DNA of 43,994 bases from the NCBI GenBank assembly GCA_003022565.1, contig PXTN01000098.1:1-43994 (forward strand). Direction: 5' to 3'. Positions within the stretch are counted from its first letter, which is position 1. Every line of letters starts with the position of its first letter. A program made the position numbers and the translations under genes. The stretch comes from Bacteroidetes bacterium QS_3_64_15 (GTDB lineage: Bacteria; Bacteroidota; Rhodothermia; Rhodothermales; Salinibacteraceae). Below the pieces are notes generated by a model. The model searched no databases, was not told where the DNA came from, and was given only the letters and a program-made list of their open reading frames with translations. This document shows, piece by piece, positions 1-43,994 of the stretch.

Positions 1-1791
1 GTCCGGAATGTTTTCATTTTTCCGGTAATAGGTCGTTTGCGTCCCGCCGACGACACTGATGCGCTTGACGCGGCCCTCGTCGAACCGGAGCTCGATGCGA
101 TCGCCGGAGGTGCGAGCGGCGCCGTTTAGCGAATCGTTCTCGGCCGCCAGAAAGCGGATGGCCCGCGCGTTAGGGCGGGCCCGGATGCGGCGGAGGGAGC
201 CGACGTCGAAGTATGCGACGATGTGTGGGGCTTTGAGCTGTTGGATCCGATCCAGCACCGAGTCGCGCCGAGCGGCAAACGCGGCCCCACGAACGAAGAC
301 TGTATCGATGCTCCGACTTCGGGAACGGACGCGGATCGAATCGCCCCACACCTGACTGTCCTCGAACCAGGTCACTGGGCTCCGAAACAGCCGCGTTTCT
401 TCGAGCGGAAGGGCGCTGTCGGACGCCGCCGTTGGGGTGTTCCACTGGCGGGGGGAGCCCCCCGGCGCGGACCGCGACCGGGGACGCTCGATGGAGTCCG
501 GGGCCGGCGTGGGATCGGTGGGCGTCGGTCGAGTCGTCGTGTCGGAGGGGGGCCGCGCTCGGCCGGCGGTTGAGTCGCTTCGCGTCTCCGAGCCTGCGTC
601 CAGCGAGTCGCTCCGTGGCGGCTGTGGCGGGGGCGTCTCCGCATCCGGGGCTGTGCGGTCTTCAGCGATGGTGAGCGAATCCGGGGCCGGACGGGTCGTA
701 TCGATCGGCACGTCCTGGTCCAGAGCGCTGTCGGGCGTCGCGGCCACAACCCGATCATACACCGCCGAGTCGGCGACGGCCGCCAGGTCGGGCTGCCAGA
801 TGCGAACGTCGCTCACGGCCACGAGGCGACGGTGGGTGTCGGTGCGAAAGGCCTCGAGTCGGCGGGCGGTTACCACGAGGGTGTCGGTGGGAGCACCGGT
901 AGAGTCCATGCGCACCCGCACCAGCCGTGCATCCCCCTCGACGCGGCTGTACCGCCGGGCCTCCCGGTTGTCGACCCGGTCGCCGAAGAGATAGGTGCGG
1001 TTCGTCGTGTCAGCCCGAGCATTCTCTCCCCCTTGCCGGTCAATGAAGACGTCCCCCCGTGCGATCGAGCGATCCTGATCTCGGTAGTACGTCAGCGAAT
1101 CCGAAAGAAGCTCTGTGCCGGGCTCAGTGAGCCGCACTCCGCCCCCGAATTCCGCGCGCTCTTCGTCGGACCAGTACGTCCCGAACCGCGCCCTGAGCAC
1201 TCGACTGCTGTCGACGAGTGTAACGCTGTCGGGGAAGACCGAGCGTTTCTCCGACGCGTGGTATGTGGCCCGCTCGGACCGCACCCGCACGCCCCCATTG
1301 GTCAGCCGCACGTGGCCTCGGGCCCGCCCCACCTCGGTTGCGCGGTCATAGCGCACCGTGTCGGCCCGCAGGGTGTCCCCCCGCTCGTAAATCACCACGT
1401 CGTCCGCAAAGAGAATCTCGTCGCGGTTGAGGTACCGGAGGGCGTACTGCGATCGGACCCGCGTGGTGTCCTGGCGGACGAACACATCTCCAAACATCTC
1501 CTGGATCCGTTCCCCGCCTCGCTGCCGAGTGCTCAGCGAGTCCGCATTGACGTAGGCCCGATCGACGTCCTCCGTGTCGGCAGGCGCCTGAAGGGAGGAC
1601 GTCAGGTCCTCCGTCGGCAAGGAATCGGGCGCCGCGGGCTCAACCTCCGTCGGGCGCGTCTGGGACGTATCCTCGACCGCCTGGGCCCACGCCCCTTGCC
1701 CCGGGCCGCCGAGCAGGACGGGCCCAAGAATCGACAGGACGAGGCTCCAGCCCAGCCGACGCCACACGTCATTGTCGAGAAACGAAGTCAT
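1..1791 (-). CDS. LptA/OstA-like lipopolysaccharide-export protein (partial, 3' end off window)
   Basis: About 597 codons are open from an ATG at 1791 to the left edge of the window, so the C-terminus is missing. The protein starts with a basic and hydrophobic export signal ending near GAWAQ (about residue 37). It continues with repeated beta-strand units typical of the OstA/LptA fold, for example RADTVRYDRATEVGRARGHV, where each unit describes 'structure plus derivative'. Known OstA-like proteins of Bacteroidota bind LPS in the periplasm and bridge inner and outer membrane. A Pro/Thr/Ser/Asp-rich stretch at about residues 360-460 interrupts the repeats and looks like a disordered linker. The gene lies 132 bp downstream of lptC on the same strand, which supports the LPS-transport assignment. 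It could be either the LptA bridge or an OstA_2-type paralogue; the missing 3' end prevents a decision. Confidence 0.75.
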   Translation of the reverse strand, partial: MTSFLDNDVWRRLGWSLVLSILGPVLLGGPGQGAWAQAVEDTSQTRPTEVEPAAPDSLPTEDLTSSLQAPADTEDVDRAYVNADSLSTRQRGGERIQEMFGDVFVRQDTTRVRSQYALRYLNRDEILFADDVVIYERGDTLRADTVRYDRATEVGRARGHVRLTNGGVRVRSERATYHASEKRSVFPDSVTLVDSSRVLRARFGTYWSDEERAEFGGGVRLTEPGTELLSDSLTYYRDQDRSIARGDVFIDRQGGENARADTTNRTYLFGDRVDNREARRYSRVEGDARLVRVRMDSTGAPTDTLVVTARRLEAFRTDTHRRLVAVSDVRIWQPDLAAVADSAVYDRVVAATPDSALDQDVPIDTTRPAPDSLTIAEDRTAPDAETPPPQPPRSDSLDAGSETRSDSTAGRARPPSDTTTRPTPTDPTPAPDSIERPRSRSAPGGSPRQWNTPTAASDSALPLEETRLFRSPVTWFEDSQVWGDSIRVRSRSRSIDTVFVRGAAFAARRDSVLDRIQQLKAPHIVAYFDVGSLRRIRARPNARAIRFLAAENDSLNGAARTSGDRIELRFDEGRVKRISVVGGTQTTYYRKNENIPD

Positions 1792-1923
1792 ACACGATAT
1801 ACCCTGGAGGTCCGAGTTCCGGAGTCAGGGAGTTGTGGTGACGCAATCCCGAGAGCTACACCGAAGTCTCCGGAAAGGGGTTCCCGTTTTCCAGTGAGTT
1901 CCTTCTCCAGAGGGCGAAACCGC

Positions 1924-2520
1924 TCACTTCTCCTCGTCCACTTCCACCTCAGCCGCGAAGCGCCCGATTTGATACGTCTCCAGATCCTCGTCCGCGACCA
2001 GACCATCTCCCTGAACCACTTCCGTCGGCGTCTGGATGCGCACAAACCGCCGCGTCCGGATGGTCCGGTCGGCCTGCTCCCAGGTGAGATGTTCGCTTTC
2101 GAGTCGTTTGCTGTCCTCCGTCACGACGAACACGTTTCCATACGCGTCGAGAACTCCCTTTTGATCTTGGAACACCAAACTGTCGGCCGTCACGGTCGCC
2201 GAGGAGTCTCCCCGCTCGTCGAAAAGATAGACCCGGACCCGCGAGGTGTCCGCCATCGAGCGCCAGATCGAATAGGTGCTGTCGGCGACCCGGTACTGCT
2301 CCATTCGGTAGGCTTCGAGCACAGCGCGAGAGCGCCCCCCCTCAGACATTGCAAATCGGGCGTCCCAGCTCACGTGCTTCGGGATGGGTCCCTCCTCGGA
2401 TGTCGAGGCATCCTGGTCTCCGGACCGGGTTCGATGCTCGCATCCCCCTCCCACGAGAAGCACTCCGAGAAGGGTCGCTACGAAGAACAGACGCGGTGTC
2501 CAAAACGCATCCTGTGGCAT
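1924..2520 (-). CDS. lptC: LptC family LPS-export periplasmic lipoprotein
   Basis: This 198-residue protein has a lipoprotein signal: a hydrophobic segment at about residues 11-26 ends in VGGGC, placing the lipidated Cys at 27. The mature part carries the LptC pattern, with an opening strand block (MEQYRVADSTYSIWRSM) followed by short beta units such as ATVTADSLVFQDQKGVLDAYGNV, cut here into pieces of the same OstA-type repeat. In known systems LptC receives LPS from LptB2FG and hands it to LptA. Its length matches LptC (about 190 residues). The LptA/OstA-like gene follows on the same strand, so the two are likely cotranscribed. The unusual feature is the lipid anchor instead of a transmembrane helix, which is common in Bacteroidota-type LptC. 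The start is the only ATG that precedes the signal. Confidence 0.8.
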   Translation of the reverse strand: MPQDAFWTPRLFFVATLLGVLLVGGGCEHRTRSGDQDASTSEEGPIPKHVSWDARFAMSEGGRSRAVLEAYRMEQYRVADSTYSIWRSMADTSRVRVYLFDERGDSSATVTADSLVFQDQKGVLDAYGNVFVVTEDSKRLESEHLTWEQADRTIRTRRFVRIQTPTEVVQGDGLVADEDLETYQIGRFAAEVEVDEEK

Positions 2521-3041
2521 GGGATCTCAAAAGACGTTGGCCGGTGTCGGCGGAGTCGTTGCCGGATCGTGGAGGCTAGAGGACGCGAGCGAGGACGAAG
2601 GAGGCGCATTCCCTATCACCGAAAGCGGACTGCTCATTGGGCGTCACGGTGCAGTCGTCCTGTCCCCAATGCCGAAAGCTCAACTGTTCTCGGCTTGATT
2701 TTTTCCACCGCACGGAACGTACACAGAGTTCCACTGGTAGAGGCTTGCATCAGTAGCCGATTTCATCTCGCTCGGTGAAACACCTGTAGGCTGAGGGTCT
2801 CGGTTCGCGGTCTGCGCGAGGATTCGCTTCGCGGTTCTCCTCTACGCGCTGTTTGGTATTGTTTTTGCTTTATCTCACGCAGAAAGAGACATAATCCTCT
2901 TCTCGGCGCAGCCTCACGCTGCTCCTTTTTCATTCCCCCGATCGCGAGCACCCCGTTCCGAGGGCTCCATTCGTGGACGCTCCGAGAGACAGAGACATTC
3001 TCGGCTCATAGCCTTTTCGCTTCAACGATCCGTTCGCCATC
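2521..3041. other. Divergent intergenic region, no gene seen
   Basis: These 521 bases separate lptC (minus) from the STAS gene (plus) and must hold both promoters. The part at about 2690-2930 is AT-richer than its surroundings, with several T-runs. I see no open frame with sensible composition and no tRNA or obvious riboswitch. No promoter can be assigned with confidence. Confidence 0.5.
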
Positions 3042-3383
3042 ATGGGCTTCGACGCCAGAAGAGCCTCTTCCGAGACCGTCGTCATCCACGTGGGTGAGGC
3101 TCTTGATTTCCGCAACGCGGACGCCTTCAAATCAACGTTTCAGGAGCATGTCGAAAATGGGATCCGCCAATTTGTTCTCGACTTCTCCGACACAGAGGTG
3201 CTCGACTCCACCGGTCTGGGGGCCATCTTTTCCCTGTATCGGGAAATTTCGTCGGATGACGGCAAGGTTGCATTCGCCGACGTGTCGGAGCCGGTCCAGG
3301 TGGTCGTGCACCTTACCCGTACCTACAAAGTCTTTCGTCAATTCCCGTCCGTGGAAGCGGCGCAAGAAGCATTCAGCGGGTAG
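3042..3383 (+). CDS. STAS-domain anti-sigma factor antagonist
   Basis: This 113-residue protein is a single STAS domain, as in SpoIIAA/RsbV. The characteristic loop DSTGLGAI (residues 55-62) is present, with Ser56 at the position phosphorylated by the cognate kinase. In known partner switches the unphosphorylated antagonist captures the anti-sigma kinase and so frees a sigma factor or other client. The next gene, 45 bp downstream, encodes the kinase type, and the third encodes a PP2C phosphatase, so all three parts of the switch are here in order. The ATG at 3042 gives the normal family length. The client (sigma factor or not) is not visible in the window. Confidence 0.88.
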   Translation: MGFDARRASSETVVIHVGEALDFRNADAFKSTFQEHVENGIRQFVLDFSDTEVLDSTGLGAIFSLYREISSDDGKVAFADVSEPVQVVVHLTRTYKVFRQFPSVEAAQEAFSG

Positions 3384-3428
3384 TCGGTTCCCTGAAGATG
3401 GACTCCCCTCGATGATCGCTCCGGCTGC

Positions 3429-3878
3429 ATGAAAACGTTTACGGAGACGTATACGGATCTCGACCGTGCAATCGACGAGGTTCGGACGCTCGCGGACGAG
3501 TGGAAAGCGTCCCGGCAAAGCGGCGTCCCCGACGACGAGATGATCCACTGCGCGTGCCTGGTGCTCCACGAATGGATCGCCAATCTGCACCGGCACGCCC
3601 GTTTTCACGACGAACCGCCTACGGTTGAGGTTCGTCTCACGTATGAGGACCCTCACCTTTCCTGCTCCGTGTCAGACAACTCGGAAGGGTTCGAGCTTGA
3701 TGCACATCTTCCTGCGGAGGACGACGATTTGGAATCCCTTCCTGAAGGAGGAATGGGGCTTCGCATCATCAAGTCGTGCACCGACGATTTTTCCTACGCC
3801 CCGGCGGAGGACGGTCTCTACCGCTTCGACTTCAGTATTCCCTCCGACCACGACCCATGGCTGAACACACTGTTCTAA
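3429..3878 (+). CDS. Anti-sigma regulatory factor, RsbW/SpoIIAB-type serine kinase
   Basis: This 149-residue protein has a GHKL/HATPase_c_2 fold. The N-box is HEWIANLHRHA (about residues 47-57) and the glycine-rich ATP lid is GGMGLRII near residues 107-114; the intervening SVSDNSEGF is the G1 box (D-x-S-x-G). Proteins of this family phosphorylate the STAS antagonist and hold a sigma factor or other target inactive. It is 45 bp downstream of the STAS gene and overlaps the following regulator-phosphatase gene by 22 bp, which indicates one operon and probably translational coupling. The usual N-box motif ExxxNAxxHA is slightly altered (N-L-H-R-H-A). Sigma-binding cannot be told from the sequence. 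Confidence 0.85.
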   Translation: MKTFTETYTDLDRAIDEVRTLADEWKASRQSGVPDDEMIHCACLVLHEWIANLHRHARFHDEPPTVEVRLTYEDPHLSCSVSDNSEGFELDAHLPAEDDDLESLPEGGMGLRIIKSCTDDFSYAPAEDGLYRFDFSIPSDHDPWLNTLF

Positions 3879-4978
3879 TCGTCGAGGATGAAAGTACGGT
3901 TCGGGAGCTCCTGAAGTACCGTCTCGGCAAGCATTACGACGTGTACGCGGCCGAAAACGGCGAGGAGGCCCTCGATCGAATTGAGGAGACCATTCCCGAC
4001 CTTATCATCTCGGACATCATGATGCCGAAGATGGACGGGTTTGCCCTGCAGTCGGCCCTGCAGACCGACAAGAACACCCGCGTCATTCCGTTCATCTTCC
4101 TCACGGCCCGGGCCGACGAGGAGGCGCGGCAGCAAGGCCAACGCAAGGGGGTGGACGACTATATCACGAAGCCATTCGACATGGAAGCCCTTCTCTCCCG
4201 CGTCGAGCGGCTCCTGGAACGGATCGACATGTTTCAGACTCAGCTCAATGCGGAGATCGGACAGGACTTTTCCAACCGCCTGCTCCCTGACCAGGTCCCG
4301 ACCGTCGAAGACTACAAGTTCCGCTTTCACAGCGAAGCGCGGCAGCAGGGCGGGGGCGATCTGTTCGACTGGACGGAGACCGATAACGACACGTACTTTC
4401 TGACCATCGGGGACGTGATGGGCAAAGGGCTCCGCGCCAAGTTTTATGCCTTTAGCTTTCTGAGCTACGTGCGGAGCACCCTGCATACCTTGCTCAAGGA
4501 GTCGACCTCGCCGGCGGCCCTCATGGCCCGGCTGAACGACATGCTCCTCAATGATGAGGTGCTGGAGGACACGTTCGCCACCTTCCTCCTCATGCACTGG
4601 AGCCCGAACACCCATACCGTCACCTACGCGAACGCCGGCCATTGCCGCCCTGTCCTCATGACCCCGGACGGGCCCGAGGTTCCCGAACACAGTGATCTCA
4701 TTCTCGGGCTGGAAGAGGACGTGGCGTTTTCGGACGTCACGCTGGACCTTGACCCGGGCGCCGCCCTCGTGGCCTACACAGACGGGCTGATGGAGCAGCG
4801 CACCCAGGACGGCGATATGCTGGGCGAAGACGGGGTCCGGGACCTCGTGGCGGAAGCATACGGAAGCGACGACTCCATTCGAGCCCTATTAGACAGCGCC
4901 CTCATCCGGAGTGCCTCCGATCAATTCGAGGACGACCTGCTCGTGACGTGGCTGCAACGAGAGAATCGAAACGGGTGA
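3857..4978 (+). CDS. Response regulator fused to PP2C/SpoIIE-type serine phosphatase
   Basis: The 373-residue protein starts with a receiver domain (about 1-120): acidic pocket E10/D11, phosphoacceptor D53 in SDIMMPKMDGF, T83 and K105-P106. A short coiled linker (about 110-135) leads to a PP2C/SpoIIE phosphatase domain with metal-binding aspartates in GGGDLFDW and GDVMGKGL, and a C-terminal DDLLVTW motif. In RsbU/RsbP-type systems such a phosphatase dephosphorylates the STAS antagonist, here presumably when D53 is phosphorylated. The ATG at 3857 was chosen because it begins exactly at the receiver domain; a longer frame upstream lies inside the kinase gene. The 22-bp overlap with that gene supports a single operon. 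No sensor histidine kinase is next to it. Confidence 0.9.
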   Translation: MAEHTVLIVEDESTVRELLKYRLGKHYDVYAAENGEEALDRIEETIPDLIISDIMMPKMDGFALQSALQTDKNTRVIPFIFLTARADEEARQQGQRKGVDDYITKPFDMEALLSRVERLLERIDMFQTQLNAEIGQDFSNRLLPDQVPTVEDYKFRFHSEARQQGGGDLFDWTETDNDTYFLTIGDVMGKGLRAKFYAFSFLSYVRSTLHTLLKESTSPAALMARLNDMLLNDEVLEDTFATFLLMHWSPNTHTVTYANAGHCRPVLMTPDGPEVPEHSDLILGLEEDVAFSDVTLDLDPGAALVAYTDGLMEQRTQDGDMLGEDGVRDLVAEAYGSDDSIRALLDSALIRSASDQFEDDLLVTWLQRENRNG

Positions 4979-5112
4979 GTGTAGAGACCGGGTCGGCTCC
5001 GATTCTTTCTCGGCATCAGGCAGCCCCTTCTATAGCTGCCAGTTCTCCCCTTCTGTCACATCGGTGGGACGCAAAGACGGAAGGACTGGATTTGAACGCC
5101 CTCGTTCGCTGA

Positions 5113-6411
5113 CTACGAGGAGACGGGCATGCCCGGGCCCACTCGGGCGCGCTGCATCGCACGCAGGAGCACCAGCAGCATCCCGCCCAGCAGAACGGCG
5201 AGGCCGAGAAAGGCCGGCCCCCACCCCAGCAGGTCGGCCGCGGCGCCCGTCGCGACGCTTCCGCCGGCCCCGAGCACCATGTACGCCGTGCGGATGAGCC
5301 CGAAGCCGGCGCTGCGCTCCTCGTCGCCCAGGTGGTCCATAAACTTGGGCAGGAGGGCTGCCCCCCAGCCCATAGCCAACCCCGCGCAGACGACGGCCCC
5401 ACCGATCATCCATAAGCCAGGTCCCACGACGAGCACGCCGTAGCCCACGACGCCCACCGCCACAGCCGCGGCGGCCGCCGGGTAGCGACCGATCCGATCC
5501 GAGAGCGCCCCGACCAGCGGCTGCGTGAGTCCCTGCACTCCGAAGTAGGCCGAGAAAAGAGCGCCGGCAAGCGGCTCGGCGACGCCGTGGTGCTCGATGA
5601 AGAAGGCCGGCAGAAACGAGGCCGTGGCCTGCCACACGAACGCGCCGCACACCGACAGGCCCGCCGTGAGCGCGATGGGCGGACGCGCAAGCAGCTCGAG
5701 GAGGGGACGCCCCCGAAGACGGCTCCACACCGACACCTCCGGCCGAACCGGCTCCGTGGGTTGGACGACCGTAGCAAACAACACGGCGGAGGGAGCGGCG
5801 ACGAGCCCCCCCAGCGCAACGGCCCAGCGCCATCCCAGCCACACGCCAACGCTCCCGGCCGCCAGCGGGATGAGGACGCCCGCGACTGGAGCGCCCGCGG
5901 TGTGGAGGCCAATGGCCGAGCCGGTGTTGGGCAGGGTGCGGGTCAGCAGCGACGTGGCGACGCTGAAGTGGAGGCCCGCCACGCCCCCCAGGGCCACGGC
6001 GCTGACGAGAAAGACAGGATAGCTGGGAGATACAGCGAGCAGTCCGCTGGTCACCGCCGTGCCGACCACAGCCACGAGAATGATGCCTCGCTCTCCGTAG
6101 CGATCGGCCAGCAGCCCGCTTGGAAACTGCGCAGCGGCGTACGCCATCCACATGCCGGTGAGGGCGAGGCCGATGGCCCCGTTCGAAACGGCGAAGGCGT
6201 CGCCAATGGCGGGGACGACCGGACTGATGGCCAGCCGCGCGGCCATCGTGGCGAAGAAGGCCAGGGTGCACGCGCCGAGCACGGCGCCCTGATACGACCA
6301 GAGCTTCACAATCAACTGGAAAATCGAGAGGAAGTGCGGCGAGTTTTTGTCGTGTCGTACGGCGGCGAGGGAAGACCGGTTTGGAAGCAAAGGGGAGGAA
6401 AGCGGTCCCAC
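5113..6411 (-). CDS. MFS transporter (major facilitator superfamily)
   Basis: About 432 residues with twelve predicted membrane segments. The loop between segments 2 and 3 carries the MFS signature GLLADRYGER, and a second half-copy appears as GALSDRIGRY after segment 8. The central loop around RPEVSVWSRLRGRP splits the protein into two six-helix bundles. Such carriers move small solutes or drugs by proton-coupled exchange, but the substrate cannot be told. The start is uncertain: ATG at 6411 gives a long polar N-terminus, and GTG at 6309 would begin directly before the first helix. Neither has a clear ribosome-binding site. The gene stands alone between the phosphatase operon (convergent) and a decayed gene. 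Confidence 0.82.
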   Translation of the reverse strand: MGPLSSPLLPNRSSLAAVRHDKNSPHFLSIFQLIVKLWSYQGAVLGACTLAFFATMAARLAISPVVPAIGDAFAVSNGAIGLALTGMWMAYAAAQFPSGLLADRYGERGIILVAVVGTAVTSGLLAVSPSYPVFLVSAVALGGVAGLHFSVATSLLTRTLPNTGSAIGLHTAGAPVAGVLIPLAAGSVGVWLGWRWAVALGGLVAAPSAVLFATVVQPTEPVRPEVSVWSRLRGRPLLELLARPPIALTAGLSVCGAFVWQATASFLPAFFIEHHGVAEPLAGALFSAYFGVQGLTQPLVGALSDRIGRYPAAAAAVAVGVVGYGVLVVGPGLWMIGGAVVCAGLAMGWGAALLPKFMDHLGDEERSAGFGLIRTAYMVLGAGGSVATGAAADLLGWGPAFLGLAVLLGGMLLVLLRAMQRARVGPGMPVSS

Positions 6412-6442
6412 GTCCGCAGTTTGCAGAGTGTTTGCTGAGCTA

Positions 6443-6665
6443 TCAACGATTTTGAATCTTCCTGCGAGCCATGCTCGGCGCGTGCGAGACGGCCGCCTCC
6501 TCCACGGACCACCGCATGGACGGACTGCGCCGTCTTTGGCCCGATGCCCTCAACTTCTGTAAGCGCCTCGACCGGTGCCGGCCCCACCGCTTCGACGCCC
6601 CCGAGCCCCAGCAATCGGCGAGCCCGGCCGGCCTCACGTTCAACAGGCCCTGCAAAGCGTAGCGC
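6443..6665 (-). pseudogene. Remnant with helix-hairpin-helix motif, possibly the UvrC C-terminus
   Basis: On the minus strand, positions 6665-6507 encode a fragment with RRLLGLGGVEAVGPAPVEAL followed by the hairpin VEGIGPKTAQSV. This order, an arm 'LL..(G)GSVEAV..A..EEL' before a second hairpin, matches the last 50 residues of UvrC. Shifting frame at about 6506 gives a natural-looking end (VEEAAVSHAP...) and a stop at 6443. There is no room for the rest of UvrC, because gcvP starts at 6817 in the other direction. I read it as the decayed tail of a uvrC-like gene. A short functional DNA-binding protein is less likely because the frame must change. Confidence 0.35.
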
Positions 6666-6816
6666 TGCGTCTCCTCTCGGTCGTGACAATCGGGGAGCCA
6701 ACCTGTTAAGAATCGGGCACAATGTCGGCGGGAGGAGTATGCATGAGAAACCCCTCCTCGCCGTGCGCCTATCCTGTTCTGCACCGCAGCGCACTGCTTG
6801 AATCCTTCCTTTCTAC

Positions 6817-9726
6817 ATGCCCATCGACCTTTCCGTTACCAGCACGTTCGCGCAGCGCCACATCGGCCCCTCCGACGCCGACGTAGATGCGATGCTCGAC
6901 ACGCTCGGCGTCGAGTCGCTCGACGCGCTCGTCGATGCGACAATCCCGGACGCGATCCGCACCGACGAGCCGCTCGACCTGCCCCCGTCCCTCACTGAGC
7001 AACAGGTGCTCGATGAGGCCCAGGCCCGCGGCGAGGACAATGAGAACTGGCGGTCGTTCATCGGGATGGGCTACCACGGCACCCACACGCCGCCCGTCAT
7101 CCAGCGTAACATCCTGGAGAATCCGGCCTGGTACACGCAGTACACGCCGTATCAGTCCGAGATCGCGCAGGGGCGGCTGCAGGCGCTCCTCAACTTCCAG
7201 GACATGACGATCGACCTGACGGGAATGGAGATCGCCAACGCGTCACTGCTGGATGAGGCGACCGCCGCGGCGGAGGCGATGATGATGCTCGAACGGGTCG
7301 ACCGCCGCAGTGACGCCTCCACCTTCTATGTGGCGGAGGACTGCCACCCGCAGACGATCGAGGTGGTGAAGGGCCGCGCCGAGCCGATCGGGGTGGAAAT
7401 CATCGTGGAGGACCCTGAGAACTTCGTCTTCGGCGACGACACGTACGGCTGTCTTCTGCAGTACCCCACGACCGACGGAGCGGTGCGCGACTACAGCGAT
7501 GTGGCCGAGCGGGCCCACGACGCCGACGCCTACGTGGCCGTGGCGGCGGACCTACTGAGCCTCACGCTGCTGGAGGCGCCCGGCAAGTGGGGCGCAGACG
7601 TGGTCGTCGGGTCCTCGCAGCGCTTTGGGGTGCCCATGGGCTACGGCGGGCCGCACGCCGCCTACTTCGCTACGCGCGAGCGCTTTCAGCGCCAGGTGCC
7701 GGGCCGCATGATTGGCGTCACGAAGGACGCGGACGGCGAGATGGCGCTCCGCATGGCCCTGCAGACGCGCGAACAGCACATCCGCCGAGGGCGCGCAACC
7801 TCCAACATCTGCACCTCGCAGGTCCTGCTGGCAGTCATGGCCTCGATGTACGCCGTGTACCACGGGCCGGAGGGCCTTCGCAGCATCGCCACGCGGGTGC
7901 ACGACCTCACGAAGACGCTGGCCGAGGGACTGGCGCGCACGGGCCACTCGGTGCGCCACGCGGCCTTCTTCGACACATTGCGCATCGATCTGCAGGACAC
8001 CACCCCGGAGCGCGTCCGCGAGCGGGCCGAGGCGCATGAAATCAACCTCCGCTACTACGACGACGGCTCGGTGGGGGTGGCGCTCGATCAGACCGTCAGT
8101 GCCGAGGATCTCGACGCGCTCTTCACCGTCTTCGGCGCCACGAACGGGCAGCGCCGCTATGCCGCGGAGATCGCCGCCGAACTGGAGAGCGGCTATGACG
8201 GTCCCGTAGAGCGACGCACGAGCTACCTGGAGCACCCGGTGTTCAACCAGTACCACTCCGAGGGCGAGCTCACGCGCTACATGCAGTCCCTGGCCGACAA
8301 GGACCTGTCGCTCGTTCACAGCATGATTCCGCTCGGGTCGTGCACGATGAAGCTGAACCCGACGGCGGCCCTCCAGCCGATTTCCGACTCGCAGTTTGCG
8401 GAGCTCCACCCGTTCGCCCCGAAGGAGCAGGCCGAGGGCTATCATCAGGTGATCGAGGAGCTGTCGGATCAGCTCACAGAAATTACAGGGTTCGATGATA
8501 TCTCCTTCCAGCCCAATTCCGGCGCCTCCGGCGAGTACACCGGGCTGCTGATCATTCAGGCTTACCACGAGGCCCGCGGCGAGGAGCAGCGCAACGTCTG
8601 CCTCGTCCCCGAGTCTGCACACGGCACCAACCCGGCCAGTGCCAACATGGCTGGGATGGACGTGATTACGATCGACTGCGACGAAAACGGCGACGTGGAC
8701 CTCGACGACCTGCGCGAGCAGGCCGAGGCCAACAGCGACCGGTTGGCGGCGGCGATGATTACCTATCCCTCCACGCACGGGGTCTTCGAGGAGCACGTCG
8801 AAGAAATCTGCGACGTGGTGCACTCCTGCGGCGGGCAGGTCTACCTCGACGGTGCCAACGTAAACGCGCAGGTGGGCCTCTGCCGCCCCCGCGAGTACGG
8901 GGTCGACGTGTGCCACCTCAACCTGCACAAGACGTTCAGCATCCCGCACGGCGGCGGCGGGCCGGGCGTGGGTCCCGTCTGCACGGCCGAGCACCTGACG
9001 CCCTTCCTCCCCGGCCACCCCGTGGTGGAAACTGGCGGCGACGAGAGCATCCCCGCTATCGCCGCGGCGCCCCACGGCAGCGCGCTCATCCTCCTCATCT
9101 CATGGGCGTACATCAAACTGCTCGGCCCCGACGGCCTCACAAAGGCGTCGAAGGTGGCGCTCCTCAACGCCAACTACGTGGCCGACCAGCTTTCCTCCCA
9201 CTACAATGTGGTCTACCGCGGCTTAAACGACCGCGTGGCCCACGAATTCATCCTCGACCTGCGGCCGTTCCGGAAGGAGCTCGACATCAACGAGCAGGAC
9301 GTGGCCAAGCGGCTCATGGACTACGGCTTCCACGCCCCCACGATGAGCTGGCCAGTGGTGGGCACCCTCATGGTGGAGCCCACAGAGAGCGAGTTGAAAG
9401 ATGAACTCGATCGCCTCTGCCGCGCGTTCAAAGCCATCCGCAGTGAGATCGAGGCTGTGGAGACCGGTGCCCTGGATACAGGGGAGAGCATGCTGAAGCA
9501 GGCGCCTCACACCGCCGAAATGCTGGCGACCGACGACTGGCCTCTTCCCTACAGCCGCGAGACAGCGGCCTATCCGGCCGACTGGGTGCGCGAGGGTAAG
9601 TTCTGGCCCAGTGTGCGTCGCGTCAATGACGCTTACGGCGACCGCAACCTCTTCTGCTCCTGCCCACCGACCGACGCCTACGAGGCGGATGAAGAAGAGG
9701 AGCTGGAAGCCGCCCTCGGAGCGTAG
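6817..9726 (+). CDS. gcvP: Glycine dehydrogenase (decarboxylating), glycine-cleavage P-protein
   Basis: The 969-residue protein matches full-length single-chain P-protein (950-970 residues). It begins with FAQRHIGPSDADVDAML, the usual N-terminal motif. The PLP-binding lysine is K705 in HLNLHKTFSIPHGGGGPG, and a glycine-rich loop follows. The N-terminal half (FIGMGYHGTHTPPVIQRNIL, about 78-97) and the C-terminal half are the two homologous aminotransferase-like halves. It decarboxylates glycine and passes the aminomethyl group to the lipoyl arm of GcvH. No gcvT or gcvH is in this window, so the system is scattered. The chain is notably acidic, as expected for a salt-in halophile. The ATG at 6817 gives the standard start. 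Confidence 0.97.
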   Translation: MPIDLSVTSTFAQRHIGPSDADVDAMLDTLGVESLDALVDATIPDAIRTDEPLDLPPSLTEQQVLDEAQARGEDNENWRSFIGMGYHGTHTPPVIQRNILENPAWYTQYTPYQSEIAQGRLQALLNFQDMTIDLTGMEIANASLLDEATAAAEAMMMLERVDRRSDASTFYVAEDCHPQTIEVVKGRAEPIGVEIIVEDPENFVFGDDTYGCLLQYPTTDGAVRDYSDVAERAHDADAYVAVAADLLSLTLLEAPGKWGADVVVGSSQRFGVPMGYGGPHAAYFATRERFQRQVPGRMIGVTKDADGEMALRMALQTREQHIRRGRATSNICTSQVLLAVMASMYAVYHGPEGLRSIATRVHDLTKTLAEGLARTGHSVRHAAFFDTLRIDLQDTTPERVRERAEAHEINLRYYDDGSVGVALDQTVSAEDLDALFTVFGATNGQRRYAAEIAAELESGYDGPVERRTSYLEHPVFNQYHSEGELTRYMQSLADKDLSLVHSMIPLGSCTMKLNPTAALQPISDSQFAELHPFAPKEQAEGYHQVIEELSDQLTEITGFDDISFQPNSGASGEYTGLLIIQAYHEARGEEQRNVCLVPESAHGTNPASANMAGMDVITIDCDENGDVDLDDLREQAEANSDRLAAAMITYPSTHGVFEEHVEEICDVVHSCGGQVYLDGANVNAQVGLCRPREYGVDVCHLNLHKTFSIPHGGGGPGVGPVCTAEHLTPFLPGHPVVETGGDESIPAIAAAPHGSALILLISWAYIKLLGPDGLTKASKVALLNANYVADQLSSHYNVVYRGLNDRVAHEFILDLRPFRKELDINEQDVAKRLMDYGFHAPTMSWPVVGTLMVEPTESELKDELDRLCRAFKAIRSEIEAVETGALDTGESMLKQAPHTAEMLATDDWPLPYSRETAAYPADWVREGKFWPSVRRVNDAYGDRNLFCSCPPTDAYEADEEEELEAALGA

Positions 9727-10153
9727 TGCGTCTCGGCCTCCTTCCCCAGCGGCGTGCCATCGGGGTGCGTGACCGCCGCCGTCGACAACATTGGATTTCA
9801 ATCGGCCATTGAAGACGGGTGAGGGGGGCGTCATCGAGAGCCACGTCGATCGGGCCTTTCGGACCTCGATGGAGGTGGAGCTGAACGTGTGGGCGGAAAA
9901 TCCGCTTCAGGAAACGCGCCGCAAATGCAACCGCGCCTTCTATACGTATGTAGCGCTGGACGAAGGGGGCTCCACCATTCCCGTGCCGGACGTGACCCCC
10001 CAGACGGAGCGTGAGCACGAGCAGTACGAGGCCGCCGCTAAGCGCTGGGACATCTGCCTCGTGCTTGCCGGGCGGAAGGGCCTCGAAGACGCGTCGAGCC
10101 TCAAGGAAGATATGCTGACGGCCCTACAACACTCGACGGATGCAGAAGCGTAA
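9727..10153 (+). pseudogene. Acyl-CoA thioesterase (hotdog family), truncated and frameshifted
   Basis: Directly after the gcvP stop, one frame reads GCVTAAVDNIGFQSAIEDG and then stops at 9832. The next frame (open 9791-10153) takes over with GGVIESHVDRAFRTSMEVEL and continues through VWAENPLQETRRKCNRAFYT and VALDEGGSTIPVPDVTPQTE. Read together this is the middle and C-terminus of a YciA/BFIT-type acyl-CoA hydrolase, where 'CVTAAVDNIDF..AI..GE' runs straight into '..RAFRTSMEV.V.VWAE'. One base change of length near 9825-9835 explains the break. The N-terminal 40-50 residues of the hotdog domain are absent. The second frame could still be translated as 120 residues, but it would lack the central helix and the first strands, so I consider it dead. 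Confidence 0.7.
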
Positions 10154-10655
10154 CCGGAGTATTCCGATTTGCCGAGGGCGGGCGCAGGGCCTGTTCTCAA
10201 CGCTTCTTCCCGCCCTCTTGGTCGTCGTCGGACTGCTCCGCCCCTCCCCCGTCCTCGCCCAGCGGCAGCCCGGCGCCGCAGGGATCGGCTTTCAGGTAGG
10301 TGGCCCCGGCGGGCTCGCCCTCAAGCTGTATCGTCTCGATCCGATTGCTTACGACGCCGTGATCAGCACTGACGGCGACGACTACGTCGTCAGCCACTAT
10401 CATCGGCTGTGGGAGCACCCGCTTCCGAATTCTCCGCTCCACCTGTATCTCGGCCCTGGGCTCATGGTGGGGGTTGGAGACCTCGGCCGCTCGCCAGAAC
10501 TTCGCCTCGGCCTCAGTACGGAAGCTGGACTTAATTTTTACGCCGAACGGTTCGAGGTTTTCTTGCATGTGACGCCCACCCTCCGCTTCTTACCGAACAC
10601 CAACGTAACGCTCGACGGAAACGTGGGCCTGCGCTACTACCTTCGTGTTCCCTAA
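10140..10655 (+). CDS. Exported small beta-barrel-like protein, unknown function
   Basis: This 171-residue protein has a basic start, a hydrophobic segment (about 20-38) and a signal-peptidase site near VLAQ/R (residue 41). The rest is made of alternating strands with Gly and aromatic residues (GIGFQVGGPGGLALKLYR, LHLYLGPGLMVGVGD, TLDGNVGLRYYLRVP) and ends in an aromatic-hydrophobic strand, as expected for a small outer-membrane barrel. I cannot assign a function. Its start overlaps the end of the thioesterase remnant by 14 bp. An alternative start further inside would remove the signal, so the ATG at 10140 is preferred. Confidence 0.65.
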   Translation: MQKRNRSIPICRGRAQGLFSTLLPALLVVVGLLRPSPVLAQRQPGAAGIGFQVGGPGGLALKLYRLDPIAYDAVISTDGDDYVVSHYHRLWEHPLPNSPLHLYLGPGLMVGVGDLGRSPELRLGLSTEAGLNFYAERFEVFLHVTPTLRFLPNTNVTLDGNVGLRYYLRVP

Positions 10656-10692
10656 TCCTCAAGCGGCGAGACCTTTATTCTGGCCTGTTCTC

Positions 10693-11616
10693 ATGCTGTT
10701 CAACCGCGTTCTCATTACCGGGACCAACGGCCTGCTCGGGCAGTCGCTGGTCCGCCGCATAAGCCAGAACCGGGAGTACGACGTGCTGGCGACCGCCCGC
10801 GACGATTCTCCGCGCTTCGAGGCCACATCGTGCGGCTACGCGCCGCTCGACGTGACCCAGCCCGACGAGGTGGAAACCATCTTTCAGGACTTCACGCCCA
10901 ACGTCGTCATCAACTGTGCCGCGATGTCCGACGTAGCGGCGTGCGACGAGCACCGCAATGAGGCGTGGGCGGTAAACGCCCGGGCCGTCAAGCGGCTTGC
11001 CAAGCACTGCCGAGACACCGGCGCCCGGCTCGTGCAGGTCTCCTCCGATTTCGTGTTCAACGGCAAGCGCGGCCCCTACGACGAGGACGCCCGGCCCGAT
11101 CCCGTCAACTACTACGGGCGCACGAAGTTGGCGGGTGAGAACGCCGTCCGGGAGGCCGGGCGCTCACACTGGGCCATCGTCCGCACCGTGCTGCTCTACG
11201 GCACAGGTCAGGACCTGAGCCGCTCGAACGTGGTCCTCTGGATGATCGAGAAGCTGTCGAAGGGTGAGCCCCTCCACATCGTCGATGACCAGTACCGCAC
11301 GCCCACGCACGTCGACGACCTGGCGACTGGAATCGAGCGCCTCGTGCACCACGCGGAAACGGGCATCTACCACCTCTCGGGGCCCGATCTCGTGTCGATC
11401 TACGAATTGGCCAGCACGGTGGCGGAGGTGTTTGGGCTCGACGGGTCGCTCATCGAGCCGGTCTCAAGCGACTTCTTCGAGGACGACGTGGAGCGCCCCC
11501 CACGCACCGGTTTCATTATCGACAAGGCGAAGACGAAGCTCGACTACGACCCGCGCTCCCTGGACGAGGGGCTTCGCGACGTGCAGGCGTCCCTGCAGGG
11601 ATTCTCCTCGTCCTGA
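10693..11616 (+). CDS. RmlD-like NAD(P)-dependent sugar-nucleotide reductase
   Basis: This 307-residue protein is an extended short-chain dehydrogenase. The nucleotide-binding loop is GTNGLLGQSL (residues 8-17); the sequence VNCAAMSDVAACDEH is the RmlD 'AAyTaVDkaE' region; the active-site pair is YYGRTK (Tyr and Lys); the substrate region includes QYRTPTHVDDLA. RmlD reduces dTDP-4-dehydrorhamnose to dTDP-rhamnose. No other rml genes are adjacent, and related proteins reduce other sugars or act as MAT2B-like subunits, so the exact substrate is open. The ATG at 10693 starts at the first strand (MLFNRVLITG); an upstream in-frame start at 10645 would add a tail without family support. Confidence 0.82.
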   Translation: MLFNRVLITGTNGLLGQSLVRRISQNREYDVLATARDDSPRFEATSCGYAPLDVTQPDEVETIFQDFTPNVVINCAAMSDVAACDEHRNEAWAVNARAVKRLAKHCRDTGARLVQVSSDFVFNGKRGPYDEDARPDPVNYYGRTKLAGENAVREAGRSHWAIVRTVLLYGTGQDLSRSNVVLWMIEKLSKGEPLHIVDDQYRTPTHVDDLATGIERLVHHAETGIYHLSGPDLVSIYELASTVAEVFGLDGSLIEPVSSDFFEDDVERPPRTGFIIDKAKTKLDYDPRSLDEGLRDVQASLQGFSSS

Positions 11617-11697
11617 GAGCGCACTGCTTCGTCAAGCCTGATTCTCTTTGCACCGACTGGTTTGTTTTTCAACGTGCCTGTTCGCCGGACTGACGGC

Positions 11698-11763
11698 ATG
11701 AGGCGTGAAACGTGAGGCGTGAGGGCGTTTTTTTTCACACGTCACGGATCACGCTTCACGTTC
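11698..11763. repeat. TCACG-type repeat with inverted arms
   Basis: The left part (11701-11724) is a run of GAGGCGTGA-like words and the right part (11736-11760) a run of their complements, separated by a T8 tract. The two sides can pair imperfectly, giving a hairpin with a T tract in its loop rather than after its stem. An 18-base string TCACGGATCACGCTTCAC in the right arm occurs again, reversed, before hemB (18517-18546). It fills the space before serS. Confidence 0.7.
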
Positions 11764-11865
11764 CGTCCGGTCGAAAGCAACGTTGTCACTTGCCGAGATT
11801 TACGGTTGACTGCGCAGTACTCTCTTTCTCACTACGGACCTACAGACGACGGATTTCCCCTCCAC

Positions 11866-13263
11866 ATGCTCGATCTCGACACCGTCCGCAACACTCCCCG
11901 TCGCGTCAAGGAGGCCATCCGCGCGAAGGGCACCGGCTCCCCCGTCCTCGTGGACACGCTCCTGGAGGTCGACGAAAAGCGACGGGCCGCCATCACGGAG
12001 CTGCAGGAGACGCAGTCCCGGCAGAACGACCTTTCCCAGCAGATTGGTGCGCTGAAGCGCGAGGGGAAGGACGCGGAGGCGGAGGCGATGATCGAGAAGA
12101 CGAGTCAACTGAAGGAGGAGATCAAACGTCTCAAGGAGGAGGTCTGGGAGGCGGAGGCCGAGCAGGAGGAGCTGGTGCTAAAGCTCCCGAACATTCCGCA
12201 CCCGAGTGTACCCGTGGGCGAGGACGAGGACGACAACGATGTGGCGGAGACGTTCGGGGAGCGGCCGTCGTTCGACTTCGACCCGGCCCCGCACTGGGAG
12301 CTCGCCGACCGGCACGGGCTGGTGGACCTGGAGCGAGGCGCGAAGGTGACCGGGAGTGGCTTCCCCTTCTACCTGGGAAAGGGTGCCCGTCTCCAGCGGG
12401 CCCTCCTCAACTTCTTCCTCGACCGGGCCCGCGAGCGCGGCTACACCGAGATGCAGGCGCCCCTCTTCGTCAATCCCGAGAGCGCGGAGGGCACCGGCCA
12501 GCTCCCGGACAAAGAGGGACTCATGTACAAAATCAAAGAACCCAATCTGAAAAATGTCGAGGACTGGGTGACAAATCGACTCATGCACCGTGGAGAGATT
12601 CCCGACGACGAGGATGAGGTTCGGCGGGACATTCGACCAATGATCAATGATCTAATGGAAGGAGACTTCTACCCCATTCCCACGGCCGAGGTGCCCGTCA
12701 CCAACTTCCACCGCGACGAAATCCTTTCGGCGGACGATCTTCCGCTCCAGTACTGCACCTACTCCCCCTGCTGGCGGCGTGAGGCCGGGAGCTACGGGGC
12801 CGACGTGCGCGGCCTGAACCGGGTCCACCAGTTCGACAAAGTGGAGCTCGTGCGCATCGTCCATCCCGACGAGAGCTACCGGGCTCTCGATGAGCTTCTG
12901 GCCGACGCGGAGAGCGCCCTCGACGCCCTTGAGCTCCCGTACCGCCGCCTCCTCATGTGCACGGGCGACATGGGCTTCACGCAGGCGAAGGTGTACGACC
13001 TGGAGGTCTGGAGCGCGGCGCAGGAGCGCTGGCTCGAGGTCTCCTCGGTCTCGAACTTCGAGGCCTTCCAGGCCCGGCGCATGCAGATCCGGTACCGCCC
13101 GGAGCCGGAGGCCAAGCCCGAACTCGTGCACACGCTCAACGGGAGCGGCCTCGCCTTCCCCCGCATCGTCGCGGCCCTGCTCGAAAACAACCAGCAGCCC
13201 GACGGCTCGATCGAGCTGCCGGAGGCCCTCCATCCCTACACCGGCTTCGCCCGGATCGAGTGA
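11866..13263 (+). CDS. serS: Seryl-tRNA synthetase
   Basis: The 465-residue enzyme has the N-terminal coiled-coil arm (about 30-105; QSRQNDLSQQIGALKREGKD) and the class II core. Motif 2 is CWRREAGSYGADVRGLNRVH and motif 3 is NGSGLAFPRIVAALLENNQ; the second has the LAFPR variant usual in Bacteroidota. It joins serine to tRNA-Ser in the cytoplasm. The start MLDLDTVRNTPRRVKEA is the family start. Between LPDKEGLMYK (about 218) and the conserved YPIPTAEVPVTN (about 268) there is an extra segment of about 40 residues, rich in charged residues, which is not in the usual enzyme. Its DNA (12520-12660) is visibly less GC-rich than the rest of the gene. Stand-alone gene, preceded by a repeat. Confidence 0.96.
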   Translation: MLDLDTVRNTPRRVKEAIRAKGTGSPVLVDTLLEVDEKRRAAITELQETQSRQNDLSQQIGALKREGKDAEAEAMIEKTSQLKEEIKRLKEEVWEAEAEQEELVLKLPNIPHPSVPVGEDEDDNDVAETFGERPSFDFDPAPHWELADRHGLVDLERGAKVTGSGFPFYLGKGARLQRALLNFFLDRARERGYTEMQAPLFVNPESAEGTGQLPDKEGLMYKIKEPNLKNVEDWVTNRLMHRGEIPDDEDEVRRDIRPMINDLMEGDFYPIPTAEVPVTNFHRDEILSADDLPLQYCTYSPCWRREAGSYGADVRGLNRVHQFDKVELVRIVHPDESYRALDELLADAESALDALELPYRRLLMCTGDMGFTQAKVYDLEVWSAAQERWLEVSSVSNFEAFQARRMQIRYRPEPEAKPELVHTLNGSGLAFPRIVAALLENNQQPDGSIELPEALHPYTGFARIE

Positions 13264-13426
13264 ACGTCGCGTGGTTCAATGCGTAGAGCCCCGCGGACGA
13301 AGGTGGGATAGGCCAAAGGGGAGTCGTGGCTCCACTTCTCTCACCGTTGAGCGTAATCGTCTTCTCGAAAAGCGCGCCGGGGGACCCGTTGTTCTGTCGA
13401 ATCGCCCGTTGGGCCGCACAGGTCGC

Positions 13427-14773
13427 ATGAACCGATCCGCCCAGACGAAACTGGCGGCAACCCTCTCCACATTCGACGTGGTGGCCGTCACCGTTGGGGT
13501 CGTCCTCGGAGCCAGCGTGTTTCGGACGCCGCCGGACGTGGCCGCAAACACCGGCGACGGCGGCGCGATGCTCCTCGCCTGGCTGCTGGGCGCAGCGATC
13601 TCCGCGGTCGGGGCCCTTTGCTACGCCGAACTGACCACGGCCTATCCCCACGCCGGGGGCGACTACTACTACTTTGAGCGGGCGTTCGGGGGGTGGGTCT
13701 CGTTTCTCTTCGCGTGGGCCCGGCTGGTCGTCATTCAGACGGGATCTATCGCCCTTCTGGCCTTCATCTTCGGCGATTACGCCTCCGAGCTCTGGTCCCT
13801 CGGCCCGTACTCGTCCTCGATCTATGCCGCCCTGGCCGTGTTCGGACTGACCGGGCTGAACGTAGCGGGCGTGCGGCAGGGCAAGACCGTGCAGCGGGGG
13901 CTTACCATCGCCACGATTGGCGGGTTGCTCGTGCTCGTGGTCGCCGGGTTCTTTTTCGTTCCGGAATCGGCGGGTCCCGCAAACGCCGGGGCCTCCTCGT
14001 CGGAAGGCGGGTCCGGGGGGTTCGGCCTGGCGATGGTCTTCGTGCTTCTCACGTACGGGGGATGGAACGAAGCGGCCTACCTCTCGGCCGAGGTGCGCGA
14101 CACCCGTCGCAACATGACGCGCGGGCTCCTCGTCAGTCTGGGGCTGATTGCTGCGCTGTACCTACTGGTCAACCTGGCCTATCTGGAGGGCCTGGGGCTG
14201 GCCGGCATGAGCACCTCCGATGCCGTGGCGGCCGACCTGATGCGCGCTGCCTTCGGCGACACAGGCGCTCATCTGTTGAGCCTCCTGGTCGTGGCGGCCG
14301 CCCTGAGCTCAACGAACGCCACCATCTTCACCGGGGCGCGGACGAGCTTTGCACTCGGGCGTGACTTTTCCCTGTTCCGCTTTCTGGGGCAGTGGGAGGA
14401 CGACGCGGAAACTCCTGCCAACGCCCTCCTAGTTCAGGGTGGCATTGCTCTGGCGCTCGTTGGGGGCGGCGCCTGGACGCGTCAGGGATTCGAGTCGATG
14501 GTCGACTATACCGCTCCGGTCTTCTGGCTCTTCTTTGGCCTGGCCGGCGCGTCGCTCTTTATTCTTCGGTGGTCGGAGCCGGACGTCTCGCGCCCCTTTC
14601 GCGTGCCCCTCTATCCCCTGACCCCAATCCTCTTCTGCAGCGCCTGCGCCTACATGCTCTGGTCCAGCCTCGCCTACACCGGCACTGGGGCCCTGCTGGG
14701 CGTCGGGGTGCTTCTCGCGGGGGTCCCCCTGCTTTTCCTGCGAGGAGACCGAGACCTCGAATCGAGTTCCTGA
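13427..14773 (+). CDS. APC-family amino acid permease
   Basis: 448 residues with about twelve membrane helices. The N-terminal segment carries the APC signature TVGVVLGASVFRTPPDVAAN (TM1, glycine-rich break), and AELTTAYPHAGGDYYYFERA matches the conserved TM2-loop of amino acid permeases. A further conserved patch is GGWNEAAYLSAEVRDTRRNM. These carriers import amino acids by solute-cation symport or exchange; the substrate is not predictable. The ATG at 13427 gives a short, charged N-terminus before TM1; a longer frame upstream overlaps serS in another frame and is rejected. It stands between serS and a methyltransferase gene with no clear operon link. Confidence 0.88.
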   Translation: MNRSAQTKLAATLSTFDVVAVTVGVVLGASVFRTPPDVAANTGDGGAMLLAWLLGAAISAVGALCYAELTTAYPHAGGDYYYFERAFGGWVSFLFAWARLVVIQTGSIALLAFIFGDYASELWSLGPYSSSIYAALAVFGLTGLNVAGVRQGKTVQRGLTIATIGGLLVLVVAGFFFVPESAGPANAGASSSEGGSGGFGLAMVFVLLTYGGWNEAAYLSAEVRDTRRNMTRGLLVSLGLIAALYLLVNLAYLEGLGLAGMSTSDAVAADLMRAAFGDTGAHLLSLLVVAAALSSTNATIFTGARTSFALGRDFSLFRFLGQWEDDAETPANALLVQGGIALALVGGGAWTRQGFESMVDYTAPVFWLFFGLAGASLFILRWSEPDVSRPFRVPLYPLTPILFCSACAYMLWSSLAYTGTGALLGVGVLLAGVPLLFLRGDRDLESSS

Positions 14774-14829
14774 CGCCGGGCCGTCGCCTCGCTGTCCCCA
14801 CATTCTCTACTCACGACACCGCCTGTTGT

Positions 14830-15480
14830 ATGAACCACGCTCGGACGATCTCCATTCTCCTCCTCGTGCTCGGTCTGATCCTGACGGCAGGAGGCCCGCT
14901 GCCCGGTCACGCCCAGGAGGCGGACACCATCGATTCCTCCATCCAACCGATCCCTGGGCTGGACGTCCCCCCAGAGACCCAGAAGTCGGACGTTCCCTAC
15001 GTGCCGACCCCGGATGGGGTCGTGAACCGCATGTTGCAACTGGCAGACGTCGATTCGAGCGACGTCGTCTACGACCTAGGGAGCGGGGACGGGCGCATTG
15101 TGATTCAGGCCGCCAAGGCTTACGGCGCCCGAGGCGTGGGCATCGAGATCGACTCAGAGTTGGTCGCGGAAGCTCGTCAGAACGCCCGAGAGGCCGGGGT
15201 GAGCGATCTCGTGGAGTTCCGGCAGGGCGATCTCTTCAAGGCCGACATCAGCGACGCGACGGTGGTCACCATGTATCTGCTGCCGTCGGTCAACAAAGAC
15301 CTCCGCCCGAAGCTGTTCGAACAACTCAAGCCGGGCACGCCGATCGTGTCTCACGACTTCGACATGGGCGAGTGGACCCCCGAGAAGACGGTGGAACTGG
15401 ACACGGATACCGTATATCTCTGGACGATTCCGGAGGAGGTGCCCGAGTCCCTTCGGGGGGAACTCTACGACGATCAGTGA
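14830..15480 (+). CDS. Signal-bearing class I methyltransferase, FAM173/ATPSCKMT-like
   Basis: This 216-residue protein begins with a hydrophobic segment (about 7-25) and a site like GHAQ/E (about 28), so it looks exported or membrane-anchored. The rest is a Rossmann-like SAM-binding domain: VVYDLGSGDGRIVIQAA (motif I, about 77-93), GVGIEIDSELV (motif II) and EFRQGDLFKADISDATVV. The pattern PYVPTPDGVVNRML before motif I, and MYLLPSVNKDLRPKL after it, are those of the FAM173 family, whose eukaryotic members are membrane-anchored lysine methyltransferases acting on the ATP synthase c-subunit and ANT. A periplasmic location would be puzzling because SAM is cytoplasmic; an uncleaved anchor with the domain inside is an alternative. 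Confidence 0.7.
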   Translation: MNHARTISILLLVLGLILTAGGPLPGHAQEADTIDSSIQPIPGLDVPPETQKSDVPYVPTPDGVVNRMLQLADVDSSDVVYDLGSGDGRIVIQAAKAYGARGVGIEIDSELVAEARQNAREAGVSDLVEFRQGDLFKADISDATVVTMYLLPSVNKDLRPKLFEQLKPGTPIVSHDFDMGEWTPEKTVELDTDTVYLWTIPEEVPESLRGELYDDQ

Positions 15481-15525
15481 GCGAAGTCTGATGTTGAGAG
15501 GGCACCACCCGTAGTCGCCCGGAGC

Positions 15526-15921
15526 TCACGTCGTCGAGTATATGTCGTCCGGGTCGAAGACCTTCGTCCCGTCGGGAACCATGTGGCCGTCCTCGCCCCG
15601 GCGGTAGAAGCAGGAGCGGTATCCGGTGTGGCAGGCGCCGCCCTCCTGCTCCACCTTGAAGAGCAGCGTGTCGCCGTCGCAGTCGATCCGCACTTCCTCG
15701 ACGGACTGCGCATGGCCGCTCGTCTGCCCCTTCACCCACTTCTCCTGACGAGAACGGCTCCAGTAGACCATCCGCCCTCGCTCCAGCGTGTCGCGGAGTG
15801 TCGCTTCGGTCATGTACGCCATCATGAGCACCTGGTCGGTCTCGGCGTCCTGCACAATGGCGGGAACGAGCCCGTCGTCGTCGAACGTGACGGCATCGAG
15901 AAGCGGATCGGGAGACGGCAT
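15526..15921 (-). CDS. hisI: Phosphoribosyl-AMP cyclohydrolase
   Basis: The 131-residue enzyme carries the whole HisI signature: [37 protein letters not shown] and the metal-binding stretch [20 protein letters not shown] (zinc and magnesium ligands including Asp and Cys). It opens the adenine ring of phosphoribosyl-AMP, the third step of histidine synthesis. Unlike many HisI proteins it is not fused to HisE. The ATG at 15921 starts just before the domain (MPSPDPLL); an upstream in-frame ATG would add 26 residues of low-complexity sequence. It is alone on the minus strand between two plus-strand genes, so histidine genes are dispersed here. Confidence 0.94.
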
Positions 15922-16146
15922 ACGAACACGAGCGTTTGGAGACGAGACTGGAGGACTCGATTCAAAGCTCGCACTCCCCGATGGTTCACCACCGTCCACA
16001 GACCCGAACTTGCCTCGCGTCCGAGCCGTCTAACGTTGTGGCACGTGAGGCGCGAAAATTCTCTGAGACAACGGAACGATGCTCTGAGCGCCGAGCCCCA
16101 CGCTCACGCGCCCACATCCCCAAACTCCCACACGCCCCACGCCTCA

Positions 16147-16467
16147 ATGCGCCGCGTCCTGTCTGCCCTGGCCCGACTTCCCCGCCTTCTTCTCATCGGG
16201 GTCGTGCGGGCATACCAGCTCTTGCTGTCGCCGCACCTGGGCCGCACGTGTCGGTTTCATCCCACGTGTTCGAATTACGCAATTCGGGCGCTTCGGGAGT
16301 ACGGCATGCTGAAGGGGATCGTCCTGACTGTCCACCGGCTGTTTCGGTGCCATCCGTGGGGCGGGCACGGCTACGACCCGCCGCGGTGGTTTGGGGAGGA
16401 GCGTTCGGCGGTGGAAATGACAGCCCACGAATCCGTAGCTCGGGAACCCGACGAAGACGTGGAGTAG
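16147..16467 (+). CDS. yidD: Membrane protein insertion efficiency factor YidD
   Basis: The 106-residue protein is short, basic at its N-terminus and carries the YidD core: VRAYQLLLSPHLGRTCRFHP, TCSNYAIRALREYG and RCHPWGGHGYDPP. Known YidD is a peripheral inner-membrane protein that helps YidC insert proteins. It is usually next to rpmH, rnpA and yidC; here it is alone. The C-terminus after the conserved part (about residue 85 on) is an acidic tail (AREPDEDVE), longer than typical, likely a halophile feature. Start by ATG at 16147; it is preceded by a poorly conserved C-rich region at 16030-16145. Confidence 0.92.
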   Translation: MRRVLSALARLPRLLLIGVVRAYQLLLSPHLGRTCRFHPTCSNYAIRALREYGMLKGIVLTVHRLFRCHPWGGHGYDPPRWFGEERSAVEMTAHESVAREPDEDVE

Positions 16468-16501
16468 GGTAGCAGGATGTTGACCACGAACGACGCGCTA
16501 A

Positions 16502-16551
16502 GAAACGATTCGTTGTTGCTGCGATGCCTCTACGGCCCGATGAATCGTTTC
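16502..16551. repeat. Perfect 10-bp inverted repeat upstream of the DUF4926 gene
   Basis: GAAACGATTC at 16502-16511 is repeated in reverse complement as GAATCGTTTC at 16542-16551, 30 bases apart. It lies 35 bp before the DUF4926 start. It could be a hairpin in the 3' region of yidD (no T-run follows) or a split operator. Which of these is not visible. Confidence 0.5.
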
Positions 16552-16585
16552 CTCGATTGGTGACTTGTTACATCGTCTAATCCCT

Positions 16586-16810
16586 ATGCCCATGCCCCAC
16601 GAGCTCAATTTGCTGGACGCCGTTGTCTTGACCAAGGACGTGCCCAAACATGAACTTCGTCGGGGACACGTCGGCACGATCGTCGAAGTGCTCGCCCCGA
16701 ACACCTACGAAGTCGAATTCAGCGATGACGAGGGGACGCCGTTCGCGATCGTCCCGCTCCAGGCAGAACACCTACTGCGGCTCCGAACGAGTCCCCACGC
16801 TGCCTCCTGA
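16586..16810 (+). CDS. DUF4926-family small protein
   Basis: A 74-residue protein built of beta strands. The pattern LLDAVVLTKDVPKHELRRG, GHVGTIVEVLAPNTYEVEFS and IVPLQAEHLLRL matches DUF4926, a small SH3-like barrel domain. Its function is not established; such genes are often found beside DUF6883 or toxin-immunity type genes in other genomes, but no such partner is here. The start could be ATG at 16586 or the next at 16592; both keep the domain. It is preceded by a short inverted repeat and stands alone before cysS. Confidence 0.7.
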   Translation: MPMPHELNLLDAVVLTKDVPKHELRRGHVGTIVEVLAPNTYEVEFSDDEGTPFAIVPLQAEHLLRLRTSPHAAS

Positions 16811-16967
16811 CCTTTCCGCACGTGCCCAAAACAAGACCTCATCGGACTGTATTCGGGCTCTACCCGAGCGACAGGCCTGCCGTGAACTCAACTCGAACGC
16901 GGCACAATCATCTTAAGATCAGGTACGGACGAACGCGTTCAGTCTCTCTCGCAGCTGTGCGGTCCGG

Positions 16968-18518
16968 ATGTCCTCCCCCACGTTCCGCCTCTACAACACC
17001 CTCACCCACGAGACCGAGCCGGTCGAGCCGATCGAGGAGGAGCACCTTCAGTTTTACAGCTGTGGGCCCACGGTGTACATGTACGCCCACATCGGCAACT
17101 TTCGCTCCTTCCTGACCGCCGACCTTATCCGACGTACCGCCGAGGCGATTGGGTGGGACGTGACGAACGTGAGCAATATCACAGACGTGGGGCACCTGAC
17201 GCAGGACGACCTCGTGGACCCCGGCGGTGAGGACAAGATGCAGCAGGCCCTGGAGCGGGAGGGCGAGCGCTTCGCCAACATCTACGACCTGGCCCGCCAC
17301 TACACCGAGGCCTTTTTGGAGGACTGGCGCGCCCTCAACCTGCGGGAGCCAGAAGTGCGCCCCCGGGCTACCGAGCACGTGACCGATCAACTCCGCGCGG
17401 TGGTGGAACTCGTGGAGAGTGATCACGCGTACGCCACGGACCAGGGCGTGTATTTCTCAGTCGAGAGTGCCGACGACTACGGCCACCTCAGCGGCAACAC
17501 CGAGGCGCAGCAGCTGCAGGCCTCCGAACGCGACGTAGTAGAGGACCCGGACAAGCGCGATCCGCGCGACTTTGCGCTCTGGAAGCACGACCCCGATCAC
17601 CTCATGCACTGGCACAGCCCGTGGGGCTGGGGCTATCCGGGCTGGCACATCGAGTGCTCGGTGATGGGGATGCAGTATCTCGGCAACCGGTTCGACCTCC
17701 ACACCGGCGGCGAGGACCTCATCTTTCCCCACCACGAGTGCGAGATCGCCCAGAACCAGTCGCTGGCCGGTCACCGCGTCATCAACTATTGGGTGCACAC
17801 CCGCTTCCTGCAGGTGGAGGGCGAGAAGATGTCGAAGTCGAAAGGCAACTTCTACACCGTCCGCGACCTGATCCAGCCAAGCCCCGAGGACGACCACGTG
17901 CCCGCGTCGGTGCGGGATCAGGGGGGCGTCGATCCGCTGGCCCTCCGCTACGCCCTGATGCAGGGGCAGTACCGCAAGCCGTTCAACTTTACGCTCGACA
18001 CCCTCCACACCGCTGCCCGCCACGTGCAGCGCTACCGGGACGCGGCTGAGCGCGTGGAGGCGGCCCTGACGGCGGACGCCGACGGCCCCGACGAGCTCGG
18101 CGATCGGCTCGGCGACATCTACGACCGCACTCTCGAGGCAATGTGCGATGACCTCAACACGCCCGCCGCCACCGCCGCCGCGCTGGAGGGGGTGAAGGCC
18201 ATCGAGCAGATGGACCGGATGAGTGGGGCGTCGGCCCGGAGCGCCCGCACCTGGCTCGACCGGACCAACGCTCTGCTCGGGATCATCGAGTCCACATTTG
18301 AGGCCGATGAGCAGACCGATACGGCCTCGGAAACGGACCCCACGTCGGACTCCCTTGCCGACTCCATCGAGGAGCTCCTGGCGGATCGCGAGGCCGCGCG
18401 CCGCGACGGCGAGTACGCCCGGGCCGATGCCATTCGCGACACGCTCGAAGCCCTGGGCATCGAGGTGATGGACCGCCCCGAAGGACCCGAGTGGCGACGA
18501 AAGGTGGAGCTGAGATGA
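16968..18518 (+). CDS. cysS: Cysteinyl-tRNA synthetase
   Basis: The 516-residue enzyme has the class I motifs HIGN (41-44) and KMSKS (287-291), and zinc ligands C32 (FYSCGPTVY), the Cys of HIECSVMG and the His of [10 protein letters not shown]. The anticodon-binding helical end (about 370-500) is acidic. It charges tRNA-Cys. Slightly longer than the usual 460-490 residues because of an acidic stretch near residues 440-465 ([15 protein letters not shown]), a typical halophile insertion. The ATG at 16968 begins at the family start (TFRLYNTLT). It is followed directly by a TCACG-type repeat and hemB. Confidence 0.97.
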
Positions 18519-18612
18519 GTGAAGCGTGATCCGTGAGGCGTGCGAGAGATCTTGTACACCTGTCGCGCATTACGCGAGTCACGCATCACGTCTCACGATT
18601 CACGCATCACTC
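18513..18612. repeat. TCACG-type repeat block before hemB
   Basis: The left part (18517-18546) reads, on the minus strand, as CTCACGGATCACGCTTCACT, and the right part (18566-18612) on the plus strand as TCACGCATCACGTCTCACGA and further TCACGCATCAC words. So the two halves form an imperfect inverted repeat around a 20-base centre. Eighteen bases are identical to the repeat before serS. The left edge overlaps the end of cysS by six bases. Confidence 0.7.
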
Positions 18613-18620
18613 CCACACCC

Positions 18621-19649
18621 ATGAGTTCTTCTCCTGACTACGAGATTCCCATCCGACCGAGGCGACTCCGATCGACAAAAAACATCCGCCGCATGGCGCG
18701 GGAGACGCGGCTGTCGACGGACAATCTCATTGCGCCGCAGTTCGTGATGGACGGGGAGAACGAGCGCGAAGAGGTCTCTTCCATGCCGGGGGTATACCGC
18801 CGCACGATTGATCGCCTCGTCGACCATGCCGAGACGCTCCAGGACCTCGGCATCCCCGCCGTCGCCCTCTTTCCGGCCCTCCCCGATCCTCTGAAAACCC
18901 CGGACGCCGAGCACGCCCTCGACCCCGACCACCTCTACCCGAATGCCATCCGGGCCCTCAAGGACGCGGTGCCGGAGCTGATGGTGATTACGGACACGGC
19001 CCTCGACCCCTACAACGCAGACGGCCACGACGGCATCGTCCGCGACGGCCGCATCGACAACGACGCTACCATTCAGGTGATGTGTCAGATGGCAATCCTT
19101 CACGCCGAGGCCGGCGCCGACATCATTGCGCCCTCCGACATGATGGACGGGCGCGTCGGGGCAATTCGCGACGCCCTCGACTCGTCCGGCCACACGGACG
19201 TGGCGATTCTCGCGTACACGGCCAAGTATTCCTCCAACTACTACGCTCCCTTTCGCGACGCCCTCGACTCGGCGCCCAAATCTGAAGCTGAGGCGCCGGA
19301 GAAAGAGCTCCCCGACGACAAGGACACCTATCAAATGGATCCCGCCAACGGCGAAGAGGCCGTCCGCGAGCTCAGGCTCGATCTCGATGAGGGGGCGGAC
19401 ATGGTGATGGTGAAACCTGCCCTGCCCTATCTCGATGTAATCCACCGCGTGCAGGCCCATAGCGACGTGCCGGTGGCCGCCTACAATGTGAGCGGCGAGT
19501 ACGCCATGATTAAGGCCGCCGCCCAGAACGGCTGGCTCGACGGCAAGGCCTGCGCGATGGAGGCGCTCACCGGGATCCGCCGCGCTGGCGCTAATCTCAT
19601 CCTCACGTACTTTGCCGAGGACGCCGCTCGGCATTGGTTGAGCAAGTAA
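18621..19649 (+). CDS. hemB: Delta-aminolevulinic acid dehydratase (porphobilinogen synthase)
   Basis: 342 residues with both Schiff-base lysines: TAKYSSNYYAPF (about K201) and MVMVKPALPYLDV (about K265). It condenses two 5-aminolevulinate molecules to porphobilinogen for heme. The metal site at about 124-138 reads TDTALDPYNADGHDG, with Asp and Ala in place of the Cys-x-Cys of zinc enzymes, so it belongs to the magnesium/zinc-independent type. The insertion around 225-240 (KSEAEAPEKELPDDKD) is acidic. The ATG at 18621 gives a normal N-terminus (RPRRLRSTKNIRRMARETRL, the RxRRLR motif). Confidence 0.96.
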   Translation: MSSSPDYEIPIRPRRLRSTKNIRRMARETRLSTDNLIAPQFVMDGENEREEVSSMPGVYRRTIDRLVDHAETLQDLGIPAVALFPALPDPLKTPDAEHALDPDHLYPNAIRALKDAVPELMVITDTALDPYNADGHDGIVRDGRIDNDATIQVMCQMAILHAEAGADIIAPSDMMDGRVGAIRDALDSSGHTDVAILAYTAKYSSNYYAPFRDALDSAPKSEAEAPEKELPDDKDTYQMDPANGEEAVRELRLDLDEGADMVMVKPALPYLDVIHRVQAHSDVPVAAYNVSGEYAMIKAAAQNGWLDGKACAMEALTGIRRAGANLILTYFAEDAARHWLSK

Positions 19650-19703
19650 GGATTCACTTCTCCTTTTCCCGTCTCGTTCTTCTCACTCATCCCATTCTCT
19701 ACC

Positions 19704-20249
19704 ATGAAGCACCTCATCCTTCCCGCTCTCCTGGCGTTCTTCCTCACCGGCCTCTCCGCCGATGCCACCGCCCAGACCCCTTCTTGGCAGCACCAGTTGT
19801 ACGTCAATGCTGGGCTGCAATTCGTGACCGAGTCGCCGAGTGATGCACTTGGTACCGGTTTTGGGATCGACGGAGGCTATTACTATCGGGCCGACCGCGC
19901 CTTCTTTATTGGTTTCACAGCAGGACTTCACCAATTTTCATCCAGTGGTGAAGCCAACCGGACCGTGATCCCGCTCAACGCCACGGCGAAGTACAACTTC
20001 TCGCTGACCGGCATCCAGCCCTACATCGGGGCAGACGGCGGCCCCTTCGTGTCGTCGAATGGCGACAGCGGGACTAAATTTGGCATCGCCCCCCAGTTCG
20101 GTCTGCGCATCCCTGTTGCCCGAGGCATTGACATCGACCTTACCCTGAAGTACAGCGTGATCTTCACCGACTCCGACAACCTCACCTACGTCGGGACAAA
20201 CGGGGGATTTGCTTATATCTTCGATCGCGCAAACATCGAGTACCAATAG
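19704..20249 (+). CDS. Outer-membrane beta-barrel protein
   Basis: 181 residues with a clear signal peptide (LILPALLAFFLTGL, cleavage after ATAQ at about 24). The mature part consists of amphipathic strands with Tyr/Phe ends (GFGIDGGYYYRADRAFFIGF, NATAKYNFSLTG, GIDIDLTLKYSVIF) and resembles the OmpW/porin-like 8-stranded barrels common in Bacteroidota. Function is unknown. The small number of strands suggests no large pore. The gene lies 54 bp after hemB, so the two may be cotranscribed, but a functional link is not evident. Confidence 0.75.
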   Translation: MKHLILPALLAFFLTGLSADATAQTPSWQHQLYVNAGLQFVTESPSDALGTGFGIDGGYYYRADRAFFIGFTAGLHQFSSSGEANRTVIPLNATAKYNFSLTGIQPYIGADGGPFVSSNGDSGTKFGIAPQFGLRIPVARGIDIDLTLKYSVIFTDSDNLTYVGTNGGFAYIFDRANIEYQ

Positions 20250-20395
20250 TCGTCCCTCCTGCAGACCCTCACTGGGAGAAATGATTCCCGAAGTGTCACG
20301 GGGCCACACGTTATCCCCCTCTCCCAAACCGTACGTTGACGGCCCCCGTGCTGGCCTCCGACCTTCGCGCTCCAAACTCCCCTCCTCACTTGAAG

Positions 20396-20914
20396 ATGGC
20401 CGTCGAAATTTCCCACATTGACTACAGCGACCTCTCCGGCGGGCTCGTCCGCATGATGGACCGGTTCAGGGAAGAAGGCACCCTGACCGGCGACATCGAA
20501 GACGACGACCGACTCCGCGAGGATCCCAACGCCGCTCTGCTTGGTCTTCTCTACGATCAGCGCGTCCGTGCCGAGTCGGCCTTTACCGGTCCCCTTCGCC
20601 TCAAGGACCGCCTTGGCCACCTCGACATGGCCAAAATCGCCGAGATGGACCTCGACGCTTTCCAGGAGCACTTCGCCGAGTCGCCCGCGGTGCACCGCTT
20701 CATCAATAAGATGGCGGAGAACACGCAGAAGGTCGCTGCCCATGTTGCCAAGGAATACGACGGCGATGCCGCGAACCTCTGGAACGATGGCGCGGACCTG
20801 GACACGGTGGAGAAGCGGCTACAGGACCTGCCTGGCTTCGGCCCGGCCAAGGCCTCGAAGATTAAATATGTCTTGCACTACTTCGGGCACCGCGACTTTT
20901 CAGATGCGGAGTAG
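20396..20914 (+). CDS. HhH-GPD family protein (uncharacterised, TIGR03252-like)
   Basis: 172 residues. The middle resembles the base-excision glycosylase fold: ALLGLLYDQRVRAESAFTGP, then a helical part (HRFINKMAENTQKVAAHVAKE) and a hairpin DLPGFGPAKASKIKYVLHYF. This order matches the uncharacterised HhH-GPD family known mainly from Actinobacteria. The protein ends 13 residues after the hairpin (GHRDFSDAE), so the region that carries the catalytic Asp in active glycosylases is absent, and no iron-sulfur Cys cluster is visible. DNA binding is likely, catalysis doubtful. The ATG at 20396 was chosen because MAVEISHIDY starts the domain; an upstream TTG would add a Pro-rich tail. Confidence 0.7.
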   Translation: MAVEISHIDYSDLSGGLVRMMDRFREEGTLTGDIEDDDRLREDPNAALLGLLYDQRVRAESAFTGPLRLKDRLGHLDMAKIAEMDLDAFQEHFAESPAVHRFINKMAENTQKVAAHVAKEYDGDAANLWNDGADLDTVEKRLQDLPGFGPAKASKIKYVLHYFGHRDFSDAE

Positions 20915-20926
20915 GCTTGTTTTCCT

Positions 20927-21910
20927 TCACATTCCCGGCGTCGGACTCCCCTCTTCGGTCTCCACACCATCGGGACTCACCTCTTCGTCCGCTTCGGCAC
21001 GCTCCCCGCGCCTGCGTTTCTGCTCGCGATTGCGCTCTGTCGGCCCCTGGGCGGCCGGTACGACGTACCTGTATGCCGCCGCCACCCCCAGGTTAAACAA
21101 CGCGGCCCCCACTCCCAGCACCGCCCCGAAGTAGCGCGGTCCGGACAGGGCAAGGCGAATCATGACAGTGGCCGCAGCAAATCCAGAATTGCGAAACACC
21201 ACGTGGTACGTTGCGCTGTAGCGAAGCGAGATCAGCACGATCAGCACATCGCTGAAGATGAGGATGGTGTAAAATGCGTTGAAGAACGGGACGGACTCGC
21301 CGTTCACGAGAAGAAGGAAGACCGCGTGGACCCCCATTCCGAACAGAATGACGAGGAGCAAATTCGCCACTACTTTCTTCTGCGCCACGAAGTAGTGTTC
21401 CTCCCCTTCCGTCTGAGTAATAGGCTGGTACCGCTGCAGCTTGTAGAAGACACCCAGCGTAAGAAAGATAAGAAGGGCTGCCGTGGCGTCCACCACGAGG
21501 TACTGGACCGCCTCCCGTCCGGCGTCGAAGCCCCACTGGATGGGTTCTTCTTCGAATTTGACGAGCTCCTTGAAGGAGCGGCGGATGAGGATCAACGAAA
21601 ATACCTCGAACTGTTTGCCCGCCGTGTCGGCCACGCTGGTGGCCAAGCCCACGATCAACCCGATGAGCTCGACGACCAGAAATAGCGTGAAGGCGACATC
21701 GATCGCCTTGAAGTGGTTGGTGGACACCGACGTGGCTACGGAAGAGGGCAGCCCACCCAATCGATTGAGCTCAATCACCGCCAGCGACACCAAGAACCCT
21801 GAAACGAGCACGGCGGCCACGAAACGGCGGGCCTGCTTCCCTTCCCACCACGCCTCGAAGGCATCAAAGGCACGGCTATTGACGCGAAGGGAGCGTTCGG
21901 CGACGTTCAT
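20927..21910 (-). CDS. Conserved integral membrane protein, unknown function
   Basis: 327 residues with about six to seven membrane helices: AAVLVSGFLVSLAVIEL (about 32-48), VAFTLFLVVELIGLIVGLAT, VDATAALLIFLTLGVFY, VVANLLLVILFGMGVHAVFL, FYTILIFSDVLIVLISL and FGAVLGVGAALFNLGVAAAY. The C-terminus (about 285-327) is a charged cytoplasmic tail (RNREQKRRRGERAEADEE). The patch YSATYHVVFRNSGFAAATVM looks like a conserved family core, but I do not recognise a known function. The gene runs convergent to the HhH-GPD gene with a 12-bp gap between stops. It could be related to two-helix-pair channel folds; no selectivity motif is visible. Confidence 0.7.
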   Translation of the reverse strand: MNVAERSLRVNSRAFDAFEAWWEGKQARRFVAAVLVSGFLVSLAVIELNRLGGLPSSVATSVSTNHFKAIDVAFTLFLVVELIGLIVGLATSVADTAGKQFEVFSLILIRRSFKELVKFEEEPIQWGFDAGREAVQYLVVDATAALLIFLTLGVFYKLQRYQPITQTEGEEHYFVAQKKVVANLLLVILFGMGVHAVFLLLVNGESVPFFNAFYTILIFSDVLIVLISLRYSATYHVVFRNSGFAAATVMIRLALSGPRYFGAVLGVGAALFNLGVAAAYRYVVPAAQGPTERNREQKRRRGERAEADEEVSPDGVETEEGSPTPGM

Positions 21911-22063
21911 AGGGTGGAGGACGCGTCATCGGAGCAAACACCAGAGAGGGGCTCCATGAATCGGGTGTGGAAGGAGTTTTCCAAGCCTCCGATATATTCC
22001 GACACCGTCACATTCGCACTCCGGCCGGGGCGAGTCTTCTCGAATCTGGGTGCGGTGGCGTGC

Positions 22064-22768
22064 CTACAATGTCTCCGGGGCAATCTCGACCACCTGCCGG
22101 TTCATCATCGCGAGGGTGCGAGCTGGATAGGACTTGACGAGGCGATGGTCGTGCGTCGCCACGAAGAGCGTCATGCCCTGGCGGTGCAGCTCGAGGAGGA
22201 GTTCGTGGATGTCATCGGCCACGTCTGGGTCGAGATTGCCTGTGGGCTCATCGGCCAACAGAACCCGCGGGTCATTGGCGATGGCTCGAGCAATGACGAC
22301 GCGTTGCTGCTCTCCTCCCGACAGCTCATGGGGGTACCTCCGATGCTTGTTGCTGAGCCCCACGCGGCCGAGGGCCTTCGTCACGCGGCTCTTGACCTCC
22401 GGTCGGGACTTGCCGGTGGCGTAGAGCGCAAAGGCGACGTTCTCATGCGCGGTGCGGTCGGGGAGGAGCTGAAAATCCTGAAAGACGACGCCGAGGGAGC
22501 GGCGAAGGTACGGGATGTCGCCGTCCCCAATGCGGTCGGACTGGTAGTTTTCAATCCGGACGACCCCGGACGCGGGAAAGAGATCCATGTAGAGCAGGCG
22601 GAGCACCGTGCTTTTGCCACTCCCCGTGGGTCCGACGAGGTAGGCCTTCTCTGAGCGACCGATGTGAAATGACACGTCTTCCAGAACGGAGCGCCGCTCT
22701 CCATTCGGCAGGGGGAAGGAGACGGAGACGTCGTTGAAGTTGATCACGGGCGCAACAGAGAATGGCAA
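22064..22768 (-). CDS. ftsE: FtsE-like ABC ATPase
   Basis: 234 residues with every ABC motif: Walker [10 protein letters not shown] (about 46-54), Q-loop [17 protein letters not shown], signature [19 protein letters not shown], Walker [14 protein letters not shown] and the His-switch ATHDHRL. The short length, the single strand [10 protein letters not shown] and the lack of a permease domain fit FtsE, which with FtsX activates cell-wall hydrolases at division. No FtsX is next to it on either side, so its partner is elsewhere. pdxA lies upstream on the same strand with a 39-bp gap. LolD/MacB-type ATPases are the alternative. Confidence 0.8.
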
Positions 22769-22807
22769 GCAGACGGGCCCACAATGTCACGGCCTGAGGG
22801 GGAAGGG

Positions 22808-23875
22808 TCAAGCCGGTTCGGCCGTCTGCCGACGGTGGCGCGCAATGGCGACGGCGAGCTCCAGCGCATTGCGCGTGCTTCCCGGGAGCGCCATGCCCTT
22901 GCCGGAAATGCCGTAGGCCGTTCCGTGGTCGGGCGAGGTGCGCACGATGGGTAGCCCCGCCGTGTAGTTGACGCCGTGATCGAACGCGAGGGCCTTGAAC
23001 GGCACAAGCCCCTGATCGTGATACATCGCCAGCGCCGCGTCGTAGTCTGCGTCGAGCTGGGTGCCAAAGAATCCATCGGCCGGGAGGGGGCCTTCCACCC
23101 GAAACCCCTCTTGGCGAGCCGCCTCCAGGGCCGGAGCAATGATGTCCTCTTCCTCCGGCCCAAACGCCCCTCCCTCTCCGGCGTGCGGGTTGAGCCCGAG
23201 GACGGCAATCTTGGGCTGCTCGATCGCAAAGTCGTCGCGCAGGGATGCGTCGATGACGCGAAGCTTTTCCAGGATGGCTTCCTGAGTCACCGCGTCCGGC
23301 ACCTCAGAAAGCGGAACGTGGCTCGTCACGAGGCCCACGCGGAGGCCGCCGGCCACCATCATCATCGTGGGACGGGGACTCTCCGTCATCTCGGCAATAA
23401 ACTCGGTGTGGCCCGGCACGTCGTATCCCGCCTGTCGGATGGCGTCTTTTGAGAGGGGAGCGGTCACCATCGCGTCGACAGTCCCGGCCCGGCACGCCTC
23501 TACCGCCCGCTCCACAGCCCGCATGGCCAGGCGCCCCCCATCAGCGGTAACGCTCCCGAACATGACAGGTGACTCCGGATCCTCGGCCACATCGAGGACC
23601 GCCACGTCGCCGTGAGGCACGTCCTCCGACACCTCCTCCACGATGTGAATGTCGAGGTCCGAGAAGCCGAGCACGTCGGCATGCACCCGAAGCACATGAG
23701 CCGAACCGATGAGGACCGGCGTCATGGAGGGCATTAGGCCGGGGTCGTGCAGGCTTTTAAGCACTACCTCGGGCCCAATGCCGTTCGGGTCGCCGAGCGT
23801 GATGGCCACGCGCGTCGGGGATCCGTCCGGGGCCGGAGGTTCGGGGCGTTGGTATGTGGGTCGCTGAATGCGCAT
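22808..23875 (-). CDS. pdxA: 4-Hydroxythreonine-4-phosphate dehydrogenase
   Basis: 355 residues with the PdxA family motifs: ITLGDPNGIGPEVVLKSL near the start, PGHTEFIAEM, LGLNPHAGEGGAFG and AMYHDQGLVPFKAL, which contain the three metal-binding histidines. It oxidises 4-phosphohydroxy-threonine in the DXP-dependent pyridoxal-phosphate route. The start ATG at 23875 (MRIQRPTYQRP) was preferred to an in-frame ATG at 23950, which adds 25 residues without family match. ftsE follows after 39 bp, probably in the same transcript. The last 15 residues (AIARHRRQTAEPA) look normal. Confidence 0.94.
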   Translation of the reverse strand: MRIQRPTYQRPEPPAPDGSPTRVAITLGDPNGIGPEVVLKSLHDPGLMPSMTPVLIGSAHVLRVHADVLGFSDLDIHIVEEVSEDVPHGDVAVLDVAEDPESPVMFGSVTADGGRLAMRAVERAVEACRAGTVDAMVTAPLSKDAIRQAGYDVPGHTEFIAEMTESPRPTMMMVAGGLRVGLVTSHVPLSEVPDAVTQEAILEKLRVIDASLRDDFAIEQPKIAVLGLNPHAGEGGAFGPEEEDIIAPALEAARQEGFRVEGPLPADGFFGTQLDADYDAALAMYHDQGLVPFKALAFDHGVNYTAGLPIVRTSPDHGTAYGISGKGMALPGSTRNALELAVAIARHRRQTAEPA

Positions 23876-23961
23876 GAAGGATGCAATCAGATTCGAAGGG
23901 ATGAACGAGTCTGGACGCGAATTTAGGGGGGAGGCGCGGTTGCGCGGCACTACGTCCTTGC

Positions 23962-24159
23962 TCAGGGACCCTCACTAACAGTCGGCCCCCAATCTTGTGC
24001 CCCCCTAGGTCGATACACGTCCGCCGTCCTCCAGAAGGTCGGGCCGGCAGTGTCGAGGTACAGCCACGGGACATCCTCTACAACGTATTCCACGGGGTTT
24101 GCCCACTGGGGTGGCGCCGGCCCGGTGTCGGTGGCTGGATGCAGGCCGGCAACGTTCAC
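23962..24159 (-). pseudogene. Remnant of an M17 leucyl aminopeptidase C-terminus
   Basis: A short minus-strand frame encodes EYVVEDVPWLYLDTAGPTFW and then ADVYRPRGAQDWG before a stop. In M17 aminopeptidases the last 40 residues read '...F....PWAHLDIAGPAF....(Y)RPKGATGFGVR', so both the order and spacing match. The frame extends upstream for only another 25 residues with no catalytic motifs, and no other M17 sequence is seen around. I read it as the decayed tail of a deleted gene. It lies between pdxA and nrnA. A chance match is possible because only about 35 residues support it. Confidence 0.45.
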
Positions 24160-24384
24160 GAAAAAAGCCGACGGCCCTTCAAGGCCAGCCAGCGGCCCCT
24201 CGACCGGAAGCAGACAGGCAACCGTCTCGGCCTCGTGGTTGGAGACTGATCTAAACTAGCAGGAAGACTCAGAGAAGCGCAACCGGTACTATGGGAATCA
24301 TCGATGACCCCCTTACCTCCTGTCTCTCCGAATTTCCTTGCGCCTCACAGAGCCTAGATTCTTCATTCCGACCACCCCGGTCTC
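24160..24384. other. Intergenic region, no gene seen
   Basis: The 225 bases downstream of nrnA and upstream of the aminopeptidase remnant contain no convincing frame. The part around 24260-24400 is AT-richer. No terminator with a T-run is visible on the minus strand. Confidence 0.4.
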
Positions 24385-25458
24385 CTAATTGGAATCCGAC
24401 GCCCCGTCGAGGAGGGTGTTCAGGTAGGACCGGTCCTCGGGAGAAAGCTCCTCGCCCGGTGCGTGGCGCGATTCGAACGCGATGTAGTCCGACGCCGCGT
24501 CGATCACGTCCTCGATGGTCTTCTCGAAGGTGGGACGTTTGACGTACGCCCCGGCGGCGTTGCGGTGACCCCCGCCCCCGAAGTGCCGCGCCCACTCGTC
24601 GACCCGAACGTCCGCCTCCGAGCGAAAGCTAATTTTGGACCCGTCGTCGGTTTCGGAGAAGAGCAGTGCGGTCTTGACTCCTTCGATCGAGAGGACGTCG
24701 TTGACAAATCCCTGCTTGTCGTCCCAGCTTGCGCCGGTATCTTCCACCATTCGCTGGGTGACCACGGAGTACCCGAGCTGTCCGTTGTAGCGGAGCCGGA
24801 TGCGGTTGAGCATCCGTCCGAGCAGGCGAAGTCCGGGCATGGACTTCTGATCATAGGTGGCTTCGTGGATGGGAGCCGGCTCAACCTCCCCGCGCTCCAG
24901 AATATCCGCGATGATCCGGTGAAGACCCGGAGTCACGCTGCTGTACCGAAAGGATCCGGTGTCGGTCATGATTGCCGTGTAGAGCGTGGTCGCAATCTCC
25001 TCGTCAATGAGATCAGGATCGATCTCCTCAATGATTTCATAGATCATTTCGCCGGTCGCAGCGGCTGTCTCGCGGACGAGCAGGACGTCGAACCATCGCT
25101 CCGGCTCCAGGTGGTGGTCGATGAGGACCGTGGTGGCGTCGGCATTCCGCACGAGGGATCCCACTTTGCCGATCCGCTCCTCATCGTTGGTGTCGAGGAC
25201 GAAGGCTACGTCCGCCTCGGCGAGGGCCTCATGCTGCGACACGGAATTGTCGAAGACTTCGACCCGATCCACGCCAGGCATCCAATCGAGGGTGTAATCC
25301 TGTTCATCGCTGTTAATCATCGCGACGCTCTTTCCCATTTTCTCCAGGAACTGCCCAAGGGCCAGTTGAGACCCGAGGGCATCCCCATCCGGCCCGAGAT
25401 GGGTCGTGACGAAGAACCGATCATTGTCCCGAATCAGCGCAAGTACGTCGTCGAGCAT
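24385..25458 (-). CDS. nrnA: DHH-family phosphoesterase, NrnA-like oligoribonuclease / pAp phosphatase
   Basis: 357 residues. The DHH domain has THLGPDGDALGSQLALGQFL (first metal motif), VLDTNDEERIG (second), IDHHLEP (DHH motif) and IMTDTGSFRYSSV (fourth); the DHHA1 domain ends with the RNA-binding GGGGHRNAAGAYV. NrnA enzymes degrade short RNA oligonucleotides and dephosphorylate pAp. All metal-binding Asp and His residues are present, so it should be active. The ATG at 25458 starts the domain without an N-terminal extension. It stands alone; the plus-strand OmpA-type gene is divergent from it. Confidence 0.9.
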   Translation of the reverse strand: MLDDVLALIRDNDRFFVTTHLGPDGDALGSQLALGQFLEKMGKSVAMINSDEQDYTLDWMPGVDRVEVFDNSVSQHEALAEADVAFVLDTNDEERIGKVGSLVRNADATTVLIDHHLEPERWFDVLLVRETAAATGEMIYEIIEEIDPDLIDEEIATTLYTAIMTDTGSFRYSSVTPGLHRIIADILERGEVEPAPIHEATYDQKSMPGLRLLGRMLNRIRLRYNGQLGYSVVTQRMVEDTGASWDDKQGFVNDVLSIEGVKTALLFSETDDGSKISFRSEADVRVDEWARHFGGGGHRNAAGAYVKRPTFEKTIEDVIDAASDYIAFESRHAPGEELSPEDRSYLNTLLDGASDSN

Positions 25459-26050
25459 GGGTCGTCTCCGGTACTCCCGTGGTCGATTTGGCGCGAGCAG
25501 CCTCCGCTAACGGAAGCCCTCCACAAAGGGTTCGGAGCACTTCCACGGCCGAGCTGCCTTCCGCCGCCGTCACCCCGGCGGTCTAGTAGAATTTTCGTCG
25601 AACACGACGTCGGAATCACTCGAAAGGCCGAATTTCCCGACGGCCTGCGAACTTCGACGGTTCTGAATTTGACAATGATAGGTTCCAATGGTAAACTCGT
25701 TTAGGCAACGTTGCCATCTGGCCATCCTCACACCCGGCGAACCTCACGAGGAACTTTGGTGCTCTGAAACGATGAAGACTTTTGTGACAGCGTGAAGGCT
25801 GCCAAGGCGAAATAACCACCGGGCTGATTAATGTACAATTACATTGTGTGAACATGGGAAAATTCAACCGCTAAAATGTTCGCACACTGGATTGATTCCG
25901 GGACTTCATCCACAGTTGGATCATCCTGTTCCGTCTTCCGTAGAGTTCTAGCTGGTTCACTAGGCGCGGTCGCGAATCGATCGTACGGGGACGGCCTCGT
26001 CCATGACTTGATGAATCTGGCTTCTCTTCTCACAAACACTGCACAGAGCT
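25459..26050. other. Divergent intergenic region with a small palindrome
   Basis: These 592 bases lie between nrnA (minus) and the OmpA/PKD gene (plus). The stretch 25600-25880 is clearly AT-richer than the genome and has no convincing gene. A palindrome AATGTA-CAAT-TACATT lies at 25830-25845 and could be an operator or a fold; it is 200 bp from the next start. Reading frames in this area are short and lack family features. Confidence 0.4.
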
Positions 26051-27628
26051 ATGAACAGAACCGTACCTTCATTTCTTCTCATCCTTCTCGTCGGATCTGC
26101 CCTCGCTGTGGGTCCGGTGCACGGCCAAACCGTCAACAATGGCCTGTACGGAAAGCTTGGGGCGGGCATCTCGAACTATACCGGTGATATTCCAATTCAG
26201 AATAGCGCGCATCCCTTCGACCTTCAGAACTTTGTAAGATTCTCCGAAGGGACTGCGAACGGGTTCCCTTTCATGCTCGACGGAGAATTGGGATACCAAT
26301 TCTCGCCGAAGTGGGGGCTGGCTTTGGGCTTCCAGGGCGGGAACTACCCGATGGTAGGATATTCCACCGGGACCGGTGATATTTCGGATTCCTGGCGTTA
26401 CACACCGCACCTGCTGGCTCGTTACACGTTCGGGACACCGGGTGAGTCGATCTCGTTCTACCTGGATGCGGGCGCCAACGCGACGTTTGGGGGGCAAGGT
26501 GACGCGAGTACTGGCTACGGCCCCTCCGTGGGCGGCGGCGTGGACATCCCAGTTAGCGATGGACTCTCTTTTTACATCGAATCTCGATTCAACGGCACCC
26601 TTCCGGACGATGCAGTCGACGGCACCGTGGGCTATGAAAATCGCTCCTCCGGCTTCAGCAATAAGACGAACGATCCGCAGGGAAGCTTTCTGAACGGGAT
26701 CGATTCCATCAATCAGCTCCTCGGCTTTGGCCTGAAATTCAGTCTCACCTCGCCGGTGCCTCCACGCGTGATCGCGCTTGACGGCCCAACCAGCGTGCAA
26801 GTTGGCGAATCGGTGACGTACGCGGCCACGGTTAACGAGGAGGATGCGGATCCCCCACTCTCCTATCAGTGGCGGTTCGGGGACGGAAACACCGGTTCGG
26901 GCCTGACGGCGTCTCACACGTACAATGAGCCTGGAACGTATACCGTCTCGTTTACTGCCAGCAACGACGTGGGGGAGGCGAGCGAGTCGCTTACGGTAGA
27001 GGTTGCGCCTCTCCCGCAGCCGGCCCAGATTACGTCGGTCAACGCCAGCCCGAATCCGGCCGATGCAGGCGAGACGGTTCGCTTCAGCAGCAATGTGCAG
27101 GGCGACAGTCCTGTCTCCCAAGAGTGGGACTTCGGCGACGGGTCCACCGCGATGGGCGAGTCTCCCACCCACACCTACGAGGAACCGGGAGAGTATACCG
27201 CGCGCCTCCAGGCCTCCAACGACGCTGGCGGAGACTCGCGCACGGTGACCGTTCAAGTGAACCGCGCGCTGTCGGAGATTTGCACGACGGTTAGCGAGCT
27301 CAACTCCGCATTCTTCGAGAACAACTCCAGCACGCTCACCGACGAGGCTCGAAGCAGCCTTCAGGAAAACACTGACGTGCTGTCGGAGTGCCCGAACCTG
27401 AGTGTTCGGATCGAAGCCTTCGCGGCCCCCAGCGAGCGCAATCCGCAGTCCCTGTCGGAAGACCGGGCGGAGGCCGTGGCGGACTTCTATGAAGGCAACG
27501 GTGTGCCCGAGGATCGGATTGAGGCCAGCGGCCAGGGACAGGTCGAAGGCGTCACGTCGAAGAAGGGCGGCACCCGTCAGTACCGCCGTGCCGACTCGAT
27601 TCCGGAACAGGAAGGCGGCGGCATGTAA
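26051..27628 (+). CDS. OmpA-family outer-membrane protein with two PKD domains
   Basis: 525 residues. A signal peptide (about 1-25, cleavage after VHGQ) precedes a barrel-like N-terminal domain (about 30-230; YGKLGAGISNYTGD, DGELGYQFSPKWGLALGF). Two PKD domains follow (about 240-315 and 325-400), each with the pattern WRFGDGNTG...SHTYNEPGTY and WDFGDGSTA...THTYEEPGEY. The C-terminal OmpA-like domain starts at NSAFFENNSSTLTDEARSSL and contains LSEDRAEAVADFY. In classical OmpA domains the peptidoglycan-binding loop is GHTDxxG; here the place reads IEAFAAPSERN, without the binding Asp. The likely role is envelope structure. It ends with a strong terminator. Confidence 0.88.
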   Translation: MNRTVPSFLLILLVGSALAVGPVHGQTVNNGLYGKLGAGISNYTGDIPIQNSAHPFDLQNFVRFSEGTANGFPFMLDGELGYQFSPKWGLALGFQGGNYPMVGYSTGTGDISDSWRYTPHLLARYTFGTPGESISFYLDAGANATFGGQGDASTGYGPSVGGGVDIPVSDGLSFYIESRFNGTLPDDAVDGTVGYENRSSGFSNKTNDPQGSFLNGIDSINQLLGFGLKFSLTSPVPPRVIALDGPTSVQVGESVTYAATVNEEDADPPLSYQWRFGDGNTGSGLTASHTYNEPGTYTVSFTASNDVGEASESLTVEVAPLPQPAQITSVNASPNPADAGETVRFSSNVQGDSPVSQEWDFGDGSTAMGESPTHTYEEPGEYTARLQASNDAGGDSRTVTVQVNRALSEICTTVSELNSAFFENNSSTLTDEARSSLQENTDVLSECPNLSVRIEAFAAPSERNPQSLSEDRAEAVADFYEGNGVPEDRIEASGQGQVEGVTSKKGGTRQYRRADSIPEQEGGGM

Positions 27629-27656
27629 GCCCTCACCCACACTCGATGATCTCTTG

Positions 27657-27699
27657 AGCGGGTCTGCTCCGTTGCTCTCGGGGCAGATCCGCTTTTTTT
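27657..27699 (+). terminator. Rho-independent terminator after the OmpA/PKD gene
   Basis: A left arm AGCGGGTCTGCTCC (27657-27670) pairs with GGGGCAGATCCGCT (27680-27693), with two G-T pairs and a 9-base loop, and is followed by a run of seven T (27693-27699). It is placed 29 bp after the stop at 27628. Confidence 0.85.
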
Positions 27700-27748
27700 G
27701 TGCCCCCAGGAGTGCCCCCGCGGCACGTTTGCGGGGCCTACCGGGCCC

Positions 27749-29116
27749 CTATTCCTCGATCCACACCGTCTTGACGTTCACGAACTCCCGAATCCCGTGG
27801 TGGGACAGCTCGCGGCCATAGCCACTGTCCTTAACGCCGCCGAACGGAAGGCGCGGATCGCTCTTCGTCATCTCATTGACGAACGCGCAGCCGACCTCGA
27901 GTTGGCGGGCCATCCGCTCTCCGTTCTCCACATCCTCGGTGAAAATACTGCTCCCAAGGCCAAACCGTGTGTCATTGGCTAGGGCGACCGCGTGCTCGGC
28001 ATCGTCCGCCGCCACGATCGACGCCACCGGGCCGAAGATCTCCTCCTCGAACGCCACCGTGCCGGGCTCTACCTGGGCAAGGACCGTCGGCGCGTAAAAA
28101 TACCCGTCCTGCTCAAGGGTATGTCCTCCGGTAAGGATCACGGCCCCCTCATCGACAGCCCGCTCGACCTGATCGTGCACTCCCTCGCGTAGGTCTTCTC
28201 GGGCCATCGGACCGATGTCTGTGCGGGACGCCGTCGGGTCTCCGATCGTGAGGGCTTCGACGTGTTCGACGAAGCGCTCCGTAAAGTCGTCGAGCACAGG
28301 GCGTTCGACGATGAATCGCTTCGCGGCAATACAGCTCTGCCCATTGTTCTGCATGCGCGCCGTGCACCCGACCGACGCAGCCTTCTCGAGGTCCGCGTCG
28401 GCACAGACGATGAAGGGATCGGAGCCGCCGAGTTCCAGCACCGTCGGCTTCACGTGGGCGCCCGCCCGACGGGCGACCGCCTTCCCAGCCCCGACGCTTC
28501 CCGTGAGGGTGGCGCCACGGACGCGGGGATCCTCGATTACATTTCCGACTGTCTCGTCGTCGACCTGGAGCACCTGCAGCTCGTGATCAGCGAAACCGGC
28601 TTCCCGAAACACCTCTGCGATGGCCTGCGCACACCCCGTGACGCTGGAAGCGTGCTTCAGCAACACAGAATTTCCGGCCATCAGGGCCGGCGCGCCAAAA
28701 CGGAAAAGCTGCCAAAACGGAAAATTCCAGGGCATCACGGCCAGGATTGGCCCCAGCGGCTCGTAGGCCACGTAGCTCTTCGTCGCGTCGGTGTCGACGG
28801 GCTCATCGGCGAGAAAATCTGCCCCGTGATCAGCGTAGTACCGGCACACCCACGCGCACTTCTCGGCTTCGGCCCGAGCCTGTGCAACGGGCTTGCCCAT
28901 CTCTCTGGTCATGAGCTTGCCGTGCGCCTGGGCATTCTTCTCGAGAAGATCGGCGGCCCGCCGCAGACGCTCGGCCCGCTCGGCGGGAGACCGGTCCCGG
29001 TTTACCGCAAAGCCAGAGGCGGCCCGGTCAAGTCGTTTCTCCACCTCGTCGGACGCGTGCAGCGAGTACTGTTCGATCTGTTCTCCGGTGGCGGGATTCG
29101 TGGAGGTAAGGGGCAT
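27749..29116 (-). CDS. sad: Succinate-semialdehyde dehydrogenase-like aldehyde dehydrogenase (Sad/YneI type)
   Basis: 455 residues of the aldehyde dehydrogenase superfamily. Conserved features: LAVMPWNFPFWQLFRFGAPA (cofactor and oxyanion Asn region), TGSVGAGKAVARRAG, VLELGGSDPFIVCADADLEK (catalytic Glu), NNGQSCIAAKRFIVE (nucleophile C262) and EEEIFGPVASIVAA. Length and the pattern INPATGEQ...TREMGKPVAQARAE...EPLG are very close to E. coli Sad (YneI), which oxidises succinate semialdehyde with NAD+. A longer frame would begin at 29299, but the domain starts at MPLTSTNPATGEQ (29116). It is divergent from rnc with a gap of about 195 bp that should contain both promoters. The real substrate is inferred. 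Confidence 0.86.
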   Translation of the reverse strand: MPLTSTNPATGEQIEQYSLHASDEVEKRLDRAASGFAVNRDRSPAERAERLRRAADLLEKNAQAHGKLMTREMGKPVAQARAEAEKCAWVCRYYADHGADFLADEPVDTDATKSYVAYEPLGPILAVMPWNFPFWQLFRFGAPALMAGNSVLLKHASSVTGCAQAIAEVFREAGFADHELQVLQVDDETVGNVIEDPRVRGATLTGSVGAGKAVARRAGAHVKPTVLELGGSDPFIVCADADLEKAASVGCTARMQNNGQSCIAAKRFIVERPVLDDFTERFVEHVEALTIGDPTASRTDIGPMAREDLREGVHDQVERAVDEGAVILTGGHTLEQDGYFYAPTVLAQVEPGTVAFEEEIFGPVASIVAADDAEHAVALANDTRFGLGSSIFTEDVENGERMARQLEVGCAFVNEMTKSDPRLPFGGVKDSGYGRELSHHGIREFVNVKTVWIEE

Positions 29117-29311
29117 GGGGAAAGGTCGGGATTGGGATCTGTAGCGACGGCAATCTTTTGCACGACCGCTCCCGATGGGTGATCCCCTCCCGCGATCGAG
29201 TAGAGCACCCGCTGCCCCCCGCGAGGTCTTTGTCGAGTCCTTAGATCCCGCAGGCCCGGTCTGCGTTAATGGAATTGAAGCCCCCAATTCCCTGGCCAAT
29301 TTTCGTTACGA

Positions 29312-30046
29312 ATGAGCGAGCCTTCCCTCCCCCCCGACGCCCAGGTGTCCCGAACCACGGTGGAGCAGCTTGTGGATCGCCCTGTGGACGACCTCTCCCT
29401 CTACCGACGCGCGCTCACGCACCGCTCTCTCCTCCGGATCTATCCGACCCACACCTTCCAATCGAACGAACGCCTTGAGTTTTTGGGGGATGCGCTCCTC
29501 GACCTCCTCATTGGGGAAGTTCTGTACGACCGCTTTCCGGACAAAGCCGAAGGAGCCCTTACCCGGCTCCGGGCGCGGCTCGTGAGCGAGCGCCCGCTGG
29601 CGGCCTATGCCCGCCGCATGGACCTGGGGGCGCATCTCCTCATGAGCGACAACGCTGCCCGCGGGCACGGGCGCGACAATCCGAGCATCCTCGCCGATGC
29701 CTTTGAGGCCCTCGTCGGCGCCGTGTACCTCGACCGGGGGTACGAGGCAGCCCGGCAGTTCATCCAGGACCACGTGCTCGACCCGTTCGACCTGGTGGAA
29801 ATGGCGACTCAGGACGAAAACTACAAGAGCCAGCTGCTCGAACGCATGCAGGCCCGGAGCCGCCCCCAGCCCACCTACCACGTCGTGCAGGAGGACGGCC
29901 CGAGCCACGACAAGACCTTTACGGTGGAGGTGCGGGTGGGAGACACCGCTTACGAGCAGGGCACCGCTGGCAGCAAGCAGGAGGCCGAACAGCAGGCCGC
30001 CCGCCAGACGCTGGAGCAGATCGCGACGGAGGAGTCGGCGACGTAG
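29312..30046 (+). CDS. rnc: Ribonuclease III
   Basis: 244 residues: an RNase III catalytic domain with the signature NERLEFLGDALLDLLIGEVL (52-71; E56 and D60) and the second metal Asp/Glu in ILADAFEALVGAVYLDRGY. A dsRNA-binding domain follows (about 170-240, PTYHVVQEDGPSHDKTFTVE, with the C-terminal helix motif AAGSKQEAEQQAARQTL). It cuts double-stranded RNA, including rRNA precursors. The start ATG at 29312 leaves a short polar N-terminus. It is divergent from the aldehyde dehydrogenase and followed after 91 bp by the inositol-monophosphatase-family gene. Confidence 0.96.
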   Translation: MSEPSLPPDAQVSRTTVEQLVDRPVDDLSLYRRALTHRSLLRIYPTHTFQSNERLEFLGDALLDLLIGEVLYDRFPDKAEGALTRLRARLVSERPLAAYARRMDLGAHLLMSDNAARGHGRDNPSILADAFEALVGAVYLDRGYEAARQFIQDHVLDPFDLVEMATQDENYKSQLLERMQARSRPQPTYHVVQEDGPSHDKTFTVEVRVGDTAYEQGTAGSKQEAEQQAARQTLEQIATEESAT

Positions 30047-30137
30047 GTTTTCTTTCACGCGGCGTTACGCTCGTCAGTACAAATCTTCGGCCATACCACA
30101 CTTCGAATCCTGCAAACCCCGCACATCCCTTCCGCCC

Positions 30138-30965
30138 ATGCCGTCCCTCTCTTCGGAACTCGATCTCGCCCTCCGCCTCGCCCAGACCGCGGAAGACGAG
30201 ATCCTGCCCCGCTTCCGCACCGTCAGCGTCACGCGTAAGTCGGACGGCACTGAGGTGACGGAGGCCGACCGCGAGGCGGAACGGGTCATGCGGAAGCGGC
30301 TCGCGGAGGAACGCCCCGGGCACGCCGTGCTCGGCGAGGAGTTTGGCCGTGGGGGGCCCGACGATGCCCGCTACCGCTGGGTGCTCGATCCCGTGGACGG
30401 CACGGCGGGCTTCACGATTGGAGTCCCCCTCTTCGGCACGCTGGTGGCCCTCCTGGAGGACGGCGAGCCGGTCGTGGGGGTGATCCATTTTCCGGCCATC
30501 GAGGAGACGGTGTACGCAGCACGGGGAGACGGCTGCTGGTTCCGAACGGCGGAGAGCGAGGTCTCGGTCTTGGTCGATCCCGTCGAGGCCCTCGACGCGG
30601 CCACCGTGACTACGACGGCCCTCCACAGCTCCGATGTCGCGGCCACGGACGACCAGACGCCGTACCGCCTCACCGCCCTCGTCCGGCAGGCCGACAAGTT
30701 CCGCTTTGTGACCGACTGTCTCCAGCACGCCCTCGTGGCGCGGGGCCGCACCCACGCGGCCGTCGACACCCTCATGCACCCCTGGGACGTGGCGGCCCTG
30801 GTTCCCTGTGTGCGGGAGGCCGGCGGCGTGGCCCAACCCCTCGACCCAAACGCCGACGACGTGGTGTTCGGCGGCAGCCTCATTACGGCCGGGAGCGAAT
30901 CGCTGCTCCACAAGGTGCGCACGCTTTTGCAGCCGACCGACGACGAGCCGACTCACTCCGCCTGA
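30138..30965 (+). CDS. hisN: Inositol-monophosphatase-family enzyme, HisN-like histidinol phosphatase
   Basis: 275 residues. Metal-binding motifs of the family: GEEFG (E67), WVLDPVDGTAGFTIG (D84, D87) and HPWDVAALVPCV (second Asp). The spacing and the short loop after DPVDGT resemble the HisN group, which dephosphorylates histidinol phosphate, but inositol-1-phosphatases and CysQ-like enzymes share these motifs, so the substrate is inferred. hisI is also in this window, but not beside it. The ATG at 30138 (MPSLSSELDLAL) starts the domain; the frame runs further upstream inside rnc and is rejected. It ends 13 bp inside the convergent Uma2 gene. Confidence 0.78.
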   Translation: MPSLSSELDLALRLAQTAEDEILPRFRTVSVTRKSDGTEVTEADREAERVMRKRLAEERPGHAVLGEEFGRGGPDDARYRWVLDPVDGTAGFTIGVPLFGTLVALLEDGEPVVGVIHFPAIEETVYAARGDGCWFRTAESEVSVLVDPVEALDAATVTTTALHSSDVAATDDQTPYRLTALVRQADKFRFVTDCLQHALVARGRTHAAVDTLMHPWDVAALVPCVREAGGVAQPLDPNADDVVFGGSLITAGSESLLHKVRTLLQPTDDEPTHSA

Positions 30966-31441
30966 GTGGGAAAGCTCGGGACGAGTGCGGAGTGGTCAAG
31001 GGCACCGTCCGCATCGTAAAACTGCATCGTCCCGTCCACATCGCACGTCCATACTTCCTCCGCCCCCTCTCCGAGATAAAGCTGGCGCTTCTCAACGATT
31101 TCTGCCTCCGTGTTTCCCTCCGACAGCACCTCGACGACCACCTCCGGCATCACCGGACTCGCCTCGGCCCCCTCCGGCATGTCAGCAAGACGCTCGTCCG
31201 AAATCCAGATCACGTCGGGGACCTTCACCCCCTTTCCCGTTTCCACGGCAAACTCGACGGCTGTTACTCCCGAGTCGAGGGACTGATTGAGCAGGCGTAC
31301 GAGGCGACTTTGTTGGAGGCCGTGCTGCGGCTTGTGTGGGCTCAAGACAATCTGTCCGTGTTCATTCGTTTCGACCTTGTAGGGCAGCTCCCGGAGCCGG
31401 GGATCCTCCAGGACGCGGTGCCATGACGTGGTGGTTTCCAT
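30953..31441 (-). CDS. Uma2-family endonuclease-like protein
   Basis: 162 residues. The pattern VKVPDVIWISDERL (metal Asp) and PEVVVEVLSEGNTEAEIVEK (Glu-x-x-Ser motif), followed by YLGEGAEEVWTCDVDGTMQF, is that of Uma2/DUF820, a PD-(D/E)xK fold of unknown biological role, common in cyanobacteria and many other free-living bacteria. Both catalytic acids are present. It overlaps the convergent hisN-like gene by 13 bp. The start ATG at 31441 gives METTTSWHRVLEDPRLRELP. Function beyond nuclease fold is unknown. Confidence 0.78.
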   Translation of the reverse strand: METTTSWHRVLEDPRLRELPYKVETNEHGQIVLSPHKPQHGLQQSRLVRLLNQSLDSGVTAVEFAVETGKGVKVPDVIWISDERLADMPEGAEASPVMPEVVVEVLSEGNTEAEIVEKRQLYLGEGAEEVWTCDVDGTMQFYDADGALDHSALVPSFPTQAE

Positions 31442-31563
31442 GACGAATCAGGGCCGCGTTGGAACGGCACGGCGTTGGTGTTCGGATGCAGTGCTTCTTT
31501 CTTTGTCTGTGAATAATGACGCCCGATCGCTGTCGTTGATCCACCCCCCCGTCTGTGCAGCCA

Positions 31564-32484
31564 ATGATGAACCGCCTCGAACCGCTCGACCTCCATTTCC
31601 AGGACCGCCCCCGGACCATCGCGGCCTATCTCCTTCCCCACGCCGACGGCGCGGCCCTCTTTGAGACGGGTCCCGGCTCCACCTTTCCCAAACTGCAGGC
31701 CCAGCTTGCCGATCGCGGCCTCACTCCCGCCGACATTTCGGAGGTGCTGCTGACCCACATCCACCTGGATCACGCGGGGGCCGCGGGGCACCTGGCCCAG
31801 CACGGCGCCACCATCTATGCTCATCGCGTCGGCATCTCGCACCTGTCCGATCCGGCCAATTTGCTCGCGAGCGCCAAGCGCATCTACGGCGACGACATGG
31901 ACCGGCTCTGGGGCGACATGCATCCCGTCCCGGAGGACCAGCTCGTCGCGCTCGACGACGAAGATACCGTTGCCCTGGGCGACCAAGAGGCCCTCGCGCT
32001 CGACACGCCGGGCCACGCCTCACACCACATGAGCTACGTCATCGGCGACGTGTGTTTCTCGGGCGACGTGGGCGGCGTGCGCCTCCCGGGCGAAGAATAC
32101 GTGGAGCTGCCGCTGGCACCGCCCGAAGTCCGACTCGGCCACTGGCGCGAGAGTCTCGCTCGCCTCCGCGCGGCAATCGACCGCCACGATGCGTCACACC
32201 TCGCCCCCACCCACTTCGGCATCTATGACGACGTGTCGGCCCACCTCGACCGCCTGGAAGGCGTCATCGACGCCGCGGAGGCGTGGACCGCCGACACCCT
32301 CCCTGACTTCGCCGAGGACGAGGAGGCCCTGCGCGAGGCCGTCACGGAGTGGATGCACACCCTCGCGGCGGCCAACGGGGTGGACGAGGAGACTTGGGAA
32401 AGCTACGAGCTGGCCAATCCGAGCTGGATGGCGGCGCTGGGCCTGCGGCGGTACTGGAAAAAGCACAAGGCCTCGACGTCGTGA
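31564..32484 (+). CDS. MBL-fold metallohydrolase
   Basis: 306 residues with the metallo-beta-lactamase motif THIHLDHAG (H65, H67, D69, H70), the second-metal patch LDTPGHASHHMSYV (His) and CFSGDVGG (bridging Asp), and APTHFGIYDD (C-terminal His). The domain is followed by a helical C-terminus (about 225-306; LDRLEGVIDAAEAW). The two-metal site is complete, so hydrolase activity is likely, for a lactone, thioester or phosphodiester. Substrate unknown. A GTG at 31555 and ATGs at 31564 and 31567 could all serve as start. It precedes yhbY convergently. Confidence 0.82.
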   Translation: MMNRLEPLDLHFQDRPRTIAAYLLPHADGAALFETGPGSTFPKLQAQLADRGLTPADISEVLLTHIHLDHAGAAGHLAQHGATIYAHRVGISHLSDPANLLASAKRIYGDDMDRLWGDMHPVPEDQLVALDDEDTVALGDQEALALDTPGHASHHMSYVIGDVCFSGDVGGVRLPGEEYVELPLAPPEVRLGHWRESLARLRAAIDRHDASHLAPTHFGIYDDVSAHLDRLEGVIDAAEAWTADTLPDFAEDEEALREAVTEWMHTLAAANGVDEETWESYELANPSWMAALGLRRYWKKHKASTS

Positions 32485-32508
32485 CCCCGGTGGGGCAGTC
32501 ACCCGGCG

Positions 32509-32826
32509 TCATTCGCCGCCGGGATCGGGCAGTGTGATCTCGGGATCGTCCGGGTGCGGACGGTAGAGCAGCGCCGTTCCGCCGATCGTGCGGACCACCT
32601 GTGCGTCGTCGATGCCGTCCGCTACCGCCTCGGCCACGGCCCGCACGGCCCGCGGGGCGTTATCGAGCACGCGGATGGTGACGAGCTCGCGGGTGTTGAA
32701 GGCCTCCGCGATGGCCTGCTGCACAGCGTCGGTCAGGCCCTCCTTGCCGATGTGGATGAGCGGATCCTGGTCGTGGGCGAGACTGCGGAGATGTGCGCGC
32801 TGGCGGGCGGTGAGCCGGTCGGACAT
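32509..32826 (-). CDS. yhbY: YhbY-type CRM-domain RNA-binding protein
   Basis: 105 residues, almost entirely a CRM domain: LTARQRAHLRSLAHDQDPLI, HIGKEGLTDAVQQAIAEAFN, ELVTIRVLDNA and the closing GGTALLYRPHPD. The GxxG-like loop is replaced by GKEG, as usual in YhbY. It binds pre-50S ribosome RNA in known bacteria. The ATG at 32826 starts the domain; an in-frame ATG 39 bp upstream adds a short tail. The downstream gene on the plus strand is convergent. The DUF89-like gene lies 84 bp upstream on the same strand. Confidence 0.88.
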   Translation of the reverse strand: MSDRLTARQRAHLRSLAHDQDPLIHIGKEGLTDAVQQAIAEAFNTRELVTIRVLDNAPRAVRAVAEAVADGIDDAQVVRTIGGTALLYRPHPDDPEITLPDPGGE

Positions 32827-32910
32827 GGATGCGCGGAAAAGCACAGTCGTGGAAGCAGTCGGCACGCGCCGTCCGCACGGGTGCGGCGCCGCGGCGTTCC
32901 TGACCCAGCG

Positions 32911-34170
32911 TCAATTCTCGGAGGCGGACGGCCCGGTCTTGGCGGAGGGCGAGGCGGGCGCGTACTGGATGACGCCCCACTCCCCATTCACCGTCCAGTC
33001 CGGGTCCTGCGCGTCGAGGCGGTCCACCTGGGCCTGCGACAGGCCGGCAGCCACTTGCGACTTGAGCGTCCGGAGGGCCAGGACCGGCACGGGCAGGGGC
33101 GCGGCGGCGTCCGCGAAGGACGTCGTGAAGTCCCAGTGCCGGTCGCCCAGCAGGCGCCGGTAGTTCGCGTCGCCCTTGCTGATGAGGAGGTCCGACCGTG
33201 CAAGCTCGGCCCGCACGGGAGGCGGAACGTCGCGCCCCCGGAGCGGCGAGGTCCACACCCATGCGTCTTGGAGCCGCAGCCGACCCGCGACGAGCGCCGT
33301 CCGCAGTCGTTCGGCCAGCCGCCGAACGGCCGCCCCCTCGGCCTCCGCGAGGGCGTCGAGGGTGTCGTGCACGTCCTCGACGGTGGCGTCGGAGACGAAG
33401 GTCGGGTGCACCTTCAGGTGAACGACGACCCGGCCCACCGTCTCTGCAGCGAGCAGGCCGTCGATCAGCGCGAGGTCGGAGACGAGCTCGAGTCCGGCGT
33501 TGTCGGCCCACAGGTCGACCCGGGCCGGGCGGTCGAGGGTCTCGAGGTGATCGAGAGCCGCAGCGGTGTCGTCGGCCAGCAGGTGATCTTCGGCGCGCTC
33601 TGTGTCCTGGTGATCCGGGCTTTCCTCGTCGACGGCCCACATGCTGAGGTCGGCCTGGTTGCCCCACAGGGCCGCTCGGAGCAGCTGTGCCCACCCCGAG
33701 CGCCGGTCTTCCGCCCGGTCAGGGGCCGCGGCGCGTCCCTGCGCCAGGGCGCGAATCCGCTCGGCGGCCTGGGCGAGACCCGCCTCCTTCTGATACGTGA
33801 AGGGATCGCGCTTCCAGCCCGGGCCGGGGCGAAAGTACCCGGTGGCCTCCAGGAGGCGGCGATAGAAGTAGGTTTCGCCGAAGAACCAGGGCGCCTCCAT
33901 CCACCCCTGTCCCCGGTGTGGGCGCACCCAGTCCGCCCAGAGCGCCGCGTCGGGCACGTCCGTCTCGTCCAGCGGACGAATGGTCCCGCCGGGAAGATCG
34001 TCCCGAAGGGCCTGGATGCGCGCGTCGATCGCGTCCGGAAAGTCATTCTCGGCGATGACGCGTCCCGCGATGCGGGGCCAGCGCTCGGCGATGGTGCGGT
34101 GGGTGAAGGTGCCCGGCTCAGTGCCCCGAAGCGGCGGGGGAAGATCCGAATTGGAAACCTGACGGTTCAC
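32911..34170 (-). CDS. DUF89 family damage-control phosphatase, ARMT1-like
   Basis: 419 residues. The key motifs of DUF89 are present: DLWADNAGLELVSDLALIDG (metal Asp-Asn), ISKGDANYRRLLGDRHWDFT (Asp) and LRTLKSQVAAGL (Lys near substrate). The N-terminal helical part contains MEAPWFFGETYFYRRLLEAT, a segment typical of the subfamily III proteins (human ARMT1 type). These metal-dependent phosphatases remove harmful sugar phosphates. ARMT1-type members are rare in bacteria compared with eukaryotes. All catalytic residues appear intact. The start MNRQVSNSDLPPPLRG at 34170 fits. The same-strand yhbY follows after 84 bp. Confidence 0.85.
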   Translation of the reverse strand: MNRQVSNSDLPPPLRGTEPGTFTHRTIAERWPRIAGRVIAENDFPDAIDARIQALRDDLPGGTIRPLDETDVPDAALWADWVRPHRGQGWMEAPWFFGETYFYRRLLEATGYFRPGPGWKRDPFTYQKEAGLAQAAERIRALAQGRAAAPDRAEDRRSGWAQLLRAALWGNQADLSMWAVDEESPDHQDTERAEDHLLADDTAAALDHLETLDRPARVDLWADNAGLELVSDLALIDGLLAAETVGRVVVHLKVHPTFVSDATVEDVHDTLDALAEAEGAAVRRLAERLRTALVAGRLRLQDAWVWTSPLRGRDVPPPVRAELARSDLLISKGDANYRRLLGDRHWDFTTSFADAAAPLPVPVLALRTLKSQVAAGLSQAQVDRLDAQDPDWTVNGEWGVIQYAPASPSAKTGPSASEN

Positions 34171-34203
34171 GGAGCGAGGTGGGTCACGAAGATGAACGAC
34201 GAC

Positions 34204-34369
34204 GCGGCAATTGCATCAACAGCAGGATAGACTCTCTCTCTGTCGCTCCACCCTTGCGTTCGAGCCTCTCCGACCGACGATAGGGATCTTTCTGTGAGAC
34301 GAGAACGCTGTGGGCAGAGAACGCCGTGAGCGGTATGTCCGAGGCACGAGCATTTGATGCAATTGCCGC
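34204..34369. mobile_element. 166-bp element with perfect 16-bp terminal inverted repeats (MITE-like)
   Basis: GCGGCAATTGCATCAA at 34204-34219 is exactly repeated in reverse complement as TTGATGCAATTGCCGC at 34354-34369. Outside it, ATGAACGA occurs at 34192-34199 and again directly after the element at 34370-34377, which resembles a target-site duplication, except that four extra bases (CGAC) sit between the left copy and the element. The 134-bp centre has no long frame. It could be a small non-autonomous element or a large regulatory hairpin; the direct repeat favours insertion. Confidence 0.45.
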
Positions 34370-34387
34370 ATGAACGATGACAGTTGA

Positions 34388-34660
34388 TCAACGACCGACG
34401 TCGACAACCGTTCTGCTTCGGCGCCCTTCTGAAGGTTTATGGTCTTCTGGTTGCCGTTCCCGCGACCGCACCCTCTGGCGGGAGATCGGATCTACCGGGA
34501 CGACCTCACACTTGATCGTAGCGAATACGGAACGTTCTGAAACATTGGGCTCCCCGGACGGTGAATCCGAAAACTTACGCCCTCTCGGTACGTAGAGGCG
34601 TTCCAGTTTCCAAAAGAGCCAGGTTTTTTCGAACAGCTCCTGCCGGGTGTGGTCATCCAT
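34388..34660 (-). CDS. Small hypothetical protein
   Basis: 90 residues from an ATG at 34660, preceded by GGGGAGGGACC, the best ribosome-binding-like site in this area. The sequence begins MDDHTRQELFEKTWLFWKLE and contains RLYVPRGRKF; the second half is charged and polar (RSRERQPEDHKPSEGRRSR). I do not recognise a family. It is divergent from the following plus-strand gene. It could be real, or a chance frame; the composition of the area (34380-34620) is slightly AT-richer than neighbours. Confidence 0.35.
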   Translation of the reverse strand: MDDHTRQELFEKTWLFWKLERLYVPRGRKFSDSPSGEPNVSERSVFATIKCEVVPVDPISRQRVRSRERQPEDHKPSEGRRSRTVVDVGR

Positions 34661-34708
34661 TGGTCCCTCCCCGCAGGAACCTCCCCCACCGCAGCCCTTG
34701 TCGTCACC

Positions 34709-35296
34709 GTGCCGCACACCTTCGAGTCTCCCCGTTCGTATCATCCCAGTGACTCGGTGCTCGGCCGGGCAGTTCGGGCTTGGGTGGGCGACCGTCTTCG
34801 GGGCGAGGCGCTCTTCATCGTGGTCCTCACGGGCTTGAGCCTCGCCCTGCTGATGATCCACTATCTGGGATGGGCCTTCTTGAAGCCCACTCTCCTCGCA
34901 AACCCGTCGTGGCAGGTGCTCTTTTGGGGCGGACAAGTGGGATCGGTCCTGGCGCTCATCGGGGTCGGTCTCGTGGGCTTTCGCCCGGCGGTTCGCGTGG
35001 AGTGTCAGTCCGACGCGGTGACGCTCACTCAGGGCGACCGTTCCTGCACCATTTCCAACACGTCGGTCGAGGACGTCGCCCTCATCCCCGCCCGGCAGTA
35101 CCACCGCCACTACCGCCGCTACGCGGCCACCCGGGTCTTCGCCAGCCGCCTCCCCGACGAGGTCATTCGCCTTCACACGCCGGAAGGCCCTGTGATCGTC
35201 GCACTGTCGGACCCGGACGCCCAGGCCGCCCTGCTCGATCGCCTGGAGGCCCTCCACGCTCCGTCGCCGGAGCCCGTGGCGAAGGCCCAGCCGTAG
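34709..35296 (+). CDS. Two-helix membrane protein with C-terminal soluble domain, unknown function
   Basis: About 195 residues from a GTG at 34709 (an in-frame ATG at 34649 gives 20 more residues). Two adjacent membrane helices (ALFIVVLTGLSLALLMIHYL and LFWGGQVGSVLALIGVGLVG) are followed by a soluble domain of alternating strands (VRVECQSDAVTLTQGDRSCT, EVIRLHTPEGPVIVALSDPD) like bacterial PH-type domains. No catalytic motif is visible. It is convergent with the DUF58 gene (9 bp between stops). I cannot assign a function. Confidence 0.6.
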   Translation: MPHTFESPRSYHPSDSVLGRAVRAWVGDRLRGEALFIVVLTGLSLALLMIHYLGWAFLKPTLLANPSWQVLFWGGQVGSVLALIGVGLVGFRPAVRVECQSDAVTLTQGDRSCTISNTSVEDVALIPARQYHRHYRRYAATRVFASRLPDEVIRLHTPEGPVIVALSDPDAQAALLDRLEALHAPSPEPVAKAQP

Positions 35297-35304
35297 TGGC
35301 GACC

Positions 35305-36237
35305 TCACGCGAGGCGGGTCCGCTTGTTGAGATACTTCATGAGGGCCGTGTCGTAAGCCTCATTCGTGTCGAGCTCCGCAAAGTCGATGTCGTGCTCCAG
35401 GCAGTTGCGTCGGAACGTCTCAGTGAAGTGCTCGACCGCCTCCGTGTAGTGATCGCGCAGCTGCGCGGGCTGGAGGGACACCTCCTCTCCCGTCTCTACG
35501 TCTCGAAAGAGCATGGGCTGGTCCGGGAAGCGAAACTGTCGCTCCGTATTTCCCTCCAGGATGTGAAACACGATCACCTCGTGCCCGCGGTGTCGGAGGT
35601 GGCGCAGGGCCCGGAGAAGGTCGTCGTGGGCCGCGATGTTCTCGAACAGGTCCGTCATCACAACGATGAGGGAGCGGCGCTCAACTCGCTGCGCGACCTC
35701 CTCGAGCGCAGCCGCGGCGCTCGTACGCTGCCTCTCGGCGTCCTGCTGGTGCATTTGCTCGAGGGCCACGAGGAGCTGCCGCAGGTAGCCCTGGGTGGCC
35801 TTCGGGGGCCGAAACGTGTGCACCGACTCGTCGAACCCGATGAGGCCCGTTGCGTCCCGCTGCTTGAGCATGAGGTTGTGGAGGGCGGCGGCGAGGTAGG
35901 AGCCGTAGTCGAGCTTCGAGACGGACCCGTCCCCCTCGTAGCGCATCGACGCTGACGTATCGAGGACGATGTAATTCCGGAGGTTCGTTTCCTCCTCGTA
36001 CTGCTTGACGTAGAAGCGATCCGTCTTGGCGTAGACCTTCCAGTCCACGTGGCGAAGCTCGTCGCCGGGATTGTAGGGCCGGTGTTCGGCAAACTCGACC
36101 GAGAAGCCGTGGTACGGACTCCGGTGCAGGCCGGTAATGAAGCCCTCGACGATGAGGCGGGCCCGAAGCTCCATGGTGTCCAGCTGTGACACCACGACGG
36201 GATCGAGGTAGCGACGGGCAACGTTGGACTCGGCCAT
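35305..36237 (-). CDS. DUF58 domain protein (von Willebrand A-like)
   Basis: 310 residues. The start MAESNVARRYLDPVVVSQLD and the segment HRSPYHGFSVEFAEHRPYNP, GDELRHVDWKVYAKTDRFYV are the DUF58 hallmark. A vWA-like fold follows with the metal-ion-adhesion motif DTSASM (about 120) and MTDLFEN. In many Bacteroidota such genes are beside a MoxR ATPase and BatA/B genes (aerotolerance-type operon); none is here, so it stands alone. Function in known genomes is chaperone-like assembly together with MoxR. The ATG at 36237 was chosen because an upstream start would add an unrelated Cys-rich tail. Confidence 0.87.
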   Translation of the reverse strand: MAESNVARRYLDPVVVSQLDTMELRARLIVEGFITGLHRSPYHGFSVEFAEHRPYNPGDELRHVDWKVYAKTDRFYVKQYEEETNLRNYIVLDTSASMRYEGDGSVSKLDYGSYLAAALHNLMLKQRDATGLIGFDESVHTFRPPKATQGYLRQLLVALEQMHQQDAERQRTSAAAALEEVAQRVERRSLIVVMTDLFENIAAHDDLLRALRHLRHRGHEVIVFHILEGNTERQFRFPDQPMLFRDVETGEEVSLQPAQLRDHYTEAVEHFTETFRRNCLEHDIDFAELDTNEAYDTALMKYLNKRTRLA

Positions 36238-36584
36238 GAATGGACGTAGGGACGTATGGAAGTGTGGACGGATGTAAGGACGAAAGTGGCAGTGCCGTGC
36301 CGGACCCGATGCCGTGCGAGTACAAGAACGTGACTTTACGCTCAGTGGTGCGTGAAATACGCACGGGAAACGGCAGCTGCACGCCTCACGCTTCACTCCT
36401 CACGCTTCACTCCTCACGCATTCCTCCGGCATACGCCCAGACGCACGAACGCCAACACGGCCCACTAGAAAGTCTGCCCTGTGTTCAGTTCCTTGGAAGC
36501 GACGCGACATCCTCGACGCGGCTCCCTGCTCCGGACACGCTGCGACGCCGCCCTGACTCAGTTGCCAACCCACTGCCTACGTCC
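36238..36584. other. Divergent intergenic region with two repeat types
   Basis: 347 bases between DUF58 (minus) and pyrR (plus). At 36238-36290 there is a run of words (GGACGTAGGGACGTATGGA) whose complement resembles ACGTCCATACG seen at 39147-39160. At 36384-36420 there is a TCACGC tandem repeat (listed apart). No gene is visible. The rest has no convincing promoter or PyrR-binding hairpin. Confidence 0.5.
36384..36420. repeat. 14-bp tandem repeat CCTCACGCTTCACT
   Basis: CCTCACGCTTCACT occurs at 36384-36397 and 36398-36411, followed by a partial third copy CCTCACGCA to 36420. It belongs to the same word family as the blocks before serS and hemB. It lies about 165 bp before pyrR. Confidence 0.85.
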
Positions 36585-37181
36585 ATGTCCTCCGACGACC
36601 GCATCAAGGCACAACTCATGACGGCCCGCGACCTCGGGCGGACGCTGGACCGCATGGCCCAGCAGATCCTTGAGCGCATCGACCCGGACGCGCCGGCGCC
36701 CGCCGACACGTTCGCGCTGGTCGGCATGCAGACGCGGGGCGTGCACCTGGCCCGCCGCCTCCAGACCCGCATCCGGGCGCAGACCGACATCGAGTTGCCC
36801 CTGGGCCTCCTCGACGTCACCATGTACCGGGACGACGTGCGCCTGCGGCTGGAGCAGCCTGAGATTCAAACCACCCGCATCCCGTTCGACGTGACGGACC
36901 GCCACCTCGTCCTCGTCGACGACGTCGTGTTTACCGGGCGGACCGGCCGCGCGGCGCTCGACGCCCTCATGGACCTGGGCCGCCCCGCCTCCGTCCAGTT
37001 CATCACCATCATCGACCGTCAGCACCGCGAGGTACCCATCGCCACCGACATCGTGGGCCGCGAGGTGCCGACCCTCCCCGACGAAGAAATCCGGGTCTGC
37101 GTTGAGGAGGTGGACGAGGAAGACGGGGTGTGGCTGGTGAAAGCCCCGTTGCCCCGGAGTGTCGAAGACGACGCCCGTTGA
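36585..37181 (+). CDS. pyrR: Bifunctional PyrR: pyrimidine regulator / uracil phosphoribosyltransferase
   Basis: 198 residues with the type I phosphoribosyltransferase fold. The PRPP motif is [20 protein letters not shown] (about 107-126); [20 protein letters not shown] precedes it, and [16 protein letters not shown] is the PyrR flexible-loop patch. In Gram-positive bacteria PyrR binds pyr mRNA and attenuates it; in others it has mainly UPRTase activity. I see no clear PyrR RNA site before the gene, so regulation is uncertain here. pyrB follows after 44 bp: a pyrRB operon. The C-terminus (about 170-198) is longer and acidic ([10 protein letters not shown]), a halophile trait. Confidence 0.93.
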
Positions 37182-37225
37182 CCGTCTCATTCATCGTTCC
37201 CCAAGCCGCCGAACGATTTGCTCTC

Positions 37226-38194
37226 ATGGCCGAATCGCGATCCTCTGCCGCGCCGGACCGTAAGGCGGAGCTCCGCCACGAGCACCTGCTCGACCTCTCG
37301 ACCTACGCGGCCGACGAGCTTCGCCACCTGCTCGACACGGCGCAGGAGTTCCGCGCCGTGCTGGACCGCCCCATCCGGCAGGTGCCTACTCTCCAGGGCA
37401 CCTCAGTAGCGAGCCTCTTCTTCGAGCCGTCGACGCGAACGAAGCTCTCCTTCAGCCTCGCCGCCGGACGCCTGTCCGCCGAAACGGTAAGCCTCTCGAA
37501 GTCCGGCTCGTCGGTCACGAAGGGCGAGACGCTCAAGGACACGGCCCGCAACGTGGAGGCCATGAAGGTGGACGTGGTCATCCTTCGCCACTCCTCGCCG
37601 GGCGCGCCCCACTTTTTGGCCCGCTGCACCGACAGCGTTATCATCAACGCGGGCGACGGCGCCCACGCCCACCCCACTCAGGCGTTGCTCGACCTGCTCA
37701 CGATGCGGGCACACGTCGACACGTTCGAGGACCTGCAGGTCTCCATTATCGGCGACATCACCCACAGCCGCGTGGCCCGCTCCAATGTGCAGGCGCTTAC
37801 TACGCTCGGGGCGGACGTTACGCTCTGCGGCCCGGCCACCATGCTGCCGGTGGAGATGGAGGCGGCGATGGACGCGCGGACCACGACGCGGCTCGACGCG
37901 GCCCTGGAGGGCTGCGACATTGCGATGGCCCTCCGCATCCAGATGGAGCGGCAGGACGAGGGCCTCTTCCCCAGCACACGCGAGTATCACCAGCAGTACG
38001 GCATCACTCCCGACCACCTGCGCCGCCACCCCGACCTGCTCATCATGCACCCGGGGCCGGTCAACCGCGGCATCGAACTGGCCGACGAGGTCGTCGACCA
38101 CGACCGGGCCATCATCCTGAGCCAGGTGACCAATGGGGTTGCCCTGCGGATGGCCGTGCTCTACCTGATGGCACCCCAGCGCGATGATGGATAG
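37226..38194 (+). CDS. pyrB: Aspartate carbamoyltransferase catalytic subunit
   Basis: 322 residues. The carbamoyl-phosphate motif [19 protein letters not shown] (about 65-83; S69-T70-R71-T72) and the aspartate motif [17 protein letters not shown] (Arg) are present, as are [12 protein letters not shown] and [16 protein letters not shown]. It makes carbamoyl-aspartate, step two of pyrimidine synthesis. No regulatory pyrI follows. It is 44 bp after pyrR, in one operon. The ATG at 37226 leaves a 17-residue polar tail before LRHEHLLDL, normal for the family. Confidence 0.97.
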
Positions 38195-38374
38195 CCGCTA
38201 CGGATCGTTTTTCCAGCGGGACGGGTGCTCTCGAAACAAGCGTCTGTCAATGCCGCGTGCTGCCCCGCTACCCGATCGGTCCCGCGTGGATCGAACCGGA
38301 GGACTTGCCGTTGCGAATCTGGGGCCAAGGCAAGATGCAGTTCTCTAGACTTTCTACGTGCTTCTACTCTTTCG

Positions 38375-39087
<713 letters not shown>

Positions 39088-39088
<1 letters not shown>

Positions 39089-39166
39089 GAGAGTGGGCGA
39101 GTGGGAACGTGGACGAAATAACCTCCAGCGCTCGTCGCCGCCAATACGTCCATACGCCCACTCTCC
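39088..39166. repeat. 12-bp inverted repeat between the ATPase and permease genes
   Basis: GGAGAGTGGGCG at 39088-39099 has its exact complement CGCCCACTCTCC at 39155-39166, separated by 55 bases. The surroundings (39170-39200) repeat CCCTCTCTCCC and similar words. Its first base is the last base of the ATPase stop codon. The stem could modulate the ratio of ATPase to permease or be a decayed repeat. Confidence 0.6.
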
Positions 39167-39205
39167 CATTCGCCCTCTCTCCCTTTCCCCCACTCCCAAT
39201 CGAAG

Positions 39206-41749
39206 ATGACGCTTCTCCAGCGCTCCAGCCGCCGCTACCTCACCCAGCACCCGTGGCTCATGGGGCTGTCCGTCCTGGGGGTAGCCATCGGCGTGGCGGT
39301 GGTCGTGTCGATCGACCTGGCCAATACAAGCGCGAGCCGGGCCTTCGAGCTGTCCGCGGAGACGGTGACGGGGGCGGCCACGCATCAGGTCGTAGGCACC
39401 GGCGAAACGCTCGACGACAACGTGTACCGCCGCCTGCGAGAGGCCGGTGTTCGACCCTCGGCCCCCATCGTGGAGGGATACGCCACCCTACAGCGGGGCG
39501 ACCGCACCTTCCAGGTTATCGGCATCGATCCGCTCGCCGACGCCGCCTTCCGGCCCTACCTGGGCACCGGAACATCGGGCGACCTGGACCTGGGTGCCTT
39601 CATGACGCAGGACGTGGCGCTAATGAGCGCCCCAACGGCCCGAGAGCTTTCGCTGTCGTCTGGCGACACCCTCCAGGTCGACGTCGAAGGGTCGACCTAC
39701 TCAGTCAGCCTGCTCGGACTCATCGAACCCCGAAACGAGCGGACGCGTCGGTCCGTGGCCAACCTCCTGGTCGTCGACGTGTCGATGGCCCAGCGCCTCT
39801 TCGACCAGTCCGGACGCCTGAGCCGCATCGACCTTCTCGCTCCGTCAGACGAGGGGACCCAGACAGCCTACCTGGATCGGGTCCGCCAGGCGCTGCCCGA
39901 GGGCGTTCAACTCCGGCGCTCGGACACCCGTACGGAGACAGTGGCCCAAATGACGAAGGCGTTTGATCTCAATCTGACGGCTCTCAGCCTCCTGGCCCTC
40001 ATCGTAGGGGCGTTCCTCATCTACAATACGATGACTTTTTCCATCGTCCAGCGGCGCGGGCTGCTGGGGCGGCTCCGAGCCCTGGGCGTGACGCGGGCGC
40101 AGGTGTTTCGGCTCGTGCTGGGCGAGGCCGCGGTGCTCGGCGTGGTGGGGAGCGGACTGGGCCTGCTGCTCGGCATTGTGCTGGCCTCGGGACTGGTACA
40201 GCTCCTGGCGCAGACGATCAACGATCTGTATTTCGTGGTGGAGGTGAGCGAGCTTTCCATCTCGACTTGGACGCTCGCGAAGGGCGGGCTCTTGGGCCTC
40301 GGGACGACGCTGCTGGCGGCCCTGCCCCCGGCCCGCGAGGCCACGAACGCACCGGTGAGTACCGTCCTGCGCCGCTCTACGCAGGAGACGACCCTTCAGC
40401 GACGGGCCCCGTGGTGGGCGGGGCTCGGCCTGCTGGTCGCCGGGGCCGGAATCCTCCTTCTCCTCGTCACTCAGCAGAGCATCTGGGCCGGGTACGGCGC
40501 CCTCTTTTGCCTCCTCGTGGGCGCGGCTCTCGTGACGCCGCTGGCAGTGATGGTGCTGGCCAACGGCGTGTGGCCCCTCCTCGGTCGGCTGACGGGCGTC
40601 ATTGGGCGCATGGCGGCGCGTGGCATCGTGGCCAACCTGAGCCGGACCGGCGTGGCCATCGCGGCCCTCACGGTGGCCATCGCCGCCACGGTGGGCGTCG
40701 GCATCATGATCGACAGCTTCCGGGGCACCGTGTCCGACTGGCTCCGGCAGTCGCTGCAGGCGGACGTGTACGTGCAGCCGCCGAGCCTCGTCTTCCGCCG
40801 CTCGACCGCCACACTCGACTCGACCGTCGCGGCCCGGCTGCGCGGGGTAGAGGGAATTGCAGCCAGCTACTCGGTTCGCCGCGTGACCGTTCAGGCCGAC
40901 GTGGGACGGACGGAACTGGTGGCCGTGGAGCCCGGCACGAATACCGAAGAGATCTATCAGTTCAAGAGTGGCAATCCCGAAACGGCATGGGACGCCGTGC
41001 GGTCGAGTCCCTCCGTGCTCGTGTCTGAGCCGTACAGCTACCGGTACGACGTGGGGGTGGGAGATACGTTGCGGCTGCAGACGGACCGCGGCCAACGCCC
41101 CTTTGCGGTGAAGGGGGTGTACTTCGATTACGGCTCCGACCTGGGGGTCGTCCTCATGAGTCGCTCTACGTACGAACAGTATTACGACGATCAAGGGGTG
41201 TCCGGACTGGCCTTTACTGCCGACGACACCACGTCCGTGGATGCCCTCATCGCCGATATGCGGGCCTCGGTGGCCGGGCTACAGGATGTGCTCATCCGGT
41301 CGAACAAGGCCTTGCGGGAGACCTCGATGCAGGTTTTCGACCGCACGTTTACCATCACGACGGTGCTGCGACTGCTCGCCATTGCCGTGGCGTTCATCGG
41401 GGTCCTCACGGCGCTCATGGCGCTGGCCCTGGAGCGGCGGCGCGAGATGGGCGTGCTGCGGGCCTCCGGGATGACGCCGCCACAGGTGGGCGGCTATCTC
41501 ACGCTACAGTCGAGCTTGATGGGGGCCATCGCCGGACTCCTGTCGCTGCCCCTCGGCTACGTGCTGGCGTACGTGCTCGTCTTCGTCATCAATAAGCGCT
41601 CCTTCGGCTGGACGCTTCAGCTTACGGTGCCGACCGGCGTGCTGCTGCAGGCGCTCGTGCTGGCCGTGGTGGCGGCCCTCCTGGCCGGTCTCTATCCGAC
41701 CTGGCGCATGGCACGGTCGAGCCCGGCGGTGGCCCTGCAGGATGGGTGA
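39206..41749 (+). CDS. FtsX-type ABC transporter permease (double FtsX, AttF/G-like)
   Basis: 847 residues. One N-terminal helix (about 18-38, LMGLSVLGVAIGVAVVVSID) is followed by a large MacB-like extracytoplasmic domain (to about 245). Then come helix groups at about 255-400 (LLALIVGAFLIYNTMTFSIV is the FtsX signature region) and 410-485, a second extracytoplasmic domain and a final group at about 720-840 (RREMGVLRASGMTPPQVGGY). So it contains two FtsX units in one chain, as when the two permeases of an Att-like transporter are fused. Translocated substrate unknown. It follows the ABC ATPase in the same direction; the AttH-like gene usually next in such operons comes only after two other genes (41967-43750). 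Confidence 0.9.
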   Translation: MTLLQRSSRRYLTQHPWLMGLSVLGVAIGVAVVVSIDLANTSASRAFELSAETVTGAATHQVVGTGETLDDNVYRRLREAGVRPSAPIVEGYATLQRGDRTFQVIGIDPLADAAFRPYLGTGTSGDLDLGAFMTQDVALMSAPTARELSLSSGDTLQVDVEGSTYSVSLLGLIEPRNERTRRSVANLLVVDVSMAQRLFDQSGRLSRIDLLAPSDEGTQTAYLDRVRQALPEGVQLRRSDTRTETVAQMTKAFDLNLTALSLLALIVGAFLIYNTMTFSIVQRRGLLGRLRALGVTRAQVFRLVLGEAAVLGVVGSGLGLLLGIVLASGLVQLLAQTINDLYFVVEVSELSISTWTLAKGGLLGLGTTLLAALPPAREATNAPVSTVLRRSTQETTLQRRAPWWAGLGLLVAGAGILLLLVTQQSIWAGYGALFCLLVGAALVTPLAVMVLANGVWPLLGRLTGVIGRMAARGIVANLSRTGVAIAALTVAIAATVGVGIMIDSFRGTVSDWLRQSLQADVYVQPPSLVFRRSTATLDSTVAARLRGVEGIAASYSVRRVTVQADVGRTELVAVEPGTNTEEIYQFKSGNPETAWDAVRSSPSVLVSEPYSYRYDVGVGDTLRLQTDRGQRPFAVKGVYFDYGSDLGVVLMSRSTYEQYYDDQGVSGLAFTADDTTSVDALIADMRASVAGLQDVLIRSNKALRETSMQVFDRTFTITTVLRLLAIAVAFIGVLTALMALALERRREMGVLRASGMTPPQVGGYLTLQSSLMGAIAGLLSLPLGYVLAYVLVFVINKRSFGWTLQLTVPTGVLLQALVLAVVAALLAGLYPTWRMARSSPAVALQDG

Positions 41750-41764
41750 CGCAGGATGGGTGAC
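41737..41764. repeat. 14-bp tandem duplication at the permease stop
   Basis: GCAGGATGGGTGAC is present twice, at 41737-41750 and 41751-41764. The first copy contains the permease stop codon (41747-41749). It marks the left edge of the unusual 2-kb segment. Confidence 0.85.
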
Positions 41765-41966
41765 CAACGTCTGTGTCCGCAGCGATACGATGGGTCGACC
41801 TTTCGGCATTGCTCACGGGACGCATCCAGGGGCGTGGTGGGGGATGCCGCTGGCGTTGCAGGCAAAGCTGCACCTTCATTTGCCCCCCCCTGAAAACGGT
41901 CGAACGTCGCAACCACCAGCGCATTAGAGAAGCACTAATTCTTGACTATTGCTGAAGGTCAGGATT

Positions 41967-43148
41967 ATGCACGTCAGCCACATCGAGCTCCAAAACTGGA
42001 AAAACTTCAAGTCGACGGGGGCCAGCCTCGCGCGTCGGACGTTTCTGATTGGCCCTAACGCCTCGGGAAAGTCCAACTTCCTCGACGCATTTCGATTTCT
42101 CCACGACCTCGCCGAAGACGGTCTCGCGCAGGCAGTTGATGATCGAGGAGGAGTTTCTACGCTTCGGTGCCTCGCGGCGCAGAAAAGTCCGAATATTGCG
42201 ATTGAAGTGGTCCTCAGCCGCACCCCGAACGAACCGCGCTGGCGATATCGAATTGAATTCAACCAGGATAATCAGCGCATCCCGAAAGTTCGGCAAGAGA
42301 CCGTGGAGGACCTCCAGTCTGGGGAAAAGATTGTGGATCGACCGGACGATGAGGATGAGGAGGACGAAATGCTCCTTACGCAAACAGCCCTGGAGCAAAT
42401 CCTCGCAAATCGCGAATTCCGAGACGTTGCCACGTTTTTTGGGTCCGTCTTCTACCAGCACGTTATTCCACAGGCCGTCCGAGATCCTCAGGAGTTCTCC
42501 CCAGCCCCGGTGAAGGACGATCCGTATGGCCGTGACATCCTTCAGCGGATTTGGAACAAGCGTCAGCGCACCCGTCGGGCGTGGCTGCGTCGCATCAGTT
42601 CTGTGCTGCAGGAGGCCGTCCCCCAGCTAAAAGGGCTTGAGGTGGAGATGGACGATCAGGGGACACCGCATCTCATTGGTCGCTTCGAGCACTGGCGGCC
42701 GCACGACGCTCGGCAAAACGAATCTCAGTTCTCGGACGGGACCCTCCGGCTTTTCGGTCTTATGTGGTCCGTGTTCGAGGGAAAAGGACCCCTCCTCCTC
42801 GAAGAACCGGAGCTCTCGCTTCATCCCGAAGTCGTACGGAAACTCCCACAGCTCCTCGCTGAACTTCAGGAGGAGATTCGCAAGATGAAGCGGCAGAGCC
42901 TGGACGACTTCGAGCCACGCCAGTTGCTCGTCAGCACGCACTCAGACGAGCTTCTTCGCGATCGCGGGATCGGTGCGAATGAGGTCCTCCTCATCAAGCC
43001 CGACAAGGAAGGCGCTGTTCTCGAAGAACCGGACCCGGATGATCGAATCGCGCTTCGGAACAGTGAACTGACGGCGGCCGACGTACTTCTTCCGAAATCC
43101 GGTCCCAGTGGGCAGTTGGCTCTCGACTTCAACGAGTCTGGAGCGTGA
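41967..43148 (+). CDS. AAA (SMC/OLD-like) ATPase, probable defence component
   Basis: 393 residues. Walker A GPNASGKSNFLDAF (about 29-42), signature-like QFSDGTLRLFGLMW (about 252-266), Walker B PLLLEEPELSLHPEVV (about 274-289) and His-switch STHSDELLRD (about 323): the arrangement of AAA_21/AAA_15 proteins, the family of OLD, RloA and AriA ATPases. The N-terminus HVSHIELQNWKNFKST is typical. The middle (about 115-170) has an acidic cluster (DRPDDEDEEDEMLL). The stop overlaps the start of the next gene (TGATG), so the two are coupled. Base use is less GC-rich than the flanking transporter genes. An unusual feature is the place between an ABC permease and its expected AttH-type gene. ATG at 41967 is preceded by a weak GAAGGTC. 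Confidence 0.8.
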   Translation: MHVSHIELQNWKNFKSTGASLARRTFLIGPNASGKSNFLDAFRFLHDLAEDGLAQAVDDRGGVSTLRCLAAQKSPNIAIEVVLSRTPNEPRWRYRIEFNQDNQRIPKVRQETVEDLQSGEKIVDRPDDEDEEDEMLLTQTALEQILANREFRDVATFFGSVFYQHVIPQAVRDPQEFSPAPVKDDPYGRDILQRIWNKRQRTRRAWLRRISSVLQEAVPQLKGLEVEMDDQGTPHLIGRFEHWRPHDARQNESQFSDGTLRLFGLMWSVFEGKGPLLLEEPELSLHPEVVRKLPQLLAELQEEIRKMKRQSLDDFEPRQLLVSTHSDELLRDRGIGANEVLLIKPDKEGAVLEEPDPDDRIALRNSELTAADVLLPKSGPSGQLALDFNESGA

Positions 43149-43750
43149 TGCCCCCGATTTCCATTCTCGTTGAGGGCAACCTGGACGAAACGGTCGCCCG
43201 AGAGATTATCGACACTGCTGGAGGAACGGTCGGTACGGTATACGGTCGGAGAGGGGTTGATTATATCGAGAAGAAAATATCGGGCTTCAACCAGTTGGCA
43301 CAGGGCGTTCCTATTCTCACGCTAGTCGACCTGATGGATCTCGATTCTGACTGTCCCGCCGAAATTGTACGAGATTGGCTCCCGCATCGTCACAATCAGA
43401 TGTTATTTCGCCTCGTTGTACGGGAGATCGAAAGCTGGATCCTGGCGGACCGAGCGAGCATTTCGCGCTTCTTCGGCCTCCGGAAGGCCCTTATTCCTCA
43501 CCATCCAGAGCAGTTGGAGGACCCGAAGGCGACGCTCGTGGAGCTTGCCGACTCGTCGCAGCGGCAAGGCCTCCGGAATGCAATCGTCCCTGACGATCCG
43601 ACGATGAACGACGAGGGGCCGGCCTACACGACGCGTGTGCAGCGATTCGTTCGACATCAGTGGTCCGTGAGGGACGCCGCAAAGAACGCACCCTCGCTGC
43701 ATCGATGTGTCCGGGCCGTCCGGCGCGTCGTCGATTCTTCTGAGCTGTGA
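43148..43750 (+). CDS. TOPRIM-like / DUF4276-type protein, partner of the AAA ATPase
   Basis: 200 residues. It begins SILVEGNLDETVAREIID, with the TOPRIM-like Glu (VEG), then ILTLVDLMDLDSDCPAEIVR, with the acidic D-x-x-D-x-D cluster, and VVREIESWILADRASISRFF and ALIPHHPEQLEDPKATLVEL, patches seen in small proteins that are commonly encoded next to AAA ATPases. Such proteins resemble the nuclease half of OLD and PARIS systems, but the exact family is not certain without a search. Its ATG shares one base with the preceding stop (TGATG), a classic translational coupling. GTG at 43145 is an alternative start. The C-terminus (HQWSVRDAAKNAPSLHRCVR) is helical. Confidence 0.7.
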   Translation: MPPISILVEGNLDETVAREIIDTAGGTVGTVYGRRGVDYIEKKISGFNQLAQGVPILTLVDLMDLDSDCPAEIVRDWLPHRHNQMLFRLVVREIESWILADRASISRFFGLRKALIPHHPEQLEDPKATLVELADSSQRQGLRNAIVPDDPTMNDEGPAYTTRVQRFVRHQWSVRDAAKNAPSLHRCVRAVRRVVDSSEL

Positions 43751-43759
43751 CAGTCCCCC

Positions 43760-43994
43760 ATGAGCCGATCCCTCTCCGTTCTGACCAGCCTCGTCGTCGC
43801 CATGGTCGTACTCGGCCTTGGGGCCTACTGGCTCACAGCACCGTCCGGCGAGTCCGATCTCCGTACCTCGGTCTCCGTCACCGAGGCAATGGGCAGCGAC
43901 ACCACCGGCTACCGCCGCGCCACGGAGGTGCGTCCCTTCACGTTTCCGGCGGACCACGGGCCGCACCCCGGCTACAAAACGGAGTGGTGGTACG
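43760..43994 (+). CDS. AttH/CrtC-like lipocalin-domain hydrolase (partial, 5' end)
   Basis: The first 78 codons are in the window. A hydrophobic export signal or anchor (SVLTSLVVAMVVLGLGAYWL) comes first, and at about residues 62-78 the family start FPADHGPHPGYKTEWWY appears. This motif (FP.DHG.HP.y..EWWY) is that of the CrtC/AttH group of lipocalin-like proteins, whose members include carotenoid 1,2-hydratase and the AttH protein of att-type ABC transport operons. Given the ABC ATPase and double FtsX permease upstream, AttH-like is more likely than carotenoid hydratase. It is 9 bp after the DUF4276-like gene. Confidence 0.75.
   Translation, partial: MSRSLSVLTSLVVAMVVLGLGAYWLTAPSGESDLRTSVSVTEAMGSDTTGYRRATEVRPFTFPADHGPHPGYKTEWWY

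Follow-up and report, generated by a model that had tools for sequence, protein, structure and literature searches.

The window (the whole 43,994-nucleotide stretch of DNA that was analysed) ends, on its plus strand, with genes of a host transporter operon and a further pair of genes lying among them. The operon begins with an ABC transporter ATPase (38378–39088), whose start codon is not fixed and whose scanned stretch (38378–39085) matches Pfam ABC_tran at 4.9e-36. It is followed by the left neighbour of the pair, a plus-strand MacB/FtsX-type permease (39206–41749), with matches to FtsX (8.7e-34, two stretches) and MacB_PCD (8.8e-22). An exact 14-bp tandem duplication (41737–41764, plus strand) runs across the permease stop codon, and a spacer of 217 bp (41750–41966, no strand assigned) leads to the pair. 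Its first gene, P1 (41967–43148; AAA_21, 6.1e-36), encodes an OLD/SMC-like ABC ATPase of 393 aa, and the second, P2 (43148–43750), a 200-aa TOPRIM-like protein related to DUF4276. The last feature is the N-terminal end of an AttH/CrtC-type gene (43760–43994), recognized by its translation; the window end cuts this ORF, which starts at the ATG at 43760, and its orthologue in a related genome (G001) matches CrtC (3.7e-64) and Lipocalin_9 (2.1e-49). The plus-strand order claimed in an earlier note on this DNA (ABC ATPase, permease, P1, P2, AttH/CrtC gene) is, therefore, borne out by the family matches.

P1 and P2 are read in different frames, and a stop codon separates the two ORFs. They overlap by a single base in the TGATG seen at 43146–43150, where the P1 stop (TGA, 43146–43148) shares its last letter with the P2 start (ATG, 43148–43150), which confirms the coupling described earlier; a further 9 nt separate the P2 stop from the AttH/CrtC start. 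No promoter-like site was found on the plus strand between 41600 and 43994, and no RNA family exceeded its gathering score between 39000 and 43994.

Both genes are named HEC-01 by the PADLOC defence library, and the earlier description of a split pair, with an ATPase and a TOPRIM-like partner, is supported. P1 matches HEC-01A (PDLC04180) at 3.6e-133, with residues 1–382 lying on profile positions 1–374 of 382, and P2 matches HEC-01B (PDLC04194) at 2.7e-58, with residues 3–196 on positions 5–199 of 204. A scan of genome contigs with the P2 alignment gave 120 relatives, of which the best 80 were kept; four of these loci (L104, L105, L106, and L136) belong to genomes used in building the scan query. 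In all 80 of these best loci, a P1 homologue lies directly upstream of P2, and in 79 of them, the P1 stop overlaps the P2 start or precedes it by at most about 70 nt, the remaining locus (L130) having a broken P1 frame. Contig ends truncate three loci (L107, L165, and L176), and the P1 match of L178 only begins at residue 132. A phylum could be named for 74 of the same best 80 loci, giving 21 names, and neither the P1 nor the P2 tree sorts by phylum. The upstream neighbour is co-directional with the pair in 61/73 cases, against 254/414 for other gene pairs (p 5.5e-5), and the downstream neighbour in 39/75 (p 0.098), both counts being based on crude gene calls with related loci left unthinned. 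Carriage of P2 by phages or plasmids was considered and rejected on the records searched: tblastn with P2 (E ≤ 1e-5) found no match in 72,556 plasmid records or in 50,697 phage records, and among viral contigs, 24 stretches fitted the search pattern, with none encoding a relative. In one 3.0-Mb genome (G039, the source of L103 and other loci), 11 P1-type matches and 6 DUF4276 matches were counted.

P1 was further compared by sequence, predicted structure, and conservation. Its likeness to the PARIS ATPase follows from the third-ranking PADLOC model, AriA (8.6e-36), and AriA chains are matched by the P1 profile at 5.4e-7. NCBIfam holds no match above cut-off for P1, and none for P2. The AlphaFold model of P1 has a pLDDT of 92.6, and a Foldseek comparison with the PDB places PtuA first, followed by retron ATPases, Rad50, and OLD (best E 2.2e-14). 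The P1 alignment comprises 76 rows, namely P1 and 75 of the 80 relatives; L107, L130, L165, L176, and L178 were left out for want of a start codon close to where one is expected. Invariant across these rows are G29, N31, G34, K35, and S36 (Walker A), S256, G258, and T259 (signature), E279-E280-P281 (Walker B), and H325.

The nature of P2 is less straightforward. Apart from one chance match, its only Pfam family is DUF4276 (2.3e-4), with a score of 21.9 bits, under the curated cut-off of 30.2. The P2 alignment, with P2 and 78 of the 80 relatives (L148 and L176 left out), has 79 rows, all of which match DUF4276 (PF14103) at E ≤ 0.1 (best 6.2e-9). Profile–profile comparison gives 95.6% for P2 against DUF4276, over the full length (columns 9–201), with 0.9% for a reversed control, and 61.8% (E 7.7e-5) against the OLD TOPRIM, in an alignment where the Glu and Asp motifs line up, the reversed control giving 0.1%. 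The PARIS effector AriB is of the DUF4435 type. The DUF4435 profile, a weak test built on two sequences, did not match the P2 profile in hhalign (0.1%), nor did the RloB profile (0.1%), which aligns with the OLD TOPRIM at 85%. A search of PDB sequences with the P2 profile found no TOPRIM protein.

The TOPRIM motif consists of a Glu after strand 1 and a DxD after strand 3. The AlphaFold model of P2 (pLDDT 95.2) has a beta-alpha-beta-alpha-beta-alpha-beta arrangement followed by helices, and this motif layout is found in it, with E9 after strand 1, D61 and D64 after strand 3, and additionally E93 and E95 after strand 4. E9 and D61 are invariant in 79/79 rows, as are C69, R92, E93, E95, W97, K127, G157, and Y160, while position 64 is D in 74 rows, N in 4, and E in 1. 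In 7 of the 79 rows, the clade of the window, DxD is replaced by DxxD, one residue longer (43328–43339, P2 residues 61–64); besides the window, these are L104, L105, L106, L108, L109, and L112. Foldseek of P2 against the PDB returned no match at E ≤ 0.001 (best 0.042; the PARIS chain 8ux9_A at 0.26), and none was significant against a viral library, where the top TM-score to P2, within the 50 matches listed, belongs to an RloB-like model (TM 0.54/0.51, E 0.11). The suggestion of a TOPRIM-like second protein is favoured by motif and profile, whereas the fold comparison with the PDB brought nothing significant. P2 is likely a TOPRIM, divergent and related to DUF4276.

The junction between permease and AttH was compared across 27 genomes of the family. 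The C-terminal 347 residues of the permease have a strong match in 25 of them, and weak matches only in G008 and G019. In 10 of these 25 genomes (G001, G002, G003, G004, G011, G012, G013, G020, G024, and G026), AttH starts 23–171 bp past the permease stop, which agrees with the earlier claim that the pair was added between these two genes. The intact pair occupies the junction in the window (G000) and in G023 and G025, which belong to another genus, g6. Sharing of the four-gene order by all relatives, which would have refuted the insertion claim, is not observed, yet the order recurs outside the window's genus. P2 is matched in 5/27 family genomes, one match being the decayed pair at the G017 junction; in G026, the pair sits on another contig and the junction is empty. 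AttH starts 454 bp past the permease stop in G021 and 868 bp in G014. In G014, of a third genus, a 31-residue match to the P2 C-terminus (HMM E 8.3e-6, in a search of 24 loci translated in six frames) immediately precedes AttH, and the junction spacer (L095) also holds a HigB-like toxin gene (1.6e-21) with an HTH partner beside this P2 scar. No P2 remnant was found at the junction of G021, which is of the same genus. Between the end of P2, or of what is left of it, and the start of AttH lie 9 nt in the window, 1 nt in G023, 0 nt in G017, and 9 nt in G014, while in G025 the two genes overlap. Another gene occupies the junction in G005, G006, G016, and G018, and the junctions of G007, G009, G010, G015, and G022 were not readable or had no AttH in the available stretch.

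As to these other genes, G005 and G006 (L079/L080), both of the window's genus, encode at the junction a 406-aa membrane protein that resembles a cation/proton antiporter by eye. In two other genera (G018, L088; G016, L090), a gene of about 1000 aa, M16 protease-like by eye, lies on the opposite strand at the junction. Separately, a genome of the window's genus with an empty junction (L207, G004:C2) carries an RloB-family gene elsewhere (6.5e-30).

Two features of the locus could be taken for marks of a recent insertion. The 14-bp sequence GCAGGATGGGTGAC is present twice, back to back (41737–41750 and 41751–41764), so that the duplication noted at the left edge is real and exact. Nevertheless, its reading as an insertion edge is not supported: a third copy was sought across the window and none was found, the right edge of the pair being without one, and a target-site duplication is therefore ruled out for tandem copies confined to the left edge. 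The pair is also less GC-rich than its neighbours, as had been remarked, with 0.58 against 0.67–0.68 for the ABC ATPase, the permease, and the AttH part; 25 other window ORFs, called by a crude longest-ORF rule, have a mean of 0.65 and a minimum of 0.60. A recent arrival is, however, ruled out as the reading of this difference, because P1 (0.56–0.59) and P2 (0.58) are just as low in g6, against 0.70–0.71 for the g6 permease, and the G026 pair has a GC3 below that of its neighbour as well. Low GC is, thus, a trait of the P1 and P2 genes, and the locus shows how low GC and an edge duplication may mislead on the age of an insertion. The spacer (41750–41966), aligned locally with those of six empty sites, does not clearly resemble them, the scores being 27–43; the G012 score of 43 is the one of the six above the shuffled 95th percentile (39), the shuffled maximum being 48.

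The insertion is probably old, since the order recurs in G023 and G025, is decayed in G017, and has left a scar in G014. Phylogenies were used to place it. The window groups with the same-site g6 copies in the P1 tree (96/74) and in the P2 tree (97/73), and in the joined P1+P2 tree, which took in 25 relatives from the nearest clades, the window and the same-site copies are sisters (97/93). Topology tests on P1+P2 did not reject a grouping of the window with G026 (p-AU 0.187) and rejected that of G026 with g6 (p-AU 0.032). On the permease tree, genus g1 holds together with the window permease inside it; the transporter itself, therefore, did not come from outside. The ratio of P1 distance (summed from the P1 tree) to permease distance (from the permease comparison) is 0.78 within g6, 0.64–0.65 between the window and g6, 0.54 between the window and G026, and 0.75 between g6 and G026. 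A recent transfer from the sampled g6 or g9 lineages was considered and finds no support in these ratios, which speak against recent import from sampled lineages; an unsampled source is outside their reach.

The alternative is a hotspot at the junction, with separate insertions of HEC-01 pairs in g1 (window), g6, and g3. For the 20 genomes with a readable state, the fewest changes on the permease tree number 3, whereas a single old insertion needs 8–9 losses, and the change count alone favours repeated insertion. The junction also receives other cargo, with the antiporter-like gene of G005 and G006 and the protease-like gene of G016 and G018 (both judged by eye), as well as the toxin and HTH partner of G014. 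Against independent insertion stand the sister grouping of the same-site copies (97/93), the divergence of the pair, which roughly parallels permease divergence, and the right edge, with P2 or its remnant 0–9 nt before AttH in four genomes and overlapping it in G025. This shared edge, the sister grouping, and the G014 scar together favour one old insertion with losses, and repeated insertion is regarded as the lesser possibility, although one to be taken seriously. The pair was probably inserted in an ancestor of several genera and later lost or replaced in most of the sampled lineages.

What the pair does was approached through its neighbours and the literature. Adjacent ORFs (115 of 148 scanned, after removal of 15 of at least 900 aa and 18 by hand) and distal ORFs (83/83 scanned), all from crude longest-ORF gene calls, were compared with PADLOC, and the adjacent ones with Pfam. 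No PADLOC model was found in more than 4 adjacent ORFs (methyltransferases) and no Pfam family in more than 3. The commonest adjacent families include housekeeping ones (amidotransferase, GidA, tRNA synthetase, EPSP synthase, and ketol-acid reductoisomerase) as well as restriction-type ones (DNA methylase, ResIII, and SNF2). As 182 PADLOC models, counted with their redundancy, match at least one of the 115 adjacent ORFs at 1e-10, against 28 for the 83 distal ones, some enrichment of defence genes beside the pair is possible, although no partner recurs. A literature search found no anti-phage test of HEC-01, and no paper by the name DUF4276. The proposal of a phage-defence unit, accordingly, draws support from membership of the HEC-01 candidate family and draws none from the neighbours, which are heterogeneous and include no recurrent defence partner. 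A defence role is rather suggested by the HEC-01 assignment, together with patchiness and decay.

The favoured reading, held with somewhat better than even confidence, is that of a HEC-01-type coupled unit, working like PARIS or OLD/Gabija, and probably an old insertion. P1 and P2 would be made as one translationally coupled module, in which P2 is a small nuclease, probably of TOPRIM fold, held or gated by P1 in an ATP-bound oligomer. A phage-derived trigger would change P1, upon which P2 could cleave host tRNA or DNA with its Glu...Asp-Asp metal site, and this cleavage would stop both cell and phage. The data directly show the ATPase family of P1 with its conserved motifs, the constant pairing and order, the conserved acidic residues of P2, and HEC-01 matches over almost the whole length, whereas the TOPRIM fold, the nuclease activity, the gating, the trigger, and the role against phages are inferred.

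Two other roles have to be weighed against this one. The pair may be a housekeeping or stress module (e.g., for DNA/RNA quality control or plasmid exclusion) riding on host operons, as the heterogeneous neighbours with their many housekeeping families and the co-directional upstream gene, typical of a passenger (61/73 vs. 254/414, on the same crude, unthinned calls), would allow. In the available text of PMC12796447, an archaeal OLD-class ATPase is reported to act in the cell cycle, apparently with no antiviral role. A module of this kind is nevertheless rather unlikely, given its patchy presence (P2 in 5/27 family genomes, including the G017 remnant), its decay, the P2 scar beside a toxin–antitoxin pair in G014, the scatter over 21 phylum names, and the HEC-01 library match. 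Recruitment of the pair into the att-type transporter function (e.g., AttH regulation) would fit the 9 nt between P2 and AttH in the window, the similar closeness in other occupied sites, and the use of the same junction in several genera; the operon exists without the pair in 10/25 relatives, however, and the G026 pair is on another contig, making this role highly improbable. A more speculative extension, regarded as rather unlikely, is that the junction is a long-lived slot of this family for selfish or defensive cargo, where a HEC-01 pair that entered once was retained across several genera by borrowing operon transcription and is replaced by toxin–antitoxin or other genes, and that the extra residue of DxxD in the window's clade alters chemistry or target. 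Most interesting about the locus are the slot, fixed while its cargo changes, and the DxxD variant.

For a catalogued candidate defence pair, these data provide a natural history: the two genes stay paired across 21 phylum names, and a single locus within one family is seen empty, occupied, decayed, or replaced. They also make two questions testable in laboratory strains, namely whether HEC-01 stops phages and whether a small TOPRIM-like partner with DxxD cuts nucleic acid.

Among known systems, the pair belongs to a candidate kind already catalogued by PADLOC as HEC-01 (Hma-embedded candidate 01), while its position here is unusual and probably old. Both proteins match HEC-01 over about their full length, in the same order and adjacent. 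The locus differs in that no Hma system adjoins the pair, the neighbours being the ABC ATPase, the permease, and AttH/CrtC, and in the DxxD that the window clade of P2 (7/79 rows) has instead of DxD. Embedding in Hma is the context of discovery, from which HEC-01 takes its name; HECs are described as genes lying between Hma genes in the accessible part of PMC12111858, which also reports protection against T4 and T5 by HEC-04, an ATPase–TOPRIM fusion. Several HECs are active, HEC-06 being named, according to an excerpt of PMC12988326, and HEC-01 is listed for Desulfovibrio piger in the section available of PMC12724379. With DUF4276 (PF14103), the P2 profile is kin over its full length (95.6%), P2 itself falling under the cut-off. 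For RloA/RloB, the RloB-like viral model tops the 50 listed by TM-score to P2, but at E 0.11, and the sequence profiles of P2 and RloB do not match. OLD nucleases, Gabija GajA, and HEC-04 likewise couple an ABC ATPase with a TOPRIM domain, and the Glu/Asp motifs of OLD are in register with those of P2; these systems, however, carry both domains in one polypeptide (PMC10568477 and PMC12111858, both in part), whereas P1 has nothing beyond its ATPase domain and P2 is a protein of its own. PARIS (AriA + AriB) is alike in having two genes, for an OLD/SMC-like ATPase and a small TOPRIM nuclease, and P1 matches AriA, but no AriB model is among the 12 PADLOC matches of P2. Its ATPase senses Ocr and switches on the tRNA-cleaving AriB, as stated in the available portions of PMC12839542 and PMC12409363, and the system is discussed, in the part of PMC10568477 at hand, as a 'Class 4 OLD' with separate genes.
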